Origin: Oleomonas cavernae
GTDB lineage: Bacteria; Pseudomonadota; Alphaproteobacteria; Zavarziniales; Zavarziniaceae
Length of the DNA stretch: 64,000 nucleotides
Reading direction: 5' to 3'
Assembly: GCF_003590945.1 (NCBI RefSeq)
Contig: NZ_QYUK01000011.1
Location: 3,628,909 to 3,692,908 of the forward strand
Part shown: positions 1 to 64,000 of the stretch, in pieces
Layout: each line of letters starts with the position of its first letter
Numbering within the stretch: the stretch's first letter is position 1
Notes under the pieces: generated by a model
The model's input: the letters and a program-made list of their open reading frames with translations, nothing else
Database searches by the model: none
What the model was told of the DNA's origin: nothing
Translations under genes and position numbers: made by a program

Positions 1-687
1 GCGTCCGTTGCCGACTTCGGCGAACGGTTGCGCGGCCAGCGGGACAACCTCGATCTGCTGATCAACAATGCCGGTGTGATGGTGCCGCCGCAGCGCCAGG
101 AAACGGTGGACGGTTTCGAATTGCAGTTCGGCACCAACCATCTCGGCCACTTCGCGCTCACGGGTCAGCTCATGCCGCTTCTGCGCAAGGGCAGGGATGC
201 GCGCGTGGTCACGCTGTCGAGCATTGCCGCGCGCAACGGGGCGATCGACTTCGACGATCTCAACGCGGAGAAGAGCTACCGGCCGATGCCGGTCTACAGC
301 CAGTCGAAACTCGCCTGTCTGATGTTTGCCTTCGAGTTGCAGCGGCGCAGTGACGCGGGGGCGTGGGGCATCACCAGCATCGCCGCGCATCCGGGCATTT
401 CCCGCACGGACCTTTTGCACAACGCTCCCGGCCGTTGGAGTGCCATGGGCGTGGCGCGATCCTTGTTCTGGTTCCTGTTCCAGCCCGTGGCGCAGGGCGC
501 GCTCCCGACGCTGTTTGCCGCCACCGCGCCTCTTGCCAAGGCCGGCGCCTATTACGGCCCGGACAGGATGAGCGAAACGCGGGGGCACCCGGCCCTGTCA
601 AAAGTCCCGCCGCAAGCGTTGGACCGGGCTGCTGCCGCGCGTCTCTGGGACATCTCGCAAGCGCTGACCGCGGTCCGCTTCGGCTAG
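1..687 (+). CDS. Short-chain dehydrogenase/reductase, 5' end outside window
   Basis: This is the C-terminal 228 residues of an NAD(P)-dependent oxidoreductase of the SDR superfamily; the reading frame is open to the first base, so the nucleotide-binding start lies upstream of the window. Visible family marks are the NNAG motif that follows beta-strand 4 and the catalytic pair in YSQSK (YxxxK), with a serine-rich strand (TLSSIAA) before it. The HPG segment after the active site and the overall spacing resemble retinol dehydrogenase/WW-oxidoreductase-like SDRs. The substrate cannot be told from sequence. It ends about 95 bases before the mini-island that follows. Confidence 0.85.
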
Positions 688-783
688 CCACTTCAAGCTC
701 GGCACGCATTCGAGCCAGGTCGATGCGACAGGCAGGAGCGCGCTTCGGCCGATGTGCCAGGGCTTGTTCCGGAATGGCAGGAT

Positions 784-830
784 TTGGCGCGCCCGAAGAG
801 ATTCGAACTCCTGACCCCCAGATTCGTAGT
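784..830 (-). repeat. Left copy of 47-bp direct repeat: 3' fragment of tRNA-Arg(ACG)
   Basis: These 47 bases are identical to the 3' part (anticodon-loop edge, variable loop, T arm, acceptor 3' strand and CCA) of the complete tRNA-Arg(ACG) gene about 2 kb to the right. The match stops abruptly within the anticodon loop, so this copy is not a tRNA gene. Such fragments mark the far attachment site of an element that integrated into a tRNA 3' end. No integrase remains inside the interval, so the element is either decayed or mobilised in trans. Confidence 0.85.
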
Positions 831-841
831 GCGGCCGGTCA

Positions 842-1462
842 TCAAGAATCAGACTCGACGATGCCGACATGCAACTCGTTCAGTACCGCGGCCAGTCCCG
901 GAGCCTCGATCAGCTTCATCTTCCGGGCCACATGCAGCTTAACAATCGAATGGTCGAAAACCGCCAGGTTGGTTCGCCCATTGAGCCGCGAAGGAAAAAT
1001 GATGCCGTCGACCTTTTCAGGATGATCATGAAAGGCGACAGACCAAGCTCGCGCCAGCCTCTGATCGGTTGCCTTCGCGACATCGCTGGGAACACCCATA
1101 ACGATGGCGCCATCCGCGCGGAGATCGACCGTCTTGAGCGGCGTGACGACCTCGATTTCCGCATATTCCCGTGCATGGAATTCCGCTTCCGCGATCGGCA
1201 GATCGCCGATCATGCCGTCGCGCTGATCACGCAGCAGTGCTTCCAGGAAGCAGACCTTCAGCGTCTCGCCCAAATACAGGACGCCGAACCGGTTGGCGGC
1301 GATGCGGCGGCGTGGATCACTGAACCGGCTCGGCGTCTTGCCGAAGCCCAGCGGGTCCGGATAGAGCCCCAGATAAATACGACCGAACTGATGTCCGGCC
1401 GGTACCGTATGCAGCCGAAGGCTCGCACTTGCGAAGTCCTTCGGCGGAAGAACCTTCACCAT
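842..1462 (-). CDS. RES-domain toxin of a RES/Xre toxin-antitoxin pair
   Basis: A 206-residue RES-fold protein. Members studied elsewhere degrade NAD+ and stop growth until neutralised by an Xre-type antitoxin. The signature order is visible: arginine in SRFSDPR near residue 45, then the strand GVLYLGET, then glutamate in CFLEALL about 25 residues later, and a late serine in the second half (LARAWS...). The N-terminal LRLHTVPAG is also typical. Its ATG abuts the stop codon of the upstream antitoxin gene, so the two are co-transcribed in the usual antitoxin-first order. It is the cargo of the tRNA-bounded mini-island. Confidence 0.85.
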   Translation of the reverse strand: MVKVLPPKDFASASLRLHTVPAGHQFGRIYLGLYPDPLGFGKTPSRFSDPRRRIAANRFGVLYLGETLKVCFLEALLRDQRDGMIGDLPIAEAEFHAREYAEIEVVTPLKTVDLRADGAIVMGVPSDVAKATDQRLARAWSVAFHDHPEKVDGIIFPSRLNGRTNLAVFDHSIVKLHVARKMKLIEAPGLAAVLNELHVGIVESDS

Positions 1463-2209
1463 TTACCGGAAATCTCTCCCGGCGCTCTCGGCGGCCTCGA
1501 GCACGGCCGTCGTTTTCCCTCGCTCAAGGGCCTGGCGCCCAGTCAGCCCATTGAGTTCACCATGGGGCTGCACCAGAAAGCGATAGACTGCCCAAGGGCC
1601 ACCCAGTCGCTCGTGCAACGCCGCAAGCTCGGCATAGGGTTTGCCATCGGCATCGAGCTGCCAAACCGGAAAGCGGAAGCCGCGCTTCGCGCCATCCAGC
1701 CCCAGAACCTGGCCACTCCGGCGCTTCGTGTTTACCGTCACCCGGGTCGTGCCGAGCAATTCGGCGAAGCCATCGGCGCTCAGCATGTCGTCCCCGCCGA
1801 GAATCTCTGCCGCCTTCAGGCGGCCACGCGCACGCGCGGCGGCCAGTGCATCATTCAGTTCGGCACCCGCTGCACCCGCCTCTTGCGCCACCGGCACAGC
1901 CGACCCGACGACCTCCTCGACCAGGGTCACCACCATCTCGCCTTCGGGATCGACATCGACTCGGAAACTAACCGGCTGGCCGGCCGCGCGACTCTTGACG
2001 AGCGCGTCGCCATATCCTTGCAGAAGCGCCGTCATCCGCTTGGGGCTGCTGGTAAGCGCCTTCGTCGCATTGTCCGGGACCTTCAGCTTGAATCCGGTCG
2101 TGCCCTTCGGCAACGTGGGTCCAAGGCTAAAAAAAGCTGTGGTCAGGGTGGGCTTCGCATGCGGCCCAGAACCACTCCATGCGCCAATCTTGGATTTTGG
2201 GGATGCCAT
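1463..2209 (-). CDS. Antitoxin of RES/Xre pair (MbcA/ParS/Xre-like)
   Basis: 248 residues. The C-terminal half carries the MbcA/ParS/Xre antitoxin toxin-binding region: a small helical DNA-binding part (SADGFAELLGTTRVTVNTKR, about 143-162) followed by a C-terminal helical segment with AVYRFLVQPHGELNGLTG, which in this family contacts the RES toxin. The N-terminal 130 residues are a less common extension. I chose the second ATG because a GGAGGTAGAGG ribosome-binding site sits just before it; an ATG 33 bases upstream is possible. Expected role: bind and neutralise the toxin encoded next and repress its own promoter. Confidence 0.75.
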   Translation of the reverse strand: MASPKSKIGAWSGSGPHAKPTLTTAFFSLGPTLPKGTTGFKLKVPDNATKALTSSPKRMTALLQGYGDALVKSRAAGQPVSFRVDVDPEGEMVVTLVEEVVGSAVPVAQEAGAAGAELNDALAAARARGRLKAAEILGGDDMLSADGFAELLGTTRVTVNTKRRSGQVLGLDGAKRGFRFPVWQLDADGKPYAELAALHERLGGPWAVYRFLVQPHGELNGLTGRQALERGKTTAVLEAAESAGRDFR

Positions 2210-2242
2210 GCCTCTACCTCCGCCGAAATATATATATGGCAA

Positions 2243-2757
2243 AGGTCGATAAGTTCGTCAAGTTCGTATAGCTTGCTCCCTTCGCCCCAGACACACATCA
2301 TAGAGGTCGGAGAGCCTATCCAGGAAAACGAGCGCAAAGCCCCGAGAGCGGCTGCGCAGGCGGAGTTGAACAGGCCGCAGGAAGCCGTCACGGCAATGGT
2401 CGTCGACATTCACGACCGGACGGCGCAGCTGCCTCCTGGCATGGTGATCGGCGCCCCGGTGCTGATTCACAGCAGGGCAATCGGCCCAAACCGCTCACCG
2501 CCGTTGATCAACCGCAAGACTCCCATCGCCGATGCGGTCGCTGCCTGGTTTTCAAAGCGCCACCCAGACTTCTCTTCCCACATGATTGAGGCTTTGGATG
2601 GTGCAGCTGTCGAGGTGAGCCAAAAGCGCTGGGGCAGGTTCGACTGACGGCAGACGAGGCAGCCCTACCCGACGAGAATCCATCGACCAAAACCGTTGGA
2701 AAACCGTTTTGGTTTTCAAGATTCAAGCGGTGATTTCCGCTAGATCATTGATAAAGA
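2243..2757. other. Right part of mini-island without a convincing gene
   Basis: About 500 bases between the antitoxin promoter and the tRNA. Near the antitoxin the DNA is AT-rich (a run of alternating TA around 2229-2236), fitting a promoter. The rest has open frames on the plus strand ending at 2647 but none with a recognisable domain, ribosome-binding site or consistent codon bias. It may hold remnants of the lost mobility genes. Confidence 0.4.
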
Positions 2758-2804
2758 TTGGCGCGCCCGAAGAGATTCGAACTCCTGACCCCCAGATTCG
2801 TAGT
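2758..2804 (-). repeat. Right copy of 47-bp direct repeat within tRNA-Arg(ACG)
   Basis: Identical to the fragment at 784-830, from the base after CCA to the anticodon loop. Together the two copies bound about 2 kb of inserted DNA carrying the RES/Xre pair. Confidence 0.85.
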
Positions 2805-2835
2805 CTGGTGCTCTATCCAGCTGAGCTACGGGCGC
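2759..2835 (-). tRNA. tRNA-Arg, anticodon ACG
   Basis: A 77-base cloverleaf on the minus strand with 7-bp acceptor stem (GCGCCCG/CGGGCGC), D arm GCTC...GAGC, anticodon stem CCAGA/TCTGG with loop CTACGAA (anticodon ACG, read as ICG after deamination), T arm with TTCGAAT loop, discriminator G and encoded CCA. It is the intact copy; its 3' 47 bases recur at the left border of the mini-island, so integration here preserved the gene. Confidence 0.97.
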
Positions 2836-3179
2836 GCGACCGTCATGCGGGGTGTCCCGCTTGCGAGGCCGGGAAGCTAGCCGAAGCGGCTGCGCCATGC
2901 AACACCCTTCGCGTCAAAAAAACCGATCGACCGCCGGGGCCTGCACCGGGCCCCGGGTGCGCCGCGATGCCGCAGTGCCGCGACCTTCTTGCAACGACAT
3001 GAAATCTTTCGGCTTTGGGCGCTTGTGGCCCCTTACCCCTTTGGCTAGTATCCCCTCGGCTAATGGGGGACCTGCAGGGTGAGGTTTGGCTTGGCGTACC
3101 GATCGACCCTGGCATCTTGTCGGGCAACGGGGCGAAGCCGGGCAGCGCTGTCCCACCGATAAAAGACGAGTGGACCGGG

Positions 3180-4364
3180 ATGGCTTTTGCGACCGATCGT
3201 GCCTTTGATGCTGCCGCGATGATCGCCGCCGCCAGTGCCAGCCGGCGCGCGCCCGGCCAACATACTCCGGCGGCGCGGCGCCTGCTGGGTGTCGCGGCAA
3301 TTTCCCTGGGCCTCGCCGGCCTTGGCGGCTGCAGCTGGGTGACCCAGGCAACCTATCCCGGCGGCGGCAGTGCCAGCAGTTCCAGCGCCTCGGCGACCGG
3401 CGGCTTCGAGATTTCCTCCACCGGCACCATCGTCGGCCGCAAGGTCGAACAGCTCAATGGCGACCTGACCCGCCTCAAGGGCAATGTCCAGGCCCAGCAG
3501 CAGAACTACGACACACTCCTGGCCCAGACCATCCGCGCTTCCGAGGCCTATCACGGCGTCGTCGCCGCGATCCAGGCGCGGCTGCAACTGGGCACCACGC
3601 CCGGCAACCCGCTGCTGGTCCAGCAGTGGAACCAGGCCCAGCGCGAACTCGACGCCCTGACCGGCAGCGTCACCCAACTGGGCGAACTCGCCAACGGCGT
3701 CTCGGGCTCGTCCACGTCCGCCGCCTATCTGCTCGACTCGACCCAGGCGGCGCTCGGCCTGTCGGGCGGTATCGACCAGGACCGGGTCGCCCTCAACATG
3801 ATCGAGGACGATACCGCGCGCCTGCTGGTGCGCATCGACCGCCTGCTCAGTTCGCTGTCGGACCAGATCTCACGCCAGACCGTCTATGTCTCGGGCGAGC
3901 GCGGCAACCTCACCACCCTGGCGCTGGCGATCAAGAACGGCGAGCTCTACGGCGAATCGATCACCACCCGCAGCTTCACGCCCGGCCGCGTTTCGGCCAA
4001 CCCCGGCTATTACGACCAAGCCCAGCCCGCCCGCACCGGCGGCGCCTCCGCCGTGCTCGACGATCGCCGCCCGCTGGTGGTGATCCGCTTCGACCAGCAG
4101 GACGTCGCCTATCAGCAGGCGCTCTACACCGCCGTCAGCAAGGTGCTGGAACGCCGGCCCGAGACCGGCTTCGACCTGGTCGCGGTCTCGCCCTCGGGCG
4201 GCACGGCGGCCGAGGTGGCGATGAACCAGACCCGCTCCAAGCAGAACGCCCAGGGCGTCCTGCGCACCCTGACCGACATGGGCCTGCCCTCCGACCGGGT
4301 CTCGGTCGCGGCGACCACCAGCGGCGATGCCGACGTGCCCGAGGTGCGGGTCTACATCCGCTGA
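3180..4364 (+). CDS. Outer-membrane-type lipoprotein with coiled coil and OmpA-like C-terminus
   Basis: 394 residues. A long, charged N-region leads to a hydrophobic stretch ending in LGLAGLGGC at residues 43-51, a lipobox with the lipidated cysteine at 51. Then comes a low-complexity Ser/Gly linker, a helical Gln-rich region (about 85-200) likely to form coiled coils, a variable segment with Tyr/Gly, and a C-terminal domain (about 300-394) whose SKQNAQGVLRTLTDMGLPSDRV and following strands resemble the OmpA peptidoglycan-binding fold. I picked the ATG at the start of MAFATDRAF because the longer upstream reading has no signal-like sequence. The function is unknown; an envelope-tethering role is an inference. 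Confidence 0.7.
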   Translation: MAFATDRAFDAAAMIAAASASRRAPGQHTPAARRLLGVAAISLGLAGLGGCSWVTQATYPGGGSASSSSASATGGFEISSTGTIVGRKVEQLNGDLTRLKGNVQAQQQNYDTLLAQTIRASEAYHGVVAAIQARLQLGTTPGNPLLVQQWNQAQRELDALTGSVTQLGELANGVSGSSTSAAYLLDSTQAALGLSGGIDQDRVALNMIEDDTARLLVRIDRLLSSLSDQISRQTVYVSGERGNLTTLALAIKNGELYGESITTRSFTPGRVSANPGYYDQAQPARTGGASAVLDDRRPLVVIRFDQQDVAYQQALYTAVSKVLERRPETGFDLVAVSPSGGTAAEVAMNQTRSKQNAQGVLRTLTDMGLPSDRVSVAATTSGDADVPEVRVYIR

Positions 4365-5393
4365 TCAGCGGCCCCAGGCCTCCCTGTAGGATTTGAGCGC
4401 GCCGAGCGTGGCGGCGGCATAGACACCGCGCGCGGTTGCCCGGGCCAGGCATTCCGCCGCCAGGTGGCCCAGCCGGGCGATGCCCAGCGGCGCCGGCGTG
4501 TCCAGTTGCCGCCGGCCGGTCGAGATCGCAAATACCGTGTCGCCGTCGAACGGCGTGTGGGCCGGGCGCAGCGCCCGCGCCAGGCCGTCCTGGGCCATGA
4601 TCGCAAAGCGGGTCGCCTGCGCCTTATCCAGCGCCACGTTGGTCGCCACCACGGCGATGGTGGTATGGCCGGCCAGGATGAGCTTGCCTTCTTCCGGCAG
4701 GTCGTAGGCCGGCGGCCGGGCCAGGTCTGCCGCCGATGGCCGCACCCCGCCGAATTCGTCGCCCCATTCGAACGGCCAGGCCCAGAACACCGGGCTGCCG
4801 GGCATGGTGGCGCTGCCGACGGCATTGACCGCCACCAGGGCGCCTACCTCGATCCCGTCGATCACCACCGAGGCGGAGCCGAGCCCGCCTTTCAACCGCC
4901 CGCAGGCGGCCCCCAGGCCAGCCCCGACGTTGCCCAGGGCGAAATCATGATCGACCCGGCCCAACGCCTCGAAGCCCAGGCGACGGTAGGGCGGCACGAC
5001 GCCCCAGGCCTTGTCGCCGCCATTGCCCAGGTCGTAGAGGATCGCCGACGGCACCACAGGGATCGCCATCGGGGCACTGGGCAGCTTCAGGCCGACGCCC
5101 CGGGCCGACAGCTCTGCCACCACCCCGTCCGCCGCGGCCAGGCCGAAGACAGACCCGCCCGACAGCACCACGGCATGGAATTCCTGCAGGAAATTGACCG
5201 GATCGAGGGCATCGGTCTCGCGCGTGCCGGGTGCGCCGCCGCGCTGGTCGACCGCCATCACCACCGGCCCGTCGGGCAGCACCACGGTCACGCCGGTGCG
5301 GGCGCCCTGGTCCTGGGCATTGCCGACCCGCAGCCCGGCGACATCGGTGATCAGGTTGCGGGGGCCGGGCCTCGGGCTTGGCGGGGCACTCAT
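4365..5393 (-). CDS. P1-family (DmpA-type) aminopeptidase/esterase
   Basis: 342 residues of the peptidase family S58/P1, self-processing N-terminal-nucleophile hydrolases that release D- or L-amino acids or beta-peptides. Family features are NLITDVAGLRVG at the start, the glycine-rich VLSGGSVFGLAAADG, and the processing region VAVNAVGS, where cleavage before serine normally exposes the nucleophile. There is no signal peptide, so it is probably cytoplasmic. Its ATG overlaps the stop of the upstream ParA-like gene by four bases (ATGA), so the two form an operon. The stop abuts that of the convergent lipoprotein gene. Confidence 0.85.
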   Translation of the reverse strand: MSAPPSPRPGPRNLITDVAGLRVGNAQDQGARTGVTVVLPDGPVVMAVDQRGGAPGTRETDALDPVNFLQEFHAVVLSGGSVFGLAAADGVVAELSARGVGLKLPSAPMAIPVVPSAILYDLGNGGDKAWGVVPPYRRLGFEALGRVDHDFALGNVGAGLGAACGRLKGGLGSASVVIDGIEVGALVAVNAVGSATMPGSPVFWAWPFEWGDEFGGVRPSAADLARPPAYDLPEEGKLILAGHTTIAVVATNVALDKAQATRFAIMAQDGLARALRPAHTPFDGDTVFAISTGRRQLDTPAPLGIARLGHLAAECLARATARGVYAAATLGALKSYREAWGR

Positions 5394-6034
5394 TTCCGTG
5401 CCGCGAAGCGCTCCACCACTTCCTGGGCCAGGGCCCGCACCTCCTCGGCCGCCGGGCTCTTGCTCGCGGATTCGGTGACGCCCAGGCCGTCGAGCAGGCT
5501 GGCGGCGAAGGCGGTGCGATTGCCCAGGCGCGCCAGGGCCACGGGATAGGCCGCCTTGGCGATCTCGCGCAGCACCTGTTCGTTCAGGTTGCCGCGCGGC
5601 GACACGCGGTTCAGCACCAGCAGGAACGGCACCTTGGTCGACGTGGCGAGGTCCAGGGTCGGCTTGGTCGCCCACATGTCCATGGGGCTGAGCTGCATCG
5701 GTACCAGCATCAGGTCGGCGGCGCGGATGGCGGTCTTGGCCGTGCTTTCGGTATGGGGCGGGCTGTCCACCACCACGATGTCGGCTTCCCGCTTGGCCCG
5801 GTCGATCTCGCTCCCCGCCTTCCAGCCCGGCGCGGCCTTCACCGCGATCGCGACATTGCCGGCGCCGAAGGCGGCGCGCACCCGCACCCAGGCCGCCAGG
5901 CTCTGCTGCGGATCGGTGTCGACGACGCAGACCTTGTGCCCCATCTCGGCCAGGGCGACCGCCAGGTGGGCCGCCACCGTGGTCTTGCCCGCCCCGCCCT
6001 TCTGCTGCGCAACCGTCACCACCTTTGCCGCCAT
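5390..6034 (-). CDS. ParA/MinD-family ATPase (orphan)
   Basis: 214 residues. It begins with the deviant Walker A motif QQKGGAGKTT of ParA-type ATPases, followed by VDTDPQQSLAAW and the Walker B-like VVVDSPPHTE. No parB or centromere-like repeats lie nearby, so it is an orphan ParA, a class used to position cytoplasmic cargo or act as small partitioning ATPases. Translational coupling to the P1 peptidase suggests they work together, but the target is not evident. I used the ATG just before AAKVVTVAQQ; a longer start would add about 59 residues with no family match. Confidence 0.8.
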   Translation of the reverse strand: MAAKVVTVAQQKGGAGKTTVAAHLAVALAEMGHKVCVVDTDPQQSLAAWVRVRAAFGAGNVAIAVKAAPGWKAGSEIDRAKREADIVVVDSPPHTESTAKTAIRAADLMLVPMQLSPMDMWATKPTLDLATSTKVPFLLVLNRVSPRGNLNEQVLREIAKAAYPVALARLGNRTAFAASLLDGLGVTESASKSPAAEEVRALAQEVVERFAARK

Positions 6035-6243
6035 GGAATCCCCCGATTCTCTGCCGCGAGCCGCCGCTGCATTGCGCAATAGAATGCGTTGCTGTGCAAA
6101 TGACGCAAGCGTGAAAGTCCTTGAAAACCGCGTCGCGGCATTGTCGGCGGCGACGATCCGAGTCATCCTCTCCGCTCCCCCGATCACGGCTTTCCGGTGC
6201 GCTTGCGCCATGACCCGGACATGGTTCGATTAGGAGGGCAGCG

Positions 6244-7185
6244 ATGGGCGACACTCCCAGCAAATACGATACCGACTGGTTCACCGACGCCGATGAACTG
6301 GGCAAGCCGCAGACGGGCCTGGGCAAACGGGATGCCGCCGCCGTCGACAAGGCCAAGGGCATGGCCGATGCCTTCGGCAAGCGCGGCGGCAAGGGCCTGT
6401 GGCCCCATGTCGAGCGGGCCAAGGTCGCGGCCGGGCTGAAATACCGCCTCGACAACCCGGACAGTTTCAACCAGGGCCAGACCTGGCTGTGCGGCATTGC
6501 CACCTTCGTCCGCGTCTGGGCCTATGACCACCCGGTCGAATACGTCCAACTGGCCGCCGACCTGTTCGAGAAGGGCGAAGGCTGGCTGAAGGGCGGGCCC
6601 AAGACCCTGGTCGACAAGCGCAGCGACGGCGAGAAGATCACCGCCTCGCCCGACCTGCTGAATTCCGCCGTCGCCCGGATCAGCGAGAAGGAAAGCCTGG
6701 ACCATGCCGACTGGGTGGTGCTGGCCGCGATCCGGGAAAGCTTCAATTCGGTCTTCGCCTATGGCGCCGACGAAGGCCCGTTCCACATCAAGGCCTGGAA
6801 TTTTCCCAGCGACGTGGTGCGCGAATTCAAGGCCGGCGGCTATTCCCGGGTAATTTCCAAGGCCGATGGCTTAGGCGGTGGCGGCTACAACAATTTCGTC
6901 GAGGCGACCGACCTCTACGACCGCGGCTGGCGGGTCATCCTGCTGATCAAGTCCGACCTGCTCAAGGCCAGCGCCTTCCAGAACCCGGGCGCGGTGCGCA
7001 CCTCGGACCACTGGGTGGGGCTGAATTCGACCGTGTTCATGTCGCTGCCCGGCCCCAATTGCCAGGTCGACCGCTTCGAGGTCTATTCCTGGGACGGCCC
7101 GCACTTCATCCCGCCGGTCGGCCAGAAGATGGCCTTCTCGCTGTTCGACAAATACTATTTCGGCTTCGTCGCCGGGCTGCATTGA
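6244..7185 (+). CDS. Uncharacterised protein with possible papain-like cysteine peptidase residues
   Basis: 313 residues, no signal peptide or membrane segment, strong ribosome-binding site (AGGAGGGCAGCG) before the ATG. I do not recognise a named family. A pattern consistent with a papain-like fold can be traced: [13 protein letters not shown] with Gln77/Gln79 before Cys83 at a helix start, SDHWVGL with His256, and YSWD with Asp284. The charged N-terminal 60 residues look like a leader or linker. The layout recalls secreted effectors and bacteriocin-like peptidases, but no secretion or immunity gene is adjacent. Assignment of the catalytic residues is inference from spacing only. Confidence 0.45.
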
Positions 7186-7208
7186 GGGGCCTTGGCCCGA
7201 TCATCCGG

Positions 7209-7237
7209 TTGACTTCAAGGCGCTGCCCCCGTATAGA
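7209..7237 (+). promoter_or_regulatory. Sigma-70-type promoter for the rpmH operon
   Basis: TTGACT, 17-base spacer, TATAGA: close to consensus. It lies about 70 bases before the L34 start and would drive rpmH, rnpA, yidD, yidC and the genes after them. Confidence 0.75.
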
Positions 7238-7304
7238 CCGGGGCTCGTTTTCGACGGCGGCCCTTGCCCGAGGGTCTCGCCTGCTATCGATATGGAGTAA
7301 TCCG

Positions 7305-7439
7305 GTGAAGCGGACCTATCAACCCAGCGCCCTGGTGCGCAAGCGCCGTCACGGCTTCCGTTCGCGCATGTCGACCGTCGGCGGTCGCGTGGTGCTGGCG
7401 CGTCGCCGCGCCAAGGGCCGCAAGCGCCTTTCGGCCTGA
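7305..7439 (+). CDS. rpmH: 50S ribosomal protein L34
   Basis: 44 residues, the usual length, with the conserved start KRTYQPS, the [11 protein letters not shown] core and a basic C-terminus ending KGRKRLSA. It binds 23S rRNA in the large subunit. The start codon is GTG. It heads the conserved rpmH-rnpA-yidD-yidC cluster. Confidence 0.97.
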
Positions 7440-7444
7440 CGGCC

Positions 7445-7879
7445 ATGCCGGCCGAACACGGGCCGGCGTCTATTGATCAGCCGCAGCCGGCCCACGACCT
7501 TGAGCAAGAGGTCGCGGTACGGTTGCGGCTCGTTCGCTTGAAGACACGGCAGGAGTTTTTGAGCGTGGCAGGGGCAAGGCGCAAGTTCACCACCCCGGGC
7601 CTGATGCTGCAGGCCATGGCGCAGCCGCAAGGCGATCCGGCATCGGCGCGGGTCGGCTTCACGGCGTCGCGCAAGGTCGGCAACTCGGTCACCCGCAACC
7701 GCGCCAAGCGCCGCCTGCGCGCCCTGGCCGACGAGGTCATCGCCGCCCGTGCCGCCGGCGGCACCGACTATGTGCTGATCTGCCGCCAGGACACCGCCAC
7801 CCGCCCCTATGCCCAGTTGCGCAGCGACCTGGAAGCGGCGCTGGCGCGGCTCAAGCTGCTGCGGGCGCCGGCGCCATGA
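7445..7879 (+). CDS. rnpA: Ribonuclease P protein component
   Basis: 144 residues including an N-terminal extension of about 28 residues before the family core ([10 protein letters not shown]). The signature basic helix is present as [14 protein letters not shown]. It binds the catalytic RNA and helps position the pre-tRNA 5' leader. I used the first ATG five bases after rpmH; a TTG nearer the core is possible, as extended N-termini are common in alphaproteobacterial RnpA. The stop overlaps the yidD start by four bases. Confidence 0.93.
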
Positions 7880-8193
7880 CCTGGGCCTCGCGCCTGCTCG
7901 CCGCCGTGCTCAGCCTGCCCGTGCTGATCTGGCGCTATCTCATTTCGCCCGCCATGCCGCCCGCCTGCCGTTATCTGCCCAGTTGCTCGGAATATTCCCT
8001 GGAGGCCCTGCGCGTCCACGGGCCGATCCGCGGCAGCTATCTGACCGTGCGGCGCCTTGCCCGCTGTCATCCCTGGGGCGGCCATGGTTATGACCCAGTA
8101 CCGCCGCGCAATCGCGCGGCACGCCATTCATGCTGCCCCCCGGGCAGTGCCCCCATCACACGCACAGGTGTCGGTGATGCTCGAGAATCGTAA
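7876..8193 (+). CDS. yidD: Membrane protein insertion efficiency factor YidD
   Basis: 105 residues. The N-terminal amphipathic/hydrophobic segment is followed by the family core: [17 protein letters not shown] and [13 protein letters not shown], with the three conserved cysteines. It aids YidC-dependent membrane insertion. It is a little longer than usual because of a Cys/Pro-containing tail after DPVP that overlaps the start of yidC by about 17 bases. Confidence 0.93.
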
Positions 8194-9980
8194 TCTCATC
8201 CTGGCCGTGGTCGCCTCGCTGCTGATCCTGTTGGGCTTCCAGTTCCTGGTCCAGGGTCCGCGCGAGCGGGAACGCCAGGCCCAGGTCGCCACTACCGAAA
8301 CCACGGCCGCTGCCCCGGCACCCGCCGCCCAGCCCGGGGCGGCCCCGGCAGCACCGCCCCCGGCAGCGCCACCCCGGCGTGGCCCCCCTGGTGGACCGCT
8401 CCGTCGCCCTGGAGGCGTCGCCGCGCATCGTCATCGACACCCCCAGCCTGGAAGGCTCGATCGCCTTGACCGGCGGCCGCATCGACGACGTCACCCTGCG
8501 CAAGTTCCGCCAGACCACCGATCCCGCCAGCCCCGAGATCGAGCTGCTGTCGCCGGCGAATGCCAAGGCCCCCTATTTCGCCGAATTCGGCTGGCAACTG
8601 CCCGCGGGCGTGAACCTGCCGCTGCCGGGCGACCAGACCGTGTGGACGGGCAGCGGCAAGCTGACCCCCACCACCCCGGTCACCCTGACCTGGGACAATG
8701 GCGCCGGCCTCCTCTTCACCCGCAAGATCAGCCTCGACGAGAACTACATGTTCACGATCGAGGACAAGGTCGAAAACAAGGGCGCCGCCGCCGTCGATCT
8801 CTACCCCTACGGGCTGCTGCGGCGTATCGAGACGCCGGAAATCGCGGGCGAGTTCATCGTCCATGAGGGGCCGCTGGGCGTGCTGGGCGGCCAGTTGCAG
8901 GAACATGCCTACGACAAGCTGCGGGACGAGACGGTCCCGGACATCAAGTCCAAGGGCGGCTGGCTGGGCATTACCGACAAATACTGGCTGTCGGCCATCA
9001 TCCCCGACCAGGGGCGCGAGATCACCGGCAGCTTCCGCCACGCCAAGGTCGGCCAGCGCGACACCTACGAGGTCAGCTTCCTCGACGGCGCGCAGAAGAT
9101 CGAGGCCGGCGCCAGCGCGACCGTCACCCACCGCCTGTTCGCCGGCGCCAAGGTCGTCGACCTGCTGCGCGCCTATCGCGACAACCTCGGCATCGGGATG
9201 TTCGAATATGCCGTCGACTTCGGCTGGTTCTTCTTCCTGACCAAGCCGATCTTCATCATCCTCGATTTCTTCTATCGCCTGATCGGCAACTTCGGCGTTG
9301 CCATCATGATCCTGACCTTGATCATCAAGGGCCTGTTCTATCCGCTGCAGAGCAAGTCCTACCGCGCGATGAACAAGATGAAGGACGTGCAGCCGGAAAT
9401 GGCCAAGCTGCGCGAGCGCTTCGGCGACGACAAGCCGCGCATGCAGCAGGAGCTGATGGCCCTCTACAAGCGCGAGAAGATCAACCCGCTGGCCGGCTGC
9501 CTGCCGATCCTGATCCAGATCCCGGTGTTCTTCGCGCTCTACAAGGTGCTGAACGTCAGCATCGAGATGCGCCACGCGCCGTTCTTCGGCTGGATCCAGG
9601 ATCTGGCGGCACCCGACCCGACCCATGTGCTGAACCTGTTCGGCCTGATCCCCTGGGATCCGCCCAGCTTCCTGGCCCTGGGCGCCTGGCCGCTGGCCAT
9701 GGGCATTTCCATGTTCCTGCAGCAGAAGATGAACCCCGCCCCGCCCGATCCGGTGCAGCAGCGCGTGTTCATGATGATGCCGATCATCTTCACCTTCTTC
9801 CTGGCGAACTTCGCCGCCGGGCTGGTGATCTACTGGACCTGGAACAACCTGCTGTCGATCGGCCAGCAATGGCTGATCCGCAAGCAGACGCCGGCGAAGA
9901 TCGCGACCGCCGCCGCCGTGCCCGCGCCGGCCGCCGCCAAGAGCACGCCGACCGGCGGCAAGCCCACGGGCAAGCGGTGA
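8177..9980 (+). CDS. yidC: Membrane insertase YidC (frame broken in linker)
   Basis: About 600 residues once restored. An N-terminal anchor ([20 protein letters not shown]) is followed by an Ala/Pro linker, the large periplasmic beta domain from [11 protein letters not shown] onward, and the five-helix insertase core with the conserved [20 protein letters not shown] and the C-terminal hydrophobic helices. The N-terminal part and the rest lie in different frames. The switch falls in the linker at two C runs (8372-8375 and 8383-8388); one extra C in each, or one C fewer in the first, rejoins them. YidC is essential in most bacteria, so a base-calling error is more likely than a real break. It ends ...GKPTGKR with its stop overlapping engB. 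Confidence 0.93.
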
Positions 9981-10648
9981 CCGACGCGCTGCGCGCCGAA
10001 GACGGCGCCGCCACGCCTCAAACGCTCGAGGCGGGGCGGCTGCTGTTCGCCGGCGAATGCGGCTTCGTCTGGGGCGCCACCAAGCTGGGCGACCTGCCCG
10101 GGCCGGACCTGCCGGAAGTGGCCTTCGCCGGCCGTTCCAACGTCGGCAAGTCGTCGCTGGTGAATGCCCTGACCGGGCGCAATACCCTGGCCCGGGTCTC
10201 CAACACGCCGGGGCGCACCCAGCAGCTCAATTTCTTCAACCTTGCCGACCGGCTCATGCTGGTCGACCTGCCGGGTTACGGCTTCGCCAAGGTCTCGAAG
10301 GACAAGGTCGCCCAATGGGTGCACCTGACCGAGACCTACCTGGCGGGGCGGCCGAATCTCAAACGGGTGCTGGTGCTGATCGACAGCCGCCATGGCCCCA
10401 AGGCCCCTGACGAGGCGGCGATGAAGCTGCTCGACCAGTCGGCGGTGTCCTACCAGATCATCCTGACCAAGACCGACAAGCTGAAGCCCCACGAACTGGC
10501 GGCGTCGATGAAGGCCGTGGCCGAGGCGATCCGCCCCCATGTCGCGGCCCATCCGGTGATCATGCCGACCTCGGCCGAAGCGGGCGCCGGGATCGCCGAA
10601 TTGCGGGCGACGCTCGCAACCCTTGGCAAGCCGGCCGCGATCGGCTAA
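9977..10648 (+). CDS. engB: Ribosome biogenesis GTP-binding protein EngB/YsxC/YihA
   Basis: 223 residues. The GTPase motifs are G1 [10 protein letters not shown]2/G3 region [11 protein letters not shown] and DLPGYG, and G4 TKTDK, in the circular-permutation-free EngB order. It assists late 50S assembly. The GTG start overlaps the yidC TGA (GTGA), the arrangement expected for translational coupling; there is no ATG near the family start LRAEDG. Confidence 0.95.
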
Positions 10649-10695
10649 GCGAGACCCCGCCAAGCCCTCCCCACGACTGGCCTCACGAGGACGTC

Positions 10696-11649
10696 ATGAG
10701 CGACAAGACCGAGACCGCCGCGCCCGATCGCGAACGTGCCGACCTCAAGCTGCGCACCCGCTGGCTGCACACCGCCGCGACCCTGACCGAGGCGCTGCCC
10801 TACATGCGCCGCTATGCCGATCGCAGCTTCGTGGTGAAGTACGGCGGCCATGCCATGGGCGACGAGGCGGCGGCCCAGTCCTTCGCCCGCGACATCGTCC
10901 TGCTCAAACAGGTCGGCATCAACCCGATCGTGGTCCACGGCGGCGGCCCGCAGATCGGCAAGATGCTGGAACGCCTGGCGATCAAGTCGTCCTTCGTCGA
11001 CGGCCTGCGCGTCACCGACCAGGCGGCGGTCGAGGTGGTCGAGATGGTGCTGGCCGGCTCGATCAACAAGCAGATCGTCGGCGCCATCAACGCCGCCGGC
11101 GGCAATGCCATCGGCCTGTCGGGCAAGGACGGCCCGCTGATCCGCGCGCGCAAGCTGGCCCGCACCAAGCGCGACCCCGATTCCAACATCGAGAAGGTGC
11201 TGGACCTGGGCTTCGTGGGCGAGCCCGAGTCGGTCGACCCGCGCATCCTCTACCTGTTCGAGCGCTCGGACTTCATCCCCGTGATCGCGCCCATCGGCAT
11301 CGGCGAGGACGGCCACACCTACAACATCAATGCCGACACGGCGGCCGGCGCCATCGCCGCCGCCATGCGCGCCTCGCGCCTGCTGCTGCTGACCGACGTC
11401 GCCGGCGTGCTCGACGGCGACAAGAAGCTGATCGACCGCATGACCGCGACCCAGGCCCGCGCCATGATCGCCGACGGCACCATCTATGGCGGCATGATCC
11501 CCAAGATCGAAACCTGCCTCGACGCCGTCGACAAGGGTGTCGAAGCCGCCGTCATCCTCGACGGCCGCACGCCCCACGCCCTGCTGCTGGAAACCTTCAC
11601 CGAGCACGGCGCCGGCACCATGATCGAGCGCGAAACGCCCGCCGCATAA
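10696..11649 (+). CDS. argB: Acetylglutamate kinase
   Basis: 317 residues. It phosphorylates N-acetyl-L-glutamate in arginine synthesis. Visible are the amino-acid-kinase N-terminal VVKYGGHAM, the GGGPQIG loop, DVAGVLD and the C-terminal [13 protein letters not shown]. The roughly 30-residue N-terminal helical extension is the kind linked to hexamer formation and arginine inhibition. It lies 47 bases after engB in the same direction, a conserved order in alphaproteobacteria. Confidence 0.96.
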
Positions 11650-11671
11650 CCCGCCGCGCACCACTCTCTAT

Positions 11672-11780
11672 CGTCATGCCCGGGCGTGTCCCGGGCATCC
11701 ACGTCGGGACGAGTCACATCCGTTGACGGGAGAGGCAGCTTGCCGACGTGGATGGCCGGGACTTCGCCCGGCCATGACGG
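11672..11780. repeat. Intergenic palindromic repeat (CCCGGGC/GACGTGG type)
   Basis: An imperfect inverted repeat: GTCATGCCCGGG...ATCCACGTCG on the left is answered by CGACGTGGAT...GCCCGGCCATGAC on the right. It sits between argB and the convergent DUF2336 gene and could fold as a large hairpin, serving as a bidirectional terminator. It resembles the extragenic palindromes at 30921 and 33240. Confidence 0.6.
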
Positions 11781-11813
11781 TGGGGGAAGTTGCAACCGGC
11801 AGTGCGGCCCGAC

Positions 11814-13091
11814 CTACCTCGTGCCCTGCCCCTCCTGGGTGAAGAACTCCAGGTGCCAGTTCATTTCCTCGGGCGTCAGCGGATAGCCGACGCCGCCGCG
11901 GGGCAGCAGCAGGCTGCCCTGGGGGATCAGCGAGATCTGGCGCTGGATCTTCAAGGCGAGGCGCATCGACAGCCGCGCCCGCCAGACCAGGGCCACGACC
12001 GACTTGGCCAGGCGCGAGCCCAGGATCTGCTTCACGCCGTTGAGGGTGATGCCGGACCGCACGGTCAGCGCGGCGACGACGAAATCGCGCCGGCCGCTCT
12101 CGATCGCCTGGTCGATCATGGCTTCGTCGAGCTCGCCGCGGCCGTGCAGGGCGGCGAGCTCGGCCAGCAGGGCTTCGATGCCGCTCCTGCTACCTTCCAG
12201 GTCACCGCTGGCGACCCGGTCGCGGACCCGCCGGGCCAGGGCCTGGGCGGTTTCCTCGTCGAGGTCGGTCCGGATCATCAGTTCGTTGATCAATGACGAG
12301 GCGACGAAGCTGGCGATGCGGCGGATCGCCCGCATCGACAACTCGGCGCGCAGGACCAGCGGCTGGTGCCAGACTTCGACCTGGGGGGCTGAATCGATGA
12401 TGCGGTCGAGCACGTCCTCGCGCAGGCGGGCCGACGGATTGGCCAGCAGGGCGGCGACGGCCGGAATGTCCAGGGTGGCGACGATGGCATCGGCCACGGC
12501 ACCTGGAATGTGATTGCGCCGGGCAAGCGCGGCCAGCGCCCCTTCCACCCGGGAGGTCGCGACGATTTCCAGAAGGTCGTCGTCGCTGAACAGCGGCGAA
12601 TACTCCAGGATCGGCGCCGCCACGATCAGGTCCAGGTCGTGGGCCAGGCGCCGGATCAGGTCGCGCGGGACATTGGTCGCGTGCTTCAGCTCCTCGGCCA
12701 GGACGCGGCGGACCGAGGGTAGCTGATCGCGGGCCATGATCTCGATCAGCTCGACCGTGCGCTCGCGCAGGGTCGCCTGTTCCCGCGCGGTCAGGTTCGG
12801 CAGCAGGCGCCCCAGCTTGCGCGCCAACTCCTCGCGCACTTCGCTGTCGGTATCGGCGGTCAGGCGCCGGTCGGCCTGGAACGGGGTCGAGGGATTGGCC
12901 GCCACCAGCTGGCGGACTCCGCCGTCGCTGTCTTCGGCCAGGTAGTAGAGAACCTCGGGCCGGGTGGCTTCCAGGCGCGCCAGGCCGCGCCGGGCCGCCA
13001 GGTCGCCCTGCTCGAGGCGGCTGCGCTGCTCTTCATAGCTGAGGGGGGTTCGGTTGGCCGCCCGCAGGCGGCCGATAAAGCGCTTCAACAT
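11814..13091 (-). CDS. DUF2336 helical-repeat protein
   Basis: 425 residues, mostly alpha-helical with HEAT-like repeats. The region about 20-330 has the DUF2336 pattern: short helices with LYYLAEDSDGGVRQLVAANP, DTDSEVREELA and repeated helical hairpins. No catalytic residues or membrane spans are seen. DUF2336 proteins of alphaproteobacteria have been connected to general-stress and c-di-GMP signalling. Here the gene overlaps the end of the diguanylate cyclase gene by seven bases, pointing to a shared signalling role. Confidence 0.8.
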   Translation of the reverse strand: MLKRFIGRLRAANRTPLSYEEQRSRLEQGDLAARRGLARLEATRPEVLYYLAEDSDGGVRQLVAANPSTPFQADRRLTADTDSEVREELARKLGRLLPNLTAREQATLRERTVELIEIMARDQLPSVRRVLAEELKHATNVPRDLIRRLAHDLDLIVAAPILEYSPLFSDDDLLEIVATSRVEGALAALARRNHIPGAVADAIVATLDIPAVAALLANPSARLREDVLDRIIDSAPQVEVWHQPLVLRAELSMRAIRRIASFVASSLINELMIRTDLDEETAQALARRVRDRVASGDLEGSRSGIEALLAELAALHGRGELDEAMIDQAIESGRRDFVVAALTVRSGITLNGVKQILGSRLAKSVVALVWRARLSMRLALKIQRQISLIPQGSLLLPRGGVGYPLTPEEMNWHLEFFTQEGQGTR

Positions 13092-14782
13092 GCCACGCTC
13101 CCCGCGGTCAACGCCAACTCCGCCCGGTTGCGGCCACCCCGCTTGGCCCGGTACAGGGCATGGTCGGCACGCGAGGTGATCGCGTCCCGCCCCTCGCCGC
13201 CCCCTGGCTCGTAGACGGCAATGCCGATCGACAGGCCCAGCGCCGCCTCGGGCGAGCCCAAGGCGCCGTTCACCCTGCCCATCATCTCGTAGAGGGAATC
13301 GGTCTTGGCAAAGCCGCCGGCGGCATCGGCCCCGTCCAACCACAGGGCGAATTCGTCGCCGCCCAGACGGGCCGCCAGGTCGCCCGCCCGCAGATTGTCC
13401 TGGATCGCCCTGCCGAACAGGCTGAGCGCGCGGTCGCCATAGGCATGGCCGAAGCGATCGTTCAACGCCTTGAAGCCGTCGAAATCGATGAGCAGAAGGG
13501 TGCCCCGGCGTCCCAGCCGGTCGGCCTGGCGCATCTTGGTCGCCAGTTCCTGGTCGAAGGCCCGCCGGTTCATTACCCCGGTCAGGGCATCGACCAGCGA
13601 CAAGGCTTCGAGCTGGGCCACCCGCGCCCGCAGGCCCAGGACCAGGCCGAGCTGGTCGGCGACCGCGCCCAGCAGGCTGATCTGCCCGCCCTGCCAGGGC
13701 TGTCGGGCCGAGCGCACCAGCACCAGGGCGCCGATCGGCGCGCCGCTCTCCCAGGCGATCGCCACCAGGGCGGTGTCGGTGCCCAGTTCGACCACGTGGA
13801 CCGCGCCGGGCATGGTGTCCCGCGCCATCAGCCGGGCGACCTCTTCCCGGATCGACCAGGCCGTGACCGGCAGCACCGAGCCCGTCATCAGGACATTGGC
13901 CACGCCGCCAGCGTCATTGCGCGCCAGGATCAGGGCGCCGCCGGCATTGAGCGCGCTCAGCGGCGCTTCCGCCGCGACCCGCAAGGCCCGCTCCAGGCCG
14001 CCGGCGCCACGCATCGCCTCGGTGACGGCGCCGCGCAGGCGTTCGCGGTCCAGGGCCAGGCTCAAGGCATTCTCGCGCGCCCGGGCGGCGGTGATGTCGC
14101 GCGCAACGCCCCGCACCCCGATCTGGCGGCCGTGATCGTCGCACACCGGCACGCACGACAGGCGGGCGCACAGGTGGGTGCCGTCCTTGGCCCGCAGCCA
14201 GACTTCGCTGTCGGTCAGGCGCTGCTCGGCCCGGAAGGGATTGGCCCGCCCCGCCAGCCATTCGGCGTCGATCAGGACGGCGGCATCCTGGCCGTGCAAT
14301 TCCTCGGCCGGATAGCCCAGGGCCAGGCGCGGGGCAACGAAGGTCAGGGTGCCGCGGGAATCGGTCTCCCAGGAAAAGTCGGGCAGGCAATCGATGATAT
14401 CGGTCAGGCGCTGGCGGGAGTCGGACAGCGAGACGATCAGGCGCCGCTCGACCGTGGTATCGCGGGCCAGCAGCAGCACCATGGCGCCCATCGCCAGGGC
14501 GGTGACCTCGAGCACCAGGTCATCCTCGTCCTCGCCCTGGAAAACCAGTTCTTCCTTGAGCCCCTGGACCGACAGCCGGCTGCGGTCGACCAGTCGCGCC
14601 AGACCGTCATGCCCTGCCCGCAGCATGGCCGACAGCACGCGCGCGGCCTCGTTGGCGCCGACGATGCGCCCGCCCGGGCCGACGATCAGGGCCGGGCCTG
14701 GATACTGGTTGACCAGGCGATCGAGCGCAGCCGCGGCGGTGATCCCGCCCCGGGCCCTCTCATCGCCAATGTCGCGCATCAT
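13085..14782 (-). CDS. Diguanylate cyclase with PAS and GAF-like sensor domains
   Basis: 565 residues. The order is an N-terminal PAS-like domain (LVNQYPGPALIVGPGGRIVG), a second PAS (about 125-240, DIIDCLPDFSWETDSRG), a GAF-like domain (about 250-400) and a C-terminal GGDEF domain. The active-site GGDEF is intact at 474-478 and is preceded five residues earlier by RAGD, the RxxD inhibitory site, so it should make c-di-GMP and be product-inhibited. No membrane span is seen, so sensing is cytosolic. The two-ATG start (MMRDIG) is chosen; the longer reading would run into the divergent HAD gene's upstream region. It is the first gene of a two-gene operon with the DUF2336 gene. Confidence 0.9.
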   Translation of the reverse strand: MMRDIGDERARGGITAAAALDRLVNQYPGPALIVGPGGRIVGANEAARVLSAMLRAGHDGLARLVDRSRLSVQGLKEELVFQGEDEDDLVLEVTALAMGAMVLLLARDTTVERRLIVSLSDSRQRLTDIIDCLPDFSWETDSRGTLTFVAPRLALGYPAEELHGQDAAVLIDAEWLAGRANPFRAEQRLTDSEVWLRAKDGTHLCARLSCVPVCDDHGRQIGVRGVARDITAARARENALSLALDRERLRGAVTEAMRGAGGLERALRVAAEAPLSALNAGGALILARNDAGGVANVLMTGSVLPVTAWSIREEVARLMARDTMPGAVHVVELGTDTALVAIAWESGAPIGALVLVRSARQPWQGGQISLLGAVADQLGLVLGLRARVAQLEALSLVDALTGVMNRRAFDQELATKMRQADRLGRRGTLLLIDFDGFKALNDRFGHAYGDRALSLFGRAIQDNLRAGDLAARLGGDEFALWLDGADAAGGFAKTDSLYEMMGRVNGALGSPEAALGLSIGIAVYEPGGGEGRDAITSRADHALYRAKRGGRNRAELALTAGSVAC

Positions 14783-14918
14783 CAAGACTGCTGGCCCACC
14801 CGTTCTCACCGAACCGGCGAATACTAGACGGCGCTTCGTCAAGAATTGGTTGATGCGCGGGTCCAATGCGCGCGAAACCCTTGCCAGCGGCGCCCCATCC
14901 GCCCAATCTGCCGCCGCC

Positions 14919-15620
14919 ATGCCGATGACTGACCTTGCCCGGGCCCAGACCTGGGTCTTCGACCTCGACAACACACTCTATCCCGCGTCCTGCCGCCTGT
15001 TCGACCAGATCGAGGCCAAGATGCGCGCCTATATCGCCGACCACCTGAAGCTGGACGACGCCGGCGCCAGCGCCCTGAAGAGCGAGCTGTTCCGCCGCCA
15101 CGGCACGACCATGAAGGGCCTGATGCTGGACCATGGCGTCGATCCCCATCATTTCCTCGATTTCGTCCACGACATCGATCTGAGCCCGCTGGACGGTTCC
15201 CCCGCCCTGGGCGGGGTGCTGGCGCGCCTGCCGGGGCGCAAGGTGATCTACACCAACGGCTCCACCGCCCATGCCGGCCGGGTGCTGGCGCGCCTGGGGC
15301 TCACCGACCAGTTCGACGGCGTCTTCGATATCGTCGCCGCCCGCTTCGTGCCCAAGCCCGAGATCGAACCCTACCGGGAAATGCTCGATCTGCTGGGCGT
15401 CCAGGCCGCCGGCGCCGTCATGGTCGAGGACATGGCCCGCAATCTGGCGCCCGCGGCCGAACTGGGCATGACCACCGTGTGGATCCCCAACGGCACCGAA
15501 TGGGGCGACCACGGCCAGGGCGATCACATCCACCACACCACCCACGATCTGGCCGCCTTCCTGGCCAGGGGAATCGCATTTGGAAAATTGAGTAGCGCGG
15601 CGGGGCGAAAGGGATTCTGA
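14919..15620 (+). CDS. HAD-family pyrimidine 5'-nucleotidase-like phosphatase, 3' end altered by IS
   Basis: 233 residues as it stands. The HAD motifs are complete: motif I VFDLDNTLY, motif II TNGS, motif III lysine in VPKPE, and motif IV VEDMARN. The family (SDT1/PpsR-like pyrimidine 5'-nucleotidase) dephosphorylates nucleotides or similar small phosphates. The insertion sequence starts within codon 216; upstream of it the protein reads DLAAFLA, and the flank beyond the element reads QLG and stop. The uninterrupted gene therefore encoded about 219 residues, and insertion swapped the last three for about 17 IS-encoded residues. The core fold is untouched, so activity is probably kept. Confidence 0.85.
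   Translation: MPMTDLARAQTWVFDLDNTLYPASCRLFDQIEAKMRAYIADHLKLDDAGASALKSELFRRHGTTMKGLMLDHGVDPHHFLDFVHDIDLSPLDGSPALGGVLARLPGRKVIYTNGSTAHAGRVLARLGLTDQFDGVFDIVAARFVPKPEIEPYREMLDLLGVQAAGAVMVEDMARNLAPAAELGMTTVWIPNGTEWGDHGQGDHIHHTTHDLAAFLARGIAFGKLSSAAGRKGF
15556..15565. repeat. Left 10-bp target site duplication of the IS
   Basis: CCTTCCTGGC, identical to 16787-16796. Joining the flanks at this duplication restores the HAD frame. Confidence 0.92.
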
Positions 15621-16786
15621 AGGAGGCTCTGATGGGTATGTTTGGAGCCTTGGATGTCGTGGATAGAGAAGGCGTTTGCGTCGTTGCCGGATCCGCGGAC
15701 GGGGAATGCGAAGCGGCATGACCTGCTGGAGGTGCTGACGATTGCGCTGACGGCGGCGGTGTGCGGGGCGGAGACCTGCTCGGACTTTGCGGATTTCGCG
15801 GTGGACCGGGAGGGCCTGTTCCGGGATTTCCTGCGGCTCGAGAACGGGGTGCCGAGCCACGACACTTTCTCGCGGATTTTCCGTCTGCTGGATCCGGCGG
15901 CCTTCGCGCGTTGCTTCGGGCAGTTCGTGGCGGATCTCGGGGCGGTGGGCGAGGGCGTGGTGGCGATCGACGGCAAGACGCTGCGACGCTCGTTCGACGA
16001 TGCCTCGCACGGCAACCCGCTGGCGGTGGTGACGGCCTTTGCTTCGTCGAGCCGGCTGGTGATCGGGCAGGAGAGCTTCCGGGCCGCGGCCGGCGACAGC
16101 GAAATCCTGGCCGCGCGGGCGCTTCTGCGCTGCCTGGACCTGGAAGGCCGCCTGGTCACCGCCGACGCACTCCATTGCCAGACGGAGACGGCCCAACTGA
16201 TCCGCGACCGCGGCAGCGACTATCTTCTGCGGCTGAAAGCGAACCGTCCCGCCCTGCACGAGATGGTGGCGAGCTACTTCGACACGCCGGCGGTCCGCGC
16301 CGGCCTGGACACGGCGGCGACGATCGATGGCGGCCACGGGCGGATCGAGACCCGGCGCGCCTGGGTCAGCCATGATCTGCGCTGGATGCGGGGGGCGAAG
16401 AGCTCCTGCCACGAGCCGGTGATGCTGCCCGAAATGGCCTGCCTGGGCATGATCGAGGCCACCGTCGAACGGGCCGGCAAGACCACGATCACCCGGCACT
16501 TCCACCTCTCCTCCCGTGGCTTGAGCGCCCAGGCCTATCTCGATGCCGCCCGATCCCATTGGGCCATCGAGAACGGCCTGCACTGGGTTCTCGATGTCGT
16601 CTTCGACGAGGACCTCGCCCGAAACCGCAAGGATCACGGCCCCGAGAACCTCGCCACCTTGCGCAAGCTCGCCCTCAATGTCCTCAACCGCGCTCGCCGC
16701 GACATCTCCGTCCGACGCAAGCGCAAACGCTCAGGCTGGTCCGATGACTTCGCAAGGTCCATCATCGGCCAAATGCGATAACCCTG
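15566..16786 (+). mobile_element. ISAs1-family insertion sequence, complete
   Basis: A 1,221-bp element beginning CAGGG and ending CCCTG with about 18-bp imperfect terminal inverted repeats (CAGGGGAATCGCATTTGG on the left; the right end reversed is CAGGGTTATCGCATTTGG). It encodes one DDE transposase. It is flanked by a perfect 10-bp target duplication, CCTTCCTGGC, at 15556-15565 and 16787-16796. Intact ends, gene and duplication mean the insertion is recent. Its target was the last codons of the HAD gene. Confidence 0.93.
15654..16781 (+). CDS. ISAs1-family DDE transposase
   Basis: 375 residues. It has the N-terminal DDE_Tnp_1-associated region ([20 protein letters not shown]), then the catalytic core: DGKTLR with the first Asp, VTADALHCQ with the second, and the C-terminal [19 protein letters not shown] with the Glu. 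The family is transposase DDE_Tnp_ISAs1/H-repeat. An in-frame TTG lies 12 bases upstream, but the ATG before [13 protein letters not shown] matches the family start. The stop lies five bases inside the right end of the element. Confidence 0.95.
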
Positions 16787-16796
16787 CCTTCCTGGC
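16787..16796. repeat. Right 10-bp target site duplication of the IS
   Basis: CCTTCCTGGC, followed by the original final codons and stop of the HAD gene (reading through to a TGA at 16807-16809). Confidence 0.92.
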
Positions 16797-16805
16797 CCAG
16801 CTCGG

Positions 16806-16833
16806 TTGACAGCCCCCAACAGCGCCCTAATGT
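16806..16833 (+). promoter_or_regulatory. Sigma-70-type promoter for dapD
   Basis: TTGACA, 16-base spacer, TAATGT, 28 bases before the dapD ATG. The -35 box overlaps the original stop codon of the HAD gene and lies only 19 bases from the IS end, so dapD kept its own promoter after the insertion. Confidence 0.7.
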
Positions 16834-16861
16834 CCGGGGCAATTTTCGCTGGAGCCTTTTC

Positions 16862-17695
16862 ATGTCCCTGACCGATCTCGAGAGTGCCATCGACGCCGCC
16901 TGGGAGGCGCGCGACACCATCAGCGCCAGCACCACCGGCGCGGTGCGCGAGGCCGTGGAGACGGTGCTGGGCCTGCTCGACCAGGGCGAGGTGCGCGTCG
17001 CCGCCCCCAAGGATGGCGCCTGGGTGGTCAACCAGTGGCTGAAGAAGGCGGTGCTGCTGTCCTTCCGCCTGAACGATTCGAGCGTCGTCGCCGGCGGGCC
17101 CGGGCTGCAGGGCGCCTGGTTCGACAAGGTGCCGACCAAGTTCGAAGGCTGGGGCGAGAATCGCTTCAAGGCCGCCGGCTTCCGCGCCGTGCCGGGCAGC
17201 ATCGTGCGTCGCTCGGCCTATATCGCCCCGGGCGTGGTGCTGATGCCCAGCTTCGTCAATGTCGGCGCCCATGTCGGCAAGGGCACCATGGTCGACACCT
17301 GGGCCACCGTCGGTTCCTGCGCGCAGATCGGCGCCAACTGCCACCTCTCGGGCGGGGCCGGCATCGGCGGCGTGCTCGAACCCCTGCAGGCCGGCCCGGT
17401 GGTGATCGAGGACAACTGCTTCATCGGTGCCCGCGCCGAAGTGGCCGAAGGCGTGATCGTCGAGACCGGCTCGGTGCTCTCCATGGGCGTCTACCTGGGC
17501 GCCTCGACCAAGATCGTCGACCGCGCCACCGGCGAGGTCTTCCGCGGCCGCGTGCCGGCCTATTCGGTCGTCGTCCCCGGCACCCTGCCGGGCAAGGGCC
17601 CGACCGACCCCGGCCTCTACTGCGCCGTGATCGTGAAGCGGGTCGACGCCCAGACCCGCTCCAAGACCTCGATCAACGAACTGCTGCGCGACTGA
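16862..17695 (+). CDS. dapD: 2,3,4,5-tetrahydropyridine-2,6-dicarboxylate N-succinyltransferase
   Basis: 277 residues. It adds succinyl from succinyl-CoA to tetrahydrodipicolinate in the lysine/diaminopimelate pathway. After an N-terminal helical domain with SFRLNDS come left-handed beta-helix hexapeptide repeats (about 100-240) with [18 protein letters not shown] and [16 protein letters not shown]. The C-terminal [20 protein letters not shown] is conserved. It is followed by dapE in the same direction. Confidence 0.97.
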
Positions 17696-17725
17696 AGATG
17701 ACCGCCGAACGCCTCGCCTCCTGTC

Positions 17726-17753
17726 CCCTCTCCGCCCTCAAGGGCGGAGAGGG
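17726..17753 (+). terminator. Hairpin between dapD and dapE
   Basis: A perfect inverted repeat, CCCTCTCCGCCCT / AGGGCGGAGAGGG with a two-base loop, followed by CTTTTA. It could attenuate transcription between the two genes. The sequence is also like half of the intergenic repeats at 27166 and 37374, so it may be a copy of that repeat. Confidence 0.6.
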
Positions 17754-17769
17754 CTTTTAGGAAGCAACC

Positions 17770-18936
17770 ATGACCCGCGCCTTCGATGCGCTGCCGCTGG
17801 CGATCGAACTGATCCGCTGCCCCAGCGTGACGCCGGCCGATGCCGGTGCGCTCGATACCCTGGGCAGCGTGCTGAAAGGCATCGGCTTCACCGTGGAACG
17901 GCTGCCGTTCTCGGCCGCGGACACGCCCGATATCGACAATCTCTATGCCCGCATCGGCGGCAAGGGCCCGCATTTCTGCTTTGCCGGGCATACCGACGTG
18001 GTGCCGGTGGGCGAAGCCGCGCGGTGGAGCGTCGATCCCTTTGCCGCCACGCTCGACCAGGGCTGGCTGCTGGGCCGGGGCGCCGCCGACATGAAGGCGG
18101 CGATCGCCTGTTTCGCCGCCGCCGCCAGCCAATACCTGGACGAGAACCACGGCGGCATCCCCCGCGATGGCGCGATCAGCCTGCTGATCACCGGCGACGA
18201 GGAAGGCCCGGCGGTCAACGGCACGGTGAAGATGCTGGAAGCCCTGAGCGCCCGCGGCGAGACCTGGAGCGGCTGCCTGGTGGGCGAGCCGACCAACCCG
18301 CACGCCCTGGGCGAGATGGCCAAGATCGGCCGCCGCGGCTCGATCAACGCCACCTTGACGGTTACCGGCGTCGAAGGCCACGTCGCCTATCCCCACCTGG
18401 CCGACAACCCAGCGCCAAAGCTGGTGCGCCTGCTCGACGCCCTGCTGAGCCTGCACCTCGACGACGGGACCGAGCATTTCCAGCCCTCCAACCTGGAAAT
18501 CACCACGATCGACATCGCCAACCCGGCGACCAATGTGATCCCGCGGGTGGCCAGTGCCCGCATCAACATCCGCTTCAACGACCGCCACACCGGCGCCTCG
18601 CTCGACCGCCTGCTGCGGGCGACCCTGGATGCGGCGGGCATCGCCTATGAGCTGAAGACCACGATTTCGGGCGAAGCCTTCCTGACCCAGCCGGGGCCGC
18701 TCTCGGACATCCTGGTGCAGGCGGTGGTGGCCGAGACCGGCAGGCCGCCCGAACTCTCGACCAGCGGCGGCACCTCGGACGCCCGCTTCATCGCCCGCTA
18801 TTGCCCGGTGGTCGAATTCGGCCTGGTGAGCGAGACCATGCACAAGACCGACGAGAAGGTGCGGGTCGAGGATATCGAGCGCCTGACCCGCATCTATCTC
18901 GACGTGTTGCGGCGTTTCTTCGCACGGCGGCCCTGA
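17770..18936 (+). CDS. dapE: Succinyl-diaminopimelate desuccinylase
   Basis: 388 residues of the M20 metallopeptidase family. Zinc-site motifs are [12 protein letters not shown] (His and following Asp), [12 protein letters not shown], and TGDEEGPA with the catalytic Glu pair; the C-terminal [10 protein letters not shown] and [15 protein letters not shown] hold the remaining ligand His. It yields LL-diaminopimelate for lysine and peptidoglycan. It pairs with dapD upstream. Confidence 0.97.
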
Positions 18937-18998
18937 CGCCTGTTCCTGAGAGTCGTTCGCAGCTATGGTGCGCGGCAGTTGGTTTCAGGAGAACGACG

Positions 18999-20396
18999 AT
19001 GGCCCCCTCGCGACGGCAGGTCCTGGCTGGCGGGGCCGCACTGGCCTGCGTGCCGCTGCTGGCCCGCAGGGTCCGGGCGGGCGACGGCGGCTTCACGCTC
19101 GACGCCCGGCCCCGCCCCCTGGCCCTGCCCGGCTGCAGCGGCCCGACCCCGGCCTGGACCTATGCCGATGCCTGGCCGCTGGAATTGCGGGTGCGGCGCG
19201 GCGAACGCTTCACCGCGACCTTCGTCAATAACCTGGCCGATCACAACGCGGTCCACTGGCACGGCGTGCGCGTGCCCAACGCCATGGACGGCGTGCCCTA
19301 TCTGACCCAGGCCCCGGTGAAGGCGGGCGAGCGCTTCGTCTACGATTTCGTGCCGCCCGATCCCGGCACCTTCTTCTTCCATCCCCATTGCGACACGTTG
19401 ACGGCGCTGACCCGGGGCCTGGCCGGCGTGCTGATCGTCGAGGATCCGCGCGAGGACGGCCTGTTCGACCTGGACCAGACCCTGGTCCTGATGGATTGGC
19501 GGGTGAAGCCCGACGGCAGCCTGGATGCCATCACCAGCGACAAGGCCGCGGCCCGCGCCGGCACCTTCGGCGCCCTGCGCACGGTCAACGGCGGCCCGGC
19601 GCCGACCCTCACCGTGCGGCCGGGGGCGCGGGTGCGGCTGCGCTGCGTGAATGTCGACGCGACCCGCATCCCGATGCTGGGAATGACCGGGGCCGAGGCA
19701 ATGGTGATCGCGACCGATGGCAATGCCTGCGATCCCTTCGCGCTGAAAGCCCGGCCGCTCGGCCCGGCCATGCGGGCCGACATCGCCTTCGTCGCCCCTG
19801 GCGAGCAGGGCGCGGTCGTCCTGCTTCAGGACATCTGGCAGGCGACCCCGGTGCTGCTGGCGCGGATCGAGACGCAGGGCGAGCCCATGCCGGCAAACGC
19901 GCGGCCCCTAGCCCTGCCGGCGGCCGAGCTGCCGCAACCGGATCTGGCGCGTGCGACCCGGCTTCCGCTCGAACTGGCCGCCGGTGTCGACGATCCCGCG
20001 ATCGAGGAATTCCGCCGCCTGACCGGTTTCACCGCGGCGCAGATCTGCACCAGCGAGAAGATCTTCTGGGCCCTGAACGGCAAGCCCTGGCCCGGTGCCT
20101 CGCACGAGAACCTGCCCCCGCCCCTGGCCGAGCTCAAGTCCGGGCAAAGCTATGTGGTGGAGATCTTCAACGCGACGCCGCACCGCCACCCCATCCACCT
20201 GCACGGCCACACCTTCCAGGTGCTGGGCTCCAGCAAGAACGAGATCCCGCCGCACTGGGCGGACACGGTGCTGCTGGAACCCAAGGAGCGCACCCAGATC
20301 GCCTTCGTCGCCGGCGAGCCGGGAAGCTGGATGCTCCACTGCCACATCATCGAGCACCAGGAAACCGGCATGATGGGCTACTACCGCGTCACCTGA
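18999..20396 (+). CDS. Tat-exported multicopper oxidase
   Basis: 465 residues. The N-terminus APSRRQVLAGGAALACVPLL is a twin-arginine signal. All four copper-ligand segments are present: HWHG at 86-89, HPH at 128-130, HPIHLHGHTF from 397, and HCHIIEHQETGM from 447 with the type 1 copper Cys448. The length and three-cupredoxin layout fit CueO/laccase-like periplasmic oxidases acting on Cu(I) or phenolics. It lacks a Met-rich insert, so a copper-efflux role is not assured. The ATG follows a CAGGAGAACGACG ribosome-binding site. Confidence 0.92.
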   Translation: MAPSRRQVLAGGAALACVPLLARRVRAGDGGFTLDARPRPLALPGCSGPTPAWTYADAWPLELRVRRGERFTATFVNNLADHNAVHWHGVRVPNAMDGVPYLTQAPVKAGERFVYDFVPPDPGTFFFHPHCDTLTALTRGLAGVLIVEDPREDGLFDLDQTLVLMDWRVKPDGSLDAITSDKAAARAGTFGALRTVNGGPAPTLTVRPGARVRLRCVNVDATRIPMLGMTGAEAMVIATDGNACDPFALKARPLGPAMRADIAFVAPGEQGAVVLLQDIWQATPVLLARIETQGEPMPANARPLALPAAELPQPDLARATRLPLELAAGVDDPAIEEFRRLTGFTAAQICTSEKIFWALNGKPWPGASHENLPPPLAELKSGQSYVVEIFNATPHRHPIHLHGHTFQVLGSSKNEIPPHWADTVLLEPKERTQIAFVAGEPGSWMLHCHIIEHQETGMMGYYRVT

Positions 20397-20406
20397 CGCC
20401 GGAATA

Positions 20407-20420
20407 CATCAAATTTGATG
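20407..20420. promoter_or_regulatory. Perfect 14-bp palindrome upstream of the AHL synthase gene
   Basis: CATCAAATTTGATG in the AT-rich gap between the oxidase and the autoinducer synthase. A second loose pair, ACTTGT at 20441 and ACAAGT at 20482, lies between it and the start codon. Either could be a regulator site; neither matches a classical lux box well. Confidence 0.4.
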
Positions 20421-20521
20421 TTCTGATCAATACCACAACCACTTGTCAAACCCTCTGATCAGTTAGGCGCGGGCACTTCCTACAAGTTGTCCCATTGACT
20501 TCCACAACCATGAGGAAGCCA

Positions 20522-21150
20522 ATGATCGACGTTATCGGGCCCTGGAACCGCAGCCACCACCGCGCCACCCTCGACGCCATGTTCCGCCTGCGCCACCACG
20601 TCTTCATCGAGGAATTGCAGTGGGATCTGCCGCTGGCGCAGGACGGGATGGAGCGCGATGAATTCGACGGCCCGCGCGCCGTCTATCTCGTCTGCCGCAA
20701 CCCCGGGGCGGCATCGCCGGCTCGATGCGCATGATCCCGACGACCGAGCCGCACCTGCTCGCCGATGTCTTCCCGCACCTGTGCAACGGCCCGGTGCCCC
20801 GGGGGCCGGCCATCTTCGAGAGCAGCCGCAGTTGCATCGCGCCTGAGTCGCGCGGGCGGGAGGAACTGGGCCGCATCTGGGGCGAGCTGACCTGCGCCAT
20901 GCTGGAATATTCGATGCTGCGCGAGGCCGACGCCATCACCGCGGTGATGGAAACCCGCATGGTGAAGACCATGTGCGATGTCGACTGGGCACCGACCATC
21001 CTGGGCGAGACGGTGGTCCTGCGCGGCGCCCCGATCGTGGGGATCAGCGCGCCGGTCGACACCCGCGCCCTGGCCAACCTGCGCCGCCAGCGCCAGGTCC
21101 CCGATCCGGTGCTGGCGATCCGCTTCGAGTCGGCGGCCCTCGCGGCCTGA
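20522..21150 (+). CDS. Acyl-homoserine-lactone synthase, LuxI family (frame broken)
   Basis: About 210 residues once restored. The N-terminal half has the conserved R...F..R..WDLP pattern: MFRLRHHVFIEELQWDLP and DEFD for the acceptor SAM pocket. The second half has GSMRMIPTTEPHLLADVF, SRSCIAPESRG (the conserved R) and a C-terminal acyl-chain domain. The frames meet at CCCCGGGG (20701-20708); one more C or G there gives GGIAGSMRMIP, the canonical sequence. It makes an AHL signal from SAM and an acyl donor; acyl length is not predictable. It is convergent with the LuxR gene, four bases apart. Confidence 0.85.
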
Positions 21151-21154
21151 ACCT

Positions 21155-21862
21155 TCAGGGCCGCAATTCGCCGGCGCGAATGGCGGCCACCACGGCCTGG
21201 ATGCGGGTGGCGGCGGCGAATTTGCGCTTGGCCCGCTCGATGTGCCAATGGACGGTGGTTTCGCTGATGCCGATGATCTGGCTGATCGCCCAGTCGGACT
21301 TGCCGCCGGCGACCCAGTGCAGGCATTCGCGCTCGCGGTCCGACAGCTTGGGCGGCGGCGCCAGCGACAGCCGGGGGATCAGGGCACGCGCCCGGTCGTG
21401 GGTCGAAATCGCCAGGAAGCGCAAGGCGCGCAGGGCCTTGGGATCGTCGGTGAAACGATCCCCGGCCAGGGTCAATTCGGCCCGGTAGCCGTTGGAGCCG
21501 TGCATGGGAAAGGTGATGCCCGCGCGCAGGCCGAAATCTGCGGCCTCGTTCATCACCCGGCGCGCGCCGTGGCGGGCGCCGACCGACGCCTCCTCCCAGG
21601 TGAAAGGGGCCGTGCCCTTCAGCACCTGCCCCAGCACCGGGTCGACCACGGCGAAATCATTGGCGATGTAATGCTCGACCCAGGGCAGCGGCAGGTTCAG
21701 CAGCACCAGGGCATCGGGCGGCATCTGGTCGGGAATGACCAGTTCCATGCAGGCGGCGGCGCTGAAGCCATGGCGGGCGGCGGCCCTGGTCAGGTGCGCC
21801 AACGCATCGAAAGCCGTTTCGGCTGTATCGATCTGCTCGGCTACATCGAAAAAGTCGTCCAC
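21155..21862 (-). CDS. LuxR-family quorum-sensing regulator
   Basis: 235 residues from a GTG start. The N-terminal autoinducer-binding domain has the key aromatic/acidic set (WVEHYIANDFAVVDPVL, then FTWEEA); the C-terminal HTH is LSDRERECLHWVAGGKSDWAISQIIGISETTVHWHIERAKRKF in outline, typical GerE-type. It should bind the AHL made by the neighbouring synthase. No ATG is available in the right place; the upstream short gene ends 18 bases before this start, so the two are probably co-transcribed. Confidence 0.9.
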   Translation of the reverse strand: MDDFFDVAEQIDTAETAFDALAHLTRAAARHGFSAAACMELVIPDQMPPDALVLLNLPLPWVEHYIANDFAVVDPVLGQVLKGTAPFTWEEASVGARHGARRVMNEAADFGLRAGITFPMHGSNGYRAELTLAGDRFTDDPKALRALRFLAISTHDRARALIPRLSLAPPPKLSDRERECLHWVAGGKSDWAISQIIGISETTVHWHIERAKRKFAAATRIQAVVAAIRAGELRP

Positions 21863-21879
21863 AGGCGATCCCGCCTCAA

Positions 21880-22226
21880 TCAGTGCGCGTTCTGATTGTC
21901 CACATTTTCGCGGGTTTCGCCAAGGACTCGCATGTCTTTCAACAGGCGGACGAGGACATCGAGGCCATGCTCGCGCCGGATCCGCTCGGCGATGAAGATC
22001 AGCAGCGCCTCGAGGTCGGCAATGGGCATCGACTGATCGAGCCGCGAGCGCTCGGCCGCCTGGCGCCACTCCTCCTCCAGGAGGTGGCGCAGGACCCCTC
22101 GCCGCAGGACGAGGCAATCCCTTCGGCGATATCGCGCAGCCGCGCCGCCGCGTGCGGCGCGCTATCGCCCGGTTCATCGTCGGGCACGGGGTAGGGCTGG
22201 TCGCCATTGCCCCTGGCATTACCCAC
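21880..22226 (-). CDS. Small protein of unknown function upstream of luxR (frame broken)
   Basis: A GTG start after AGGAGG begins a hydrophilic N-terminus (GNARGNGDQPYPVPDDEPGD) and a helix (ARLRDIAEGIASSCGEG). The frame then breaks at a 4-base C run on the plus strand (22095-22098). Adding one base continues as VLRHLLEEEWRQAAERSRL, DLEALLIFIAERIRREHG and LDVLVRLLKDMRVLGETR, an amphipathic helical protein of about 115 residues ending just before luxR. I do not recognise the family. Strong ribosome-binding site, helical periodicity and codon bias across the join support a real gene. Confidence 0.6.
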
Positions 22227-22284
22227 GCGATCCGCCTCCTGGTTGTTATTTTCCTGTTATATACACTTGCGAGTAATTTAAACC

Positions 22285-22815
22285 TTATCCGCCGGGTGCC
22301 GTCCAGTGCGCCGGCCAAGCCCCGGCATCGCGCCAGTATTTCAGGCTGAGGCCCCAGGCCCCCAGCGCCTCCGCGGCAGCGATCTCGTCGAGCAGCCGGC
22401 GCAGCCCGTCCGCAGTCTCGACCAGGCCGCACAGGCTGAGGCAGCGCAGGATGCGGGTGAGACGCAGGTGGTTGTGATCGATCGGCCCCAGCCAGTCGCG
22501 GAACGGCCCGGGAAACGCCGGCCCGCGCGCGAAGAGCGCACCGGCACGGTGCAAGCCATAGAGCCGGGCCATGGCATCGACCGAGGCCAGCAGGGCCGCC
22601 TTCAGCGCCCCGTCCCCGGCGATGGCGGCCGCGTCGGCCCGGGTCAGCAGCGGCGCGTCGGGGTTGGCGCCGCTCGGCTCGGGCAGGGGGAACAGCCATT
22701 GGATGAAATCGTGGCGGGACTCGAGCCAGATTTCCGGCCTGCCCTGAATCTCCCCGATCATCCGCCCTTCGCTGTCGGCGCCCCGGCCGGCCAGAAACTC
22801 GATAACCACGCTCAT
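22285..22815 (-). CDS. OGFr-domain protein
   Basis: 176 residues. It matches the bacterial form of the opioid growth factor receptor conserved domain: FLAGRGADSEGR, then HDFIQWLFPLPEPSGANPDAPLLT, then an alpha-helical remainder. The bacterial role is unknown. I used the ATG just before SVVIEFL. It is upstream of the small gene and luxR in the same direction, with an AT-rich gap of about 60 bases. Confidence 0.8.
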   Translation of the reverse strand: MSVVIEFLAGRGADSEGRMIGEIQGRPEIWLESRHDFIQWLFPLPEPSGANPDAPLLTRADAAAIAGDGALKAALLASVDAMARLYGLHRAGALFARGPAFPGPFRDWLGPIDHNHLRLTRILRCLSLCGLVETADGLRRLLDEIAAAEALGAWGLSLKYWRDAGAWPAHWTAPGG

Positions 22816-22952
22816 GCAACCGTCTCCCTCGCCCATAATGTGCGCCACGCTACAGACGCCGTCATCTCCCCGGTGTCGCCGCGCCCAGGCCGTATTGCGG
22901 TCATGATTTCGCAGCTAGACTGCGGCCGCCTGAATCAAAAGAGGGGGAAACC

Positions 22953-25035
22953 ATGGCGATCAGAAACGCCCTTGCAGCGGCCACGATCGGCCTAGCGGGC
23001 ATCGCAGCCGGCAGTGCCGCCGCCGCCGACCTGACCCTGGAACGGGTCATGCTGTCCACCGGCGGCGTCGGCTATTTCGAATGGGAAGCCAAGGTCGAGG
23101 GCAACACCACCCTGACCCTCGACGTGCCCCTGGACCAGGTCGACGACGTGCTGAAAAGCCTGGTCGTGTTCGACGACAAGGGCGGCGTCGGCGGCATCGA
23201 ACTGCCGGGCCTGGAGCCCGTCTCGCAACTGTTCCGCGACCTGCCCTTCGGCCCCGAGGCCCTGGAATCGCCGGTCGCCCTGCTCAATGCCCTGCAAGGC
23301 AGCGAGGTCATCGCCACCGGCAGCCGCACCCTGACCGGCCGCCTGCTGAAGGTCGAGCCGGAGACGGTCCAACTGCCCGACGGTGGCGGCGTCACCATCC
23401 GCCACCGGGTCACCCTGGCAACCGAGTCCGGCCTGCAGCAACTGGTCCTGGAAGATGCCCAGTCGGTGAAATTCGCCGACCCCGCCTTGCAGGCCCAGGT
23501 CGACAAGGCGCTGGCCGCCCTGTCGGTGGCCCATGCCCGCGACCGCCGCAGCCTGACCATCGCCAGCAACGGCCAGGGTGCCCGTACCGTGCGCGTCGCC
23601 TATGTCGTGGCGACGCCGCTGTGGAAAACCTCCTACCGCCTGATCCTGCCCGCAGATCTCGAGTCGACCCAGTCCCGCCTGCAAGGCTGGGCGGTGATCG
23701 AGAACATGAGCGGCCAGGACTGGAAGGATGTCGAGCTGACCCTGGTCTCGGGCAGCCCGGTCACCTTCCGCCAGGCGCTCTATGCCAGCTACTATGTCGA
23801 TCGCCAGGAAGTGCCGGTCGAGGTGGTGGGGCGGATCCTGCCCAATGTCGACACCGGTTCCAGCGCCTATGCCGCCGGCGGCACGGGCGCCGCCGATGCC
23901 GACGACGGCGCCCGTGCCCGGCGCGACTACGGCCGCGCCCTGGCCGAGGGGGCCGTCGGCGGCGCGCCGGAGATGGCGGCGCCGCCCCGGCGCCAATCAT
24001 CGCCTACCGCTCCGGGGAACCCGAACCCTATGCCGCGCAGATGGCCAGCGGCTCGACCGAGGTCGCCTCGACCGAAGCCCTGACCCAGGTCGTGTTCAAG
24101 CTGGGCCAGCCGGTCTCTGTCGGCTCCGGCCGCTCGCTCTCGGTGCCGATCATCGACCGCGACGTGCCGGCCGAGCGCCTGGCCCTGTACCAGCCCGGCG
24201 TCCACCAGCGCCACCCGCTGGCCTCGGTCCGCCTGAAGAACGACGGCCAGACCGGCCTGCCCCGGGCATCCTGACCCTCTACGAGCGCAGCGAAACCGCG
24301 TCCTATGCCTATGTCGGCGACGCCCGCCTGGCCGCCCTGCCGGCGGGCGAGGAGCGCATGGTCTCCTACGCCCTCGACCAGAAGGTCCGCATCGACCGGG
24401 CCGAGACCTCGGACTCGACCTTGAAGTCGGGCAGCATCGAGCGCGGCGTGTTCCGCACCACCTCGATCGAGCAGCGCGAGATCACCTACAAGATCGCCGG
24501 CCCGGCCCGCGAGACCCGCAAGCTGATCCTGGAGATCCCCAAGCTCGCCGGCTACACCCTGGTCGAGCCCAAGGAAGGGGTCGAGGAAAGCGATCTCTAC
24601 TGGCGCATCCCGGCCAAGGTCGCCGCCGGCAAGACCGTCGAGGTCAAGGTGATCGCCCAGCGGCCGTCGGTCGAGAGCGTCGCGGTCGACGACATGGGCG
24701 ACGGCCAGATCGCCTACTACGCGGTCAACAACGCGCTCGACGCCAAGACCCGCGCGGCCTTCGCCAAGATCGCCGAGTTGAAGCGCACCATGGAAGAGCA
24801 CGAGACGCTGAGCGAGAGCCTGGCCGCCAAGCTGGAAGCCCTGACCGAGGAACAGTCGCGCCTGCGCGCCAACCTCGACGCGGTGCCGCGCGACAGCGAC
24901 CTCTATCGCCGCTACCTGAAGAAGCTCGACGATCAGGAAACCGCGATCGAAGGCCTCCAGACCAAGATCGCCGATGCCGACGAGGCGGCGGAAGCGGTGC
25001 GGAAGAAGCTCGAGGATTACCTCGCCAGCCTCTGA
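22953..25035 (+). CDS. Secreted DUF4139 protein (frame broken twice)
   Basis: About 694 residues when restored. A signal peptide (AAATIGLAGIAAGSAAAA) is followed by LTLERVMLSTGGVGYFEWEA and the DUF4139/DUF4140-like mucoidy-inhibitor A pattern; the C-terminus is a long charged coiled coil (about residues 590-690). The frame changes at two C runs, 23985-23988 and 24260-24263; one added C in each gives a continuous product through PPPAPIIAYRSGEPEP and GLPPGILTLYERSE. The function of this family is not established; export to the periplasm is predicted. Confidence 0.75.
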
Positions 25036-25055
25036 ATGGGGTGAATTGCAACCAC

Positions 25056-25088
25056 AAGGGCCCGGCCGATCCCAAAGGCCGGGCCCTT
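25056..25088 (+). terminator. Hairpin after the DUF4139 gene
   Basis: AAGGGCCCGGCC and GGCCGGGCCCTT form a perfect 12-bp stem with a nine-base loop, 21 bases after the stop. The U tract is weak, so it may need a factor or act mainly as an mRNA-stabilising stem. Confidence 0.7.
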
Positions 25089-25121
25089 CGCCTGTTGCGG
25101 GCGGCCCCGCGCCGGCCGATC

Positions 25122-25664
25122 ATGCGCGTCATGATCCGCCACTGGTTTCACCTCGTCCTGGGCCTGGTCTTGTGTGCTGCCGGTGCCTGGGGCATGGCGC
25201 AGGCGGTCGGTCATGCCTGGCCCTACTGGACCATTGCCGACTGGCCGGCGGCCACCGCGGAAGTCATCGGCGTCGAACCGGCGCAGACCATCATCTGGCG
25301 CGAGGACGAGGCACAGTATCGCCTGCGGGTGCGCTACCGGCCGCCGGGCGGCACCCCGGTCGAGACCGTGACCGGGGATACCATCGGCGACCGGCGCCTG
25401 GCCATGCTGCGGGAGACGACGCGGCTGCCGGGCGACACCGCGCCCCATGCCACCGCCCTTGTCTATTACGCGCCGCAGCACCCGGCCCAGGTGCGCCTCG
25501 GCCGGGTCGGCCGCGCCAGCGCGCTGACCTATGCCGGGGTGCTGTCGGCCCTGGGCCTGCTGGCGGCGATGCTGGCCGCCTTCGGGCTTCGCCGCATCTT
25601 CGGCGCCGTGGTCAGCCTCGCAGAATCCCGACCAGCAGGAAGAATTGCGCCAGATAATAGGTGA
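25122..25664 (+). CDS. DUF3592 membrane protein
   Basis: 180 residues. Two transmembrane helices (about 8-28 and 145-165) flank a soluble DUF3592 domain with the YRLRVRYRPPGGTPVETVTGD pattern and VYYAPQHPAQVRL. The function is unknown. The ATG at MRVMIRHW is preferred over an upstream start that would include the terminator hairpin. Its last 53 bases overlap the convergent lysoplasmalogenase-like gene. Confidence 0.75.
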   Translation: MRVMIRHWFHLVLGLVLCAAGAWGMAQAVGHAWPYWTIADWPAATAEVIGVEPAQTIIWREDEAQYRLRVRYRPPGGTPVETVTGDTIGDRRLAMLRETTRLPGDTAPHATALVYYAPQHPAQVRLGRVGRASALTYAGVLSALGLLAAMLAAFGLRRIFGAVVSLAESRPAGRIAPDNR

Positions 25665-26304
25665 TCCAGATCAGTTGGTGGACGCCGCCGAACGGCGTGC
25701 CGAAGCGCGCGATGGCGATCATCCCGTCGGAGGCGACGAACAGCAGCGCACCCACGGCGATCCAGGGCGTCGTTGCCGGCACCAGCAGGGCGCCGCCGGC
25801 CATGACCACGATCACCAGCATGTAGACGGCGACCGGCACCGCCATCTCGCCCAGCTTGGCGCGCAGGGTGGCGAACATGATCGCGGCAAAGGCGGCGACC
25901 AGGCCCAAAGCGATCACCTGCCAGGGCACGATGCGATGGCCGACGCCGATGATCACGATGGCGAAAATCGCGATATAGGCCAGATGGGCCAGCAGGAACG
26001 AACCCAGGCCATAGACGAACCAGCGCTGCTCGTCCCGCAGGGCCAGGAAGACATCGCCGGCCACCGACAGCACCAATGCCGCGAGCAGCAGCCAGCCCAG
26101 CAGGACCCCGTTGGGATTGGACAGCAGGGCGATCACCGCCAGGGCCCCGATCGGCACCGCCTTCAGCCAGGGCATCAGCGGGTACCAGGCGCCGCCGGTG
26201 CGGGCCAGGTAGAAGATCGAGGTCAGCAACGAGAGCAGGAAGAAGCCATAGCGAACGGCATCGAGGTCGTCGCCGCGGGGGCCCAGCATCGGCACGAACA
26301 TCAT
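25612..26304 (-). CDS. YhhN/TMEM86-family membrane protein, lysoplasmalogenase-like
   Basis: 230 residues, seven or eight hydrophobic helices. Family marks include LKAVPIGALA, LSVAGDVFLAL and ASDGMIAIARF, with the conserved acidic residues in membrane segments. Characterised relatives hydrolyse the vinyl-ether bond of lysoplasmalogens. In a bacterium likely to lack plasmalogens the substrate is uncertain. It is followed eight bases upstream by the co-directional dehydrogenase gene. Confidence 0.8.
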   Translation of the reverse strand: MMFVPMLGPRGDDLDAVRYGFFLLSLLTSIFYLARTGGAWYPLMPWLKAVPIGALAVIALLSNPNGVLLGWLLLAALVLSVAGDVFLALRDEQRWFVYGLGSFLLAHLAYIAIFAIVIIGVGHRIVPWQVIALGLVAAFAAIMFATLRAKLGEMAVPVAVYMLVIVVMAGGALLVPATTPWIAVGALLFVASDGMIAIARFGTPFGGVHQLIWITYYLAQFFLLVGILRG

Positions 26305-26311
26305 CTGTGTG

Positions 26312-27145
26312 TCACTCCTCGAAGGCGGCGTTGGCGGCGCGCCGGGCCAGCGGGTGGCGCGCGGCGACCCGGCGCACCAGGAACCCCGGCAGATATTTCA
26401 GCACGCCGGCGGTCACCCGGTTGGCCGTGCCGTTGATCAGCACGGTTTCGCGGCCGGCCATGACCGCCTTCACGGCTTCCTCGACCACCGCCTCGGCGCT
26501 CTGCCACTGCCAGTCTGGAATCGCCTTGGTCACCGCGGTCATGGCGGCGGCTTCGTGGAATTCGGTGCGGGTAAAGCCCGGGCAGGTCGCCAGCACATGC
26601 ACCCCGCGCCCGGCCACCTCGGCGCCCAGGAATTCCGAGAAGCGCACGACGAAGGCCTTGGCCCCGGCATAGAGGGTGGAGCCGGGAATGGCCGGCGCGA
26701 AGACCGCCAGCGAACCCACATTGATGATCCGGCCCCAGCGCTGCGCCAGCATGTCGGGCAGCAGCCGGTGGGTCAGTTCGGCGAGCGCGGTGACCAGCAC
26801 CTGGATCAGGTCGCGCTGCGCCTCCCAGGTGGTTTTCTCGAAGGCGGCGGGGATGCCGTAGCCGGCATTGTTCACCAGCATGTCGACCTTGAGGCCGCGG
26901 GCCCTGATCGCCTCGACCAGGGCGGCCGGTGCCGCCGGGTCGGCCAGGTCGGCGGCGATCACGGTGACCTTCACGCCATGGACGGCCTGCACTGCCTGGG
27001 CGGTTGCCTCCAGCCGGTCCAGCCGGCGGGCGGTCAGGATCAGGTCGAAGCCGCGCCCGGCAAGCGCTTGCGCAAAGGCGGTCCCCAGCCCGGCGGAGGC
27101 GCCGGTGATCAGCGCGGTGCGTCCCACGCCCTCTGCCTTGCCCAT
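26312..27145 (-). CDS. Short-chain dehydrogenase/reductase
   Basis: 277 residues of the classical SDR type. Motifs: TGASAGLG nucleotide loop, DMLVNNAGYG, the serine in NVGSLAVF, and the YAGAK active-site YxxxK. The ARR after the second strand suggests NADP(H) preference. The C-terminal 30 residues (LPGFLVRRVAARHPLARR) are basic and hydrophobic, like the acyl-lipid SDRs of the DltE/YqjQ type. It lies in an apparent operon with the lysoplasmalogenase-like gene. Confidence 0.85.
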   Translation of the reverse strand: MGKAEGVGRTALITGASAGLGTAFAQALAGRGFDLILTARRLDRLEATAQAVQAVHGVKVTVIAADLADPAAPAALVEAIRARGLKVDMLVNNAGYGIPAAFEKTTWEAQRDLIQVLVTALAELTHRLLPDMLAQRWGRIINVGSLAVFAPAIPGSTLYAGAKAFVVRFSEFLGAEVAGRGVHVLATCPGFTRTEFHEAAAMTAVTKAIPDWQWQSAEAVVEEAVKAVMAGRETVLINGTANRVTAGVLKYLPGFLVRRVAARHPLARRAANAAFEE

Positions 27146-27165
27146 GTCTCGTCCCCCAACAGCAC

Positions 27166-27291
27166 AAAAGCCCTCTCCTCCACGGGAGGAGAGGGTTGGG
27201 TGAGGAGGTCGTCGGGCAGAACGTCGACAGCTCGAAGCGGCCCGACCCACCTCCCCAGCCCCTCCGCTCGCCAAGCGGGCGGAGGGGAGTA
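27166..27291. repeat. Intergenic palindromic repeat, family A copy
   Basis: Begins with the hairpin CCCTCTCCTCCACGGGAGGAGAGGG followed in outline by TTGGGTGAGGAGGTCGT, a variable centre, then CCCGACCCACCTCCCCAGCCC and a G/C-rich inverted tail ending GGGCGGAGGGG. The same arrangement recurs at 37374 and, shortened, at 40006. It separates the dehydrogenase from the thiolase gene. Confidence 0.75.
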
Positions 27292-27302
27292 GAGGCTCTG
27301 TC

Positions 27303-28484
27303 TTACAGGATCTCAAACAGGCCGGCAGCCCCCATGCCGCCGCCGATGCACATGGTCACGACGCCGTATTTGGCGCCGCGGCGCTTGCCTTCGATCAGGA
27401 TGTGGCCGGTCATGCGGGCGCCTGACATGCCGTAGGGATGGCCGATCGAGATGGCGCCGCCGTTCACGTTCAGCTTCGCGGGGTCGATGCCGAGACGGTC
27501 GCGGCAGTAGACGACCTGCACCGCGAAGGCTTCGTTCAGTTCCCACAGGTCGATGTCGTCGACCTTCAGGCCATGGCGGGCCAGCAGCTTGGGCACCGCG
27601 AAGACCGGGCCGATGCCCATTTCGTCGGGCTCGCAGCCGGCAACGGCGAAGCCGCGGAAGATGCCCAAGGGCTCGATACCCTTCTTCTCGGCCGTCTTGG
27701 CATCCATCAGCACGCTGGCCGAGGCGCCGTCGGAGAGCTGCGAAGCGTTGCCGGCCGTGACGAAGTTGCCCGGGCCCTTCACCGGCTGCAGGGCGGCGAG
27801 GCCTTCCAGCGTGGTCTCGGGGCGGTTGCCCTCGTCCTTCTTCAGCTCGAAATCCTTCTGGCTGGTCTGGCCCGTCGCCTTGTCGGTAACGTTCATGACC
27901 GCCTTCAGGGGCACGATCTCGTCATCGAACTTGCCTGCCACCTGGCCGGCCGCGGTGCGCTGCTGGCTGCCCAGCGAGTATTCGTCCTGGGACTCGCGGC
28001 TGACGTTGTAGCGGTTGCCGACGATGTCGGCGGTATCGATCATCGGCATCCACAGCGCCGCGTGGTGCTGCATCAGCCATTCTTCGGTGAAGTGGTTGAC
28101 GTTGAGGTTGTGCTGGACCAGCGAAATGGTCTCCAGCCCGCCGCCGACGGCGATATCGGCATTGTTCGAGAGGATCTGCTGGGCGGCGAGCGCGATGGCG
28201 TTGAGGCCCGAGGAGCAGAAGCGGTTCACGGTGGCACCCGGCACGCTGACCGGCAGGCCGGCGCGCAGGGCCGCGTTGCGGGCGACGTTGTGGCCGGCGG
28301 CGCCTTCGGGCAGGCCGGCGCCGATGTAGACGTCGTCAACCTCGGCCCCTTCGATGCCGGCGCGGGCGACCGCGTGCTGGATGGCATGGCCGCCCAGGGT
28401 GGCGCCATGGGTGGCGTTGAAGGCACCGCGGAACGCCTTGCCGATCGGCGTGCGGGCGGTGGAAACGATGACGGCTTCTCTCAT
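27303..28484 (-). CDS. Acetyl-CoA C-acetyltransferase (thiolase)
   Basis: 393 residues. The acylated active-site cysteine is in [14 protein letters not shown], the GHP histidine in [13 protein letters not shown] and the second catalytic cysteine in [13 protein letters not shown]. The NEAF motif is in [14 protein letters not shown]. It cleaves or forms acetoacetyl-CoA/3-ketoacyl-CoA. Its position alone in front of a short promoter region does not tell whether it serves beta-oxidation or polyhydroxyalkanoate synthesis. Confidence 0.93.
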
Positions 28485-28634
28485 GGCTCTCTCCACAGCA
28501 GGCGGTCGTTTGACGACCGTTAATTTGCGCGCGGACTTTTAACCCGCGCGACCGGCTTCTCAAACACCTCTTTCGCAATGGCGGCGCAATAAGATTTCTG
28601 TTGCTGCGCAAAAATGCCGCTCGGGCGCCAGGTC

Positions 28635-29405
28635 CTATTTCAGGATCTGGGCCAGGAAACCGGCCAGTCTCGGGCTCTTGGGCGCGGTGAAGAAGCCCTC
28701 CGCGTCGGCCACTTCGACGATCTCGCCATGATCCATGAAGATGCAGCGGTCGGCGATGTTGCGGGCAAAGCCCATCTCGTGGGTGACACAGATCATGGTC
28801 ATGCCGTCGGCCGCCAGTTCCTCGATCACCTGGAGGACCTCGTTGACCATTTCCGGGTCGAGCGCCGAGGTCGGCTCGTCGAACAGCATGATGCGCGGTT
28901 CCATGCACAGGGCGCGGGCGATCGCCACGCGCTGCTGCTGGCCGCCCGAAAGCTGGGCCGGGAACTTGTGGGCCTGGTCGGCGATCTGGACCCGGGCGAG
29001 GTAGCGCATGGCCAGGTCCTCGGCCTTGCGCTTGTCGAGCTTCAGGGCCACCCGGGGCGCCATCACGCAGTTCTCGAGGATGGTCAGGTGCGGGAACAGG
29101 TTGAACTGCTGGAACACCATGCCGACCTCGCGGCGCACGTCCAGCACGCTGCCCCGGTCGTTGCCCAAGGTGATGCCGTTGACCACGATGGTGCCGCTGT
29201 CGTGATGCTCCAGATGGTTGATGCAGCGGATCAGGGTCGATTTGCCGGAACCCGAGGGGCCGCAGATGACGACCTTCTCGCCCCGTTCCACCACCAGGTC
29301 GATGCCTTTCAGGGCATGAAAATCGCCATACCATTTCTGGACATGGTTCACCGCGATGGCGGGATGCCGGGTGAGCGAGGGGTATTGCGCCGGTTGGGTC
29401 GTCAT
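28635..29405 (-). CDS. Polar amino-acid ABC transporter ATPase
   Basis: 256 residues, GlnQ/HisP/AapP type. Walker A GPSGSGKST, Q-loop FQQFNLFPHLT, signature LSGGQQQRVAIARAL, Walker B RIMLFDEPTSALDP and the H-loop THEMGFAR are intact. Its ATG overlaps the upstream permease stop by four bases. It is the last gene of the four-gene import operon. Confidence 0.95.
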   Translation of the reverse strand: MTTQPAQYPSLTRHPAIAVNHVQKWYGDFHALKGIDLVVERGEKVVICGPSGSGKSTLIRCINHLEHHDSGTIVVNGITLGNDRGSVLDVRREVGMVFQQFNLFPHLTILENCVMAPRVALKLDKRKAEDLAMRYLARVQIADQAHKFPAQLSGGQQQRVAIARALCMEPRIMLFDEPTSALDPEMVNEVLQVIEELAADGMTMICVTHEMGFARNIADRCIFMDHGEIVEVADAEGFFTAPKSPRLAGFLAQILK

Positions 29406-30172
29406 GCTGCCGGATCCTCGATCTTGCGCGGGGCCGCCCGCCTGGCCGCGGCCGGCTTGTGCTTGCCGGCCTGTTCGGCATTCATCACGTAGAGGTGGCG
29501 GTTGAGAGCGCGGTCGGCCGCGTCGAAGCCCAGGCGCATCAGGTTGTTGATCACCCAGTAGATGGCGCCCGCGGTGATGATCGGGGTGAAGGCATCGTAG
29601 GTCAGGTAGAAGATCTCGTTGGCCGCCGCGGTCAGGTCGGTCAGGGTGACGGCGCTGACCGCCGCCGTGCTCTTCATGAAGATCAGCGACTCGTTCTGGT
29701 AGGCGCGCATGCCGTAGCGGATGGCGACCGGCAGCTTGACCTTGAACAGGATCTCGCGCGGCGACAGGCCCAGGGCGGCGGCGGCTTCCAGCAGGCCGGC
29801 GGGCACGCTTTCCATGCCGCCCTTCAGGATCTCGACGACATAGCCCGAATGGTTGAGCGAGAAGCTGACCACGACGCAGAAGAAGGCGTTCTGGAAGAAG
29901 AACCACAGGGGGCCGTTGCGGATCAGCTCGACCTGGGCCAGGCCGTTGTAGACCAGATAGAGCAGGATCAGGCTGGGCGCGCCCCGGCACACCGCGACAT
30001 AGAAGGCGCCGAAGGCGGCCAGCCAGCGGTTCCTGGACATCCGCGCAAAGGCGACGACGAAGCCCAGCGGCCCGCCGACGACAAGCGAGGTGAAGGTGAC
30101 CAGCAGGGTCATCCAGGCCCCCGTCAGCAGGGCGGGCAGGCTTTCCCAGGCAAGCACCGGGTCGAAACTCAT
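29402..30172 (-). CDS. Polar amino-acid ABC transporter permease (M-type)
   Basis: 256 residues with five or six membrane helices and the HisM/GlnP-family EAA-like loop EAAAALGLSPREILFKVKLP. A C-terminal cytosolic tail rich in Lys/Arg/Ala follows. It pairs with the second permease to form the membrane channel. Confidence 0.93.
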   Translation of the reverse strand: MSFDPVLAWESLPALLTGAWMTLLVTFTSLVVGGPLGFVVAFARMSRNRWLAAFGAFYVAVCRGAPSLILLYLVYNGLAQVELIRNGPLWFFFQNAFFCVVVSFSLNHSGYVVEILKGGMESVPAGLLEAAAALGLSPREILFKVKLPVAIRYGMRAYQNESLIFMKSTAAVSAVTLTDLTAAANEIFYLTYDAFTPIITAGAIYWVINNLMRLGFDAADRALNRHLYVMNAEQAGKHKPAAARRAAPRKIEDPAA

Positions 30173-30179
30173 CGCCGCC

Positions 30180-30887
30180 TCACGTAATGGCCGGGCGCAC
30201 GCCGCGCGCGAGCCGCTGGTTCAGGCGCCGGACCACCCGCAGGGTCAGCATGCTCAAGACCACGAAGAACAGGGCGGCGGCGGTGAAGAAGATGAAGGGC
30301 TCCTTGGTCGAGCCGGCGGCGATCTTGGACTGGGCGATGATGTCGTTGAGCCCGGCGAGCGAGACCAGGGCGGTATCCTTCAGCAGCACGATCCAGATGT
30401 TGATGAGGCCGGGCATGGCCAGGCGCGCGGCCTGGGGCAGGATGACGCGCAGCCACAGGTGCCGGCGCGGGATCGACAGGGCATCGGCCGCCTCGAACTG
30501 GCCCTTGGGCACGTTGAGGATGGCGCCGCGCACCAGCTCGGCCATGTAGGCGGCATAGACGATGCCCAGGGCGGCGACGCCGGCGGCAAAGGGCGTCACG
30601 TCCAGGCGCAGCTTGAAGCCCAGGGGCGACAGCAGCGCGCGGACGATCTCGGCCCCGCCGAAATAGAACAGGAAGATCACGAGGAGCGACGGCACCCCGG
30701 TGAAGATCGAGGAATAGACGCGCCACAGGGTCCAGCGGATGCCCCGGCCCTTCAGGCTGACGATGGCGATGAGCACGCCGAAGAGCAGCGCCAGCAGATA
30801 GCCATAGACCGCCAGCTTGATGGTGATCAGCGCGCCGAAGAACAGCTCGTCGCCATAGCCGGTGTCACCGAAGGAAAGCAGCTCCAT
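30180..30887 (-). CDS. Polar amino-acid ABC transporter permease (Q-type)
   Basis: 235 residues, five membrane helices. The coupling loop reads FEAADALSIPRRHLWLRVILP. The sequence FFTAAALFFVVLSMLTLRVVRRLNQ near the end is typical of HisQ/OccQ permeases. It lies seven bases before the M-type permease gene. Confidence 0.93.
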   Translation of the reverse strand: MELLSFGDTGYGDELFFGALITIKLAVYGYLLALLFGVLIAIVSLKGRGIRWTLWRVYSSIFTGVPSLLVIFLFYFGGAEIVRALLSPLGFKLRLDVTPFAAGVAALGIVYAAYMAELVRGAILNVPKGQFEAADALSIPRRHLWLRVILPQAARLAMPGLINIWIVLLKDTALVSLAGLNDIIAQSKIAAGSTKEPFIFFTAAALFFVVLSMLTLRVVRRLNQRLARGVRPAIT

Positions 30888-30920
30888 CCACCCACTCCCG
30901 CCTCAAATTGCTTTACATGC

Positions 30921-31005
30921 GTCATCCCGGCCTTGAGCCGGGATCTTGCGACGCTCTCACACTGAGAACACTGGTCGCGAGATCCCGGCTCAAGGCCGGG
31001 ATGAC
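30921..31005. repeat. Long inverted repeat inside the ABC operon
   Basis: GTCATCCCGGCCTTGAGCCGGGATC, in outline, is mirrored by GATCCCGGCTCAAGGCCGGGATGAC, with internal TTGCGAC/GTCGCGA. It lies between the binding-protein gene and the first permease gene. Such hairpins often protect the upstream mRNA and raise binding-protein levels relative to permeases. Confidence 0.7.
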
Positions 31006-31067
31006 GAGGGTGGCTTTACCGACAGGTCCCGGAAGCCGGCGAAGGCTTCCGGGGCGGGCGAGGCCGA

Positions 31068-31877
31068 TCAGCCCGCCTTCACGCAGGCGGCCTCGCCGGC
31101 GACGATCGGGGCCGAGAGGTACTTCTTGCGGATCTGGGTGAAGGTGCAGTCGGCGATCATGCTCTTGATCGCCTCGTCCATCCTGGCGAGCAGGGCATCC
31201 TCGCCCTTGCGCACGATCCAGGACGAGCCGCGCTGATCCTCGGGGATCGACATGTCGCCGCTCCAGTGGTCGCCGCCGGCCAGGGTGTAATCCTTGCCTT
31301 CCGGCTTGTCGATCAGCTCGGCCGTCCAGTTCAGCTTGGCGCCGTAGGTCATGTCGATGCGCCCGGCCAGCAGGTCGAGGCGGATCTGGTCGGGGTTGTC
31401 ATAGAGGCTGATCACCGGGGCGTCGCCGAACTGTGCGGTGATGTAGGTCGCCATGGCCGAGCCGCGCTGCACGCCGATGCGCACGCCCTTCAGGCCTGCC
31501 ACGGTGAACTCGTAGGTCTTGTCCTTGCGGGTGACGAAGATGTCCGGGTTGTAGACCACGGGCACGCTGAAGAGCGCCTTTTCCTTGCGCTCGGGCGTCG
31601 GTGTCACCTGGCTGGCGACCACGTCCACCTTGTTCTGGAGCAGGGAGGGGATCAGCGCCTTGAAATCCATGACCGCGAATTCGCAGGTCACCTTCATGCG
31701 CGTGCACATCTCGCGGGTCAGGTCGGGCTCGACGCCGGTCAACTGGCCGTCCGCCGTCACCATGCTGAACGGGGGATAGGTGCCCTCGTTGCCGATGATC
31801 AGCTTGTCTTCCGCCAGCGCCGGGCCGGCAAGCGCCAGCAGGGCGAGACCAAGCAACCCACTCTTCACGATACGCAT
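31068..31877 (-). CDS. Periplasmic amino-acid-binding protein of ABC importer
   Basis: 269 residues of SBP family 3. The signal peptide is MRIVKSGLLGLALLALAGPA with cleavage after ALA. The mature start DKLIIGNEGTYPPFSMV and the lobe marks VEPDLTREMC and YGAKLNW are typical of Lys/Arg/Orn/His or opine binders. The ligand cannot be fixed. It is the first gene of the importer operon and is separated from the permeases by the long hairpin. Confidence 0.92.
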   Translation of the reverse strand: MRIVKSGLLGLALLALAGPALAEDKLIIGNEGTYPPFSMVTADGQLTGVEPDLTREMCTRMKVTCEFAVMDFKALIPSLLQNKVDVVASQVTPTPERKEKALFSVPVVYNPDIFVTRKDKTYEFTVAGLKGVRIGVQRGSAMATYITAQFGDAPVISLYDNPDQIRLDLLAGRIDMTYGAKLNWTAELIDKPEGKDYTLAGGDHWSGDMSIPEDQRGSSWIVRKGEDALLARMDEAIKSMIADCTFTQIRKKYLSAPIVAGEAACVKAG

Positions 31878-32200
31878 GATCGATACCCCTTCGCGATGAC
31901 CTTAAGTTGACGGTGTCTTCCGGCCGTCCGGCTCGTCGCCTTCAAATACAAGGGGTGCCCAGATTGATGTCAATTGGCCGGGCCGTGGTCATCATTTGGG
32001 CATATTCGCACAAAACTTCGGCATGCCCGCCGAAACGACCGGATTGCCGCGCCCAATATTTGAGCTTTATCCGCGATCAAATGATGATTTGAAAAATTTG
32101 TAATCGCCGGGTGCGGTTGTTCTGCGATTTTTCAGTGGCCGCACGCGCTTTCCGCGCCGCAACGACTTGGGCTGTCTCCTTGGTGGGCGTGTAATGACAA
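31878..32200. promoter_or_regulatory. Divergent promoter region
   Basis: About 320 bases between the binding-protein gene and the dehydrogenase gene. It is less GC-rich than the neighbours, with AT-rich tracts near 32070-32105 (including AAATGATGATTTG). I see no operator palindrome or RNA element I can name. Confidence 0.4.
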
Positions 32201-33133
32201 ATGACACAGACGATCCTGTTTTCGAGCGATCTCGACGATCCGGTGGATTGGGCCCGGGCCATCGCCGCCTTGCGGCCCGAGCTCAAGATCGTCGACTGGC
32301 GCGCGGTCACGGCGCCCGAGACGGTCGAATTCGCCCTGCTGTGGAAGCCGCCGCCGGGCGGCCTCGGCCCCTACAAGAACCTCAAGGGCATCCAGTCGCT
32401 GGGCGCCGGCGTCAACCAGCTCGACTTGGCCGAACTGCCGGCGGGCATTCCGCTTGCCCGGCTGATCGACAGCTCGCTGACCGAGACCATGGTCGACTAT
32501 GCCGTCGCCTCGACCTATCGCCATTTCCGCGCCTTCGACCGCTATGAGCGCGAGACCCGGGAGCGGGCCTGGAACTATGCCACGCCGGCGCGCAAGGCCG
32601 ATTTCCCGGTCGGCGTGATGGGTACCGGCGTGCTGGGCGGCGCCACCGCCGCCTGCCTGGCGGGCCTGGGCTTTCCCGTCGCGGGCTGGTCGCGCAGCCG
32701 GCGCGCGCTGCCGGGCGTCACCGCCTATGCCGGGCTGGATGAATTGCCGGGTTTCCTGGGCAGCGTGAAGATGGTGATCTGCGTCCTGCCCCTGACGGCG
32801 CAGACGGCGGGCATCCTCAACGCCCGGACCTTTGCCCTGCTGCCCAGGGGCTCTTATGTCATGAACATGGGCCGCGGCGCCCATCTCGTCGAGGCCGACC
32901 TGGTGGCGGCGATCGAGGCCGGGCAGATTGCCGGCGCCACGCTCGACGTCTTCTCGGCCGAACCGCTGCCGCGCGACCATGCGCTCTACGGCCGGCCGGA
33001 AATCCTGGTAACGCCCCACGTGGCAGGCGGGATCGCACCCGGGACCGCGGCCGCGACGGTGATCGAGAACTATGACCGGACCCTGGCCGGCAAGCCGCTG
33101 CTGAACGCCGTCGACCCGGCGCGCGGCTACTGA
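32201..33133 (+). CDS. Glyoxylate/hydroxypyruvate reductase-like 2-hydroxyacid dehydrogenase
   Basis: 310 residues, GhrA-like D-isomer dehydrogenase. The NAD(P) site is GVMGTGVLGGATAACLAGLG with WSRSRR after the second strand, suggesting NADPH. Catalytic positions are Arg in NMGRGAHLVE, Glu in DVFSAEPLP and His in TPHVAGG. It reduces glyoxylate or hydroxypyruvate in relatives. Confidence 0.88.
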   Translation: MTQTILFSSDLDDPVDWARAIAALRPELKIVDWRAVTAPETVEFALLWKPPPGGLGPYKNLKGIQSLGAGVNQLDLAELPAGIPLARLIDSSLTETMVDYAVASTYRHFRAFDRYERETRERAWNYATPARKADFPVGVMGTGVLGGATAACLAGLGFPVAGWSRSRRALPGVTAYAGLDELPGFLGSVKMVICVLPLTAQTAGILNARTFALLPRGSYVMNMGRGAHLVEADLVAAIEAGQIAGATLDVFSAEPLPRDHALYGRPEILVTPHVAGGIAPGTAAATVIENYDRTLAGKPLLNAVDPARGY

Positions 33134-33239
33134 TCCGCCCCGCCGGGCGATGACACCCCTGCCCGGCGCGCGGTGCCCCGAGGTAATGCCCTGCGTACCG
33201 GGCATTGCCTCGGGGGATATCCTCACCCAACCATCCATC

Positions 33240-33333
33240 GTCATCCCGGCGAAGGCCGGGATCCACTGTTGTGGCAATACGGGTCTGTTCGCGCTTTCCC
33301 CTACCGTGGATCCCGGCCTTCGCCGGGATGACG
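33240..33333. repeat. Inverted repeat between dehydrogenase and dioxygenase genes
   Basis: GTCATCCCGGCGAAGGCCGGGATCCAC is, in outline, mirrored by GTGGATCCCGGCCTTCGCCGGGATGAC about 40 bases away. It is a member of the same widespread alphaproteobacterial extragenic palindromes as 30921 and probably ends both convergent transcripts. Confidence 0.7.
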
Positions 33334-33347
33334 GCGGTTAATAACGT

Positions 33348-34235
33348 TCACGCCGCGATCGCCGGGCCGCCGTCCAGGATGGTGGTGCGGTACATCAGGC
33401 GCTGGTGGCGTTCGAAATCGAAGACCGTGGCGGTGTGCAGGACGGCGCGGTTGTCGAAGAACACCAGATCGCCCTGGCGCCACTTGTGGCGATAGGTGAA
33501 GGCCGGTGCGGTAACGTGGGCGGTCAGCCGATCGAGCAGCGCGGTCGCCTCGCCGGGGTCCATGCCGATGATTTCCGAGATCACCTGGGGCGCCAGCCAC
33601 AGGGACTCGCGACCGGTCACCGGGTGCTGGTAGACCAGCGGCTGGGGCACCGGCGCGTATTTGCGCAAGGCTTCTTCCGACAAGGGCTTGCGCGTCGGAT
33701 CCATGGCCTCCAACTGCTTGTGGAGCTGGGCCCAGGAATGCACCGCGGTCAGCCTGCGCAGGCGCGCCTTCTCGGCCTCGTCCAGCGCGTCGAAGGCCGC
33801 CGTCGCATCGGCGAACAGGGTGTCGCCGCCTTCCGGCGGCACGGTGACGGCATAGAACAGGGCGGCGATCGAGGGCTTGGCGATATAGGAATAGTCGAAG
33901 TGCCATTCCTCGCGCGCGTTGACGAACAGGGACTTCATCACCCCGTTCACCTTCAGGTTCCCGATCAGGATGATCTCGGGGTGGCCGTCCAGCAGATGGC
34001 TGGAATCGATATGGGTCTCGGTGAAGCCCAGGCGGCCGCTCAATTCGACAATCCGCTCGGGCGCCTGCGGCTGGTCGGCCAGGATCACCACCCGGTGGTC
34101 GTGGAAGGCCCGCTCGACCTCGGCCCAGGCGGCGTCGCCGATGGGCCGGCCGATGTCGAGCCTGTCGATCCGGGCGCCGAAGGTGCCGCCGATGGGCTGC
34201 ACGTCGATATGCTGATAGTCGGCCCTGGCACGCAT
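33348..34235 (-). CDS. TauD/TfdA-family Fe(II)/2-oxoglutarate dioxygenase
   Basis: 295 residues. The iron ligands are visible as HFD in REEWHFDYSY and the distal His in NRAVLHTATV; the 2-oxoglutarate arginine is in HQRLMYRTT. Relatives hydroxylate or cleave taurine, 2,4-D, alkyl sulfates or other small acids. It is divergent from the aldolase-MATE-PhyH genes, suggesting a joint pathway whose substrate I cannot name. Confidence 0.9.
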   Translation of the reverse strand: MRARADYQHIDVQPIGGTFGARIDRLDIGRPIGDAAWAEVERAFHDHRVVILADQPQAPERIVELSGRLGFTETHIDSSHLLDGHPEIILIGNLKVNGVMKSLFVNAREEWHFDYSYIAKPSIAALFYAVTVPPEGGDTLFADATAAFDALDEAEKARLRRLTAVHSWAQLHKQLEAMDPTRKPLSEEALRKYAPVPQPLVYQHPVTGRESLWLAPQVISEIIGMDPGEATALLDRLTAHVTAPAFTYRHKWRQGDLVFFDNRAVLHTATVFDFERHQRLMYRTTILDGGPAIAA

Positions 34236-34403
34236 CGGACAACTCCATCGGATCGATAAACCAGCATCGATGATGCCAGTTCGAAGCTTCCCCGCAACAT
34301 CCTTTGAATGTTCTCAAACCTTTGTTTTTACTAAGGAAGATTGCCGCCCTTGGGGCAGTGTGATACCCGATTGGCAGACCTGTTCGATTGCTGGAGGGCG
34401 CCC

Positions 34404-35144
34404 ATGCTGGAGATCTCGAAAACCGCCGAGCTGCGGCGCCAGCTAGCCGCGACCTTCCGCCTGGCCGTGCGCTTTGGCCTGCACGAGGGTGTGTGTAATC
34501 ACTTCAGTGTCAGGATCCCCGGCGACGAGGAACTGTACCTGATCAACCCCATGGGCCTGCACTGGTCGGAAATCAGGGCCAGCAACCTGCTGCTGGTCGA
34601 CGGCGGCGGCGTGGTGCTGGAAGGCGACGGGGTGGCCGAGGCGACCGCCTTCTTCATTCATACCGAAGGCCACAAGGCGCGCCCCGATGCCCTGTGCATC
34701 ATGCACACCCACATGCCCTATGCCACGGCGCTGACCTGTGTCGAGGGCGGGCGCCTGCGCTTCGTGCACCAGAACTCGCTGCGCTTCTGGGGCCGCCTCG
34801 CCTATGACGACGACTACAACGGCCTGGCCATGGATGCCGAGGAAGGCAGCCGCATCTCGGCCGGGGCAGCCGGCGGCGAGGACATCGTGTTCCTGGCCCA
34901 TCACGGCGTGGTCGTGCACGGCCGCACCATCGCCCAGGCCTTCAACGACCTCTATTACCTCGAGCGAGCGGCCCAGGTTCAGGTCCTGGCGGCCAGCACC
35001 GGCGCACCCTTGCGTGAGATCAGCCCCAATGTGGCAGCCGCCACAGCGGCGCAGTTCGCCAGCGTGTTCGAACTGGAAGCCAATTATCACTTCGATGCCT
35101 TGGAACGCATCCTGAGCGTCGAGGCACCGGATTACCGGGACTGA
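34404..35144 (+). CDS. Class II aldolase/adducin-family protein
   Basis: 246 residues. Zinc-site histidines are in IMHTHMPYA and AHHGVVVHG, and the N-terminal NHFSVRIPG is the phosphate-loop position. Relatives are fuculose-/ribulose-phosphate aldolases or epimerases, plus many unassigned members. The ATG follows CTGGAGGGCGCCC. It precedes the MATE gene by eight bases. Confidence 0.88.
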   Translation: MLEISKTAELRRQLAATFRLAVRFGLHEGVCNHFSVRIPGDEELYLINPMGLHWSEIRASNLLLVDGGGVVLEGDGVAEATAFFIHTEGHKARPDALCIMHTHMPYATALTCVEGGRLRFVHQNSLRFWGRLAYDDDYNGLAMDAEEGSRISAGAAGGEDIVFLAHHGVVVHGRTIAQAFNDLYYLERAAQVQVLAASTGAPLREISPNVAAATAAQFASVFELEANYHFDALERILSVEAPDYRD

Positions 35145-35151
35145 TCTCATC

Positions 35152-36534
35152 ATGGGCACAGCGCGCGGGGGTGGAACGGGCGAAGCCATCGCGCTGACGC
35201 GGCTTGCCCTGCCCATCATCATGGCGCGTATCGGCCTGACCTTGATGCTGGTGGTCGACAACATGATGGTCGGCCACTACGGCACCGCCGACCTCGCCGC
35301 CTTCTCGCTAGGGCTGAGCCTAGTGCACACCATGCAGACCGTGGGCCTGGGCCTGCTGCTGGGCGGCATGGTCGAGATCTCGGGCGCCTTCGGCCGCGGC
35401 AGCCTGGCCGAATGCGGCCGGATCTGGCGCCGCTCCATGGGTTACGCCCTGGTGATCGGCGCGATCGGCCTAGGGCTGACCATGGGGGCCGAGTGGCTGT
35501 ACCTCAGCCTGGACCAGGCACCCGACCTGGCGCACAGCGCCGCCCGCATCACGGCGATCTTCGCCTGGTCGCTGCCGCCGATGCTGGTCTATCTCGCCAC
35601 CATCATGCTGCTCGAATCGGTGGGCCGGCCCTATGTCGGGGTGTGGCTGTTGCTGGGCGCCAATGTGGTCAACCTGGTGCTGAACCAGGTCCTGGTCTTC
35701 GGCCTGTTCGACCTGCCAGGCCTAGGTGCCCTGGGGGCCGCCTGGGCGACCTTGATCGCCCGCCTGATCCTGGCCGGCAGTGCCGTCGGCTACGTGCTGT
35801 GGCTGATGCCGGAACGGCACGGCTTAGGCCGCGCCGCCCGGGCCGATCATGCCTGGGCGCCGGGTGCCCGCCAGCGCCGCATCGGCTATGCCGAGGGACT
35901 GAGCATGGGCATGGAGAGCGGCGCCTTCGCGGTCATGGTGATCTTCGCCGGGCAACTGGGCGCGCTCGACCTCGCCAGCTATTCGATCGCCATCAACCTC
36001 AACATGCTGCTGTTCATGCTGGCGGTCGGCGTCGGCGGGGCCTCGGCCGTGCGGGTCGCCCAGGCCTATGGCCGCCAGGACGCTGCCGGCATGGCGCGCA
36101 CCGGCTGGTCCGGCGTCGGCGTCTATGCCGGGCTGATGGGCGTGGTCTCCGCCGTCTTTCTGACCATCCCCGAGACCATCACCGCGCTCTATACCACCGA
36201 TCCGGCCTTGACCGCGGCGGCCCGGCCGCTGGTCGCCCTGGTCGGCATCGTCGTGCTGATCGACGGTTCGCAGCGTGTGGTCGCCAATATCCTGCGCGGT
36301 TACGGCGAGGCCTGGGCGCCGACCACGGCCCACCTGATCGCCTACCTCGTGGTGATGATCCCGCTTGGTTACTACCTCGGCGTCGCCCTGGGCCATGGTT
36401 CGCTGGGGCTGATCCTGGCGATCGTCGTCGCCAGCGTGGTCGCCACCATCCTGTTGTTCTCGCGCTTCATCTGGCTGGCGGCGCGGCCGCCGTTCTTCCA
36501 CCCCAAACCGGAGGGTACATGGGCAAGTTCCTGA
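35152..36534 (+). CDS. MATE-family efflux transporter
   Basis: 460 residues with twelve predicted membrane helices in two matching halves. The first helix pair has LALPIIMARIGLTLMLVVDN and VGHYGTADLAAFSLG. It should exchange Na+ or H+ for a small cationic or amphipathic molecule. Encoded between an aldolase and a PhyH dioxygenase, it may export or exchange their product. The last 16 bases overlap the next gene. Confidence 0.92.
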   Translation: MGTARGGGTGEAIALTRLALPIIMARIGLTLMLVVDNMMVGHYGTADLAAFSLGLSLVHTMQTVGLGLLLGGMVEISGAFGRGSLAECGRIWRRSMGYALVIGAIGLGLTMGAEWLYLSLDQAPDLAHSAARITAIFAWSLPPMLVYLATIMLLESVGRPYVGVWLLLGANVVNLVLNQVLVFGLFDLPGLGALGAAWATLIARLILAGSAVGYVLWLMPERHGLGRAARADHAWAPGARQRRIGYAEGLSMGMESGAFAVMVIFAGQLGALDLASYSIAINLNMLLFMLAVGVGGASAVRVAQAYGRQDAAGMARTGWSGVGVYAGLMGVVSAVFLTIPETITALYTTDPALTAAARPLVALVGIVVLIDGSQRVVANILRGYGEAWAPTTAHLIAYLVVMIPLGYYLGVALGHGSLGLILAIVVASVVATILLFSRFIWLAARPPFFHPKPEGTWASS

Positions 36535-37364
36535 ACCAGGCGCAGGTCGACGGCTTTCAGCGCGACGGCTTCGTTTCGAACCTGGCCGTCCTGAACCCTA
36601 CCGAGGTGGCCGAGCTCAACGCCCGCACCGAGGCCTTCGAGGCCGAGCGGCCGCAAGACCTCTCCTGGGCCTTCGACATCAAGGCGAACCTGCTGTTCGA
36701 CTGGGTCTACGAGCTGGGCCGCCATCCCCTGCTGCTCGATGCGGTCGAGGACCTGATCGGCCCCGACATCCTGATGACCAACGCGACCTTCCGGATCAAG
36801 AACCCGGGCAGCCATATCGACTACGGCTGGCACCAGGATTCGGCGCGCATCGAGGTGAAGCCGGCCTTCGTCATCGTCTTCGTGGCGCTGTCGCCGGCGA
36901 CGGCGCAGAACGGCTGCCTGCGGGTGATCCCGGCGACCCACGACCGGGTCCGCCCCTTCACCCTGACCGAGGGGCCGGGCCAGTTGAACCGCCTGGTCGC
37001 CCGCGTCGTCGGCGCCGACCCGGACCAGGCCGTGGACCTGACCTTAGAGGCGGGCGAGATCGCGATCTTCCACGGCAATGCCGTGCACGGCTCGGCCGCG
37101 AACATGAGCGACAAGCGCCGCGTGGCGATCCTCTACGACTACACCCCGGCCAAGGCGCGCCAGCATGTCGGCCGCGGCTCGGGACAGTTGGTGCGGGGCG
37201 TGGACACCTGGGGCCACTGGGGCCACGAACCGGTGCCCGAGCCCGGCCTGACCGAGACCAACGTGCTGAACCGCCGGGCCATGCTCTCGACCTATCACGA
37301 GAACGTGCTGATGGGCCCGCGCCTGCCCGGCGAGACGATCACCTTCCCCGACCGGCCTTATTGA
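36519..37364 (+). CDS. Phytanoyl-CoA dioxygenase (PhyH)-family Fe(II)/2-oxoglutarate enzyme
   Basis: 281 residues. Iron ligands are HQD in YGWHQDSARIE and the distal His in AVHGSAANMS; the 2-oxoglutarate contact Arg is in DKRRVAILYDY. Members hydroxylate fatty acyl groups, ectoine, mitomycin- or phosphonate-like compounds. The ATG overlaps the MATE gene and has GGAGGGT before it. The final residues FPDRPY end about 10 bases before a family A repeat. Confidence 0.9.
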   Translation: MGKFLNQAQVDGFQRDGFVSNLAVLNPTEVAELNARTEAFEAERPQDLSWAFDIKANLLFDWVYELGRHPLLLDAVEDLIGPDILMTNATFRIKNPGSHIDYGWHQDSARIEVKPAFVIVFVALSPATAQNGCLRVIPATHDRVRPFTLTEGPGQLNRLVARVVGADPDQAVDLTLEAGEIAIFHGNAVHGSAANMSDKRRVAILYDYTPAKARQHVGRGSGQLVRGVDTWGHWGHEPVPEPGLTETNVLNRRAMLSTYHENVLMGPRLPGETITFPDRPY

Positions 37365-37373
37365 AGGGCGATC

Positions 37374-37499
37374 AAAAGCCCTCTCCTCCGCGGGAGGAGA
37401 GGGTTGGGTGAGGAGGTCGTGGGGCCAAAACACCGGCACCTCGAAGCGGCCCGACCCACCTCCCCCAGCCCCTCCCCCCGCAAGCGGGCGGAGGGGGGC
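37374..37499. repeat. Intergenic palindromic repeat, family A copy
   Basis: Nearly identical over its first 45 bases to the copy at 27166 (CCCTCTCCTCCGCGGGAGGAGAGGG, then a TTGGGTGAGGAGGTCGT box) and with the same right half ending GGGCGGAGGGGG. It lies between convergent genes. Confidence 0.75.
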
Positions 37500-37508
37500 A
37501 AATGAGGC

Positions 37509-37766
37509 TCACCGCGGGCAGTAGCATTCCTTGTCCTTGCCGCCGAAGTTCTTCTCGACGAACTTCTCGGCATCGGACAGGTAGTTGAACTCGCCCAGCT
37601 TGCACAACGGCGTGCCGCGGGCGGACAGCATCTGGTCCCAGTTGCGGCTGTCGATTTCCAGGTGCGTGCCGGCGCAATAGACATTGTAATCGCCGGCCCG
37701 GGCGGTGCCGGCAGCAACGGTCATGAGCACGGCCGCTAGGCAGGCGGTGCGACGAAGTCCAACCAT
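37509..37766 (-). CDS. Small secreted protein, unknown function
   Basis: 85 residues. A signal peptide (about 1-24, ending GTARA) leads to a 61-residue mature region with four cysteines (YCAG, LCK, CYC), the pattern of a small disulfide-bonded periplasmic protein. The ending KDKECYCPR is distinctive. No family recognised. Confidence 0.65.
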   Translation of the reverse strand: MVGLRRTACLAAVLMTVAAGTARAGDYNVYCAGTHLEIDSRNWDQMLSARGTPLCKLGEFNYLSDAEKFVEKNFGGKDKECYCPR

Positions 37767-37833
37767 GGTTTTCCCCCCATGTCACCGTGACGGCGCCATG
37801 GTGGCGCCAGGATCCGCCCCGCAAGGACCCAGA

Positions 37834-39915
37834 TCACACCGCCAGCGCGCGCACCTCGACCGGCACGCCGTTCAGCACGGCGTTGCCGCTGGCAACGTCC
37901 AGCCGGTTCTCGTCCGACAGATCGTTGAAGCTGACCCCGCCGGAAGCGTTGGCAACGCTCATCTGGATGCCGTCGCGCGTGCTCTGGCCCCAGCCGTGGG
38001 GCAGGCAGACCACGCCCGGCATGACATCGCCGCTGGCCTCGACCTCGATCTCGACCGTGCCGATGCGGCTGCTCACCGCCACCCGGGCGCCGTCGCGGAT
38101 CTGGCGCTCCTCCATGTCCGCCGGGTGCATCTGCAGGCGCTGGCGGTTAGGGCCTTTGACCAGGCGGGTGCTGTTGTGCATCCAGGAATTGTTCGAGCGG
38201 ACGTGGCGCCGCCCGATCAGGACCAGGCCGGCCTCGGGCTTTGCCGCCGCGAGGCGCGCCAGATCGGCCAGGCAGCCGGCCGGGGCGGCGGTGATGCGGC
38301 CGTTGTTGGTCACCAGCCGTTCCGGGAACGAGGGGCGCAGCGGGCCCAGGTCGACGCCATGGGGGCTGGCCTTCAGGGTCTCGAGATCGAGTTCGTAGGG
38401 CCCGGTGCGCAGGCCGAAATCGATCATGGTCTCGCTGGGCAGCAGGTTGGGCGGCTCGTTGCCCATGGCCCGGGCGTATTCCGTGGCCAGTGCCGTGAGG
38501 ATTTCCCAGTCGTGGCGCGCACCCTCGGGCTTGTCGAACAGCGGTTCGCTCCAGCGGGCGACATTGCGGACCGCCAGATTGTAGAAGGCGAGGTCGTAGT
38601 GCCCGCGTTCGAGCGGCGAGGCCGGCGGCAGGATGATGTCGGCGTGGCGTGTGGTCTCGTTCACATAGAAATCGACGCAGGCGACGAAATCGAGATCGTC
38701 CAGCGCCGCGTCGAGTTGCCGGCCGTTGGGCGTCGAGGACACCGGGTTGCCGGCGATGGTCAGCAGGGCGCGGACCTGGCCCTGCCCGGGGGTCAGGATT
38801 TCCTCGGCCAGGGCCGCCACCGGCAGGTTGCCGGAGAATTCGGGCAGGTTGCGGATGCGGCTGTGCCAGCGGCCGAAGCCGCCCGCCCCGCGCGGTGCCA
38901 TGCCGGCCTCGATCGCCGGATGGGCCAGCAGGGTGCCGCCCTCCCGGTCCAGGTTGCCGGTCAGCAGGTTCAGGAGCTGGATCGCCCATTGGCACAGGGT
39001 GCCGAAGGCCTGGGTCGAAACCCCCATACGGCCATAGACGGCGGCACGGGGCGCCTGCGCCACCTCTCGGGCCAGGGCGCGGATGATATCGGCGTCGAGG
39101 CCGCTTTGGGCGGCCGCCCGTTCCGGGGTGAAGGGGGCCACGGCGTCGCGCACCGCCTCGATCCCGTCGGTGAAGTCGGCCAGGCGGCCGGGCTTGGCCA
39201 GGCCCTCGGCGAACAGCACATTGACCATGGCCAGCAACACCAGGGCATCGGTGCCCGGGCGGATGAAATGGTGGGCGTCGGCCACCTTGGCGGTTTCGGT
39301 GCGGCGCGGGTCGACCACCACCATGCGGCCGCCGCGGGCTTTCAGCGCGTGCAGGCGGCCGGGGAAATCGGGCACCGTCATCAGGCTGCCGTTCGAGGCC
39401 ATGGGATTGCCGCCGAACACCATGAACAGGTCGGTATGATCGATGTCGGGGATCGGCAGGAAATTCTGGTGGCCGTACATCCACAGGGCCATCAATTGCG
39501 CCGGGAGCTGGTCGACCGAGGTGGCGGAATAGACCGACCTGGTCTTGATCGCCCGGCCCAGGCCGCCGCCATGGGTCAGCAGGCCCGACGAATGGACGTT
39601 GGGATTGCCGAAGTAGAGTGCCACGGCGTCCTGGCCATGGGCCTTGGCGGTCTCTGCCAGCCTGGTCGCCACGGTCGAAACCGCCTCGCCCCAGCCGATC
39701 TCGACGAACCGGTCGCCGACCCGCTTCACCGGTGTGCGCAGGCGGTCGGGATCCTCGTGCAGGTCTTTCAGCGCCACGCCCTTGGGGCAGATATGGCCGC
39801 GGGAGAGAACGTCGGCCTTGTCGCCCTTGATGGTGGTGACGTGGCCGGCTTCCACCGTCAGTTCCAGGCCGCAGATCGCCTCGCACAAATGGCAGGCCCG
39901 ATAATGAACGGACAT
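37834..39915 (-). CDS. Molybdopterin-dependent oxidoreductase
   Basis: 693 residues of the DMSO-reductase family. The N-terminal [4Fe-4S] cysteines are in CHLCEAICG and the later CPKG; the middle domains read GGNPMASNGS and VDPRRTETAKVAD; the C-terminal MopB-binding beta domain includes MHPADMEER and LPHGWGQS. No Tat signal is seen, so the protein is probably cytoplasmic. The closest named types are formate-dehydrogenase-H-like and assimilatory enzymes; the substrate is open. No partner subunit gene is adjacent. Confidence 0.87.
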   Translation of the reverse strand: MSVHYRACHLCEAICGLELTVEAGHVTTIKGDKADVLSRGHICPKGVALKDLHEDPDRLRTPVKRVGDRFVEIGWGEAVSTVATRLAETAKAHGQDAVALYFGNPNVHSSGLLTHGGGLGRAIKTRSVYSATSVDQLPAQLMALWMYGHQNFLPIPDIDHTDLFMVFGGNPMASNGSLMTVPDFPGRLHALKARGGRMVVVDPRRTETAKVADAHHFIRPGTDALVLLAMVNVLFAEGLAKPGRLADFTDGIEAVRDAVAPFTPERAAAQSGLDADIIRALAREVAQAPRAAVYGRMGVSTQAFGTLCQWAIQLLNLLTGNLDREGGTLLAHPAIEAGMAPRGAGGFGRWHSRIRNLPEFSGNLPVAALAEEILTPGQGQVRALLTIAGNPVSSTPNGRQLDAALDDLDFVACVDFYVNETTRHADIILPPASPLERGHYDLAFYNLAVRNVARWSEPLFDKPEGARHDWEILTALATEYARAMGNEPPNLLPSETMIDFGLRTGPYELDLETLKASPHGVDLGPLRPSFPERLVTNNGRITAAPAGCLADLARLAAAKPEAGLVLIGRRHVRSNNSWMHNSTRLVKGPNRQRLQMHPADMEERQIRDGARVAVSSRIGTVEIEVEASGDVMPGVVCLPHGWGQSTRDGIQMSVANASGGVSFNDLSDENRLDVASGNAVLNGVPVEVRALAV

Positions 39916-40005
39916 GAACGCCTCTCCCACCGTGATCACTATTTCTTTTATCGGGGGAGCCTAGCTCGCTCTGAATTGATCCGCCATTACCTTGAGCGTT
40001 ATTGG

Positions 40006-40096
40006 CCACCCCCCTCCCCCAACCCCTCCGCGTGCAAGGGCAGAGGGGAGTTTTTGAGCCCTCTCCTCTGAGAGGAGAGGGTTGGGTGAGGAGGGA
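40006..40096. repeat. Intergenic palindromic repeat, family A, rearranged copy
   Basis: Contains CCCCCTCCCCCAACCCCTCCGC, in outline, then CCCTCTCCTCTGAGAGGAGAGGG and the TTGGGTGAGGAGGG box. The two halves are in the opposite order to the copies at 27166 and 37374. Confidence 0.6.
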
Positions 40097-40111
40097 AGCG
40101 CCCCCGTGAGG

Positions 40112-42907
40112 TCAGTGCGCCTCGGCCCAGGAATGGCCGGTGCCGGCCTCGACCACCAGGGGCACGCTCAGGTCGATCGCCGGCAGGGCGGCCTTTTCCA
40201 TGACCTCGATGACCACGCGGCGGGTGGCGTCCACCTCCGCGTTGGGCACCTCGAACACCAGTTCGTCGTGGACCTGCAGCAGCATCTTGGCGCAGAGGCC
40301 GGCGTCGTTGAGCGCGGGGGGCACGCGGATCATGGCCCGGCGCATGATATCGGCGGCCGAACCCTGGATCGGCGCATTGATGGCGGCGCGTTCCATGAAC
40401 GAGCGGCGCGCCGGGTTCTTGTCGTTGATCCCGGCCAGGTGGCAGCGGCGGCCGAAGATGGTGCCGACCCAGCCTTGCGCCCGAGCGGTCACCTTGGTCG
40501 CGTCCATATAGGCGCGGATGCCGGGGAAGCGCTCGAAATAGCGCTTGATATAGGTGCTGGCCTCACCCTGGGGGATGCCCAGCTGGTTGGCCAGGCCGAA
40601 GGCGGAAATGCCGTAGACGATGCCGAAATTGATCGCCTTGGCGCGGCGGCGCACCATCGGGTCCATGCCTTCGACCGGCACGCCGAAGACTTCCGACGCG
40701 GTCATGGCGTGAATGTCGAGGCCGTTGGCGAAGGCCTCCTTGAGCGCACCGATATCGGCGATATGGGCCAGCAGGCGCAGTTCGATCTGGCTGTAGTCGG
40801 CCGACATCAGCACCGTGCCGGGGGCGGCGACGAAAGCCTTGCGGATCTTGCGGCCTTCTTCCGTGCGGATCGGGATGTTCTGCAGGTTGGGGTCGGTCGA
40901 CGACAGGCGCCCGGTCGAGGTCGAGGCCATGGCATAGGAGGTGTGGACGCGGCCGGTTACCGGATTGATCTGGCCCTGGAGGGCATCGGTATAGGTCGAT
41001 TTGAGTTTGGCGAGCTGGCGCCAGTCCAGGATCTTGGCCGGCAGTTCGTGGCCCTGCCCTGCCAATTCCTCCAGCACGTCGGCGCCGGTGCCCCAGGCGC
41101 CGGTCTTCATCTTCTTGCCGCCGGGCAGGCTCATCTCGTCGAACAGGATCTCGCCCAGTTGCTTGGGACTGCCTAGATTGAAGCTGCGGCCGGCCAGCTT
41201 GTGGATCTCGCCCTCCATCTCCGCCATGCGGGTGGCGAAATCGGCCGAGAGCCGGGCCAGTTCGGCGCGATCGACCAGGATGCCGGCGGCCTCCATCTCG
41301 ATCAGCACCGACAACAGGGGCCGCTCCAGGGTCTCGTAGACCGTGGTGACGTGCTCGCGGAACAGGCGGGGTTTCAGGGCGCGGTGCAGGCGCAGGGTGA
41401 CATCGGCATCCTCGGCCGCGTAACGGGTCGCGTCCGGGATCGCCACCTCGTCGAAGCCGATGCGTTCCTTGCCGGTGCCGGCGACATCCGAGAACTTGAT
41501 GGTCTCGTGGCCCAGGTGCAGGGACGACAGCTCATCCATGCCATGGCCATGGGCGCCGCCCTCCAGCGCATAGGAGATCAGCATGGTGTCGTCGATCGGG
41601 CGGATCTCGATGCCTGACTTGCGCAGCACCAGCATGTCGTATTTCAGGTTCTGGCCGATCTTCAGCACATCGTCGGCCTCCAGCAGCGGCTTCAGCCGTT
41701 CCAGGGCGGCCGCCACCGGGATCTGCTGCGGCACCTCGCCGTCCAGCGCCAGGCCACCGCGGGCGCGGTGGCGCAGGGGCACGTAGCAGGCGTGGCCCGG
41801 CTCGATCGCCAGCGAGAAGCCGACCAGTTCGGCCTGCATGGCATCGAGCGAGGTGGTCTCGGTATCGAAGGCGACGGCGCCGGCAGCCAGGGCGCGGGCG
41901 ATCCAGGCCTCCAGCGTGGCCAGGTCGCTGACCGTCTCGAAGCGGGAATCGCCGGGGCTGCCCGCCGCGGCCGGCGGGGGCGGCGCTGCTACGGCGCTCG
42001 CCCTGTTGGCGGCGCTGCTGAGCGAGCCGGCCAGCCGGGTGCCCAGCTTGTTCTTCAGGCTGCGGAAGCCGTTTTCCTCGAGGAAGGGCAGCAGCTTGTC
42101 GCCATCGATCGCGCGCACCTTCAGCGTATCGAAATCGAGCGCGAGGACGACATCGTCCTTGAGTTTCACCAGTTCGCGGCTGATCCGGGCCAAGCCGGCG
42201 TTGGTCTCGAGGCTTTCGCGCCGCTTGGGCTGCTTGATCTCGCTCGTGCGGGCCAGCAGGGTTTCCAGGTCGCCGAAAGTGTTGATCAGCTCGGCCGCGG
42301 TCTTCTGGCCGATGCCGGGCACGCCCGGGACATTGTCGACCGAATCGCCCATCAGGGCCTGGACCTCGACCACCTTTTCCGGCGGCACGCCGAATTTCTC
42401 GACCACTTCGGCCGGGCCGATGCGCTTGATCTTCACCGGGTCCATCATCTCGACCGGGCCGCCGACCAGCTGCATCAGGTCCTTGTCGGACGAGACGATG
42501 GTGCAGCGGGCGCCGCGCCGGCGCGACTCTGCCGCCAGGGTGGCGATGATATCGTCGGCCTCGAAGCCTTCCAGCTCGATCGAGACCACGTTGAAGGCCT
42601 TGGTCGCGTCGCGGATCAAGGCGAACTGCGGGATCAGGTCTTCGGGCGGATCGGGCCGGTGGGCCTTGTACTGGGGATAGATCTCGTTGCGGAAGGTCAG
42701 CCGGCCGGCATCGAAGACCACGGCGAGGTGGGTCGGCCGGTCGCCGTCGTCGAGATCGGCCAGGAAGCGGGCCAGGATGTTGGAAAAGCCCAAGACCGCG
42801 TTGACCGGCGTGCCGTCCGGCCGGGTCAGCGGCGGCAGGGCATGATAGGCGCGGAAAATATAGCCCGAGCCGTCGACCAGATAGAGATGTTCGCCCGTCT
42901 CGGCCAA
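40112..42907 (-). CDS. polA: DNA polymerase I
   Basis: 931 residues with three domains: 5'-3' exonuclease (LYLVDGSGYIFRAYHALPPL start), 3'-5' exonuclease (VAFDTETTSLDAM, so proofreading residues are present) and the family A polymerase with DYSQIELRLLAHI and the C-terminal LLQVHDELVFEVP. It fills gaps and removes primers. No ATG or GTG lies near the family start; I used a TTG giving LAETGEHLYLV. Longer readings would run into the zinc-finger gene upstream. Confidence 0.95.
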   Translation of the reverse strand: MAETGEHLYLVDGSGYIFRAYHALPPLTRPDGTPVNAVLGFSNILARFLADLDDGDRPTHLAVVFDAGRLTFRNEIYPQYKAHRPDPPEDLIPQFALIRDATKAFNVVSIELEGFEADDIIATLAAESRRRGARCTIVSSDKDLMQLVGGPVEMMDPVKIKRIGPAEVVEKFGVPPEKVVEVQALMGDSVDNVPGVPGIGQKTAAELINTFGDLETLLARTSEIKQPKRRESLETNAGLARISRELVKLKDDVVLALDFDTLKVRAIDGDKLLPFLEENGFRSLKNKLGTRLAGSLSSAANRASAVAAPPPPAAAGSPGDSRFETVSDLATLEAWIARALAAGAVAFDTETTSLDAMQAELVGFSLAIEPGHACYVPLRHRARGGLALDGEVPQQIPVAAALERLKPLLEADDVLKIGQNLKYDMLVLRKSGIEIRPIDDTMLISYALEGGAHGHGMDELSSLHLGHETIKFSDVAGTGKERIGFDEVAIPDATRYAAEDADVTLRLHRALKPRLFREHVTTVYETLERPLLSVLIEMEAAGILVDRAELARLSADFATRMAEMEGEIHKLAGRSFNLGSPKQLGEILFDEMSLPGGKKMKTGAWGTGADVLEELAGQGHELPAKILDWRQLAKLKSTYTDALQGQINPVTGRVHTSYAMASTSTGRLSSTDPNLQNIPIRTEEGRKIRKAFVAAPGTVLMSADYSQIELRLLAHIADIGALKEAFANGLDIHAMTASEVFGVPVEGMDPMVRRRAKAINFGIVYGISAFGLANQLGIPQGEASTYIKRYFERFPGIRAYMDATKVTARAQGWVGTIFGRRCHLAGINDKNPARRSFMERAAINAPIQGSAADIMRRAMIRVPPALNDAGLCAKMLLQVHDELVFEVPNAEVDATRRVVIEVMEKAALPAIDLSVPLVVEAGTGHSWAEAH

Positions 42908-42920
42908 GGCCCCGCGGCCT

Positions 42921-43106
42921 TCAGTGGGCGTGGGCGTGGGCGGCGTCGCCCTCGAGGACATAGAGGCGGCCGCAATAGGGGCACTGCACCTCGCCATGGC
43001 CTTCGATGTTCAGGTAGACCCGGGGATGGCCCAGGGCGCCGTCGCCGCCGTCGCAGGCGACGGTCGGGGTATCGACATGGATGGTTTCGGGCGCTTCGAT
43101 CGCCAT
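42921..43106 (-). CDS. Small CHCC zinc-finger protein
   Basis: 61 residues. The zinc ligands are CDGG...GHPRVYLNI and CPYCGRLYVL, the pattern of the zf-CHCC family related to complex I subunit NDUFS6. Its C-terminus is His-rich (AHAHAH). It is 13 bases from polA and probably co-transcribed. In alphaproteobacteria this short protein associates with complex I. Confidence 0.85.
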   Translation of the reverse strand: MAIEAPETIHVDTPTVACDGGDGALGHPRVYLNIEGHGEVQCPYCGRLYVLEGDAAHAHAH

Positions 43107-43255
43107 GATGGTCAAATCTCCTTCAACGCGGGCGGATATTAGCCGAGCCTACCGCGCTGTCCACCATCCCGGCAAAGGGAACGAAAGGGGCGGAAAGCCG
43201 GGCCTTTCACCGGGGTTGCCCAGTCCCGTCCTTTTAGCTAATGTGCGCGCCTCGC

Positions 43256-43332
<77 letters not shown>

Positions 43333-43657
43333 ATCTAACATATTGATATTGCTAGGAAATTGACCTGATAACAGGTCAAAATTCCTGACCCATTTAGTGC
43401 AGAACGATGCAGGAACATGCAGCTCGTTTGGCACGTTGCTGACACGTTTCTGACACGCGAAATCCAGGTTTGTTCTGGATGGCATGCCGATGTGCTCGAT
43501 CCGATGACGGATACGGCTGCTGATCGGTCAGTGTTGGATTCTGCGACGACACGCGTCGCAGAATAGTGATTCACAATCCGACAATTTTAGCAATCGGGCC
43601 GTATCGCTTGAAAAGGTCAATTGTCGTTCGGCACGCTTAGTGGCGTACCCCACTTCA
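43333..43657. other. Probable attachment-site flank of the accessory region
   Basis: AT-richer DNA straight after tRNA-Arg(CCG). It holds the small palindrome GACCTGATAACAGGTC near 43363, three short direct TGACACG/TGACACGC repeats near 43440-43460 and a GTGATTCAC copy at 43566. These look like recombinase or regulator sites. No gene is convincing. Confidence 0.4.
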
Positions 43658-44194
43658 ATGGTGAAGCGGGGGAAGCGACGGAGCGACGGCGTGAACGACA
43701 GCGGCGAAAGCGACCCCATACTTCCCGACAGCGTCACAACGCACGAAAGCGCGGAGGAATATCTCTCGCAATTATCTGTCCTTGACGAAACAAAGGATCG
43801 TCATGGGTTTATAAATGCCAGGGATAAGTTCCCCGGCTTAAAGCTGATAAAATCATCCAAGGCTTCGGACGCGGCAAAGAAATTGTCTGTGCCATATGCT
43901 CTGGCCATCAATTTCCATCCGATTTTCAGACGCGGAAGTTCCATACCAGAAGGCTATGAGCGCGACGTAGCTGGAATTTTCGTTGCTGAACTCGATGCCC
44001 AGAAAACTCGACGACTCGCGATGAGTATGGAGGCAGGAGGCCGTGTCGTCGATTTAACGAATCCCCTTGGGCTGCTGCGCAAGGAAAGCCAACGCCTGGT
44101 GATCTTAAAGCTGCCCAGTTCGCTCGCGGAAGCTGTGAACCTGCAGCCGATATCCAAGATCTCCAAGGCACTTAAGGGGCTGACAGGTACATGA
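43658..44194 (+). CDS. Protein of unknown function next to the CBASS operon
   Basis: 178 residues, hydrophilic, no signal or membrane span, basic N-terminus (VKRGKRRSDG). Codon use is less G/C-biased than the core genes, marking it as acquired. I do not recognise a family. It is convergent with the CBASS operon and 136 bases from its last gene. I chose the ATG over a GTG 18 bases earlier for lack of a ribosome-binding site before either. Confidence 0.5.
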   Translation: MVKRGKRRSDGVNDSGESDPILPDSVTTHESAEEYLSQLSVLDETKDRHGFINARDKFPGLKLIKSSKASDAAKKLSVPYALAINFHPIFRRGSSIPEGYERDVAGIFVAELDAQKTRRLAMSMEAGGRVVDLTNPLGLLRKESQRLVILKLPSSLAEAVNLQPISKISKALKGLTGT

Positions 44195-44329
44195 GCCGCG
44201 CCTGTTGACGCGGTCGTACTCTCGTGGCCAAGCGTTGGCTCAAACTGTTCCTGTTACCCCATGGATGACCGCGGCCGTACGTCGGTCCCAATGGCAGCTT
44301 CGCGCCTGTCTCGGCCATTCTGGCCGCAT

Positions 44330-44887
44330 TCAACTAACTGCCCTGCCGCCAAGCGCACGAACCAGCCGGAATAACTCGGCCTGGTATTTCGCGTCATGAA
44401 GGGCGTCATGATCGCCCTGGCGCGTAGGCGAGAGATGTTTGGAGATCTGGCTCGATCGAGTGTCGGACCATGTGCTGCCCGTTGCGCCCATATACAAAGC
44501 TTTGATGTCCAATGCGGCAAAGCCAAATGGGTTCACACCCGTGAAGCGATGGAAATAGTAGTTTATGAACGACCAGTCGAACGGCGCATTGAAGCCAACG
44601 AACACAAGCGAGGCATCGTGTCCCGCAAGCGCCAGCGCCCAATCGGCGAACGCTTTCATGGCCACCGTCGGATCACTGCCACGCTCGGCTAGTTCCTCCA
44701 ACGATAGGCCCGTCACCTCCAGGGCCCTGGGATCGGCATTGTTATTGATTGGTTTCAGCTCGATGCTAAACCACTTGGACTCGTCATCAACGTCGCAAGC
44801 GCCGATCGAGAGCAGGCTAAACTCGCCGGGAATTGGCCCGGCAGTCTCCACGTCGACGGATATGAATATTTCGCGCTTGCTGCTCAT
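44330..44887 (-). CDS. DEDDh 3'-5' exonuclease of the CBASS operon
   Basis: 185 residues of the DnaQ-like fold. The DEDDh residues are Asp12 and Glu14 (VDVETAG), Asp104 (FNAPFDWSF), and His160/Asp165 (HDALHD). It should degrade DNA or RNA ends with two metal ions. The ATG overlaps the effector stop by four bases, making it the fifth gene of the CBASS operon. Exonucleases of this kind are known accessory proteins of some type III CBASS loci (named Cap18 in that scheme, from memory). Its job there, such as processing phage DNA or tuning the signal, is not shown here. Confidence 0.8.
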   Translation of the reverse strand: MSSKREIFISVDVETAGPIPGEFSLLSIGACDVDDESKWFSIELKPINNNADPRALEVTGLSLEELAERGSDPTVAMKAFADWALALAGHDASLVFVGFNAPFDWSFINYYFHRFTGVNPFGFAALDIKALYMGATGSTWSDTRSSQISKHLSPTRQGDHDALHDAKYQAELFRLVRALGGRAVS

Positions 44888-46050
44888 GAGATCAAGGGCT
44901 CCGCTGGAACGAGAGGTGGCCTGTTGCGGATCGCCTTCCAATGCTCACGAAACGCGCTGCGGCGGTCCTCGGCCGATCCCTTGGTCGACCAGTGCAGGCC
45001 CGATAGTGTAGTGATGTCGAATGGAAGACTACCGCCCTCTCGCGCCATGACCATGGTTGGCAGGCCGCGCCCCAGCGCATAGCCCAGTTCGAGGAAGCAG
45101 TTAGGCCTGGCGCCAGTGATGTCAGCAAGAACGACGCTGCTGCGATGCAGCTTGGCGAAAATCTCCTCATCGATGCGCGCATGATCATAGGCCTGGCGGC
45201 CATCGATTACGACGAGGCGATAGCCCAACTCACTCTCTATGACGGGCTGCACCACGATATCGAAGAAATCCTGTACGTCAGCATATTCGGGCAGGTCAGG
45301 GTTCAGCAGCCGCACCGCGAACGCCGGCGGGCGTTCGAGCGATTCCAGCAGATCCACTAGATCGCCGACGCGCTCGGCGGTCGATTGCCGAGTGGGAAAA
45401 CGGATGCGGTTCAACCAATGATGCGCGTCACCCCCATCGGCAATCTGGAACAGCCTCCTCGTTTGATGACTGGTGAGCCCGAAACTGTAGAGCCGACGCG
45501 CGCCAGTGCTCTCTGGGCACAGGGGAAGGTTCAATGGAACGATGGGTTTGCCTGCGTCGTGATAGAGATTGGCGAGGAATAACACACCCTCGGTTCCGCC
45601 CAACGGTACGAGGATATCTCCGAACCTCGCCTGAGCCTCCATGCGTTTGCTGTTCATGTTCCAGTACGCGGCGTTCTCAATCTGCACCAGCGATGAGCTG
45701 CGCAAATCGTCCCACAAATCGATGAACTCGGCCGGAATCTGATCCTCGCTCTTATGATGCTGAACGGCGACCGCCAACGGCCCAGGCGCATCAGCCGGCC
45801 GACGGGCCAGGTTGTCGCGGATAGTTTGCCAAATCAGCCAGTCGAAACAGATCGGCGATCCATCGCTCTTGCGCTTTGGCTCCGCATCCACCGGCACAAC
45901 GAAGTTGGCACCCCGCTTTACCAGCTCTTTGACCAGACCGGCCACCAGGTCGCGCGCTAGGCGGACATCATCTCCGGCCGCGACCGCGACATCTTCGACA
46001 ATGCTGCCGGCGATATGGATGCGGCGGCCGAACAGAGGTGAGCGGGCCAT
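44884..46050 (-). CDS. Probable CBASS effector: SLOG/STALD-like domain plus deoxyribosyltransferase/TIR-like domain
   Basis: 388 residues. The first half has the SLOG (LOG/DprA-like) Rossmann marks: RRIHIAGSI at 9-17 and the nucleotide loop PLGGTEGVLFLANLY near 149-163. The second half, about 260-345, is a second Rossmann-like domain with VLADITGARPNCFLELGYAL; the N-x3-E pattern (Asn317, Glu321) matches the catalytic region of nucleoside 2-deoxyribosyltransferase-like and TIR-like NAD-cleaving domains. In other CBASS loci SLOG-type domains bind the nucleotide signal and an attached domain kills the cell. I infer the same here: signal binding by the first half, nucleotide or NAD hydrolysis by the second. 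It sits between the TRIP13-like ATPase (start and stop share one base) and the exonuclease. Confidence 0.72.
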   Translation of the reverse strand: MARSPLFGRRIHIAGSIVEDVAVAAGDDVRLARDLVAGLVKELVKRGANFVVPVDAEPKRKSDGSPICFDWLIWQTIRDNLARRPADAPGPLAVAVQHHKSEDQIPAEFIDLWDDLRSSSLVQIENAAYWNMNSKRMEAQARFGDILVPLGGTEGVLFLANLYHDAGKPIVPLNLPLCPESTGARRLYSFGLTSHQTRRLFQIADGGDAHHWLNRIRFPTRQSTAERVGDLVDLLESLERPPAFAVRLLNPDLPEYADVQDFFDIVVQPVIESELGYRLVVIDGRQAYDHARIDEEIFAKLHRSSVVLADITGARPNCFLELGYALGRGLPTMVMAREGGSLPFDITTLSGLHWSTKGSAEDRRSAFREHWKAIRNRPPLVPAEPLIS

Positions 46051-46946
46051 TATTTGTCCTCCATGATGGGAGAAGCTCTAAGCGTCGTTGCAATTTCGTA
46101 CAGGTGCTCGAACCGCAACGGATCCTTGGGATAGGCCCTAGCTAAAGCCGCCGGATAGAGACGCGTGCGGATATCAGAATAGGTCCACGTCGGCTGTCCG
46201 CTCCGCGGACCTGTAGCGGTCACCAACTGGCCGATCTGGGCGGAGTTCAACGAAAGCGCGGCAAGATCCATCGACAGGAGTTGGCGCCGCTCCTCGTCGG
46301 AGGGCCGACGAAACTCCTCGATGATAGCCGCACGCCTCTGGAGAGCGGCGTCAAGTGCAGATAGGCGATTGGTGCAGAGGAAGACCACGATCCGGCCGCC
46401 GTATTGGCGCAGATCGTCGACGCACTGGATCAGAGTATTCACAGCCACCTTGTCTTCGTGGTGGCTGTACTGCTGCGACCTCGCGGCCGCAAGACTGTCG
46501 CCCTCGTCGATGACGAGGATCGCCCGGCGGTGCTTGCCCGCGGACTGCACTACCTTCTTGAAGGCATCGGCGATCAGCGTGCCCATCTCGCCCACCATAC
46601 CGCTACCGCGTACACGATTGCTGAGTTTGAAGAGAGTCGAGTCTTCGCTGCGCGCTTCGGCCACCAGCCGGTTGGCCATGCATTCGGCGACGGCCGTCTT
46701 TCCAGTCCCGACGTCCCCGTGGAAAATGACAAGCGGATACTGCTCGGCGACGAGGTCGCATAGCGTCAACCGACCCCCATGGTGCAGCTTATTCCAGCTC
46801 GCCAATTCGCCCACATTGAGCAGCAAGCGAAGCTGGTCATGGACGCGGGCATAGCGCGCATCAAAGCCCAACAGCGTCTTTGCTCGGCGAGCCAGCCCGT
46901 CGTCAGGAAGCGGTGTTTCACTGTCAAAAATCGAAACCTGGCTCAC
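46050..46946 (-). CDS. TRIP13/Pch2-like AAA+ ATPase of type III CBASS
   Basis: 298 residues from a GTG that overlaps the HORMA stop (GTGA). Walker A GDVGTGKT at 77-84, Walker B ILVIDE at 143-148, sensor FLCTNRLSALDAALQRRA with the arginine finger near 204-205. In CBASS this enzyme pulls HORMA proteins apart from the activated cyclase and so switches the response off. Gene order and overlap fit the known Cap6/Cap7 partnership. Confidence 0.9.
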   Translation of the reverse strand: MSQVSIFDSETPLPDDGLARRAKTLLGFDARYARVHDQLRLLLNVGELASWNKLHHGGRLTLCDLVAEQYPLVIFHGDVGTGKTAVAECMANRLVAEARSEDSTLFKLSNRVRGSGMVGEMGTLIADAFKKVVQSAGKHRRAILVIDEGDSLAAARSQQYSHHEDKVAVNTLIQCVDDLRQYGGRIVVFLCTNRLSALDAALQRRAAIIEEFRRPSDEERRQLLSMDLAALSLNSAQIGQLVTATGPRSGQPTWTYSDIRTRLYPAALARAYPKDPLRFEHLYEIATTLRASPIMEDK

Positions 46947-47437
46947 GCGGCCCAATCCTTTCGCTGCATGCCGTAGCTGTTGCTGGCGTATGCACGCCCG
47001 CCGGTCGATTTCAGACCGCTGTGGCTGGTATCGGCATCAGTTGGCGACCAGCTGATTTTTAGCTTGCCCTTCATGGCCTCCTTCGCAGAGGCGGTGTAAG
47101 CGTTGGTGTAGCCGAGAACGATCCGCAGAAAAGGAATAGCCACCCTTGGCCATAGCACTCCGCCGGGGCGGCTGGAGGTCAGGCCTCCAGCATCCGTGTC
47201 GACATCGAATCGCGTGGCCTTTATCTCGACGCCGGCGCTGAAGAGCGTGACGTCGACGTACTCTAGGTATCCGGCCTTCGCGAGGACCTCGACGTCGTGT
47301 GCGTATTGGTTGGCTCGCTCTGGGGTCCAGCCAGCCGTGCTATCCGCGATCATGATGAGGTCGGCCTTCACCCGACGAGCTACATTCTCGATGTCGATGA
47401 CCGTGTACGTGGCTGTTCGCGTTTGCGTTTGTGACAC
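46943..47437 (-). CDS. HORMA-domain sensor of type III CBASS
   Basis: 164 residues. The sequence begins TQTRTATYTVIDIENVARRV and continues as an alpha/beta protein of the size and composition of bacterial HORMA proteins, ending in a flexible C-terminal arm (RAYASNSYGMQRKDW) that would form the mobile safety belt. The assignment rests partly on place: it lies three bases after a CD-NTase and overlaps a TRIP13-like gene. In such systems the closed HORMA, bound to a peptide of phage origin, activates the cyclase. Confidence 0.82.
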   Translation of the reverse strand: MSQTQTRTATYTVIDIENVARRVKADLIMIADSTAGWTPERANQYAHDVEVLAKAGYLEYVDVTLFSAGVEIKATRFDVDTDAGGLTSSRPGGVLWPRVAIPFLRIVLGYTNAYTASAKEAMKGKLKISWSPTDADTSHSGLKSTGGRAYASNSYGMQRKDWAA

Positions 47438-47440
47438 AGC

Positions 47441-48385
47441 TCAGTCCTCCGTCTTAAAACGAGGCCCGAAGATTTCCTTCCAGACTTCGTTGTCGTTTTC
47501 AGCCGATGCGAAATTCGCCGTTTCCCAAGCCTCCTGGGCCGCCGACGCAATCTCTTTGCGTTCGGCCTCCGAGATGCGGCTGGCGACGTTGTTCAGGCTG
47601 TAAACCGGATCGAGAATGACCACCGGATCGGTGAAAGTGGTGAAGGGCCCGACGTTTTCGGGGAACCGAACTTCGTCCTTCAGGCCCGACTGCGCGATGT
47701 AGAGCAGGAAGTTGCGGAAGCGCTGTTCAATCGAGCCGGCAGCACCTTGCTCAGCCAGGACATAAGCCATGATCAGTTCGATAGTGAAGGATTTAAGTGG
47801 CTTGACGCCCGCATGGTTACGCCACTTCTTTGCCATTCGAACGAGCGTGCGGAACTCCTTGTCTTGTTCCTTACGGTCGCGAACGAATTTAATCTGGCAA
47901 GGCGCACAAGTCTGAATCTTCGATCCGTCGCGAATGTCGAACTGCCACCCATAACCCGGCCGGCTGGGGTCTTCGATGACGGGCACGATATCGACACTAA
48001 GGCCCGAGCCAACGAAGGTAACGGTCGCCGCCTTGCGCTGGATCTCAAAGTCCTCAACGGACTTCGTTGGGTAAATCTTGATCAGCAGATTGTAGATCAG
48101 ATCATTCAGGCTGACGAGTGTCTCCTTACTAGCGTCCCTCCCTGAGATGTAGAACACCACGTCGACGTCAACGGGGTCTACCGCCGTCTTGCGCAGGATA
48201 GTATATTTTGCGAAAGATCCGGCCTTCACGACCTTAGTGATCTTAATCTCTGTTTTATCTTGAATGCTGCTGCAGAGTTCGAAAATCAATCGATCAACTT
48301 GAGCGTGGTATTCTTTGCGCTTGTCAGCGGGCAGGCGCAGCACGTTGCTGTCGTAGTATCGAAGCTCTGTATTACTCAACGCCAT
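47441..48385 (-). CDS. CD-NTase (cyclic oligonucleotide synthase) of type III CBASS
   Basis: 314 residues. The nucleotidyltransferase signature is complete: GS at 56-57 (KAGSFAKYT), the metal pair Asp73 and Asp75 (PVDVDVVFY) and the third carboxylate Asp132 (GLSVDIVPV). Then come KEFRTLVRMAKKWRNH and a helical C-terminus. It resembles the clade C enzymes that partner HORMA proteins and make cyclic tri-adenylate-like signals; the exact product cannot be read from sequence. It is the first gene of the operon. The ATG before ALSNTELRYY is used; it lies after GGAAAGGGGCGG. Confidence 0.92.
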   Translation of the reverse strand: MALSNTELRYYDSNVLRLPADKRKEYHAQVDRLIFELCSSIQDKTEIKITKVVKAGSFAKYTILRKTAVDPVDVDVVFYISGRDASKETLVSLNDLIYNLLIKIYPTKSVEDFEIQRKAATVTFVGSGLSVDIVPVIEDPSRPGYGWQFDIRDGSKIQTCAPCQIKFVRDRKEQDKEFRTLVRMAKKWRNHAGVKPLKSFTIELIMAYVLAEQGAAGSIEQRFRNFLLYIAQSGLKDEVRFPENVGPFTTFTDPVVILDPVYSLNNVASRISEAERKEIASAAQEAWETANFASAENDNEVWKEIFGPRFKTED

Positions 48386-48551
48386 GGGCCGCCCCTTTCC
48401 AAGTTGCAGGCGAATCGGGCGGCAACCGTCAGGCCGGCCACCTCGCTTCATCCGACGAAATCCCCGCCCCATCGTGCTGCGGTTTACAAAACCATAGAGA
48501 ATTGCTCGTCTACACCAGAGATGGTCAATCCGGAGACCGATTTCAAGGGTA

Positions 48552-48594
48552 TCAGTTTACAAAAAATGCACTATATTGCCTCTATGTAAACTGA
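48552..48594. promoter_or_regulatory. Inverted-repeat operator between CBASS and its divergent regulator
   Basis: TCAGTTTACA at 48552-48561 and TGTAAACTGA at 48585-48594 are exact inverted copies with 23 bases between. A third partial copy, GTTTACAAAACC, lies at about 48481. The block sits 30 bases before the XRE regulator gene and 170 before the CD-NTase start, placed to control both. Confidence 0.65.
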
Positions 48595-48622
48595 CAAAAC
48601 CGGATCCTCATAGGAGGTCGAC

Positions 48623-49686
48623 ATGATTGGACACAAGCTTAAGGTCGCGCGCGCGGCATCCGGCATGTCCCTGCGCGGCCTAGCTGAGGCAATGGGCGGC
48701 TTGGTATCCGCGCAGGCCATTGGCAAATACGAGCGCGATGAGGATATGCCGAGCTCCCGCGTTCTGATCGCTCTCGCAGACACCCTGCGCGTTACGGAGG
48801 ACTACCTGCTCGCCGAGGATGAGATTGCCCTAGAAGGCGTCGACTTCCGAAAAAAGGCGGGATCCTCCGCCCGCGAGGAGGCAGCGCTCGAGGCCCGCAC
48901 GATACATATGCTGGAGCGCTATTTGGCGGTCGAGGACCTGCTGCACCTTCGTAGCGTGGATTGGGAGCAGCCACGCAGTGCGCCGCACCCCGTTGCCGAC
49001 CTGCGCGACGCTGAGGATGCCGCTCGTTCAGTTCGTGACGACTGGGGTTGGGCAATGACCCTATTCCCCAGCTCGCAGAGCTTCTCGAGGAGCGGGGTAT
49101 CAAGGTTATGTCGCTTGATCTCGACGATATAGACGGTCTAGCTGCAAAAGTGCGTCGACGGGATCGAGACGCTGCACGCGTGATCGTTATCAAGCGCAGC
49201 ACGTGGTCGGAAAGAAAGCGCTTTAATCTTGCACATGAGCTTGGCCACATGGTCTTGCACGTCATGCCAGGCATAGACGAGGAAAAGGCCGCGCATCGGT
49301 TTGCCGGCGCTTTTCTGGTGCCAGCGGACGTCTTACGCGCGGAAGTCGGCGCGAATCGTTCGTCTCTCAGCCTAGGCGAGCTCGTGGCCCTGAAAGTACG
49401 ATTCGGCGTGAGCATTCAGGCGCTAACGTATCGCTGCAAGGATCTGGGTATCATCAACCAAGCGGCTTTTTCAAAGCTGTTCAGGACCTTCGCAGAGAGA
49501 GGTTGGAGGACGGCTCCATTTGCGGAACCGGCGACGATGAAGCCAGAGCTTGAGGAGCCCAAGCGATTCGAGCGACTATGCTACCGGGCCCTGGCAGAGG
49601 GAATTATCGGTGAATCTCGCGCAGCCGAGCTTCTTGACATCTCCGTCCGTGAGCTCGACGCCCGTCTCGATCAGGTTGTGGCATAG
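48623..49686 (+). CDS. XRE-family regulator fused to ImmA/IrrE-type metalloprotease (frame broken)
   Basis: About 355 residues when restored. The N-terminal part is a Cro/CI-type HTH (HKLKVARAASGMSLRGLAEA, AQAIGKYERDE). After a linker the frame breaks at GGGG (49044-49047); one added G continues into an ImmA/IrrE domain with the zinc site FNLAHELGHMVLH (HExxH) and the FAGAFLVPAD segment. This is the single-chain version of the CapH-repressor/CapP-protease pair that controls some CBASS operons: DNA-end or ssDNA signals activate the protease, the repressor is cut and the operon is derepressed. Divergent placement with the shared operator supports this. A role with the following PIN gene is an alternative. 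Confidence 0.75.
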
Positions 49687-49689
49687 CCC

Positions 49690-50181
49690 ATGCCGGTCCT
49701 CGTTTCCGATACCTCGGTCATCATCGACCTGGAACGCGGAGCCCTTCTAGAGGATCTGTTTCGGCTGCCCTTTGAATTTGCAGTGCCCGACTTGTTGTTC
49801 AGCCGCGAGTTAGCGGGTCCGCTTGGAGACCGCCTCGTGGCGCTTGGGTTGCGGGTTGAGGAACTCACCTCCATCGAACTAGCAAGCGCTACCACGATAA
49901 GGCGGGAGAGGAAGGAGTTATCAACGGCCGATACCTTTGCATTCGCCATCGCCGAAGGACGACGGTGGCCACTGCTCACCGGCGATGGCGGCCTGCGCCG
50001 TCTCGCGGCCGAACGTCAGATCGCATTTCATGGCGTCCTGTGGATATGCGATCAGTTCGAAGAAGGGCAACACGTTCCCGGCCCGAGATTACATGCGGGA
50101 CTCATGGCGATTTCCTCACACCCACGCTGCCGTCTGCCCGCGACCGAGGTACGTGTGCGCCTGGGGCGATATGTCATTTAA
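49690..50181 (+). CDS. PIN-domain ribonuclease-like protein
   Basis: 163 residues. The PIN acidic residues are in SDTSVIIDLERG, the middle Glu/Asp near ELSTADTFAFAIAEG, and LLTGDGGLRRLA. It begins four bases after the metalloprotease gene, so they are co-expressed. XRE-metalloprotease plus PIN pairs are known as toxin-antitoxin-like modules. Confidence 0.78.
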   Translation: MPVLVSDTSVIIDLERGALLEDLFRLPFEFAVPDLLFSRELAGPLGDRLVALGLRVEELTSIELASATTIRRERKELSTADTFAFAIAEGRRWPLLTGDGGLRRLAAERQIAFHGVLWICDQFEEGQHVPGPRLHAGLMAISSHPRCRLPATEVRVRLGRYVI

Positions 50182-50272
50182 TGCTAATTCGGTACGGCCA
50201 CACTTAGCGTGGCTCCGTTTGGCGCATCTTAAGAGGGCTATGGGTAGACGTAGTGCCCATCTTCATCGGGTA

Positions 50273-50300
50273 TGGCCCGCCCAAAGGGACTCGAACCGCT
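50273..50300 (-). other. Possible tRNA 3'-end fragment
   Basis: On the minus strand the bases read ...GGTTCGAGTCCCTTTGGGCGGGCCA: a T loop, half a T stem with one mismatch, an acceptor-like strand and CCA, without the rest of a tRNA. It would fit an attachment-site remnant from another integration, placed just after the defence genes. The tRNA identity is not clear. Confidence 0.35.
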
Positions 50301-50351
50301 GTCGTTCAACACCGAACGAGTTGTTGACGAGCGCTTTTTCAGACTAACCTC

Positions 50352-51113
50352 TCAAAAGTGGACAGACAGCTTTCGGCCGAACCCGGTCGTCGCGATCAAA
50401 CCGGCTAACCGCGCTCGTAGTCCAGCTTTGGATACCAATGATCCCCTTGCCCCCTCCGGCGTGGTGTCCAGCACATTCCATAGTGGGGCGAAGTCTGGTG
50501 CACCACGGGGATCCTGGCCTGGGTTGGCAGAGTCGTCCGTCATCTCGCCACTCCAGAAGTGGCGGATAGTCCCGTCGCGCCTGGTGAACACATTGAAGCT
50601 CGGGATCTCTGCGCCATCTGGCAACAGCCCATGATAGTCACGGGAGTAGTTGTCGTTGAGGTCGCTGAAGAGCTTTAGATTTCTCCAGCCCCCTTCGCGC
50701 TTCCACGTTACTAGGCGTTCGATCGGTGAACGAGCGACAACGGCCAGCGCAATTCGCTGCTCGATGTCCGCGGCATTGCCATCCCAGCCACCCAGCAGAT
50801 TGGTGCACATAGGGCATGGTCGCTCGCGCTTGGGCCCGAACATGTAGCTGTAGATCGCCAGTGTCTGCTTGGTGCCGAATAGGTCGGCGAAGGATTGGGG
50901 GCCTTGTTCGCCCTCGGAGCGATAGTCACCGATCACCTCTCCGCCAGGCGGCAACGCCCTGCGTTGGGAAGCTACTCGCTCAAGATGTCGGCGCAGGTCG
51001 ATCTCCTCCGCCAGCAAGGCTGTGCGGGCGGTTCGGTATGCAACGCTCTCATTAGGGAACCGTACGGGGCTGCGGAGGGCGAGGTCGGCGGCGGGCAGCA
51101 GGTTATTTGCCAT
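50352..51113 (-). CDS. DUF899-family thioredoxin-like protein
   Basis: 253 residues. Family marks are LLAEEIDLRRHLERVASQRRALP, FADLFGTKQTLAIYSYMFGP, the CPMCTNLLGGW motif and GTIRHFWSGEM. DUF899 proteins have a thioredoxin fold of unknown role. The ending after TPEGARG is unlike the usual GDWYPK tail, so the last 30 residues may come from a recombination. The ATG before ANNLLPAAD is used. Confidence 0.8.
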   Translation of the reverse strand: MANNLLPAADLALRSPVRFPNESVAYRTARTALLAEEIDLRRHLERVASQRRALPPGGEVIGDYRSEGEQGPQSFADLFGTKQTLAIYSYMFGPKRERPCPMCTNLLGGWDGNAADIEQRIALAVVARSPIERLVTWKREGGWRNLKLFSDLNDNYSRDYHGLLPDGAEIPSFNVFTRRDGTIRHFWSGEMTDDSANPGQDPRGAPDFAPLWNVLDTTPEGARGSLVSKAGLRARLAGLIATTGFGRKLSVHF

Positions 51114-51902
51114 GGGATCCTTCACTTCGACTTGCGCCAGGTCAACGTCCGTCGGCGTGGATAGTTCAAGGCCGATGGGACGCCAGCGGGTTCGCCTCGT
51201 TGGTCCACTTCCCGTCACGATGCTCGAAGACCGTGTGCCCGATCGGCAGGCTCTCTCTGAGCCCGGTTGCGCGCGATATGGAGAAGTATCCGGTTCACGA
51301 CATGGCGATAGCCGAGGTTTGAAGCCGCTTTCAATTCTTTAGAGGGCCTTTGATAATCAGTAGCGCGTAGCCCTAAATCGTCAAGCTGAAGGTCACCGAC
51401 ATGAGCGAAACTGGCAAACCGTAGAGGCCAACGCCCCATGCCACCGTCCTTACCCTCAATGAAATGCGAAAATTAAGTTTGAGCACCGTTGCATCCAACG
51501 GATGCACGCTTTTCGCCAGAATAATCAGAGAAGTTACCAGATTTTGATAGGAACATATGTGTGCGCCGTTGGATCGTATCTGATTACCAAATCGGCTGCG
51601 ATTCCCTCAGCTGTTGGAATCAGAGTCGGTATAATGGCATTTCCTCGTGCACATATGCCAAGGGGCGACAGAGGCTTATACGTTCGTGCTCTGCCACCAG
51701 TATTGGGCCGCTCGCCGCGCGGCTAGCGGATTTATCATGTGCAATCGATGAATCGGCGCCCGCTCCACGCCCGATGAACCCATATACATATGCGCATGCC
51801 GAGCCCGGACCGCGTGGGGACATGCTTATGTTCCCCGCTGGTGTGGTTTTGGATTCAGCAAGACGCACGTCGCCGCGCGATCCTGATTGAAGGGAGATTG
51901 GA
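51114..51902. other. 789-base stretch without a supported gene
   Basis: Lower-GC DNA with several frames of 60-110 codons but none with a recognisable domain or a ribosome-binding site. An AT-rich part (51440-51660) contains CATATG copies near 51554, 51652 and 51787 and could hold promoters. Some of it is probably decayed coding sequence. Confidence 0.35.
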
Positions 51903-52270
51903 ATGACACTGCCTGACGAACCATTTGAGATCTGGCGGGGTTTTCACTGCAGCAATTCAGCCACGCCCACCTGGTTCATGAAAATGCATATGCCGATCTT
52001 TCCGGGCCCGAATTAGCGCGTGCCCTGAAGGCATTGCGCCCAGGGGAAATAGATCGAGACTCGATTCATCAACTCATCGGCGTGCGACTTTGCTCTGGCC
52101 GGGCCGATCGACAGTCGGATTTTTGCCTGCTCGCGCATGCGATCAATCTTGGCAACCTCATGGGACTAAGTGGTGGTGGGGGTACTGTAGAGGAGGCGGC
52201 ACTGCTCTGGGCCGCCGCGGCGCACCTAATGGATGAATTAGGGATCTCGCACCCAAATGACCTTCTGTAA
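51903..52270 (+). CDS. Small island protein, unknown (frame broken)
   Basis: About 122 residues when restored. It begins TLPDEPFEIWRGF after a good ribosome-binding site (AGGGAGATTGGA). At GGGG (51937-51940) the frame breaks; one added G gives SLQQFSHAHLVHENAYADLSGPELARAL and the rest to HPNDLL. The composition (short helices, no signal) is like small antirestriction or plasmid maintenance proteins, but I do not recognise it. Confidence 0.5.
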
Positions 52271-52475
52271 GGGCGGGGACGCTGTAGAAAATTTGAGAAT
52301 GTCAAGTCTCTGTGCCCACCGCGTTATTGTGATTCACTTTCCAGCTCGCGCAACAGCGCCCTAAAAGGTGATTCACAATTCAAGCAGGTCTCGTGCGTGA
52401 CAATAAAGGGAGAACTGGTTCTCATTCGTTGTAGCGACCAGCCGTTGGCCGCACCAGGGAACCGGGAGCCCGCTG

Positions 52476-52877
52476 ATGACCAAGGACACTTCCACACGGA
52501 TATCACCTGCATCGCTAGCGCTGTTGCGCGAGATGTTCCCGCATTTGAGTGGGGCGGATGCGATAGACAGTTGCCTGCAGGAAGTGTTGGCCATGCGCCG
52601 CGCGCTGCAGGCGCGCAAGCACATGGTCGACAACATCCCGGCCGAAGTTGCGGCTATTGTCCAGCAATGCCTCGCACCGGTGGCCGATCAAGTTCGGAGC
52701 TTCGTCGCGCACCAGATCGACGCCGATCGTTACTTCATGGCACAGCTCAGCGCGATCGCCGCAGCACTCCAGGCAGCGCCATCGCCGAGCGGTGATCTGC
52801 TCGCCAATGTGATCAATCGTCTCGGGCGCAAGGTAGATGAACTATCCGAGATTCTGAAGCAGCTAAGGCCCAGGTGA
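52476..52877 (+). CDS. Small helical protein upstream of the relaxase, likely mobilisation accessory
   Basis: 133 residues. ISPASLALLREMFPHLSG at the start may form a short DNA-binding helix pair; the rest is a long helix (AIVQQCLAPVADQVRSFVAHQ and onward), consistent with a coiled coil. It overlaps the relaxase gene region, the position of relaxosome accessory proteins next to MobF relaxases. No firm family. Confidence 0.5.
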   Translation: MTKDTSTRISPASLALLREMFPHLSGADAIDSCLQEVLAMRRALQARKHMVDNIPAEVAAIVQQCLAPVADQVRSFVAHQIDADRYFMAQLSAIAAALQAAPSPSGDLLANVINRLGRKVDELSEILKQLRPR

Positions 52878-52882
52878 TCCGG

Positions 52883-55631
52883 ATGGTTATCAAGCTTCAT
52901 AAGCCGGCCAGCGCAGGCTACTATCTGGAATCTTCGTACCAATATTACGGTGCCGGACAGGAGCCACCAGGTTATTGGATCGCCTTCGGGCCCACGGCGG
53001 ATAGCCTTGGGATCCGATCGGGAGATTTAGTCGAAGCGAGCCACTTCGAGAGCATCCTCCAAGGCTTCCGTCCGGATTCTGGCGAGGCCCTCGGGGAACT
53101 CAGAGCGGACAGGAATATTGGCTATGATCTCGTCTGCGCGGCCCCGAAGTCGGTCGCCGTTCTAGACGCGATCGCACCACCGTCGATACGAAATGAGATC
53201 GCCGCAGCGCAGGCCACTGCCGTGCACGAGGCCATGGAACTGGTCATCAATCGATCAGCATCGTCCCGGCGAGGGCATAACGGGCGAGGTGAATCGGTAC
53301 AGGCATCGATTGTTGCGGCAGCGTTTCCGCAACACGACGCGCGGCCTCCCGCCGGTCAATCGATCGGTGATCCCCATCTGCACACGCACGTCGTTATCGC
53401 CAACGTCTCCGTTGGGATGATGAATGCTGGCGAGCGCTGGACGGCACTCGCCTGTACCAGCACGCCAAGGAAGCGGCCGCCGTCTACCACATGGCACTGG
53501 CTCGAGAACTAAGACGGCGCCTTGCCGTAGAGATCGTGCGGAAAACCGAAGGGCTATTCGAACTCGCCGGGATTCCGGCAGAGTTGGTCAAGGCATTTTC
53601 AAAACGGAGCCGGGAACTCGATGCGAGCGCATCGGCGGATGATCGCGATCAACAGCAGCGCCGTTCGCGACAGGCGAAGGGCGAGCCTACTGATATTTTG
53701 CGCCGACAGGCGTGGAAGGATGAGGTCACCGCGCTGGGATATGATGCGGACATCATCGTTCAGAGCGCCGTAGGCCGACGTGTAGCAGAGCATCCGCTTC
53801 CGGATTGGACGATGGTTGCCGAAGAGATCACAGCGAAAGACTCGTGCCCGCGGGTACGCGATGCGAGACGAAAGATCACTGAACACCTCGTGGGATTCAA
53901 TATCGATAAATCATCCCTCGTGGAGATTCAGCGCCAGGTGATCAGCGAGAGATTTATCGACCTCGGCTTCGATACAAGCAGAGAAGCGATTTGCACCACG
54001 CAAGCTGTCTTGCGAGCAGAGCGGCGGATCGTCGACATCGCACCAAAAATCGCAGCGCGTTCAGCGCACGCACTCCATCCGTCACAACTAGAGCAAGCGC
54101 TCTTTTACGCGGACTGTGACCACGAGCAAGTGCTGGCTTTCCGGGCCGCGACATCCGGCAGGGATCTTACTGTGATCGAAGGCGCTGCTGGGACGGGGAA
54201 GTCGCGGACCATTGGGATGGTGGTCGAGGCATACAAGGCGGCCGGGTATCAGACGCTCGTTACCGCGCCCAGTTGGGTGGCGACCAAAGGTCTTGGGGAA
54301 GCAGTGGGATCCGATTACTCGGTCCTTCCTGAACTTTTGAACGACCTGAGGGGAAACAAGCGATGGCTCCCGCCAACTTCCGTAGTGATCGTGGACGAAG
54401 CCGGGATGGTCGGCGCCCGCTCCATGGCGAGCCTGTTGACCGAGGTGGAGAGCTTTGGCGCAAAGGTAATACTAATCGGGGATCGCCATCAGTTACAGCC
54501 GGTCGAAGCGGGTCCAGCACTCTCTTTGGCATTGGAGAGGCTACCCCATGAGTCTTATGCCACACTGTCCACCGTTCGTCGGCAGCGATCCGCGAGTGAC
54601 CGCGAACAAACGCTGCGCTGGCGCGCAGCAGATCCTGACGCGGCGTTCGAAGCAATTAATTTTGCTCGTGCTCAAGGCACCTGGCGTTCGGTCAAAAGTG
54701 AAGAACAGGCGGCCGATAGTGCCGTTGACCTGTGGGCATCCTTCCAGGCCGCCGACGAAGAGGTGTTGATCCTGGCACGAACGCACGCCGAGCTCCGCGC
54801 CATCACCGACCGTATTCGTAAAAAACTTCGAGATTCAGGCCAGATTGTCGGCGAGGACGCAATCATCCTGGCCGCGGACCGCCAGGGGAATCTCTTCGAC
54901 CTTCCGATCGCACGTGGCGATCAGGTTCGGATCGGCAAACGCGTAAGGAAGAAAGGTCTGATCAATGGAAGCGGCGGAACAATTCAGGAAATTAGCACGA
55001 CCCAAGACGGAGTGGTCGAGATAAAGCTCTTGGTCGATGGAAGGATCGTTAGTGTAACCAGCGAGGAACTTCGCGATCCCGAGAGCGGTGGATTGAAGAT
55101 CAGACATGGCTACGCCAGCACAACGCATGCGGCGCAAGGCGTGACCGTCAAAAATACAATTGTGGTGGCCGGGACGGTACCAACGGGTGGAGCGCCAATT
55201 TGACCTACGTGGCTGGGTCGCGGCATCGCGACTGCTGTTACTGGGTCGTGAACGACGAACCTAGTCGGACAAGCAGTGGACGAATCTTGCCTGACAGTGA
55301 CGTCATTGAGCGCATGGCCATTGACTTGAGCCGACCTGACCACAAGGCAAGTGCGCTCATCGCATGGGACCGCCTGCAGAGGCGTCGCGGAGCGGAGGCA
55401 AGCGCGCCAGCGGCAGCCGCCATGGCCATGCTTCCTGTGGTGCAAGAATCTCGCGAGAGGAAACTCAGGATGCAGATTGCGAGCGCCCTGCTTTTGCTGA
55501 TCGACCGCGTTCAATTTTTGACCGATCATGTGCATTCCGTTGTGATGGCGCGGATCCGCGCTGCCAAGGCAAGTCCCCCTGAGATCGTCCGCGTGCCGAA
55601 ACCCAGAGCGCGCGATGACTATGAGCGCTGA
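52883..55631 (+). pseudogene. MobF-type relaxase/helicase (TrwC/TraA-like), disrupted
   Basis: Three consecutive frames together spell a relaxase-helicase. The first (to about 53450) has the TrwC relaxase start and the metal-binding HLHTH at about residues 165-169. The second (about 53460-55170) has the helicase: Walker A EGAAGTGKS, Walker B VVIVDEAGMVG and GDRHQLQPVEAG, motif LSTVRRQ. The third (from about 55180) has WSANLTYVAGSRHR and a short tail. At both joins the sequence looks like small deletions outside long homopolymers, so this is likely true decay. An intact version would nick at oriT and unwind DNA for conjugative transfer. Confidence 0.8.
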
Positions 55632-55663
55632 TTTGCTCTGACATACCCATCCTGAAAGTCCAC

Positions 55664-55713
55664 GGTCCCTGAGCCGGGCGCCAACGCTGAACGCGGCGCC
55701 CGGCTCAGGGACC
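55664..55713. terminator. 19-bp perfect inverted repeat
   Basis: GGTCCCTGAGCCGGGCGCC and its exact complement GGCGCCCGGCTCAGGGACC flank a 12-base loop, just after the relaxase remnant. There is no U tract. It could be a strong terminator or an element end. A GTGATTCAC copy follows at 55725. Confidence 0.6.
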
Positions 55714-55779
55714 AAGGATCAATAGTGATTCACCGACCTGTCGGCGTCCGCGATTCCAGACCTGAATCACGGAGCAGCG

Positions 55780-56595
55780 ATGTCCATCAGCATAATGCGT
55801 AATGACTGGCAGCCCATGCCGGTCCCAAGCACGGTCCGCGCCTTCGCCATCGGCGATGTCCATGGCCTCTCGCGCGCCCTGCGCAGCGCCTTCCTCGAAG
55901 TCGCGCGTCGCGCGGCGGACGGCGGTCCCGATCACCTGGTCATGCTGGGCGACTATATCGACCGCGGGCCTCACAGCCGTGGCGTCATGGCCCAGGTCAT
56001 CGCTGGGATAGCCGGGGTGAAGATCACGGCGCTCGCGGGCAATCACGAAGGCGTGATGGCCGCCGCCTGCGACAGCGGCGATCCACGCGATATGCACCTC
56101 TGGCTCGCCAACGGCGGCAGCTCGGTCATGAATGAGCTCGGCCTGCCGCTGACGGCCACCGCCCGGGAAGCCTGGGCCGCGTTCAGCGAGCCGGAGCGGC
56201 GTTTCATCGATACCCTCGGGCATCACCACCTGGAAGACGGCCTGCTTTTCATTCACGCCGGGCTCAATCCCTTTGTCCCGCTCACCCAATCGCTGGCCTG
56301 GCCCTGGCGCCAGATTCCGCGCAATCACCATGACGAACGTAACTCGCCATTTTGGGTGCGTGACCCGTTTCTCTTCGCCGAGGCCAACCCGGACGGCCTG
56401 TTCGTGATTCACGGACATACGCCGGAATGGGACGACGCGCCGGCGCTGACGCCCCATCGCCTCGGCCTTGACTTGGGCTCGGCCTTTACCGGTCGAATTG
56501 GCCTGGCCGAGATCGACGGCGACCGCGTGCGGCTGACGGTGATTCACGACAGCGACCAGCCGGCACGCTGGCGCAGCGCCGCTCGCGCCGGCTGA
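55780..56595 (+). CDS. PPP-family metallophosphatase (serine/threonine or bis-nucleoside type)
   Basis: 271 residues. The metal-site motifs are intact: GDVHG, GDYIDRG, GNHE, and the later histidines in FIHAGLNP and VIHGHTPE. Bacterial members remove phosphate from proteins or cut diadenosine polyphosphates. G/C-biased codons are closer to the core genome than to the CBASS genes. It lies in the mobile region after the relaxase, with GTGATTCAC-like sites ahead of it. Confidence 0.9.
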   Translation: MSISIMRNDWQPMPVPSTVRAFAIGDVHGLSRALRSAFLEVARRAADGGPDHLVMLGDYIDRGPHSRGVMAQVIAGIAGVKITALAGNHEGVMAAACDSGDPRDMHLWLANGGSSVMNELGLPLTATAREAWAAFSEPERRFIDTLGHHHLEDGLLFIHAGLNPFVPLTQSLAWPWRQIPRNHHDERNSPFWVRDPFLFAEANPDGLFVIHGHTPEWDDAPALTPHRLGLDLGSAFTGRIGLAEIDGDRVRLTVIHDSDQPARWRSAARAG

Positions 56596-56681
56596 TTCAC
56601 TGTCACCATTCCACATTTTTTCTCAACACACAGCGAGGGCGCTGCCGGCGCGCGCTTTCGCTTGCCCGAAAGGCTTATAGC

Positions 56682-57119
56682 ATGTCGAAGAACCTGTTCC
56701 CCACCAGCCTCTACAACGACCCGGAGTTTATCATAACTTTAAAGGGTTACATCGAAGCCCTGCTACCCTTCAACGGCCCACCGATAAGGCTGGGCCGAGA
56801 GGATTATACGGTCCAAGCACTCCGCTGGCATCCCCGCGGCAGCGAGGTGATCCCCGCCGACCGGTTCCAATTGCTGCATGAGGTCGGATGCGTCATCGGC
56901 CATGAGGCTGCCATTTCCAACGGTGCCGTCAGGGACCGCTTCAGGAAGCTCATTCACCATTGTCCGCATATCGGAATCTACGCCGACGCCATCGATCGGC
57001 TCATCGATACCGGAAAACAGGAGAAGATCAGCGGCGACCTGATTCACAAAACTTACTGCCAACTCCGCCTGGAGCCCGCCTATCAGCCGACCATCAGCCC
57101 GTTTCTCCATATTGCGTAA
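56682..57119 (+). CDS. Small protein of unknown function
   Basis: 145 residues, no signal or membrane span. The helical part YIEALLPFNGPPIRLGREDY and KLIHHCPHIGIYADAIDRLI gives no family I can name. Gene placed after the phosphatase with a CTGATTCAC site 80 bases ahead. Confidence 0.5.
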   Translation: MSKNLFPTSLYNDPEFIITLKGYIEALLPFNGPPIRLGREDYTVQALRWHPRGSEVIPADRFQLLHEVGCVIGHEAAISNGAVRDRFRKLIHHCPHIGIYADAIDRLIDTGKQEKISGDLIHKTYCQLRLEPAYQPTISPFLHIA

Positions 57120-57377
57120 AGGAAAACTTGTAACACGGCGAGGCCTCAATTTGCCCCGCCGTGACAAGCTAGGGCCAAACGGTGTTTCCGTGGCTGGGGC
57201 GGAGATCGGCGCTGCTGTATGAGGGCGGAACGTGTCGCCGCAAGGGCGGGCCTGGCTGGGCGTGCAAAAATATAAAACTGTGATTCAGCGACGATCGATC
57301 GGTCTTCGAGTGGCGGCGCATAATTCTGCCTCCATCTGGCTCTTACAGCCCAACGCGGGCTGAAAGGAGAGACGTTG

Positions 57378-57803
57378 ATGGCCGATCGTAGACTCATTTC
57401 GCAAGAACAGCTGGATCAGATTCGAGTTGCCCTGCTCGAATTGGCGCAATCGCCGCCTGTCAGGTCATTCACGCTCAAAGAGGCGATGGTCAGCCTTGAG
57501 GACGAGCTCCGAGCGGCCAACGGCCACGGGCTGGGCGAGATCGCCGCGGTCTTTGCGGGTGCTGGCCTCTCGGGAAGCGAAGCTACTTTTCGCCGCTACA
57601 TGCCGCGCGGTCGCCCGCCTGCTCCGGCCTCGGAGGCCGTCATCAGCAAGAAGAGGCAGCCCCGGAGCAAGCCCGCCGGCACACCGCAGGTGCCGCCAAC
57701 CGCCGCCGTCGCGCAGCAGCGTGAGATGCCTATCGTGGCATTTCCCAACCAGACGTACCCGACGGCGCTGCCCGGTGAAGGCGACGGCGAGCCACCCTTC
57801 TGA
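57378..57803 (+). CDS. Small plasmid-like protein, unknown function
   Basis: 141 residues. An N-terminal helical domain (LISQEQLDQIRVALLELAQ, FTLKEAMVSLEDELRAA) with FRRYMPRGRP is followed by a Pro/Ala-rich tail. The layout resembles small conjugation-associated DNA-binding proteins. Ribosome-binding site AAAGGAGAGACGTTG. A GTGATTCAG site is 98 bases upstream. Confidence 0.5.
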   Translation: MADRRLISQEQLDQIRVALLELAQSPPVRSFTLKEAMVSLEDELRAANGHGLGEIAAVFAGAGLSGSEATFRRYMPRGRPPAPASEAVISKKRQPRSKPAGTPQVPPTAAVAQQREMPIVAFPNQTYPTALPGEGDGEPPF

Positions 57804-57846
57804 GTGGATAAAAGCTGAGCGCGAGCCATTGCCTGCCCAGCGATAG

Positions 57847-58290
57847 ATGGCCCTTGCCGTGTCAACCGATCTCTCGATGGACGAGGTGGCAACACTGCTT
57901 GGGAAATCGAAGAGGTGGCTGCAAAGCCGCCTCTCGGAGGATGCGCGCAGTGCCGTACGCCTGCAGTTCCATCATTATGTCGGAAGGACACCCAGGTGGT
58001 CTCAAGCGGAATACCAAAGCCTGCGAAGCGAGATCGTCCGCGCGGACACGGAAAAGCGGCGGAAGGTATCCACGTGGTCGAGCGCGATGGGCACTGGCAC
58101 ATTACAGGAACCCTCAGAATCGGCGACCGGACCCAGCGCATTCGACAGAGTACGGGCCTTCCAGCCATCAGCGCTCTGCGGGCGGATGCGGAAGCAGTTC
58201 GGTTTAAGCTCGAACGGCAGATGCGAGACGCGATCGTCCACGGAATCAAGCCCTCCTGCGAAGTCGCGGAAGCGGCCGATCGATACTTGA
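57847..58290 (+). CDS. Excisionase-like HTH protein
   Basis: 147 residues as read. The first 70 residues contain a helix-turn-helix (SMDEVATLLGKSKRWLQSRL) and RTPRWSQAEYQSLRSEI, the winged-helix pattern of Xis-type excision factors that act with the integrase next to it. The last part overlaps the integrase start by about 220 bases and looks like an out-of-frame tail, so the true end may lie near residue 75 with another base-call error or the frames may have been joined. Confidence 0.5.
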   Translation: MALAVSTDLSMDEVATLLGKSKRWLQSRLSEDARSAVRLQFHHYVGRTPRWSQAEYQSLRSEIVRADTEKRRKVSTWSSAMGTGTLQEPSESATGPSAFDRVRAFQPSALCGRMRKQFGLSSNGRCETRSSTESSPPAKSRKRPIDT

Positions 58291-59270
58291 GGATGGAGCG
58301 AGACAAGCCCCTTGGATGGCGCGAAATCAACGTCATCAAGCAAGTCAATGAGGCGCTTGGTCGACGCACCTTCGAGCGGATCTCGGATGAGGAATGGTCA
58401 ATGTTCGTTGACGCTACAAACGCCGGCAACTCGGCGGCCACGAAGCGGCGCTGGCTGAATTGCCTGTTGCCGTTTTTACGGTGGTGCGCGCACCCAAGCA
58501 GCGGCTGGCTGAAGCAGATGCCTGAGATCAAAAGGCCCCGGCTTCCGCGCAGGCGCAAGGAAGTTGCCCGGCGCCGGGTCGTGGATTTCCGACCCGATCT
58601 CATCGCGTTTCTCATCTCGCACGCTGCGCCACATTTGGCGGCCCAATTGTGGGTGGAATGGTCAACAGGCGCCCGGGTGTCCAGCATCTTGTTTGGCTGC
58701 CGTTTGTGTGACCTTTCGCTAACGCCAGGAAGGGAACAGATCGTATTCCTTGAAACAAAGAATGATGATTCTGTCGTCGCTTCTTTGCATCCGCGCGCTG
58801 TCAAAGCGATCAAGGAGTACCTTGATTATCGCGGAAATTTGTTCGATCGAGAGGGGCCACTTTTCCTGGATCACCAAAATCGCCCCTATAGCGACCGCAC
58901 CCGCGCGGGGCGGATTTCCGGGTCAAATAAAACGGCGTTCCGCGCCATGCGAAGACGCGCGGTTCACGGCTTGATCAGGGAGGCGGTCTTGCTCAGGCGG
59001 GCGGGTGATGCGGCCGCCGCCGAAGCAAAAAAGGCAGACGCCCGTTTGTTGGCAAAAGTAACGCAGCACTGGTTTCGGCATGCCTTGGCGACAAACATGC
59101 TGAGCGCCGGCGCCGACTTGAAATCGATTATGGAGCAAGGTGGCTGGCGAGATGTGGAGTCCGTGCTAGCCTATGCGCACGGTGTCGAAAGTGTCCGGCG
59201 TCGACATGTCTTGAACTTGCCCGTGCCGCAAGAACGCAAAGCCAAATCAAGGAAGAAAATGCCGCCCTGA
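58074..59270 (+). CDS. Tyrosine-family site-specific integrase
   Basis: About 398 residues from a GTG. The N-terminal arm and core-binding part (GHWHITGTLRI, KRRWLNCLLPFLRWCA) lead to the catalytic domain: Arg in STGARVSSILFG, HWFRH (HxxR), GGWRDVESV and the nucleophile Tyr in LAYAHG. It would cut and rejoin DNA at an attachment site, most likely tRNA-Arg(CCG). The start is uncertain because it overlaps the excisionase-like gene. Confidence 0.8.
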   Translation: MVERDGHWHITGTLRIGDRTQRIRQSTGLPAISALRADAEAVRFKLERQMRDAIVHGIKPSCEVAEAADRYLRMERDKPLGWREINVIKQVNEALGRRTFERISDEEWSMFVDATNAGNSAATKRRWLNCLLPFLRWCAHPSSGWLKQMPEIKRPRLPRRRKEVARRRVVDFRPDLIAFLISHAAPHLAAQLWVEWSTGARVSSILFGCRLCDLSLTPGREQIVFLETKNDDSVVASLHPRAVKAIKEYLDYRGNLFDREGPLFLDHQNRPYSDRTRAGRISGSNKTAFRAMRRRAVHGLIREAVLLRRAGDAAAAEAKKADARLLAKVTQHWFRHALATNMLSAGADLKSIMEQGGWRDVESVLAYAHGVESVRRRHVLNLPVPQERKAKSRKKMPP

Positions 59271-59487
59271 CTGACCAAAGGTGCTCCCTTCGCCGCGCTG
59301 CACATTCATGAGCCAAAGCTCCCGGAAAGCGCCGCCGCGCAAATCGTCGACCAGCATCATCAGCATTGGATGATCGCTACCAGCTTGCCTTCCTCTAGAT
59401 GTGAACCCCTCTCGCCAGGCTCTGTACCTCGACGGTTCGGCGACGGGTGGCCAATCGCGGCCTCGACATCGTCTGTGCCAACGCGGT
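59271..59487. other. Sequence after the integrase, no gene seen
   Basis: About 220 bases ahead of the DUF3489 remnant on the other strand. I looked for a copy of either tRNA-Arg 3' end here and did not see one. Confidence 0.35.
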
Positions 59488-60004
59488 TCATGCCGCGTCA
59501 CCGCCAACCGGCGCGATGCGATAGACCCGGTCGCGATCCCCCCCTCAATTTCCGAGGTGGCGGTGGGGGCGAGCTTCTTCTTCAGCGCGCCGCTGACGAA
59601 GCCGCGAACCGAATGAGCCAGGCAGTAGCGGCGTTGATCTCCGTGATGGTGGCGCCTTCGGGATCCAGCTTAGTCCCCACGCGGATCGCCGCCGGGTTCG
59701 TCGCCGGAGGGGCAGGTGGTTCGGCGCTCTCCAAGGTCTGAGGTGGCTCGATACCAATCGCCTGCAGACCTGCGTTGGTGATCTTAAGGGTGGAACGCTG
59801 GCCATCATGCTCCTGCCGAGCCTCCTGGCCCCGCTCAGCAGGGTATTCCTAGACAAGCTTCTTGGCGGTCAGGCTCTTGAGTACCGGCGCCACGGCGCCG
59901 GCATTGAGCCTCAAGCTATCAGGCAAGGGCAGGACGGCGAGGTCGCTTCGGGCAGCGGCCGCGCCCAGGATGATGAGCTGGCGGTCGATTAAGTTGGTGG
60001 CCAT
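59488..60004 (-). pseudogene. DUF3489 protein, disrupted
   Basis: The start MATNLIDRQLIILGAAAAR and LPLPDSLRLNAGAVAPVLKSL are the DUF3489 N-terminus, but a TAG stop follows KKLV. The same frame then resumes with RSTLKITNAGLQAIGIEPP and DPEGATITEINAATAWL. A frame change near 59615 leads to SVRGFVSGALKKKL, and another near 59545 (a 7-base G/C run) leads to DRVYRIAPVGGDAA. One stop and two frame changes make this a real remnant. DUF3489 genes are common passengers of integrated elements. Confidence 0.65.
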
Positions 60005-60257
60005 GAGATCCTCCGGTGTTACGAGGCGGCGGTCGCCGCCCCTACCACCGCAACCCAGCCGTCACAGGGATCGTTGTGGGGATCAGAGTAACTAGAGGCA
60101 CCTATTCGATCGATTGATCCGGCTCGCTCTGTATAAGCATGCATGCTTGCCTTCGACAGCAAGTGCAAGCATCAAGATTGACCACCAACTACCGAACTTT
60201 CTGTCGTTTGTTGTGATGAACCGTGAATTGTTTGAGGGGGCTCAGAATATGCGTGCG
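60005..60257. other. Right edge of the accessory region, no gene seen
   Basis: About 250 bases with mixed composition, including GCATGCATGC near 60140. I see no RNA gene, terminator or attachment repeat. Codon bias of the next gene is that of the core genome. Confidence 0.3.
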
Positions 60258-61139
60258 CTATTTATGCGTCCTCATCAGGCCTTCCTGGGCGACGCTGGCC
60301 ACCAGGCGGCCGTCGCGGGCGAAGATCTGGCCGCGGTTGAAGCCGCGGGCATGGCCGGCCCAGGGGCTGTCGGTCGCGTAGAGCAGCCACTTGTCGGCGC
60401 GGAAATCCTCATGTAGCCATAAGGCATGATCCAGGCTCGCCGTCTGTATCGGCTGAGTCATCCAGATCCCTCCATGCGGCAAGGTGGAGGTGTGCAGCAG
60501 GATCATATCCGAGGCGAAGGCTAGCACGGCCCGGTGCAGGGCCGGGTCGTCAGCCAGCGGCGCAGCCGCGCGAAACCAACCGTGCAATCGCGGAAGCGTA
60601 GGGCCGGGTTTGGCCGGATGCACCATGCGGAACTCGACCGGCCATCGCCGTGTCATGATTTCCTTCATCCCGGGCCTCAGGCCGTCGCCATGTTTCGTCC
60701 AATAGTCTACCTCCGGCAACAGCTCTTCGGGCGGTGGTACCTCGGGCATTGCCGTCTGGTGCGCTATCCCGTCCTCCGGGACATGGAATGATGCCGCCAG
60801 ATTCAGGATCGGTTTGCCGCGCTGAAGGGCCACCACCCGGCGAGTGGCAAAGCTGCGCCCGTCATAATCCCGCGTCACCTGATAGAGGATGGGATGCGCG
60901 GGGTCGCCTGCGCGCATGAAATAGGCATGGAGCGAATGGGCGACCCGGCCCTCCTCAACCGAGCGGGTGGCCGAAACCAGAGCCTGGGCGATGACCTGCC
61001 CACCGAACACCCGGCCTTGCATATTGGGATGGATGGCGCGGTCACCGCGATACAGGTCGGTATCGATTTCTTCGATGTCGAGCAGATGCACCATTCGCTC
61101 GACCAGTTGCTCGGGTGTCGCTCTGTACTCGCCGTCCAT
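60258..61139 (-). CDS. tesB: Acyl-CoA thioesterase II
   Basis: 293 residues with the double hot-dog fold. Family marks: GRVFGGQVIAQALVSA, the HSLHAYFMRAGDP motif with the catalytic Asp region, RRVVALQRGKPI, and in the second half LDHALWLHEDFRADKWLLY and GFNRGQIF. It hydrolyses medium/long acyl-CoAs. A palindrome (61335-61348) lies about 200 bases upstream of its start. Confidence 0.93.
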   Translation of the reverse strand: MDGEYRATPEQLVERMVHLLDIEEIDTDLYRGDRAIHPNMQGRVFGGQVIAQALVSATRSVEEGRVAHSLHAYFMRAGDPAHPILYQVTRDYDGRSFATRRVVALQRGKPILNLAASFHVPEDGIAHQTAMPEVPPPEELLPEVDYWTKHGDGLRPGMKEIMTRRWPVEFRMVHPAKPGPTLPRLHGWFRAAAPLADDPALHRAVLAFASDMILLHTSTLPHGGIWMTQPIQTASLDHALWLHEDFRADKWLLYATDSPWAGHARGFNRGQIFARDGRLVASVAQEGLMRTHK

Positions 61140-61334
61140 GCTCAACCCCCTGCCACCTGAACCAACAACGGCCTCCCTCTCATCCGAATTGGCGCCCGAA
61201 AGATTGGAGTGCTGGTCCGCAGTCTCAAGCACGGCAGCCACGGACACGATTCCTTCGGGGACGGTCGCTCGATCCTGTAGATCGAGGTCGATCGTTAAGG
61301 CGATCCGGCATCACGTCTGCCCTCAATATTCTGC

Positions 61335-61348
61335 TTACATTAATGTAA
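61335..61348. promoter_or_regulatory. Operator-like palindrome 1
   Basis: TTACATTAATGTAA, a perfect 14-bp palindrome, in the gap between the divergent tesB-like and reductase genes. TetR-type fatty-acid or xenobiotic repressors use sites of this shape. Confidence 0.6.
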
Positions 61349-61491
61349 ACTATCCGCGCATCCAGCCCTGTCAAGCGGCAATCGGAAATGCCATCCGCGC
61401 CAGATGGCACAGCAGGGTTGGCTGGGATGGAAAAACATGAAAGCCACCGGGCGGCGTAACCCGACCCTGCCGGGAGGCAACCCAATATTTA

Positions 61492-61509
61492 GTTGACATC
61501 AATGTCAAC
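61492..61509. promoter_or_regulatory. Operator-like palindrome 2
   Basis: GTTGACATCAATGTCAAC: arms GTTGACAT and ATGTCAAC around CA, 83 bases before the reductase ATG. The ACAT..ATGT centre matches palindrome 1, so one regulator may bind both. Confidence 0.6.
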
Positions 61510-61591
61510 ACAACCCACAATCCCAAAAAAGAGCATTCGTTGGAGCAAGCTCTTTTCCCGTGCCTGTTTAAATAATGGACGGACGACAGCC

Positions 61592-62548
61592 ATGCAGATC
61601 CTGATCATCGGGGCGGGTGCCGTCGGTCAGGTCTATGCGCTCTATTTGTCGAAAGCCGGTAACGACATCAGCTTTTTCGTAAAGGAAAAGTATTCCAACG
61701 AATTAGGGGCCGGTCTCAGCCTGCATCGGCTGACCCGCAGTGGGCATGTCACCGAGCGGCTAGAGGGGTTTGGCATTGTCACCTCGCCGGCAGAGGTCGC
61801 CGCCCGCACTTGGGATCAGGTCTGGATTGCCATTCCGGGGGATGCCCTGCGGAGCGAGCTCGCCGGCCAGGTGCTCGAGGCTGTCGGCGGGGCAACCGTG
61901 ATCATCCTGCAGCCCGACATCAACAACGACCAGCACGTGCGCAAGATCGTGCCCCCGGAGCAGATCGTTATCGGTGTGATCCCCTTTTTCAGCTTCCGAT
62001 CCCCACTACCGGACAGCGACGGCCCGGAAGGGATGGCGTATTTCCTCTCACCGCTAAGATCGACGCTAATATCGGGGCCCGCTGCCCGCACCAAACCCGT
62101 GATTGCTGCCTTGCGCCGGGCAGGCCTGCGCGCAAAACAGGTGCGGGATGTTGCACGCGAAACAGCTGTTGGCCTGGCATTGGCCCAAACGATGGTCGCC
62201 GTGCTCGAATCCAACCGATGGGATTACACGGGACTGCCCGGGAGCCCGGCATTGCTGAACGGACTCGTCGCTGTGCGCGAGGCGATGGATGCCGTCGCGA
62301 CTGAAACCGGCTTACCAGTAACCCCTTCTTTGAAGATCATGGCGACCTCGCTGGCATGGCGCTTGATAGTCGCGGCTTCAATCCACGCCTTGCCATTCAA
62401 TATCGAAGCAGCTTTGCGATATCACTTCAGCAAAGTCGGCACACAGACGCGGATGCTGATCGACAGTTATGTCGCCCTGGGCAAAAAGCATGCCCTGCCA
62501 ACCGCTGGGCTGGCTGCCCTGCGCCGCGCCCTGCCGGAGCATTCCTGA
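61592..62548 (+). CDS. Ketopantoate-reductase-like (ApbA/PanE-family) dehydrogenase
   Basis: 318 residues. The NADP-binding loop is IIGAGAVGQVYALYLSKAG; the C-terminal helical domain has LALAQTMVAVLESNRWDY and ALLNGLVAVREAMDAVA. The usual catalytic Lys of PanE (in a TKA-like motif) is not obvious, so it is probably a paralog with another 2-oxoacid or alcohol substrate. The ATG begins QILIIGAG. Confidence 0.78.
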   Translation: MQILIIGAGAVGQVYALYLSKAGNDISFFVKEKYSNELGAGLSLHRLTRSGHVTERLEGFGIVTSPAEVAARTWDQVWIAIPGDALRSELAGQVLEAVGGATVIILQPDINNDQHVRKIVPPEQIVIGVIPFFSFRSPLPDSDGPEGMAYFLSPLRSTLISGPAARTKPVIAALRRAGLRAKQVRDVARETAVGLALAQTMVAVLESNRWDYTGLPGSPALLNGLVAVREAMDAVATETGLPVTPSLKIMATSLAWRLIVAASIHALPFNIEAALRYHFSKVGTQTRMLIDSYVALGKKHALPTAGLAALRRALPEHS

Positions 62549-62596
62549 CTGGCGATCCGATGGGAATGAGGAGGTTCCCCCATGGCATATCTTGGC

Positions 62597-63685
62597 CTAG
62601 CTGGTAGCTCCGCCGCGATGAACCGACGGCGTGTAACCTGTCCAGCGTTTGAAGGATTTACTGAAGCTCGAAACATCGGAATACCCCAGCATCTCTGCTA
62701 TGTCGACAAAGGCCAGCGTGGTTTCGCCCACGAGCGCCAATGCCCGATCACGCCGCGCGTGGTCCAGCGCATCCCGATAGGTGAGGCCGAACTCTGACAG
62801 GCGGCGCTCCAATGTTCTCGTGCTCATGCCACAGGCGGCGGAAAGCTGCTCCAGCGTCGGTGCCCGAACCGAAGCCCGCAAATGTCGCATCACCATGCTG
62901 AGCAAGTCTTCGCCGATATCACGCTTGGTCAGGAATTCCTCGCAACGCGCGACGGACTCGCGGAATGCGGCCGGTGAATTACCGGACAGCGGCTCGTCCA
63001 AAATGTCCGCAGGAAAACATAGCTGTTGTGCCGGCCGATCGAAGCAGACCTCGAAGCCAGACAAGCCCGCAAAGCGCCAAGCGTAGTCAGCGACGGGAAG
63101 TGCACCGGAATCGAGTTCGATGCGCCCCGATGAGATGGGTTTTTCGCGCAGGCTGGCGAGAAGACGGGCGAAGGCGATCATCCAGGCATCGGTGTGAAGC
63201 CGGCCGGTATCGCCCAGCGGAACGACTCGCCGCATCACGACAACGGCCTCGGCCCCCTGTTGTGTCCAGGAAATAGACCAAGCCGGCCCCAGCAGCCGGT
63301 GATACCGCACGAGGCAGTCGAGCGCCGCACGCAGCGTAGGGGCGGCCAGCAATGCCATGCCCATTACCCCCAGATGGACCGGCCGCAGGCGCTCCCCATA
63401 GGTCAGTCCAAGCGTGGGATCATCCGCGGCGTACCAGACATTCTCGAAAATTCGCTGTGCCTGATCCAGGGAGAGCAGTCTGTCGTTGGTGCCGAGGTGG
63501 CTTGGCGCAAGGCCGGTACCGGCGAGACATGCGTTGGCTGGAATACCGCGCTCTTCGGCAATGCGAACAATGACATCGGCGAGGTAGACCGGAATGACCG
63601 GGGTCTGCCGCAAAATGGGCGGACGGCGAAATGGCGCGTGAGAACCACGAGTTTGGCGGGCCGCATCATGGTCATTTGCATTCAT
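62597..63685 (-). CDS. AraC-family transcriptional regulator
   Basis: 362 residues. The N-terminal Arabinose_bd-type (OruR/ArgR-like) domain occupies about 30-240. The C-terminal double HTH reads APTLEQLSAACGMSTRTLERRL and FVDIAEMLGYSDVSSFSKSFKRWTGYTP. It is convergent with the reductase gene and divergent from the next gene, whose promoter is its likely target. Confidence 0.93.
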   Translation of the reverse strand: MNANDHDAARQTRGSHAPFRRPPILRQTPVIPVYLADVIVRIAEERGIPANACLAGTGLAPSHLGTNDRLLSLDQAQRIFENVWYAADDPTLGLTYGERLRPVHLGVMGMALLAAPTLRAALDCLVRYHRLLGPAWSISWTQQGAEAVVVMRRVVPLGDTGRLHTDAWMIAFARLLASLREKPISSGRIELDSGALPVADYAWRFAGLSGFEVCFDRPAQQLCFPADILDEPLSGNSPAAFRESVARCEEFLTKRDIGEDLLSMVMRHLRASVRAPTLEQLSAACGMSTRTLERRLSEFGLTYRDALDHARRDRALALVGETTLAFVDIAEMLGYSDVSSFSKSFKRWTGYTPSVHRGGATS

Positions 63686-63755
63686 CGTGCAGACTATTCC
63701 AAGCCGAGCGGGGCCGCTCCAACTGACGCTATCATAAAGACGAGGGAGTGTGAAA

Positions 63756-64000
63756 ATGCCTTACGACGAGAATTTCTTCGCCGAGGCTGACGCAAATACG
63801 ACGCTGTGCCGTATCAGCGACGGGAGCGACGTAGAGATGCCGCTCAAGACCTATGAAGCGGAAGCCCTCTCGGCGGTCTTCACCGTCGACGTCGACGCCG
63901 CGCGCAAGCTGATCCCCGTGCAGGATCTCAAGCTCTGCAGGGTTAGCCCGGACAGGGCACTGGCGGCCCTCCAGTTCATGGACTACCGCGGGAAGAATAT
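63756..64000 (+). CDS. Probable acetoacetate-decarboxylase-family protein, 3' end outside window
   Basis: The first 81 residues are present. TYEAEALSAVFTVDVDAARKLIP and ALAALQFMDYRGKNI resemble the N-terminal part of acetoacetate decarboxylase-like (ADC) proteins, where a small substrate pocket forms before the catalytic Lys. The catalytic part is outside the window. Ribosome-binding site GGGAGTGTGAAA. Confidence 0.55.
   Translation, partial: MPYDENFFAEADANTTLCRISDGSDVEMPLKTYEAEALSAVFTVDVDAARKLIPVQDLKLCRVSPDRALAALQFMDYRGKN

Follow-up and report, generated by a model that had tools for sequence, protein, structure and literature searches.

The window analyzed here, a stretch of 64,000 nucleotides of Oleomonas cavernae DNA, carries a CBASS operon, an anti-phage system of the suicide kind, that is faced by two divergent genes, one for a fused XRE/ImmA-IrrE regulator and one for a PIN-like protein that is predicted to be a toxin cutting RNA. 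We propose that these two genes form a control module that is probably both a toxin–antitoxin pair and the switch of the divergent immune operon. Sequence comparison shows the fusion, the pairing with PIN, the operator, a repeated association with unrelated immune operons and the exchange of those operons, and the pair has the look of a transferable on/off unit for bacterial immunity.

Table 1. Features of the control region and its two flanks (positions within the window)
Feature	Position	Strand	Match or remark
DnaQ-like exonuclease	44330..44941	-	PADLOC effector exonuclease, E 7.9e-89
Cap17-like effector	44884..46050	-	PF18178, E 8.1e-95
TRIP13-like ATPase (Cap6)	46050..46955	-	PADLOC TRIP13, E 8e-126
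HORMA protein (Cap7)	46943..47437	-	bacHORMA_1, E 8.2e-50
CD-NTase	47441..48472, true start probably 48385	-	PADLOC Cyclase, E 3.2e-127, residues 30-341
Putative half-site O2, GTTTACA	48482..48488	.	73 nt from the same core in the first arm of O1
Putative CBASS promoter, RpoH-like, CTTGAA-N16-ACCATCT	48519..48547	-	−35 adjoins O1
Putative operator O1, TCAGTTTACA-N23-TGTAAACTGA	48552..48594	.	Arms 48552-48561 and 48585-48594
Alternative sigma70-like promoter, TTGTCA-16-TATAGT	48570..48597	-	Overlaps O1; 1 found, 0.2 expected
Regulator, N-terminal piece: XRE HTH, helical linker, FR motif V-D-F-R-K-K	48623..49132	+	PF01381
Regulator, C-terminal piece: ImmA/IrrE (M78) protease, HELGH	49048..49686	+	PF06114
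PIN-like nuclease, predicted toxin	49690..50181	+	3 nt after the regulator's stop; PF01850

An RmrA-like regulator encoded as a single chain

Relatives were taken from a scan of genome contigs (the best 80 of 116, ranked by match) and from plasmid records. The close group of 70 loci consists of L033-L092 and of L023-L032, the latter being 10 of 66 plasmid records, chosen from the top with duplicates avoided; the distant group of 19 consists of L094-L112, whose proteins are likewise HTH-M78 fusions. L093 was left out, as the gene is incomplete there, running off the edge of the stored stretch.

In the window, the helix-turn-helix and protease frames (48623-49686) lose register at about 49040-49050. 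The N-terminal piece, which matches HTH_3 (PF01381) with an E value of 2e-12, aligns to intact relatives over residues 1-141 and is out of frame after about 49045, while the C-terminal piece matches Peptidase_M78 (PF06114), HELGH included, with an E value of 1e-19. The first-pass annotation had taken the repressor-type HTH and the HExxH protease for one protein, and this reading holds: both domains are real, and in 70 of the 70 close loci among the matches listed an intact fused ORF runs in one frame through the break point, a count favored by the ranking by match, which prefers intact, full-length regulators. The fused protein of these 70 is 339-371 aa long from the aligned start and has no inner stop. 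When the window was compared with its nearest listed relative, L044, differences at the three codon positions numbered 12/4/66 before the break and 21/15/119 after it (27/6/92 in the PIN gene). The third-position excess on both sides indicates that the part after the break is not drifting; judged from these sequences, the frame break in the window copy either arose very recently or is a sequencing error. A frame-break detector applied to 400 kb of the source genome gave about 25 breaks per 100 kb, compared with 29 and 15 in two relatives, and left the regulator's break unflagged. A second frame break lies in the same island, about 4 kb beyond the regulator, where a TrwC-type relaxase is split over two frames (52874-53512 and 53491-55203) that match TrwC model positions 5-178 and 196-284, respectively.

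HExxH was conserved in all 70 close loci listed, as were the arginine of the FR motif (F-R in 66) and R198, an arginine seven residues before HExxH. The structure model of the regulator (pLDDT 90.4) puts F75-R76 within a strand predicted at 68-77. Only 7 of the 70 listed have Cys at position 218, and the loop is short in the 13 rows listed; the cysteine-switch loop of CapP and VapB52 is therefore not conserved, and activation may differ from that of these two proteins.

Analysis with PADLOC placed the regulator nearer RmrA, the antitoxin of RosmerTA, than CapH or CapP: the N-terminal piece scored 3.6e-15 against RmrA and 5.2e-5 against capH, the C-terminal piece 2.5e-32 against RmrA and 3e-16 against capP, and the intact protein of L026 2.9e-50 against RmrA and 2.1e-17 against capP, with L065 and L084 behaving likewise. 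The genuine CapH and CapP of L122 score 9.9e-30 and 3.6e-67 on the capH and capP models. By family models, then, the regulator is RmrA-like and not CapH/CapP. Membership of the CapH/CapP family was accordingly rejected, the regulator being one ORF in 70 of 70 listed loci and RmrA models fitting far better. Of the "single-chain CapH/CapP-like regulator" of the first-pass annotation, what stands is a single-chain HTH-protease, divergent from CBASS and with a conserved operator; the assignment to CapH/CapP does not. Like CapH/CapP, the regulator sits at the promoter region of an immune operon with an operator-like site. In VIA, its model matched the CapH N-terminal domain and CapP at Z 10.9 each (63 residues at 1.4 Å and 161 at 3.6 Å); other XRE domains ranked above these, for example P22 c2 (Z 12.8), and the model also matched IrrE. 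No fused HTH-M78 structure was present among the Foldseek and VIA matches listed; a sequence search for the regulator lists 9vzy. Another M78 protease (L002, G000:C11:3619606-3619986), in a 433-aa open frame, lies about 9 kb before the window.

A PIN-like partner downstream of the regulator

The PIN gene, which the first-pass annotation had missed together with the half-site O2, matches PF01850 with an E value of 2.6e-4 and 22.1 bits, just below the curated cut-off of 23.6. Its AF2 model (pLDDT 95.2) matches PIN proteins, VapC toxins and HARP ribonucleases, and D7, E40, D81 and D99, which, going by the PIN family, are probably the catalytic set, are invariant in 22 sequences, the window's included. 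In PADLOC the protein matched no RmrT model and only PDC-S70, at 0.0024 with a limit of 0.01. PIN lies directly downstream of the regulator in 67 of the 70 listed close loci and is intact in 61; it is broken or a remnant in six (L024, L033, L052, L072, L073 and L074) and absent in three (L080, L085 and L090). It was found beside the regulator in none of the 19 distant relatives listed. L029 has a diverged PIN without the usual T-G-D. PIN is likely to be a toxin that the regulator keeps in check.

Loss of PIN is not confined to loci with an immune operon: the nine loci with broken or absent PIN comprise six with an operon and three without (L073, L074 and L085). In the six with an operon (L024, L033, L052, L072, L080 and L090) the regulator is intact, although two of them, L024 and L033, also have a CD-NTase match that is split in two. 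A DUF899 protein (50352-51218) is encoded on the other strand after the PIN gene.

Divergent immune operons of several kinds

The divergent operon of the window is a complete type III CBASS, with CD-NTase, HORMA, TRIP13 and effector in one operon together with an exonuclease. Overall, the first-pass observation was borne out in its domains, frame offset, exact repeat and adjoining complete CBASS operon. A tRNA-Arg (CCG; 43256-43332) lies between polA and this operon and is a possible island edge; no repeat (at least 13 nt) of its end was found downstream within the window.

A divergent immune operon was identified in 52 of the 70 listed close loci, 46 of them with CBASS of several types and 6 with ubiquitin-like operons, a few of the 52 being damaged or cut by a contig end. 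Type III CBASS like that of the window accounts for 21 loci (in two of these the CD-NTase match is split in two, and one is truncated at a contig end) and CBASS of another HORMA type for 6; 13 have CD-NTase and E2, mostly with SAVED-HNH or patatin effectors, and 6 have CD-NTase with SLATT, SAVED-2TM or patatin. The ubiquitin-like operons are Bub-like in three loci and E2/ThiF(E1)/JAB in three. Remnants were present in L025, L048 and L076, and no immune operon was identified in 15 of the 70, including 4 whose left flank is shorter than 3 kb. Dereplication at 90% identity leaves 42 loci, 27 of them with an immune operon. In L025, a Sphingobium plasmid, an IS3 element has cut off the CBASS operon; the regulator, PIN and both operator sites remain. 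The divergent neighbors of L073, L074, L089 and L087 are, respectively, a metallo-β-lactamase-fold protein, a VapB-like and HATPase pair, an AddAB-like PD-(D/E)XK/UvrD pair and a DUF488 protein, which are possible further client operons.

Operon types were assigned by tblastn with seeds from the close loci, a procedure biased against the distant group, and none of the 19 distant relatives listed contained any of these seeds. In PADLOC, the 57 upstream proteins of the distant group gave no CBASS family among the 25 of 57 families listed; three of these proteins match RmrT toxins and one a defence reverse transcriptase. Some distant loci are ordinary RosmerTA, in toxin-first order.

Exchange of operons beside the control region

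On a regulator tree that was made quickly and has long branches, the type of divergent operon changes at least 14 times among the 52 classified loci. Regulators that are 97.5-99.7% identical face T1, T3b and T2s CBASS. The clade of L030, L059-L063 and L082 has similar DNA through PIN, regulator and control region, and its facing operons are SLATT, HORMA and patatin CBASS. Between L030 and L059, identity falls from 18/25 to 5/25 beyond about −175, where the divergent gene starts, and this point leaves O1 and O2 on the regulator's side. Between L082 and L059 the fall is gradual (21, 15, 13, 11 and 4 of 25 from −200 to −300), which places the edge of the exchange there somewhat inside the neighboring gene.

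The effector type of the window was found on 15 plasmids, 10 of which also turned up in the regulator search with at least 80% identity. Of the remaining five, three were inspected. On one of these, from Bradyrhizobium sp. 172, whose CBASS is of the same subtype, the operon is followed by a genuine CapH and CapP pair in place of the regulator; in the other two, neither is annotated within 6 kb.

Probable operator sites and putative promoters facing the immune operon

O1 is an exact 10-nt inverted repeat, with 23 nt between its arms, that lies between the regulator and the CBASS operon, as the first-pass annotation had pointed out. The pattern was found in none of 100 shuffles of the window at up to three mismatches, and the 5.64-Mb assembly has a single copy of its 7-nt core palindrome. 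The same annotation had suggested that the operator is shared with the divergent CBASS, a suggestion with which the conservation of the site is consistent: GTTTACA-N20-26-TGTAAAC, with at most one mismatch per arm, was present in the 150 nt before the regulator in 61 of the 70 listed close loci and exact in 39, where 0.19 were expected, this and the expectations given below for O2 and the −10s coming from simple resamplings. O1 was missing in the other nine close loci and in all 19 distant relatives listed. A paired change of the two arms, to GTTGACA/TGTCAAC, is seen in L070, L080 and L092, which is what a symmetric site for a dimer would predict. O2, another exact copy of GTTTACA, stands 72-76 nt further upstream of O1 in 35 of the 70 listed loci (about 0.02 expected), a spacing close to seven helical turns. 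Of 48 immune loci with O1, 33 have O2, as against none of 11 loci with O1 and no identified operon; for a −35-like TCAAG box the figures are 38 of 48 and 1 of 11. The Fisher tests for these contrasts ignore kinship. It is likely that this region is an operator and that the immune operon is under control of the regulator.

Toward the immune operon, CTTGA occurs within 18 nt of O1 in 42 of the 65 loci that have the first arm of O1, the window included. Forty of these 42 loci, again with the window, stand by an immune operon, one by a remnant (L025) and one by no identified operon (L070). A CCTATAT-like −10 (at most two mismatches) follows CTTGA at N15-16 in 31 of the 42, with about 1.0 expected; the putative CBASS promoter of the window has three mismatches to CCTATAT in its −10. 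In the available parts of two reports, CTTGAA-N15-16-CCTATAT is given as the RpoH1 promoter of S. meliloti (PMC4843759) and CTTGAA as the −35 of sigma32 (PMC10216364).

In the host, groES is preceded by CTTGAC-N16-CCTAAGT, three mismatches from the alphaproteobacterial RpoH pattern, and dnaK by GTTGCG-N16-CCTATAT, with an exact −10 and three mismatches in the −35, so that the heat-shock genes of the host fit the −10 and the spacing and not the exact −35. An exact match to the E. coli-type pattern CTTGAA-N13-16-CCCCATNT is seen at one place in the genome, at neither groES nor dnaK, and a looser scan for it at dnaK found none. A sigma70 −10 for the CBASS promoter showed no clear enrichment, with 8 of 42 loci at two mismatches, none better, and 6.2 expected at two or fewer. 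Alphaproteobacterial RpoD promoters resemble the RpoH-type pattern, which makes RpoH possible for the CBASS promoter and not established; on these motifs, we give a heat-shock (RpoH-type) promoter for the immune operon an even chance. A literature search for CBASS with RpoH returned only an off-topic match.

Distribution and free-standing pairs

In the genus and order of the window, the only copy found was its own (1 of 6 and 1 of 7 genomes), and in its class 18 of 385 genomes, its own included, had relatives, mostly distant ones. Relatives of the regulator were present in 66 plasmid records and those of PIN in 48. Among the 13 nearest viral contigs (34-50% identity), PIN was present in all 13, in two only in part, and O1 in five; no immune seeds were found in these 13, two of which have only about 220 nt upstream. 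In the annotated phage collection no record matched at E 1e-30. The presence of PIN and regulator without immune seeds in viral contigs indicates that the pair can live alone and needs no CBASS, and it seems to have acquired control of immune operons later.

Discussion

Our model for the two-gene module is as follows. In the resting cell, a dimer of the regulator on O1 (and O2) would silence both its own promoter and the CBASS promoter and would also keep the PIN protein inactive. Once single-stranded DNA (ssDNA) accumulates, through DNA damage or phage replication, the protease domain would cut its own chain near the FR motif (F75-R76), parting the DNA-binding domain from the rest; the operator would be vacated, CBASS expressed and PIN freed. 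Repression, triggering by ssDNA, the cut, and the toxicity and neutralization of PIN are here modeled on VapB52, CapH/CapP and PprI/DdrO, and by this analogy self-cleavage of the regulator on ssDNA is likely. More tentatively, and at somewhat less than an even chance, the module could be a two-key fuse box, in which the self-cleaving protein gates PIN and any plugged-in immune operon, the operon is RpoH-driven, and full firing would need both protein stress and ssDNA.

Several observations count against a two-gene immune switch, namely the unconserved cysteine switch, the absence of O1 from 9 of 70 loci, the broken or absent PIN in 9 of 70, at loci with and without operons, the 15 of 70 without an identified operon, the frame-broken regulator of the window and the lack of an RmrT match. 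Some of these would suit a pair that is only a self-regulating toxin–antitoxin (RosmerTA/VapBC52-like) in a defence island, with O1 serving its own promoter and CBASS an uncontrolled neighbor. RmrA is indeed the best PADLOC match, PIN accompanies 67 of 70 listed regulators, O1 lies within the regulator's own promoter region, and pairs stand free in viral contigs and at the 15 loci without an identified immune operon. Nevertheless, we regard this explanation as unlikely, considering that the orientation is divergent, that O2 and the TCAAG box are almost confined to immune-operon loci, that unrelated operons have been exchanged at the edge of a shared control region, and that a sister CBASS has a real CapH and CapP instead of it.

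A fused CapH/CapP in the strict sense, that is, a dedicated CBASS regulator without a toxin role as the first-pass annotation had it, is very improbable: the structural matches to CapP and CapH (VIA Z 10.9 each) and the link to CBASS fit it, but RmrA models fit far better, PIN is the partner in 67 of 70 listed loci, and six operons other than CBASS are also faced. It is also improbable, though less so, that PIN is a guard, an addiction device punishing loss of the regulator/CBASS island, with ssDNA release secondary or absent. The plasmid-borne relatives (66 regulator and 48 PIN records), those in viral contigs and the PIN residues conserved in 22 sequences agree with such a role; strict conservation of HExxH and the FR motif would then be needless, however, and six loci keep an intact regulator beside an immune operon with PIN broken or absent (in L024 and L033 with the CD-NTase in two pieces). 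For the window copy only, there is a substantial possibility, short of even, that the regulator is a real pseudogene and CBASS is deregulated or under a truncated, non-inducible repressor, which would be compatible with our explanation for the family. The frame break is present in the assembly and the TrwC relaxase about 4 kb on is also split, whereas selection is not relaxed after the break as compared with before it and an intact PIN gene adjoins.

If the two-gene module works as proposed, ssDNA-triggered toxin–antitoxins and ssDNA-triggered controllers of immune operons would be joined in one protein, and immune operons would be exchanged as cassettes beside a fixed switch, with the operator and promoter motifs providing a means to find such controllers. 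A fused HTH-ImmA and PIN pair controlling CBASS was not found among the open-licence papers listed in the literature search, judged partly by titles and the starts of abstracts. The two-domain protein beside PIN had already been predicted as a module in 2009, as the available part of PMC2701414 records, and cis cleavage has been published for a relative; none of the papers listed was found to describe the clade's association with immune operons, its two-site operator or the swapping of operons.

Comparison with known systems

Operons of an Xre-COG2856 fusion with PIN were predicted in 2009, and in the portion of that paper available its authors suggested a wider regulatory cascade (PMC2701414); Makarova et al. 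2009 considered it of considerable interest to find the targets of the COG2856-linked repressor. The window has the same two-domain protein beside PIN, and to the question of targets, then unknown, CBASS and ubiquitin-like immune operons are proposed here as a concrete, testable answer. In RosmerTA, the antitoxin is ImmA, often with an HTH, and an association with a PIN-like domain has been noted (PMC10440598). Its RmrA is the best PADLOC match of the window's regulator, while the window's PIN matches no RmrT model; the divergent immune operon and the two-site operator belong to the window's family and are not mentioned in the available sections of that report.

VapBC52 of M. tuberculosis (Rv2514c-Rv2515c) resembles the window pair in its fused HTH-IrrE protease and PIN toxin and in its FR at residues 75-76. 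Its antitoxin VapB52 cleaves itself in cis on ssDNA, with the FR motif as the probable site (PMC13273310), a precedent for the cut in cis that the first-pass annotation had suggested. The Cys switch of VapBC52 is not conserved in the window's family, and the part of that source at hand says nothing of an immune operon under its control.

According to papers citing Lau 2022, CapH and CapP likewise combine an HTH repressor with an ssDNA-activated M78 protease at immune operons; they are two proteins, whereas the window's family is one chain, nearer RmrA and with a PIN partner. PprI/DdrO also consists of an ssDNA-activated M78 protease and a repressor, and PprI R85, part of the ssDNA-binding cavity, corresponds to R198 here, but the two are separate proteins and control DNA-damage-response genes, as far as the excerpt of PMC10904395 goes. 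Finally, CapK/CapS is likewise a portable, ssDNA-responsive controller, of CBASS and Bub, and VapKSC is a PIN version of the same logic (PMC13373217, in part). These use kinase/STAS chemistry, and in them controller and PIN are separate systems, whereas in the window's family the two stand together.
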